A DNA stretch of 14,989 bases from Candidatus Rokuibacteriota bacterium (lineage in GTDB: Bacteria > Methylomirabilota > Methylomirabilia > Rokubacteriales > JACPHL01): the NCBI GenBank assembly GCA_016188625.1, contig JACPHL010000264.1, positions 1 through 14,989 of the forward strand, given 5' to 3'. The first letter of the stretch is position 1. Every line of letters starts with the position of its first letter. The position numbers were made by a program, and so were the translations under genes. This document shows, piece after piece, positions 1-14,989 of this stretch. A model generated the notes under the pieces. That model saw only the letters and a program-made list of their open reading frames with translations. It was not told the origin of the DNA and ran no database searches.

Positions 1-258
1 GAAGGTCGAGCCCTCCGCGAGCTGCTCGATGGGGTACCCCCGGTAGAGCAGGACCCCCCGATCGCCGTCGATGAAGGTGATCCGGCTCTCGCACGCGGCG
101 GTGTTCAGGAAGGCCGGATCGTAGCTCAGGAGTCCGAAGTCGTCAGCCGACACCTTGACCTGGCGGAGGTCGGTGGCCCGGATGCTCCCCTGGCGGATCG
201 GGATCTCGTAGGTCTTCCCGGTCCGGTTGTCGGTGACGGTCAGCGTCTCCCGTCCCAT
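1..258 (-). CDS. gltA: Citrate synthase, N-terminal part (runs off the window)
   Basis: Citrate synthase condenses acetyl-CoA with oxaloacetate to make citrate, the entry step of the TCA cycle, in the cytoplasm. Only the first 86 residues lie in the window. They show the bacterial type II pattern: an early beta segment with TDNRTGKTYEIPI, then LRQVK, DFGLLSYDPAF, NTAACESRITFIDGD and LLYRGYPIEQLAEGSTF, which is the conserved segment before the first long helices. The catalytic His and Asp residues lie beyond the edge. The ATG at 258 is preceded by a clear GGAGGGG ribosome binding site five bases upstream. The start overlaps the end of the PAS-LuxR gene by 19 bases, so translation is probably coupled to that regulator. 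Identification is firm; the rest of the gene cannot be judged. Confidence 0.93.
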   Translation of the reverse strand, partial: MGRETLTVTDNRTGKTYEIPIRQGSIRATDLRQVKVSADDFGLLSYDPAFLNTAACESRITFIDGDRGVLLYRGYPIEQLAEGSTF

Positions 259-953
259 GGTCGCCCCTCCCTGGCCGCGGTGGACTCGGTGCCCCTCCCG
301 AGGAGACGGCGACGCATGGCCAGCGCCACGGCCTCGAGCCGGCTGTGGACCTCGAGCTTCCCCAGGATGTTCTGCACGTGGTTTCGCACGGTCGCCGGGC
401 TGACGCAGAGCCGGTCGGCCATGCCCTTGGTGTTGAGCCCCTCGGCGATCAGGCGGAGGATCTGGAGCTCCCGGCGGGTCAGCTCCTCCACGACCCCCTC
501 GGCCGGCCCCTCCTGCTCCGGGGCCTGTCCGTGGCCGTTCCGGACCAGCTCCTGGAGGCGATAAAAATAGGTGACGTCCCGGAAGACGTGGACGGTCGTC
601 TCGAGGCCCTGGCGGCTGCCGGGGATCACCAGGGTGCTCATGTTCAGCCAGATGGGCCGGCCGTCCTTGGTCCGGGTGAGGAGGTCGTAGTTCTGGACCA
701 GCTCCCCCCGTCGCACCATGACCAGGACGTGGCACCCCTCGTGGCAGACCCGGTTCCCCGCCGGGTCGCACCCTTCCAGGACCTCGCAGCAGCGCCGGCC
801 CAGGACCTCCCGGGCCGGGTAGCCCAGAAGGCGCTCGGCGCCGGCGTTCCAGAGCACGATCCGCCCCTCAGGATCGACGGCCAGGACGCCGTCGGCGGTG
901 CGCTGGAGCAGCTCCAGCGGATCCGGTCTCCTCTTCGCCCTCGTCTGTGACAC
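240..953 (-). CDS. PAS domain transcriptional regulator with LuxR-type HTH
   Basis: A cytoplasmic one-component-like DNA-binding regulator of 237 residues. An N-terminal PAS domain covers roughly residues 14 to 132 (ADGVLAVDPEGRIVLWNAGAE, then LGYPAREVLGR). It carries five cysteines (about 55, 56, 62, 70 and 74) in the spacing CC-x5-C-x7-C-x3-C around DPAGN. A C-terminal LuxR/GerE helix-turn-helix follows at about 158 to 217 (LTRRELQILRLIAEGL, then VSPATVRNHVQNILGKL). The GTG at 953 is chosen because AGGAGG sits seven bases before it. An ATG at 1007 gives 18 more residues, overlaps the response regulator stop as ATGA and also has a GGAGGG upstream, so it cannot be excluded. Cysteine-bearing PAS-LuxR proteins of this kind are common; a redox or metal ligand is an inference. 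Its tail overlaps gltA. Confidence 0.88.
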   Translation of the reverse strand: MSQTRAKRRPDPLELLQRTADGVLAVDPEGRIVLWNAGAERLLGYPAREVLGRRCCEVLEGCDPAGNRVCHEGCHVLVMVRRGELVQNYDLLTRTKDGRPIWLNMSTLVIPGSRQGLETTVHVFRDVTYFYRLQELVRNGHGQAPEQEGPAEGVVEELTRRELQILRLIAEGLNTKGMADRLCVSPATVRNHVQNILGKLEVHSRLEAVALAMRRRLLGRGTESTAAREGRPWDGRR

Positions 954-1003
954 GGCAACCCCTCCTCTTACGGCTATGGTCCGACGGCCTGCCCTTGAAC
1001 GGC

Positions 1004-1402
1004 TCATCTCCCGTCTCCCTCCGCACCCGCGGCCAGCGCCCGCGAGACCGCGGCCTCCAGCTCGACGGCCGAGAACGGCTTGGGCAGGTACACAGCGGCC
1101 CCCGCCGACAGGGCCTCGCGCCGGGAAGCCCCGGAGACGTAGGCCGTGCAGACGATCACCGGGATCTTCCGCGCGCTCCGCCGGGCGTGGCGCACGACCG
1201 TCAGGCCGTCCGTCGCGGGCAGGCGGAGGTCGGTGAGGACCAGGTCGGGCTCCTCCCGGTCGATCACGTCCAGCGCCTCCTCACCGCTCAGGGTGATGAG
1301 CGGGTGGTATCCCATCCGCCGGAGGAGACGGGCGAAGGCCGCCGCCATATCCCGCTCGTCCTCCACGATGAGGACCTTCAGGCCCTTCCGGATCTGGCCC
1401 AT
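1004..1402 (-). CDS. Receiver-only response regulator (CheY-like)
   Basis: A single receiver domain of 132 residues without an output domain. All expected residues are present: acidic pocket E14/D15, phospho-acceptor D58 in LVLTDLRLP, T86, Y105 and K108 in YLPKP. Such proteins act by phosphorylation-dependent contact with a partner, or as phosphorelay intermediates in the cytoplasm. The stop codon lies next to, and with the longer start overlaps, the PAS-LuxR gene. The two may therefore work as a receiver and an output protein made from separate genes; this is an inference. No histidine kinase is visible in the window. The start at 1402 has only a weak ribosome binding site, and the 19-base gap from the small membrane protein gene suggests coupling to it. 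Confidence 0.9.
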   Translation of the reverse strand: MGQIRKGLKVLIVEDERDMAAAFARLLRRMGYHPLITLSGEEALDVIDREEPDLVLTDLRLPATDGLTVVRHARRSARKIPVIVCTAYVSGASRREALSAGAAVYLPKPFSAVELEAAVSRALAAGAEGDGR

Positions 1403-1421
1403 GAGCGTCTCGATCCGGCCC

Positions 1422-1715
1422 TTACGCGGCCCGCGCCTTGCCCGCGGGCAGCCGCCTCAGGCCGAGACAACGCCTCTGGCAGGTGATGGCGGTAGGCGGG
1501 TCGAACGCCGTGCAGCGCATCACCCCGACCGGCCTCCCATCCCAGGCCTCCTCCTGGAACTCCACCGTGACGTCCCGCTCGAGGAACGGACACCAGAAGG
1601 ACCGCCTGACGAACCGGGTCACGCCCCGGAGCGGGCCGTAGGCGATGACCAGGAGCAGGGCCACCGCCGTGGCCAACGCGAGCCCGATGATAATGAACCC
1701 GCTCTCGCCGAGCAT
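1422..1715 (-). CDS. Small single-pass membrane protein with four cysteines, function unknown
   Basis: A 97-residue protein that I do not recognise. Residues 7 to 26 form one hydrophobic membrane helix (FIIIGLALATAVALLLVIAY). A basic stretch follows (RGVTRFVRR), then a soluble tail of about 60 residues. The tail has C42 in WCPFLERDVTVEF, C68 in VMRC, and C79 and C83 in TCQRRC. Positive charge after the helix would favour a cytoplasmic tail by the positive-inside rule. The cysteines could bind a metal or a cluster, but no family motif proves this. The ATG at 1715 is supported by a strong AGGAGG. The frame remains open further upstream inside the FmdE gene, which is a shadow. It lies 17 bases after the FmdE-family gene, so the two probably belong to one transcript. 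Confidence 0.72.
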   Translation of the reverse strand: MLGESGFIIIGLALATAVALLLVIAYGPLRGVTRFVRRSFWCPFLERDVTVEFQEEAWDGRPVGVMRCTAFDPPTAITCQRRCLGLRRLPAGKARAA

Positions 1716-1732
1716 GGCCTCCACCTCCTCCC

Positions 1733-2347
1733 CTAGAGGCCGGCGGCCTGCCGTCGCCGACCGACCGCCGCCAGCCGGACCCCAGGGGGCTCCGGCCGCG
1801 GCGCGTAGTAGGCGCCGGCGTGGCAGGGCCGGCAGAGGGTGAGCCCTTCGGAGACGACCTCGAGACCGTAGTTGACCCCCTCGCCGCAGAGCTGGCAGGG
1901 GACGCGGACCCGGGGCCGGTCCAGCCACCCCGGCCGGATGACCACCGGCTGAAGGCGCAACAGCTCGGCCTCGGGCATCACCCGGTAAGCCTCGATCTGG
2001 GCCTGGCGCGGGTCCGCGGCGGTGGGGGCGTAGACCCCTGCCCGGTCCCGCGCGTCGTCCCGGGCGACCACGCGGACCGCCTGCCCGGTGACGGCGTTGA
2101 TGAAGGTCGCGGCCATCTTCCCGTAGTCCAGGTGCTTCAGGGTCCGCTTGCCCAGGGAGCAGCCGGTCACGGCCTGGAGGGCGTCCGAGGCGCAGCGGTC
2201 GATCTCGACGAAGACCACCAGGCCTTTCCCCATCGCTCTCGGCTCGCCGATCCCGAGGGCGCGGCAGCCCGCCATCGCCATGCGGACCCCCAGCACCTGG
2301 CCGGGGCAGAGATGACCATGGAACGTCACAGCGTCGCGCAACAGCAT
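1733..2347 (-). CDS. FmdE-family protein with C-terminal zinc finger
   Basis: A 204-residue cytoplasmic protein of the FmdE family, first named from the molybdenum formylmethanofuran dehydrogenase operon of methanogens and widespread in bacteria near molybdoenzymes. Its biochemical role is unsettled. The family signature is at the start: FHGHLCPG (residues 9 to 16), followed by LGVRMA. C52 and C63 lie in the conserved DRCASDALQAVTGCSLGKRTL region, which is also typical. A C-terminal zinc finger has C151-x2-C154 and C172-x2-C175. No signal peptide is seen. The ATG at 2347 lacks a clear ribosome binding site, but the signature begins at residue 9, so the start cannot be much later. It is the first gene after a 105-base gap containing direct repeats and a hairpin. 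It may start its own transcript, and it is followed closely by the small membrane protein. Confidence 0.88.
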   Translation of the reverse strand: MLLRDAVTFHGHLCPGQVLGVRMAMAGCRALGIGEPRAMGKGLVVFVEIDRCASDALQAVTGCSLGKRTLKHLDYGKMAATFINAVTGQAVRVVARDDARDRAGVYAPTAADPRQAQIEAYRVMPEAELLRLQPVVIRPGWLDRPRVRVPCQLCGEGVNYGLEVVSEGLTLCRPCHAGAYYAPRPEPPGVRLAAVGRRRQAAGL

Positions 2348-2366
2348 AGGTACTAGGGCGGGACGA

Positions 2367-2413
2367 GGTGTCCCACGAACCCCTCAGGTGGGGCAGGGGT
2401 GTCCCAGGTGGGG
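2367..2413. repeat. Short direct repeats upstream of the FmdE-family gene
   Basis: Two exact copies of GGTGTCCCA (plus strand) start at 2367 and 2398, 31 bases apart, which is about three helical turns. Two copies of CAGGTGGGG start at 2385 and 2405, 20 bases apart, about two turns. Helical phasing would suit a pair of operator sites for a regulator of the FmdE gene. The region is GC-rich and low in complexity, so chance is a real alternative. Confidence 0.35.
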
Positions 2414-2432
2414 GGTCCTCAGGGCACCCCCC
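2410..2432 (-). terminator. GC hairpin after the polytopic membrane protein gene
   Basis: A seven-pair stem (GGGGGGT with ACCCCCC) closes a nine-base loop about 20 bases past the stop codon at 2453. The position suits an end of transcription for the redox module. The minus strand lacks the run of T that an intrinsic terminator should have, so this may only be a pause or stabilising structure. Confidence 0.3.
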
Positions 2433-2452
2433 CTTTGGCGATCAGGGAGCGG

Positions 2453-3178
2453 TCACCGCCTGGGAAAACTGACGTACAGCAGATCGAGCGCCGCGAGGGG
2501 GACGAGGACGATCGGAAGGAGGACGAGCGTCGCGCCGAGGATGAGGGCGGGGAGCGTCGGGATACCGCCCTCCACCAGGAGGATCAGCCCGGCGATCCCG
2601 ATCAGCAGGCCGGCCAGGCCGGCGGTCACCGCAGCCAGCAGAAACGGCCGCCCACGGGCGGGGAGCCCGAGAGCGAAGTGGCCGAGCCCCGGGACGACGC
2701 AGTAGAGGAGCGTGGAGGCGAGGGACGGCGGCAGGCCCGCGAAGAGGGACACCAGGGGCTCCGGGACCGGCTGACGGAGGAGCGCCGCCAGGCTACGGAT
2801 GAGACCCAACAGGATGCCGTACGCCAGCCCGGCAGCCAGCGCGAACAGGAGGGCCACGACGCTCCAGAGCCGAAGAGGGATCGGGAACGGCTCGCCCGTC
2901 AGGAGGTGGAGGACCGCCTTCTCCACCCCTCCCACCAGGCCGGCGAGCACCCCCAGCAGGAACCCGAAGCCCAGGTAGGCGGCTGCCTGCCTGGGCAGGC
3001 TCCCGCGTGGCACCTCGAGCCGCGCGGCCGCCAGCGCCGGCGGCGCGAAGAAGAGAAGGAGGACCAGGCCCGTGCTGAGGGGGGTGGGGTTCGGCCGCCC
3101 GGTGAAGTACTGGATGGGGAAGAGGACGGCGACGATGGCCAGGCCTTGGGCCAGGATCCCCGCGCGGGAGCGGCTCAC
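2453..3178 (-). CDS. Polytopic membrane protein of unknown function
   Basis: A 241-residue integral membrane protein with about six or seven hydrophobic segments, near residues 8-25, 34-52, 67-84, 105-127, 145-171, 179-202 and 209-236. The segment VVPGLGHFALGLPARGRPFLL (from residue 161) resembles the PG-x-GHF/QF-x-G loop of small TM2-like or DUF-type membrane proteins. That is a weak resemblance, and I do not recognise a family. No heme-binding His pair on facing helices stands out, so it does not look like a NarI or NrfD type quinone-reactive subunit. The GTG start at 3178 follows the stop of the six-heme cytochrome by only three bases, so the two are translated together. A role in the cytochrome module, for example anchoring or assembly, is an inference from position. 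Confidence 0.75.
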   Translation of the reverse strand: MSRSRAGILAQGLAIVAVLFPIQYFTGRPNPTPLSTGLVLLLFFAPPALAAARLEVPRGSLPRQAAAYLGFGFLLGVLAGLVGGVEKAVLHLLTGEPFPIPLRLWSVVALLFALAAGLAYGILLGLIRSLAALLRQPVPEPLVSLFAGLPPSLASTLLYCVVPGLGHFALGLPARGRPFLLAAVTAGLAGLLIGIAGLILLVEGGIPTLPALILGATLVLLPIVLVPLAALDLLYVSFPRR

Positions 3179-3181
3179 GGG

Positions 3182-3760
3182 CTACCGGGGGAGCCGGGCC
3201 ACGCCGGCCGTCACGCCCTCGACGTGGCACGTGCGGCAGGAGAGCAGCACCTGGCTCTCCCTGGCGTGGCACCCCACGCACGTTTCCATCGCGGGACGCG
3301 CCTGGTGGCCGTAGAGCGAGCCGTGGACGAGCCCGCCGTGACAGGCCGTGCACTCGATGGCGCGGGCCAGGTGGACGCCGTGGAGGACGCGGTGAGAGCC
3401 CGTCGCCTCCGGCAGGGTCAGCGGGGCGTGACAGTGCTGGCAGGTTTCGCTCGCCACCGTCGCCCGCAGGATGGGGCCCGATTTCTCCCCCGTGAGCATC
3501 ACGTAGAGGTAGCGGGTGCCGTTCAGGTGGGCCCTGAGCTCGCCCCAGGGGCCTGGCTCGGAGTGGCACTGGATGCAGGTGGCCCGCTCCCGGTGGGGGG
3601 AGCGCTGCCATGAGACATAGCGGGTCTGCATGACGTGACAGCTCGCGCAGAACCCGGGGGACGCCGTGTAGCGCATCACCCCCCAGGCCCCGACCGCCCC
3701 GATCCCGACGACGACCAGGAGGAGCAGAAGCGCCAGCCAGAAGGCCCGGGGAACCCGCAC
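3182..3760 (-). CDS. NapC/NirT-like six-heme membrane-anchored cytochrome c
   Basis: A 192-residue cytochrome with an N-terminal membrane anchor (residues 7 to 28) and six CxxCH heme sites starting at C38, C62, C107, C137, C161 and C175. The first site reads FCASCHVM. CxxCHxM is the heme-1 pattern of NapC/NrfH proteins, in which the Met serves as axial ligand. The following YVSWQRSPHRERATCIQCH also fits the NapC/NirT amino-terminal pattern. Usual members have four hemes; two additional sites are present here. Known relatives move electrons between the membrane quinone pool and periplasmic enzymes, so this is the best candidate for the link between quinone and the molybdoenzyme. The GTG start at 3760 has a weak GGGGA upstream, and 21 bases separate it from the eight-heme cytochrome gene. 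Confidence 0.88.
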   Translation of the reverse strand: MRVPRAFWLALLLLLVVVGIGAVGAWGVMRYTASPGFCASCHVMQTRYVSWQRSPHRERATCIQCHSEPGPWGELRAHLNGTRYLYVMLTGEKSGPILRATVASETCQHCHAPLTLPEATGSHRVLHGVHLARAIECTACHGGLVHGSLYGHQARPAMETCVGCHARESQVLLSCRTCHVEGVTAGVARLPR

Positions 3761-3781
3761 GACCAGGAAGTCCCCGGGCGG

Positions 3782-4972
3782 CTACCGCCGCCCCAGCACG
3801 GCGAAGCGGAGCTTGACGCCGTCCTCCAGCGCCTTCTGGAGCTGGGCCGGCGGGTCGTCCTTGTGCCAGTGGCAGCTGTTGCAGGCGTTCGGCTGCTTGG
3901 CCGGGTCGCCGCCGCCGAGCCTGATGGTGACCTCGGGCCTCACCACCCGGAAGGTGTGGACCCGCTCGTCCCCCCGGTCGGCGCTCTTGCCCGTGCGGGC
4001 CATGTGGCAGCCCACGCAGTCGGGGTGCTGCGGCGCGCCGGCGATGGGCGCGTGGCCCGTCACCGAGTCCGTGCTCACGTTCGAGTGGCAGGAGACGCAG
4101 AGGTTGTTCGGCGTCAGGCGCGTGGCGAACTTGGTCGGGGCCTCGTGCACGGCGTGGCAGGTGAGGCAGGTGACGCCGGCCTTGGCGTGGCGGGAGTCCT
4201 TCCACTCGGGGTACTGCTGGCGGTGCTGCTTGACGGATCCGTCGGGCCACCAGGCCGCGTCGTCCTTCTTGTCCACCACGACGAAGTGCGCGGTGGTCAG
4301 GTAGTCGCCGACCCTGAACCCCACCGGGTGGCTCCACTGGCCGTCGGGGCTCTGGCCGCGGGTGTGGCACTGGCCGCAGACCGACGCGGCGTAGTCGAAC
4401 GGCAGCTTGGCGGGGTTGACGATGGTGCCGAACCGCTCTTCGGGCTTGGCGTTCACGTGCCGCTCGCCGGGGCCGTGGCAGGCCTCGCACCCGACGCTCA
4501 GCTCCGTCCACGTCAGGGTCGCCGGGTCGAACCCCACCACGTGACAGGAGGCGCACGACTTCCGCCAGTCGGCCGTCCCCCCCTTGTCCACGTTGTAGCC
4601 GGCCCACCGGTTGGCCTCGAAGTCCCACTGGGCGGGATAGACCTGCCACTTCTCCCCGATGTACCGCTGCTTCCACTGCACCCCGTGGGTGAGCCTGACG
4701 TCCTTCTTCTCGAACTTGCGGTGCTCGAAGGGCTGGGTCCAGTCGCCCTGGATGGCCTGGGGGTTCTTGGAGACGTCCTGGATGACCATGGCGTGGACCG
4801 TCCCCTGCCAGGAGGCGTAGATCCGGTCGTGGCACTCCCGGCACGCGCCCGACCCCACGTATCCCTGGGCCCCGGCCGGTGGCGCTGCGGTCTTGCAGGC
4901 GGAGAGGGAAAGGAGCGAGACAACCGCGAGCAGGGGAACCGCGAGGGATTGCCAGCGCCGCCCGGTGTCCAC
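3782..4972 (-). CDS. Eight-heme cytochrome c lipoprotein (cytochrome c554-like)
   Basis: A 396-residue exported multiheme cytochrome. From the GTG at 4972 the protein starts with a short basic region and hydrophobic core, then the lipobox LSAC with C26, so it should be a lipoprotein. Eight CxxCH sites begin at C44, C140, C162, C199, C269, C292, C319 and C364. The segment GYVGSGACRECHDRIYASWQ is the typical start of the cytochrome c554/c552-type multiheme domain. The GTG is preferred because AGGAGG lies six bases upstream; an ATG at 5008 would put 12 extra residues before the signal and lacks this support. The protein probably passes electrons between the heme-b subunit and the neighbouring six-heme cytochrome. 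A catalytic role as in hydroxylamine or nitrite enzymes is possible, but no five-coordinate heme site can be proved. A promoter-like sequence precedes it. Confidence 0.88.
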   Translation of the reverse strand: MDTGRRWQSLAVPLLAVVSLLSLSACKTAAPPAGAQGYVGSGACRECHDRIYASWQGTVHAMVIQDVSKNPQAIQGDWTQPFEHRKFEKKDVRLTHGVQWKQRYIGEKWQVYPAQWDFEANRWAGYNVDKGGTADWRKSCASCHVVGFDPATLTWTELSVGCEACHGPGERHVNAKPEERFGTIVNPAKLPFDYAASVCGQCHTRGQSPDGQWSHPVGFRVGDYLTTAHFVVVDKKDDAAWWPDGSVKQHRQQYPEWKDSRHAKAGVTCLTCHAVHEAPTKFATRLTPNNLCVSCHSNVSTDSVTGHAPIAGAPQHPDCVGCHMARTGKSADRGDERVHTFRVVRPEVTIRLGGGDPAKQPNACNSCHWHKDDPPAQLQKALEDGVKLRFAVLGRR

Positions 4973-5016
4973 GATGATCCTCCTCCCGCGGTGAGAGGTG
5001 ACGGCCAACCAGAAAG

Positions 5017-5046
5017 AAGCTAGCGCGGCCTCCCGATCTCTGTCAA
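5017..5046 (-). promoter_or_regulatory. Possible sigma-70 type promoter for the cytochrome genes
   Basis: On the minus strand a perfect -35 TTGACA (5046 to 5041) is followed after 18 bases by TAGCTT (5022 to 5017), which keeps the key T, A and final T of the -10 box. Transcription would start near 5010, giving an untranslated leader of about 38 bases with the AGGAGG before the GTG at 4972. The -35 overlaps the stop codon of the TorD-like gene. The 70-base gap here is the largest within the redox module, which fits an internal promoter. Confidence 0.42.
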
Positions 5047-5738
5047 CCCTGATTCTTGCCCGAACACCCGGCGGCGAACGGACAGGCGAGAGGTCCGGGA
5101 TCGCGCGGCACGGTGGCGATCGGCGGCAGCGCCTCGACGCCGAGGAGCCGGCACTCGGCGAGGAGAAACTCCCTGAGCAGCCGGGCCGCCAGCCGGTAGA
5201 ACCCCTCCTCGGTGGCGGCCTCGATCCGGTCGGCGAAGGCCCCGGCCCACGCGGCGAGGTGGTCGGCCAGGAACTTCCCGGTCGCCTCCAGAGAGACGGC
5301 CCGCGCCTCCTCCCTCCCCTCGACCTGCGCCTGGGCCGTCTTCAGGAGGAGCAGCGCCATGAACTCGAGCTCCACGGCGAGGTGGTCGGGGAACTCCCCG
5401 CTCCCCTCGGCGAGCCGGAACCCGAAGGCCTCGTAGAAGCCGAGGAGGTCCGCCAGGCGATGCCCCTTCCGGGCCGCGGCGAGGGGGTCGTACTCGGTCT
5501 CGTAGGGCGTCGCGGCCAGGCCGACCCCGAAGAGACGGGTATGCTCGCCCTCCGGCGGCCGCGCGATGGCGCCCTCGGGGAGGATCGGTCCGAGGGCGAG
5601 CCGATGCCCGTCGGGGAGGTCGCGGACGATCCGGTCGAGCCCGGAAAGGGGGTCCGCCGCACGGGGCGGCAGGAAGGCCAGGGAGAGGAGCTTATAGCAG
5701 GCGCTCCGGGCGACGGTCTCGGCCAGGTCCAGGGCCAT
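5043..5738 (-). CDS. TorD/DmsD/NarJ-family molybdoenzyme assembly chaperone
   Basis: A 231-residue, helix-rich cytoplasmic protein of the TorD/NarJ superfamily. These proteins bind the Tat signal or N-terminus of a molybdoenzyme catalytic subunit, hold it for cofactor insertion and delay export. Family features include SACYKLLSLAFLPP near the start, the YETEYDPL segment (residues 79 to 86) and the PDHLAVELEFMALLL segment (117 to 131), which contain the conserved acidic and hydrophobic positions of the family. Its client is very likely the Tat-tagged alpha subunit encoded in the same operon. The ATG at 5738 has GGAGG six bases upstream, overlapping the stop of the gamma subunit gene (gap of three bases). 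The C-terminus has a short cysteine pair (CPFAAGC) whose meaning is unknown. Confidence 0.9.
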   Translation of the reverse strand: MALDLAETVARSACYKLLSLAFLPPRAADPLSGLDRIVRDLPDGHRLALGPILPEGAIARPPEGEHTRLFGVGLAATPYETEYDPLAAARKGHRLADLLGFYEAFGFRLAEGSGEFPDHLAVELEFMALLLLKTAQAQVEGREEARAVSLEATGKFLADHLAAWAGAFADRIEAATEEGFYRLAARLLREFLLAECRLLGVEALPPIATVPRDPGPLACPFAAGCSGKNQG

Positions 5739-5741
5739 GGC

Positions 5742-6617
5742 TCACCTCCCCACGGCGCCGAGCTTCAGCGTGATCCAGTCCGAGATGGCCTTCCGCGCGC
5801 CGATCTCCTTGGCGCCGCCGTCCCAGGCCGCGAAGGCCACCGGAGCGCTCCTGCCGGGCCGCCAGGCGGGGTCGTTCGGGTCGCCGGCGGCGAAGGGGCG
5901 GGCGATCACCACGTGCCAGGCGCCGTCGGCGTACACCCCCTTGCCGACCGCGCTCTGCCGCTCGGTGGTCGTCAGCGTGCTGAAGCCCTCGGCGATCTGC
6001 TCCTCGACCGCGGTGCGCTTGTCGGGCTGGGAGCGGGGGTTGCCGAGGACCCAGCCGGTCAGGTAGCGCCGGGCCTCGGGGTTCGTCCACGCCGTGATGT
6101 CGTAGGGCGGCTCGCCGGCCACGAAGGGGTACCAGTCCTGCCAGGCGTTCGGGTAGAGCTGGGCGATATCCTGGAAGGTCCGATCGATGTCCTCCTGCCA
6201 GTCGGCCTTCCAGTGCAGGATCAGGACGCGCTCCCCGGGCCCGCCCATGATGATGGGGGCCGCCTTGCCCACCGGGACCATGAGCGCCACGGCGTCCCGG
6301 AAGCTGTCGGTGTACATCACCGCGTTCTTCGTGGCGTCCTTCCAGCTGATGCGGAACGCGATCCAGGTCCCGTTGTGGACCGCCTGGACCCTGAGCTGCT
6401 TGATGGAGGGGGTGAGGTTCCAGGGCTGCGCCACGGCCTGGGGCATGAGGGGAACCTGGACAGCCGGCGCCGCTTTCCAGCCGGTCCAGCCCGGATCCAC
6501 GGGGATGGCGGTCTTGACGAAGGGGACCTGCAGGGCCGCCTGCTGGGCCTCGGCGGCAGCGAGGCCCAGGGCGAAGATCAGCGCGAGGAGCGCGAGGGGC
6601 AGTCGTCGGGCTCGCAT
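5742..6617 (-). CDS. Exported heme-b gamma subunit of ethylbenzene dehydrogenase type
   Basis: A 291-residue secreted protein matching the heme-b gamma subunit family found in ethylbenzene, DMS, selenate and chlorate enzymes and in nitrite oxidoreductase. A Sec signal peptide covers residues 1 to 24 (RARR, hydrophobic core, then AEA before QQ). In this family one heme b is held by a Met and a Lys. Likely ligands here are M124 in PIIMGGPGE and K276 in GARKAISDW; these are assigned by resemblance, not by alignment. The ILHWKADWQEDID segment (132 to 145) and VAFAAWDGG (260 to 268) are typical. It should receive electrons from the beta subunit and pass them to the cytochromes c encoded just downstream. 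The ATG at 6617 has AAGGGGGGA upstream and lies 13 bases after the beta stop. Confidence 0.88.
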   Translation of the reverse strand: MRARRLPLALLALIFALGLAAAEAQQAALQVPFVKTAIPVDPGWTGWKAAPAVQVPLMPQAVAQPWNLTPSIKQLRVQAVHNGTWIAFRISWKDATKNAVMYTDSFRDAVALMVPVGKAAPIIMGGPGERVLILHWKADWQEDIDRTFQDIAQLYPNAWQDWYPFVAGEPPYDITAWTNPEARRYLTGWVLGNPRSQPDKRTAVEEQIAEGFSTLTTTERQSAVGKGVYADGAWHVVIARPFAAGDPNDPAWRPGRSAPVAFAAWDGGAKEIGARKAISDWITLKLGAVGR

Positions 6618-6630
6618 GGCGTCCCCCCTT

Positions 6631-7767
6631 CTAGGTGATGTTGTGGCGGTAGACCTGCCGGGCCGCGTCGTAGAACGGCCGGAGGTAGTCGGGCTCCTTC
6701 ACCGGAACCCGGACGATCTCCCGCCCCTTGCCGTCGTACCCCGCGGCCTCGCCGGTCGTGGGGAAGGTCCTGAACGACTCGAGGATCTCCTTGGCGTCCC
6801 CGAAGAGGTGGAGGAGCCCCAGGAGCTCGGGGTCGTCCTTCCCCCGGAGGTAGGTCTCGATGGCCCCGTCCGTGCCGGGACCGAACATCTGCCGGAGGAA
6901 ACCCCGCGGCACATTGACCGGCGGGATGTAGTAGATGTTCCCCTCGAGGCCGAACTGGGGGTAGAGCGGCAGCGCCACCTTCCGCGCGTGGACGAGGAAG
7001 TCCATGGGGCGGTCGGCCCGCGCCTGGTCGGGCGGGGAGAGGAAGCCCATCAGCCGGATCTTCCCGATGCAGGTGGTGACGCAGCGCGGTTGGGTCCCCT
7101 GCTCGACGGCGGGGAAGCACCCGATGCACTTCTGGGAGATGCGGAGGACGGGGTTGTAGAGGACCTTCCCGTACGGGCAGGCCTGGACGCACTCCCGGTA
7201 GCCCCGGCAGCGGCTCTGGTCCACCAGCACGATCCCGTCCTCGGGGCGCTTGTAGATCGCCTGCCTCGGGCAGGCGGCCACGCAGGCGGGGTAGGTGCAG
7301 TGCATGCAGATCCGGGGGAGGTAGAACGACCACATGCCGTGGACCGGCATGGTGAAGTAGGCGCCGCGATCCAGGGTCCCGGCCGCCTCGTCCTCGCCGG
7401 CGTTCGGGTGGGCCCAGTCGAGCTCCTCGGGGAGGTGCTTCACCATCGGCTCCCCCGCGGGCGCGGCCTCGAAGAGGGTCTTGCCGGTGTACCGGTCCCC
7501 CTCCCAGGTCTGGGGCCCGAGCCTCTCCAGCCGGGTCACGTCCCACCCCATGGGGTAGCCGCCGTAGGGCTTGGTCTCCACGTTGTTCCAGAGCATGTAC
7601 TCCTGCCCCTTCCCCACGGTCCAGGTGGTCTTGCACGCCATGGTGCAGGTCTGGCAGCCGATGCACTTGTTGAGGTCGAAGACCGCGGCAAACTGCCGGC
7701 GGGGCCGGGACTCGGGGAACGGGTACTCCATCTCGCGGCCGATCTGCCAGTTCTTGACGGTGCCCAT
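6631..7767 (-). CDS. Iron-sulfur beta subunit, NarH/NxrB type
   Basis: A 378-residue electron-transfer subunit of a type II DMSO reductase family enzyme. Four cysteine groups are visible: C35, C38, C41, C45 ([11 protein letters not shown]); C154, C157, C162, C166; C187, C193, C197; and C214, C217, C229, C233. In the third group, CRGYREC, a tyrosine (Y190) stands where a fourth cysteine would be; NarH has Trp at this place and holds a 3Fe-4S cluster there. Three 4Fe-4S clusters plus one 3Fe-4S cluster are therefore expected. There is no signal peptide, so it should be exported folded together with the Tat-tagged alpha subunit. The ATG at 7767 follows a strong GAGGAGG that overlaps the alpha stop codon, giving tight 1:1 coupling. 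Length and motif order fit NxrB, DdhB and EbdB better than the longer NarH. Confidence 0.92.
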
Positions 7768-7770
7768 GGC

Positions 7771-10700
7771 TCACCTCCTCACCTGAACGTAGTCGCCGCG
7801 GAGGAAACGCTTGAGCGCCTCGTTCTCGTAGGTCGGGCGGAAGCCGCGGGCCGCCGGGTGCCAGAGGCCCCGGCCCCCGATCCCGCCGTCCTCGGCCTTG
7901 GCGAGCCGCGCCATGGACTCCCGCGGCGCCCCATTCACCGTGTGGACATCGGGGAGGAACCCCTTCCCGATGAGCTGGCCGAAGACCTCCTTGCGGACCA
8001 GGGAGTCGGTGGACAGGGTCGGCCGGAGCCAGGCGCGCGTGACCGACTGGTGGCTGCCGTACCGGAACATCGCCTGGTAGTGGGTCAGGGAGTTCTTCGC
8101 CAGGCCGTCGGGACGCGACTCGTGCGCCTTCACCGAGCCGTGGCTCGCGCCGTACATGTTGAACCACATCCGGACCACGCCGCGGGGCGTGCCGGGGTAG
8201 TAGCGGGCCCGGCACATCATCCGCGCCACCTTGTACATGGGATCCCCGGCCTTCCAGCCGCGGTAGGGGCGATCCTCGGCCCAGCCGTCCACCCAGATGT
8301 AGTCGCCGTCCTCGATGCCGAGGGCCTTGGCGTCCGCGGGGTTGATGTCGGCGTACCCCTCGGCGAGGAACGGCGTCCGCTTATCCCGCCGGTAGACGTC
8401 GCTGAACGGCCCGAAGACGACGGCCAGGAAGTCGGTGTCGGGGCCGGTGGTGTGGGCCCCGTGGCGGTACTTGGGGGTGTGGTAGATGACCGGGTAGCCC
8501 GCCTGGACGAGCGGGCTCGCCGTCTTCTTGAGATCCGCCCACGGCATGACGACGGTCAGGACCTGGCGGACGTCGGATTTGGCGAAATCGGCCGGGGCGA
8601 TCCCGAACCGGTCGGGCGGGACGGGGCGGAGGAGCGGGTGGGGCCGGGCCACGATGACGCTGGGGTGGTAGAAGGTCGCCTCCACCGGCTCCTTGTAGAC
8701 CAGGAGGTTCTCCCCCAGGGTGATGAACTCGTCCTCCTCCCGGTAGAACTCCAGCCGCCCGGTCTTGGTGTACCAGGGGCGCGACTCCTGGGTCTGCTCC
8801 CACCCGGTCTGGCGCGGGGTGGTGCGGGTCATCATGAGGGCCGGGACCCCGTCGCGGGCCCGCTGCTCCAGCTCCGCGAAGCGGTAGCCCCGGGTCGCGT
8901 TGGAGGCGGCGAGGATCCGGTCGAGGTAGACCTCGACCCGCCCCTCGTGGACGAACCGCCAGTAGTCGAGGAACCGCCGGTCCCCGGTGATCCGGGCCAG
9001 GACGGCCGAGATCCCCGCGGGGACCTCGATGTCCGAGCGGGTGTCCAGGAGCCTCGGGTGCGGGGTCCGCGGGAAGACGGTCAGGAACGGGTTCGTCACC
9101 GAGGCGCACATGTCGGGGAACTTCAGCTCGTGCCAGGCGTCCGCGGGGAAGACGATGTCCGAGTACTCGCAGGTCATCGTCCACCACCACTCGCTGGTGC
9201 ACCACAGCTCGATCCGGGGCAGGGTGTTGGCGATGACGTCGTAGGCGCCCTTGGCGTTGCCGAGGATCGAGTTGGAGTTGGCCACGAAGACCGCCTTGGT
9301 GGGGGCCGGCATGTGGGTCCGGCCGGTGAACATCTTCGTCCCCACCTTCAGGGGCCGGTCGCCGGCGTTGTAGTAGTGGGCCGACTCCCCCCGCCAGTAG
9401 AGCCGGGCCCTGGCCGGTCGGGCCGGGTCCGGCTCGATGTCGAAGGGGTTTTCGGCGATGTACTGGGGCAGCCCGTTGAAGAGGGCCGCCCGGTAGTTGC
9501 CGGCGTAGCTTCCGACGTTGCCGCCCTTCTGGCCGATGTTGGCGGTCAGGGCGGCCACCAGGAAGATGGCGCGGTCCTTGAGGTCGGCGTTGAAGAACTG
9601 GTTGGGCCCCATCCCGACCGGGATGAGGGTGCGGCCGCGGTTCCGCGCGATCTCGCGGGCCAGGTTGACGATCGCCTCCTGCGGGGCCCAGGTGATCTCC
9701 GCGACCTGGTCCGGGGTGAAGTTCTCGTCGAGGTAGCGGCGCACCAGTCCGAACAGGGGCGCCACCGGCACCTCCTGGCCGCTTACGGTCCTCACCGTGA
9801 ACTCGCCCTCGAGGGCCGGGACGAGGCCCAGGCGGTCGAAGGGTTCGCCGACCTGGTCGCGGCTGACGGGAGCGACCCCGCCACGCCGGGTGTCCCAGAC
9901 GACGAAGTCGCCCCACTCCCGGCGCAGCGCCTCGGGGACGAGCTGCCGGTCCTGGAGCGGGGAGGCCGGCGGGGCCTGGCCGGGCGCCAGGACCGTGGTG
10001 AAGGCGCCCAGCTCGGCCGGCCGATACTCGGGGATCACCTCGGCGGCCCGGAGGAGCTTCAGGGTGTCGAGGCGGACCAGGAGCGGCAGGTCGGTGTGAC
10101 GCTTGACGAAGGCCTCGTCGTAGCGCCGCTCGGCGATCAGGACCTGGGCGAGGCCCAGGGCGAGGGCCGCGTCGGTCCCGGGTCGGATGACGAGCACCTC
10201 GTCGGCCTTGGGGGCTGTGGCGCTGTACTCCACCGAGACCACGACGACCTTGGTCCCCTTGAGCCGCGCCTCGGTGAGCCAGTGGCTGTCCGGCATCTTC
10301 GTCGCGATCCAGTTCATCCCCCAGACCACGATCAGGCCCGCGTGTTCGGCCGCCGAGAGGTCGAAGTCCACCGTCTGCTGGCCGGTGACCATGGGGTGGC
10401 CGGGCGGGAGGTCGGTGTGCCAGGAGTAGTTGTCCCACCCCCGGGCGCCCAGGGCCTGGTCGGGCCCGACCTTCCGGATCCACGCGTCCAGGAGGGCGAG
10501 GGCGTTGCCGAAGCGGTAGTGGCCGTAGATCCGAGTGGCGCCCAGGAGCGGCATCCCGCCGCGGACCTTGACCGTCTGGGTCCCCGCGCCCCGGGTGGCC
10601 TCGACCATCGCGGGGTCGTACCCCTGGGCGCGGAGGAGGGCCTGGCCGGATGCGCCGCTGTAAGTCGTCGCGATGTTGACCAGGGCCTGGGCGGCAACCT

Positions 10701-11229
10701 CCAGGGCCCGCTCCCAGGAGACCTTCACCCACTCGTCGGTGCCGCGCTGGAAGAGCTCGCCCGGGGGCCGGCCGTCCGCCCCGCGGGGGAAGCCCTGCTC
10801 CACCCACTGGAGGAAGCCCTTCCGCACCATGGGGGCCTTCACCCGCCGGTCGCCGTAGAAGCGGCGCATCATCGTGAGCCCTTTCTGGCAGCAGCGCGGC
10901 TCCCAGCGGTGCGTCGCCCGGTTCCCGTAGAGGTCGGTCGCCCTGCCGTAGCCGTAGGTGGGCTCGATCCGGACGATCACCCCGTTCCGGACGTAGGCCT
11001 CGAGGAGGCAGTTGTGGGTGTCGTTGGGGGCGCAGAGGAAGACGAACTTCGAGTCGTAGCGCCAGATGTCGCGGTAGACGGTCTCCCAGTCTCGGGCCGG
11101 GTAGTGGGCCAACGGGTTCTCCACCTTGATCGGCTCCAGGAACTGGAGCGCCCAGGCCTCCCGCGGCAGGAGGGTGAGGGCCCCGCCGAGACCGGACAGC
11201 TCGAGGAAGTGTCGCCGTGTCAGCTCCAT
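7771..11229 (-). CDS. Molybdenum catalytic alpha subunit, type II DMSO reductase family (NarG/NxrA-like)
   Basis: A 1152-residue bis-MGD molybdoenzyme. It begins with a twin-arginine signal ([10 protein letters not shown]), so it acts in the periplasm. The first iron-sulfur site reads C66-x3-D70-x3-C74, then C114 in EPRCCQKG. Aligned by eye with NarG (H-x3-C-x3-C before YVKNG), a Cys replaces His and an Asp replaces the middle Cys. The molybdenum ligand Asp of the type II family is D273 in [11 protein letters not shown], followed by [22 protein letters not shown] and [21 protein letters not shown], all typical. Length is close to NxrA (about 1150) and shorter than NarG (about 1250). The ATG at 11229 has GGAGGGG upstream. 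Substrate is not determined: nitrite/nitrate, selenate, chlorate, sulfur or hydrocarbon chemistry are all known in the family. It heads the alpha-beta-gamma-chaperone operon. Confidence 0.93.
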
Positions 11230-11251
11230 GGTCCCCTCCGGGGTGCGTGCA

Positions 11252-12325
11252 TCACAGCTCCTCCAGGATGGCCGGGTCGAAGGGGACGAGGTCCGCCACG
11301 GACCCGGCGAACAGGAGCAGGCGGTGGCGCACGGCTTCGGGGATCTTCGGGTACCAGCGCGGGTGGGCGAGGACGAGGGCGCGGAAGCCGAAGAAGGGCG
11401 GCAGGGTCTCCAGGATCTCCTTGTCCCCGGTCGCCGCGAGGTAGACCTCGAGGAAGCGGTGGAAGAAGCCCCGGAACGGCTCCGCGACCCCGGGCCCCTT
11501 GAGGAGGCCGAAGAAGAGGTAGTTGATGGCCAGGGCCGCGACGTCGTCGGCCGGCTCCCCCCACTCCCCCCGGCTCCGGTCGAGGACCGAGAAGTCGGTC
11601 CCCCCCCGGAACAGGAGGTTCCAGGGGTGGAAGTCGCCGTGGACCCGCGCGAGGCGGTAGGCCTTGTCGCGGAGCCGCCACCGCCACGCCACGGCGGCGT
11701 GCTCGAGCGCCTGGCAGGCGTCGGGGGGCAGGAGCGGGTACGGGTGCGGGTAGCTGTCCAGGATCCCCATCAGGCACTCGCCGTGCCCGACCAGCTCCCG
11801 GATCCGGCGGTGGTAGAGCCAGGGCGCGTCCCGTCGCTCGGCGTGGACCTCGGCGAGGAAGCGGGCCAGGGCCTCCACGCGCGCCAGGTCCCTGGGCGCG
11901 GCGGGCTCGGTCCGGAGCCGGTTGAGGTCGAGCCAGTACGGCTCCCCCTCGGCCAGCTCCACGAGCTGGAAGAACTCCGCCGCGTCCGCGGCCGAGACCA
12001 GCTCCCCGGAGCCCCGGCGGAAGCCGACGTCGTAGCTCCGGACGTGGCGGGGGAAGCCGTTGTAGGCCCCGTGTCCCCAGAGGGCGCTCCAGGCCCGGTC
12101 GGCCGGGTAGTCGTGGCCGAACCCCTGCTCCGGCCGCTGCCGCGCCAGGACGAAGCTCCGGGGGGCGCCGTCCACCACGCAGTCCAGGCGGAGGGGGGCG
12201 CCGTAGCCGAACGCCTTGAGGGCGCTCCCCGCGCCGCTCGCCCCGAGGGGGCGGACGTCGAGGAGCCGCACCTCGGTCCCCAGGACCGCCTCGAGGTACC
12301 GCCGGAGCTCGCCGCGCTCGCTCAC
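11252..12325 (-). CDS. APH/choline-kinase-type phosphotransferase family protein
   Basis: A 357-residue protein with the protein-kinase-like phosphotransferase fold. The catalytic loop is HGDFHPWN (H229, D231, N236). The metal-binding Asp is probably D249 in [13 protein letters not shown], followed by [10 protein letters not shown], as in aminoglycoside phosphotransferase (PF01636) relatives. Such proteins phosphorylate small hydroxylated molecules such as aminoglycosides, choline, homoserine or sugars; the substrate is unknown here, and antibiotic resistance should not be assumed. The GTG at 12325 is supported by AAGGTGG four bases upstream, part of which lies in the base of a hairpin. The stop is 22 bases before the start of the molybdenum subunit, which suggests cotranscription with an enzyme that has no evident need for such a kinase. 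Confidence 0.85.
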
Positions 12326-12333
12326 TGGTCCAC

Positions 12334-12366
12334 CTTGGGGGGGAGCGGCGTCGCTCCTCCCCCAAG
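12334..12366 (-). promoter_or_regulatory. Strong hairpin just upstream of the phosphotransferase start
   Basis: The sequence folds into eight base pairs (CTTGGGGG with CCCCCAAG), one bulged base at 12358, six more pairs (GGAGCG with CGCTCC) and a four-base loop. No T run follows on the minus strand, so a classical intrinsic terminator is unlikely. The last three bases of the stem, AAG, are also the first three of the AAGGTGG ribosome binding site of the gene starting at 12325. The hairpin may therefore limit initiation or attenuate readthrough. Confidence 0.5.
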
Positions 12367-12374
12367 CCCCCCCA

Positions 12375-12398
12375 CCGCCCGGGGTCGCGGTCGGGCGG
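12375..12398 (-). other. Second hairpin between the methyltransferase and phosphotransferase genes
   Basis: A seven-pair perfect stem, CCGCCCG with CGGGCGG, encloses a ten-base loop. It lies about 20 bases after the methyltransferase stop at 12420 and eight bases ahead of the larger hairpin. Together they could protect the 3' end of the upstream message or slow readthrough. There is no T run. Confidence 0.4.
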
Positions 12399-12419
12399 CG
12401 ACAGCAAGAGGCGGGTGGC

Positions 12420-13196
12420 TCACCGCTCCCCCCCGCCGTCGGTCCGCCACCAGATCACGGCGGCCTCCTTCCGGAGGGGGGCGATCCACTCCTCGCCCTC
12501 GCGGATCAGGCGCTCGGCCAGGTATCCCCGGAGGAACTCGCGCACCGGCTCGCCCGGGAGCCCCAGGTACTCCTGCCAGAAGTCGCAGGCCTCCTCGAGG
12601 TCGCGGAAGGGCTGGTCCGAGCGGTAGCCGATCTGGGTGACGTTGGCCAGGATCCCCTGGCCGTCGAGCCACCTCAGGAGGTCGAGGTACCTCCCGCACC
12701 GCTCCCGGTAGGGGCGGCTGAGGAGCATGGGGTAGAGCTCGCGGAAGAAGAACTTGTCCCGGCCCGGCCGGGCGTCCACCACCAGGGCCGCGCCCCGGCG
12801 CGCCAGGGTCGGGAGCGCCCGGAGAAGAGAGGAGCCGGGCTGGAGGAGCTCGCCCACGTGGGCGCAGAGGACGAGGTCGTGGGGCTCCACCGCCGCCGCC
12901 TCCCACGCCTGCCCCAGGAGCGCGACGTTGCCGATGCCGAGCCGGTCCGCCTCCTCCCGGAGCAGGGCGGCCATGGCCGGCGCGGGCTCGAGGGCGGTGA
13001 CCCGGTCAAGCCGAACGGCCAGGGGAAGACTCAGGGCCCCGAACCCGGCGCCAACGTCCAGCGCCGTCCGGGCCGAGGCCAGGAGCGGGACGATCGCCTC
13101 GAGGACCCGGTCGGCGTAGTCCCCCCGCGCGGTGGCCCGGAGGTACCAGCGAGCCTTCCGCTCCGTCCAGATCGGCGCCTCGGCCCGCGTCGCCAT
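12420..13196 (-). CDS. SAM-dependent methyltransferase, class I fold
   Basis: A 258-residue cytoplasmic protein with the Rossmann-like methyltransferase fold. Motif I is ALDVGAGFGALSLPLA (residues 45 to 60), the acidic end of strand beta-2 is E70 in VTALEPAPAM, and the motif IV region is PHDLVLCAHV (about 105 to 114). These bind S-adenosylmethionine. The acceptor cannot be told; the C-terminal half (YRSDQPFRDLEEACDFWQEY) resembles small-molecule methyltransferases of no fixed specificity. The ATG at 13196 shares one base with the UspA stop (TGATG), so translation is coupled; no separate ribosome binding site is evident. Two hairpins follow the stop. Confidence 0.85.
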   Translation of the reverse strand: MATRAEAPIWTERKARWYLRATARGDYADRVLEAIVPLLASARTALDVGAGFGALSLPLAVRLDRVTALEPAPAMAALLREEADRLGIGNVALLGQAWEAAAVEPHDLVLCAHVGELLQPGSSLLRALPTLARRGAALVVDARPGRDKFFFRELYPMLLSRPYRERCGRYLDLLRWLDGQGILANVTQIGYRSDQPFRDLEEACDFWQEYLGLPGEPVREFLRGYLAERLIREGEEWIAPLRKEAAVIWWRTDGGGER

Positions 13197-13657
13197 CAGG
13201 CCGAGCGTACCTGGGCCGCGGCCACCTGCTCGGGCCGGACGGTCAGGACCGGGATAGGGCTGGCCCGCATCACCCGGGCGGTGACGCTGCCGAACAGGAG
13301 CCGGCCCAGCCCGCCCCGCCCATGGGTGGCCATGGCGATCAGGGTGGCCCGCTCGGCCTCGGCGGCGGCCAGGATCGCCCGGGCCGGGTCGCCGACGCGG
13401 AGCAGCCGCCGCACCCGGAGCCCGCGGGCCCGGAGGCCGGCGGCGACCATGGCCAGGTACACCTCGGCGTCCCGCCGCTCCATGGCCGCGACCTCGTCGG
13501 CGGTCATGATCATCCGGCCCTCCACGACCAGCGGCGGCGCGACCGGGACGACCCTGAGCAGGAGGAGCTCCAAGCCCCCGGCCAGGGCCAGCGGCTCGGC
13601 GACCTCCAGGGCCTTCTCCGCGAGCGGAGAGCCGTCCAAAGGGATCAGGATGCGCAC
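13196..13657 (-). CDS. UspA-family universal stress protein
   Basis: A 153-residue single-domain universal stress protein. It begins RILIPLDGSPLAEKAL, where D8 is in the nucleotide contact region. It ends with the ATP-binding type motif THGRGGLGRLLFGSV (G113-x9-G123-S124) and SPIPVLTVR. This is the ATP-binding subtype, not the non-binding UspA subtype. Members help cells survive starvation or respiratory stress, by mechanisms that are not general. The GTG start at 13657 has GGGAGG about seven bases upstream. It is a tandem paralogue of the next upstream Usp gene; 28 bases separate them, and the last 40 or so residues are nearly alike, suggesting local duplication. Confidence 0.92.
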   Translation of the reverse strand: MRILIPLDGSPLAEKALEVAEPLALAGGLELLLLRVVPVAPPLVVEGRMIMTADEVAAMERRDAEVYLAMVAAGLRARGLRVRRLLRVGDPARAILAAAEAERATLIAMATHGRGGLGRLLFGSVTARVMRASPIPVLTVRPEQVAAAQVRSA

Positions 13658-13685
13658 GGCCGATCCTCCCTTCGGGCCGAGATCC

Positions 13686-14156
13686 TCATGCCTTCGCGGT
13701 CTGGCTCTCGGACCGCTCCGCCGCCGTCATCCGCATCAGCAGGACCGGGACCGGCGAGGTGCGGAGGACCCGCTCGGCGACCGAGCCGAAGAGGAGCCGG
13801 CCGAGCCCGCTCCGGCCGTGGGTGGTCATGGCGATCAGGTCCGCCTCCCGCTCCACGGCGGTGGCGACGATGGTCGGGGCCGCCGGGCCCGGCCGGACCT
13901 CGGTCTTGACCCGCACCCCCTTGGCCTCGAGGCCGGCCGAGATCCTCTCGAGATACTGCCGGGCCTGCCGCTCGCGGACGAGCAGCGCGTCGGCATCGAC
14001 CAGCCCGCCGGCCAGCGCCGCCGAGCTGGGGATCGGCTCCAACACCAGGAGCAGGACGACCTCGGAGTCGAGGGGCCCTGCGATCTGGCCAGCGAACGGC
14101 AGGATCCCCTCGGCCACCGGAGAGCCGTCCAGCGGGATCAGGATGCGATCGTACAT
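13686..14156 (-). CDS. UspA-family universal stress protein, promoter-proximal copy
   Basis: A 156-residue universal stress protein of the ATP-binding subtype: MYDRILIPLDGSPVAEGILP at the start, and THGRSGLGRLLFGSV (G114-x9-G124-S125) with SPVPVLLMR near the end. The ATG at 14156 is chosen because GAGGAGG lies five bases before it and the Usp fold begins there. An ATG at 14261 would add 35 residues with no Usp similarity, and those bases contain the sigma-54 promoter and leader. It is the first gene of the stress block, followed closely by the second Usp, the methyltransferase and perhaps the phosphotransferase. Confidence 0.92.
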   Translation of the reverse strand: MYDRILIPLDGSPVAEGILPFAGQIAGPLDSEVVLLLVLEPIPSSAALAGGLVDADALLVRERQARQYLERISAGLEAKGVRVKTEVRPGPAAPTIVATAVEREADLIAMTTHGRSGLGRLLFGSVAERVLRTSPVPVLLMRMTAAERSESQTAKA

Positions 14157-14197
14157 GTCAACCTCCTCGCGCAGGATGGACGCCATCCAGAGCCGAG

Positions 14198-14213
14198 TGC
14201 AATGGAAGTGCCA
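14198..14213 (-). promoter_or_regulatory. Sigma-54 (RpoN) -24/-12 promoter of the Usp block
   Basis: The minus strand reads TGGCACTTCCATTGCA. Against the RpoN consensus TGGCACG-N4-TTGCW it matches every defined position except the G at the seventh base, and the GG and GC pairs have the exact spacing. The base before it is C, as in the extended consensus. Transcription should start near 14187, leaving a leader of about 31 bases that holds the GAGGAGG of the Usp gene starting at 14156. An enhancer-binding activator would be needed; none lies in the window. Confidence 0.78.
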
Positions 14214-14241
14214 GCCGGCATCAGCCCGGAATGCGCGCGCC

Positions 14242-14331
14242 CTCAATGAGTTAGCGATCACAGGGGAGCGGCAGGCCCCCCGGGGGTGAGGCGGGGATGC
14301 CCCGGACAGGACGGCCGTGCCCCACCTGCAC
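14242..14331. promoter_or_regulatory. Candidate upstream activator sites, two short dyads
   Basis: Two inverted repeats lie upstream of the -24/-12 promoter. CTCA-A-TGAG (14242 to 14250) is about 55 to 63 bases before the predicted start. GTGC-N7-GCAC (14317 to 14331) is about 130 to 144 bases before it, a usual distance for sigma-54 enhancer sites. Both arms are only four bases, so chance is likely enough that these are only pointers. Confidence 0.22.
14292..14304 (-). terminator. Small GC hairpin after the response regulator gene
   Basis: CGGGG-ATG-CCCCG forms a five-pair stem about 50 bases past the response regulator stop at 14355. It is placed where a terminator between that gene and the sigma-54 promoter would be. 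It has no T run and a three-base loop, so support is weak. Confidence 0.25.
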
Positions 14332-14354
14332 CCGGTGGACCCCCCGGGCCGGCC

Positions 14355-14747
14355 TCAGCAGGAGGACGAGTCGAGGGTGCGCGCGATGGCGCCGAGGAGG
14401 TCGTCCCGGGTGACCGGCTTGGAGAGGTAGTCTCTGACCCCGAGGCTCAGCGCCTCGGCGTAGGGCCCCCAGTCCCCGAACGCGGTCAGGACGATGACGG
14501 GGACCCGGTGCCCGGCCGCGCGGAGGGCCCGGATGAAGGCGAACCCGTCCAGCCCCGGCATCAACTGGTCCGTGATGACCAGGGAGACGTGGGCCTCGGC
14601 CAGCCGCGCCAGGGCCTCGGGCCCGCTCACCGCCCCGGTGACGGCGTACCCCTCCTGCCCCAGGAGGCGCGCGAGCCCCGAGAGGAACTCCCGATTGTCG
14701 TCCACCAGGAGGATCGAGGCCGTCTTGGTCCGCGCCGCGGTGGTCAT
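14355..14747 (-). CDS. Receiver-only response regulator
   Basis: A 130-residue receiver domain with no output domain. D16 and D17 form the acidic pocket, D60 in LVITDQLMP is the phosphorylation site, and T88, Y107 and K110 (YLSKP) complete the active site. It is a different protein from the receiver at 1004 to 1402. A likely role is in a phosphorelay or as a signal partner for a kinase encoded elsewhere; no kinase is in view. The gene lies 22 bases downstream of the CBS-domain gene and is probably in its operon. Being receiver-only, it cannot itself be the sigma-54 activator for the next promoter. It ends with a short SSSC tail. Confidence 0.92.
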   Translation of the reverse strand: MTTAARTKTASILLVDDNREFLSGLARLLGQEGYAVTGAVSGPEALARLAEAHVSLVITDQLMPGLDGFAFIRALRAAGHRVPVIVLTAFGDWGPYAEALSLGVRDYLSKPVTRDDLLGAIARTLDSSSC

Positions 14748-14769
14748 GCCGGCACGCCGAGGTGGCGCC

Positions 14770-14989
14770 TCAGCGGCGGGCCGCCGTCCCGGCGGTCCGG
14801 GCGTGGACGAAGGCGCGCAGGAGATCGGTCTCGGTGAGGATCCCCACCAGGCGACCGCCCTCCAGGACGGGGAGCGACCCGATCCGGTGATCGAGCATGC
14901 GCTCGGCCGCCTCCTCGACCGGCCGATCCGGCCCCACCGTGATGAGCTGGCGGCTCATCACCTCGCCCACCGTGAGCTTGGCCAGGAGG
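14770..14989 (-). CDS. CBS-domain protein, C-terminal part (5' end outside the window)
   Basis: The frame is open to the window edge, so the true start is not visible. The visible 72 residues are a CBS domain: LTVGEVMSRQLITVGPD, then AAERMLDHRIGSLPVLEG and RLVGILTETDLLRAF. This is the usual form of the second CBS module in a two-CBS (Bateman) protein. CBS pairs bind adenosine nucleotides and act as energy sensors. A GTG at 14970 could be read as a start but would leave only one CBS module with no typical ribosome binding site. It sits 22 bases upstream of the response regulator, in a cluster with two Usp genes, a common partnership in stress and respiration loci. Confidence 0.87.
   Translation of the reverse strand, partial: LLAKLTVGEVMSRQLITVGPDRPVEEAAERMLDHRIGSLPVLEGGRLVGILTETDLLRAFVHARTAGTAARR

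Follow-up and report, generated by a model that had tools for sequence, protein, structure and literature searches.

The window, the whole 14,989-nt stretch of DNA analyzed here, is a complete contig (JACPHL010000264.1) of a Candidatus Rokuibacteriota metagenome-assembled genome (MAG) of 2.6 Mb that is 84% complete. All genes of the window lie on one strand, and GC content is even along it (69–78%). On the minus strand, from 11229 to 2453, seven open reading frames encode in order a Tat-tagged molybdenum alpha subunit, a four-cluster beta subunit, a gamma subunit, a TorD-type chaperone, an octaheme cytochrome, a hexaheme cytochrome and a protein with six transmembrane (TM) segments. An initial annotation had described this run as a seven-gene module on a single strand with short gaps, and every frame, its domains and all 14 CxxCH motifs were recovered where that annotation placed them. 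The gaps from alpha to the six-TM gene are 3, 13, 3, ~70, 21 and 3 nt, the widest directly preceding the octaheme gene.

It is possible that the run extends upstream into a phosphotransferase (APH)-like gene (11252..12325, minus strand), which ends 22 nt upstream of alpha; its co-transcription with alpha and its functional link to the enzyme are putative. Possible regulators of the operon, a PAS-LuxR protein and two stand-alone response-regulator receivers, are encoded to either side of it on the same strand (240–1402 and 14355–14747). A gene at 1733–2347, just downstream of the six-TM gene, encodes a protein that combines an FmdE domain with a zinc finger of the DksA type. Promoter and terminator scans of the GC-rich window gave no useful signal.

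The alpha gene (7771..11229, minus strand) encodes a 1152-aa NarG/NxrA-like catalytic subunit, predicted to carry Mo-bisMGD and, from the motif RRHFLEL, to be Tat exported. On the same minus strand follow beta (6631..7767; 378 aa), a NarH/NxrB-like subunit assigned four FeS clusters by family and structure-chain matches; gamma (5742..6617; 291 aa), an NxrC/EbdC-like heme-b subunit with an EB_dh domain and a Sec-type signal peptide (hydrophobic N-terminus and AEA site); and a TorD/NarJ-family chaperone (5043..5738; 231 aa) with a TorD-like domain at a significant E-value. Pfam and NCBIfam models put all four in families of type II DMSO reductases, with scores that do not reach the curated cut-offs set for characterized subfamilies. 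Among solved structures, alpha aligned end to end (residues 1–1150) with Kuenenia NXR-A (7b04) at 940 bits, compared with 140–193 bits for perchlorate reductase, ethylbenzene dehydrogenase and NarG, and the Kuenenia complex was also the best match for beta and gamma. Selenate, perchlorate, ethylbenzene and DMS-type enzymes were rejected as candidates with scores far below that of NXR. A canonical cytoplasmic NarGHI was likewise rejected, given the Tat motif on alpha, the lack of a NarI match and a narG model score far below its cut-off.

Residue roles are known for Kuenenia NXR (Chicano et al., PMC8387239), and the predicted Mo ligand (D273), substrate residue (N69) and unusual 3Cys/1Asp FS0 ligand set (C66/D70/C74/C114) of alpha align with their Kuenenia counterparts, as do M124 and K276 of gamma with the heme-b ligands Met155 and Lys305. 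These features are in accord with the initial annotation of a periplasmic type II DMSO-reductase-family enzyme that has no NarI and lies beside 14 c-type heme sites and a NapC/NrfH-type anchor. Its suggestion of a sulfur or selenate substrate found no support, the nearest characterized kin being nitrate and nitrite enzymes.

The octaheme gene (3782..4972, minus strand) encodes a C554/OcwA-like c-type lipoprotein of ~396 aa with eight CxxCH motifs, a C554 domain (at a significant E-value) and the lipobox LSAC. Its start is most likely the GTG at 4972, which is preceded by a GGAGGAGG site, rather than the TTG at 5008, which has no such site. The protein resembles chain 6i5b_A, which we take to be OcwA, over most of its length (residues 44–299; E 2.3e-27) and NrfA chains weakly. 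It contains no CxxCK catalytic heme motif, and its predicted structure had a mean pLDDT of 33 with no usable fold.

The hexaheme cytochrome (3182..3760, minus strand) combines an NrfH/NapC-type N-terminal half with two extra CxxCH motifs. It shares with NrfH/NapC quinol dehydrogenases a single N-terminal TM anchor, a NapC/NirT domain (at a significant E-value) and a first heme of the NrfH type, CxxCHxM (here CASCHVM), but has six heme motifs rather than four and no adjacent NrfA or NapA. Its alignment to 2j7a was too weak for judging quinol-site residues. The 14 CxxCH motifs of the two cytochromes are far more than the means of 0.03–0.05 in composition shuffles. The last gene (2453..3178, minus strand) encodes the protein with six predicted TM segments, to which no family could be assigned; with only two histidines it has too few ligands for a cytochrome b, a candidate we rejected, and a full-length relative was found in none of 95 genomes of the phylum.

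Alpha homologs in the phylum comparison set of 94 other genomes form two groups, group I being 55–85% identical to the window alpha and group II ~45%. A group II member scored 1788 bits against Kuenenia NXR-A, nearly twice the score of the window alpha, which identifies group II as the true NXR branch. Named genomes, when scanned, yielded another 80 group I loci spread over many phyla, including Methanoperedens, Thioalkalivibrio, Thiomargarita and Thioploca. A quick maximum-likelihood tree of 108 rows places group I, which also holds Parabeggiatoa, as sister to the true NXR branch, from which it is separated with SH-aLRT values of 100 and 98. The window alpha falls in group I and not inside the branch holding Kuenenia NxrA in this tree, which was inferred without Nitrospira sequences; its neighbors are the alphas of genome G008 and loci L084 and L085, 85% identical to it. 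Alphas of Nitrospira, Nitrotoga and Hydrogenobacter were placed from papers, and a Natronococcus alpha on a spurious branch of length 7.0, probably caused by a frame break in a translated two-piece match, was left out of the inference. Kitzinger et al. (PMC6050957) described a sister clade of NXR to which the Nitrotoga NXR, the periplasmic Hydrogenobacter NAR and a set of putative nitrate reductases belong, and the nitrate reducers Methanoperedens and Thermogutta have been grouped with NXR (PMC10732223). By sequence, the window alpha thus almost certainly belongs to the periplasmic NXR/Nar clade of type II DMSO reductases, and its core is already known. Because this clade includes the Nitrotoga NXR (PMC6050957), the direction of the reaction is not readable from the tree.

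Two irregularities were noted among these alphas. Those of L084 and L085 are identical proteins from two New Zealand groundwater MAGs labeled Nitrospirae and Acidobacteria, which is likely a case of mis-binning or mis-labeling. The Nitrospirae MAG FK_Sedi_B_Bin.71 (L159:7913-12517) has an in-frame TAG at alpha codon 823 and an in-frame TAA at beta codon 213 in frames that are otherwise conserved, pointing to gene decay, assembly errors or, less likely, recoding.

The A-B-C-TorD core is widely conserved in the clade, and the cytochromes and the six-TM protein are not. By tblastn, beta was detected at 88 of the 93 other group I loci, gamma at 79 and TorD at 61. The octaheme, hexaheme and six-TM genes were detected at none of these 93 loci, 58 of which had 6.5 kb or more of sequence beyond the downstream end of alpha, and were missing even from the three with an 85% identical alpha. 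In one of the three, in G008 (L059), the core is followed by a gene for a monoheme cytochrome and by ACIII-like genes (ActA, ActB and ActC); the other two (L084 and L085) have no same-strand cytochrome gene after TorD, the L084 contig stopping ~3 kb past alpha, and their genomes contain no octaheme homolog at E below 1e-10. Elsewhere in the clade, Rieske and cytochrome b genes lie upstream of the core at 28 of the 93 loci, mainly in Acidobacteriota and in most cases accompanied by a multiheme cytochrome; at five loci the core has a NapH-like protein encoded beside it. Relatives of the octaheme in other genomes (~31–38% identical) are away from any Nar core, and weak NapC/NrfH-type relatives of the hexaheme are common in the comparison genomes but distant from the core. 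The cytochrome module appears to substitute locally for the modules found beside the core in relatives (Rieske/cytochrome b, alternative complex III or NapH-like). It is known from one MAG contig only, and gene order is what ties it to the enzyme. The initial annotation had raised an undescribed respiratory system in which both cytochromes and the membrane protein would be conserved neighbors of alpha. Such conservation was not observed, and alpha falls in a known clade in which the core genes and their order recur, so that what stands of this proposal is the unusual electron-transfer module and not the system as a whole.

Two of the comparison genomes contain further molybdoenzyme arrangements. 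In G008 the group I core adjoins a true NXR-type (group II) core with a diheme gamma on one contig (L059:10481-20000 and L060:1-1851). G020 (L199:2140-9343) encodes a different molybdoenzyme together with a 12-heme NapC-like cytochrome, a pentaheme protein, a membrane protein and an FeS protein, a further case of a multiheme-wired molybdoenzyme in the same class.

Among described systems, the nitrate reductase cluster of Candidatus Methanoperedens (narGH, narJ, a heme-b protein and NapH-like; PMC4683180; L161) has an alpha of the same clade that is 57% identical, and likewise combines a Tat-tagged alpha, a TorD-type chaperone and a heme-b gamma with no NarI. Multiheme cytochromes with five and eight heme motifs are also encoded nearby, though with little similarity to those of the window, and the cluster differs in having a NapH-like membrane partner and CoxII-like genes and no NrfH-type hexaheme. 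The NXR-ABC of Kuenenia stuttgartiensis (7b04, PMC8387239) is homologous in all three subunits, with the same cofactor ligands; in contrast, the window alpha lies outside the NXR branch, its partners differ and no tubule subunit was noted. The core is shared by the group I loci with Rieske and cytochrome b genes, but there quinol oxidation is predicted for a bc-type complex encoded upstream, whereas in the window an NrfH-type cytochrome is encoded downstream. In the Nar/ACIII-like neighborhoods of G008 (L059) and of Planctomycetota clusters (PMC10732223), ActA-F-like genes follow the core in place of the octaheme, hexaheme and six-TM genes; the G008 locus has an 85% identical alpha and the same core order.

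We infer, with moderate confidence and from sequence features, that the locus encodes a periplasmic nitrate reductase fed with quinol through the NrfH-type cytochrome and the octaheme lipoprotein. The catalytic core with its cofactor ligands, the signals for export, the heme motifs and the place in the clade are read directly from the sequence; the direction and the wiring are deduced. The NapC/NirT domain, single anchor and NrfH-like first heme of the hexaheme make quinol oxidation its natural reading. With a potential of ~+0.42 V, nitrate can feasibly accept electrons from quinol, and the reduction of quinone by nitrite is impossible without energy input; it is on this basis that the nitrate-reducing direction is preferred. 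The hexaheme would oxidize quinol at the periplasmic face and pass electrons to the octaheme, from which they would flow through heme b of gamma and the FeS chain of beta to the Mo site of alpha, where nitrate would be reduced to nitrite. The nitrite could then pass to NirK, detected above cut-off elsewhere in the genome. Clade members occur in known nitrate reducers and partner modules differ among relatives, both of which favor this reading; the aa3-type oxidases encoded in the same genome speak against it and would suit nitrite oxidation. A reductase of a high-potential acceptor, one of the two options raised in the initial annotation, is the best-supported reading.

The main alternative, which we consider unlikely, is that the core relies on a soluble carrier, as has been suggested for its relatives, and that the octaheme, hexaheme and six-TM genes form a separate downstream system serving, for example, extracellular electron transfer or detoxification. 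The absence of these cytochrome genes from every other clade locus, the location of the nearest octaheme relatives off the core and the ~70-nt gap before the octaheme gene would all fit such a division, but the genes share a strand, the last three are tightly spaced and no other membrane partner adjoins the core. Less probable still is the oxidative direction, in which a nitrite oxidoreductase would deliver electrons via the octaheme to cytochrome c oxidase. The family shared with Kuenenia NXR, the bidirectionality of NXR (PMC8387239), the Nitrotoga NXR in the neighboring Nar-containing clade (PMC6050957) and the aa3 oxidases are consistent with it; the position of alpha outside the true NXR branch, the failure to find a group II alpha in this 84% complete genome and a partner cytochrome of a normally quinol-facing type argue against it. 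That the octaheme itself reduces nitrite to ammonium, so that the operon would run from nitrate to ammonium, is very improbable despite its similarity to 6i5b_A and weakly to NrfA, given the missing CxxCK motif, the lack of a usable fold and the presence of NirK for nitrite.

Under the quinol-fed nitrate reductase reading, the hexaheme and octaheme may, more tentatively, represent an additional and independently recruited quinol-coupling module of the periplasmic Nar core that replaces bc-type or ACIII coupling, in which case the energy conserved per nitrate would change. The enzyme is ordinary and its membrane wiring looks locally improvised; what is new is an unusual and so far unique electron-transfer module, seen once, beside a known enzyme. 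If the wiring is real, one conserved catalytic core would be plugged into differing quinol-oxidizing machines by lineage (bc-type, ACIII, NapH-like and NrfH-type), with a bearing on how much energy uncultured bacteria gain from nitrate respiration, and nxrA or narG labels in metagenomes would be no guide to either direction or coupling.
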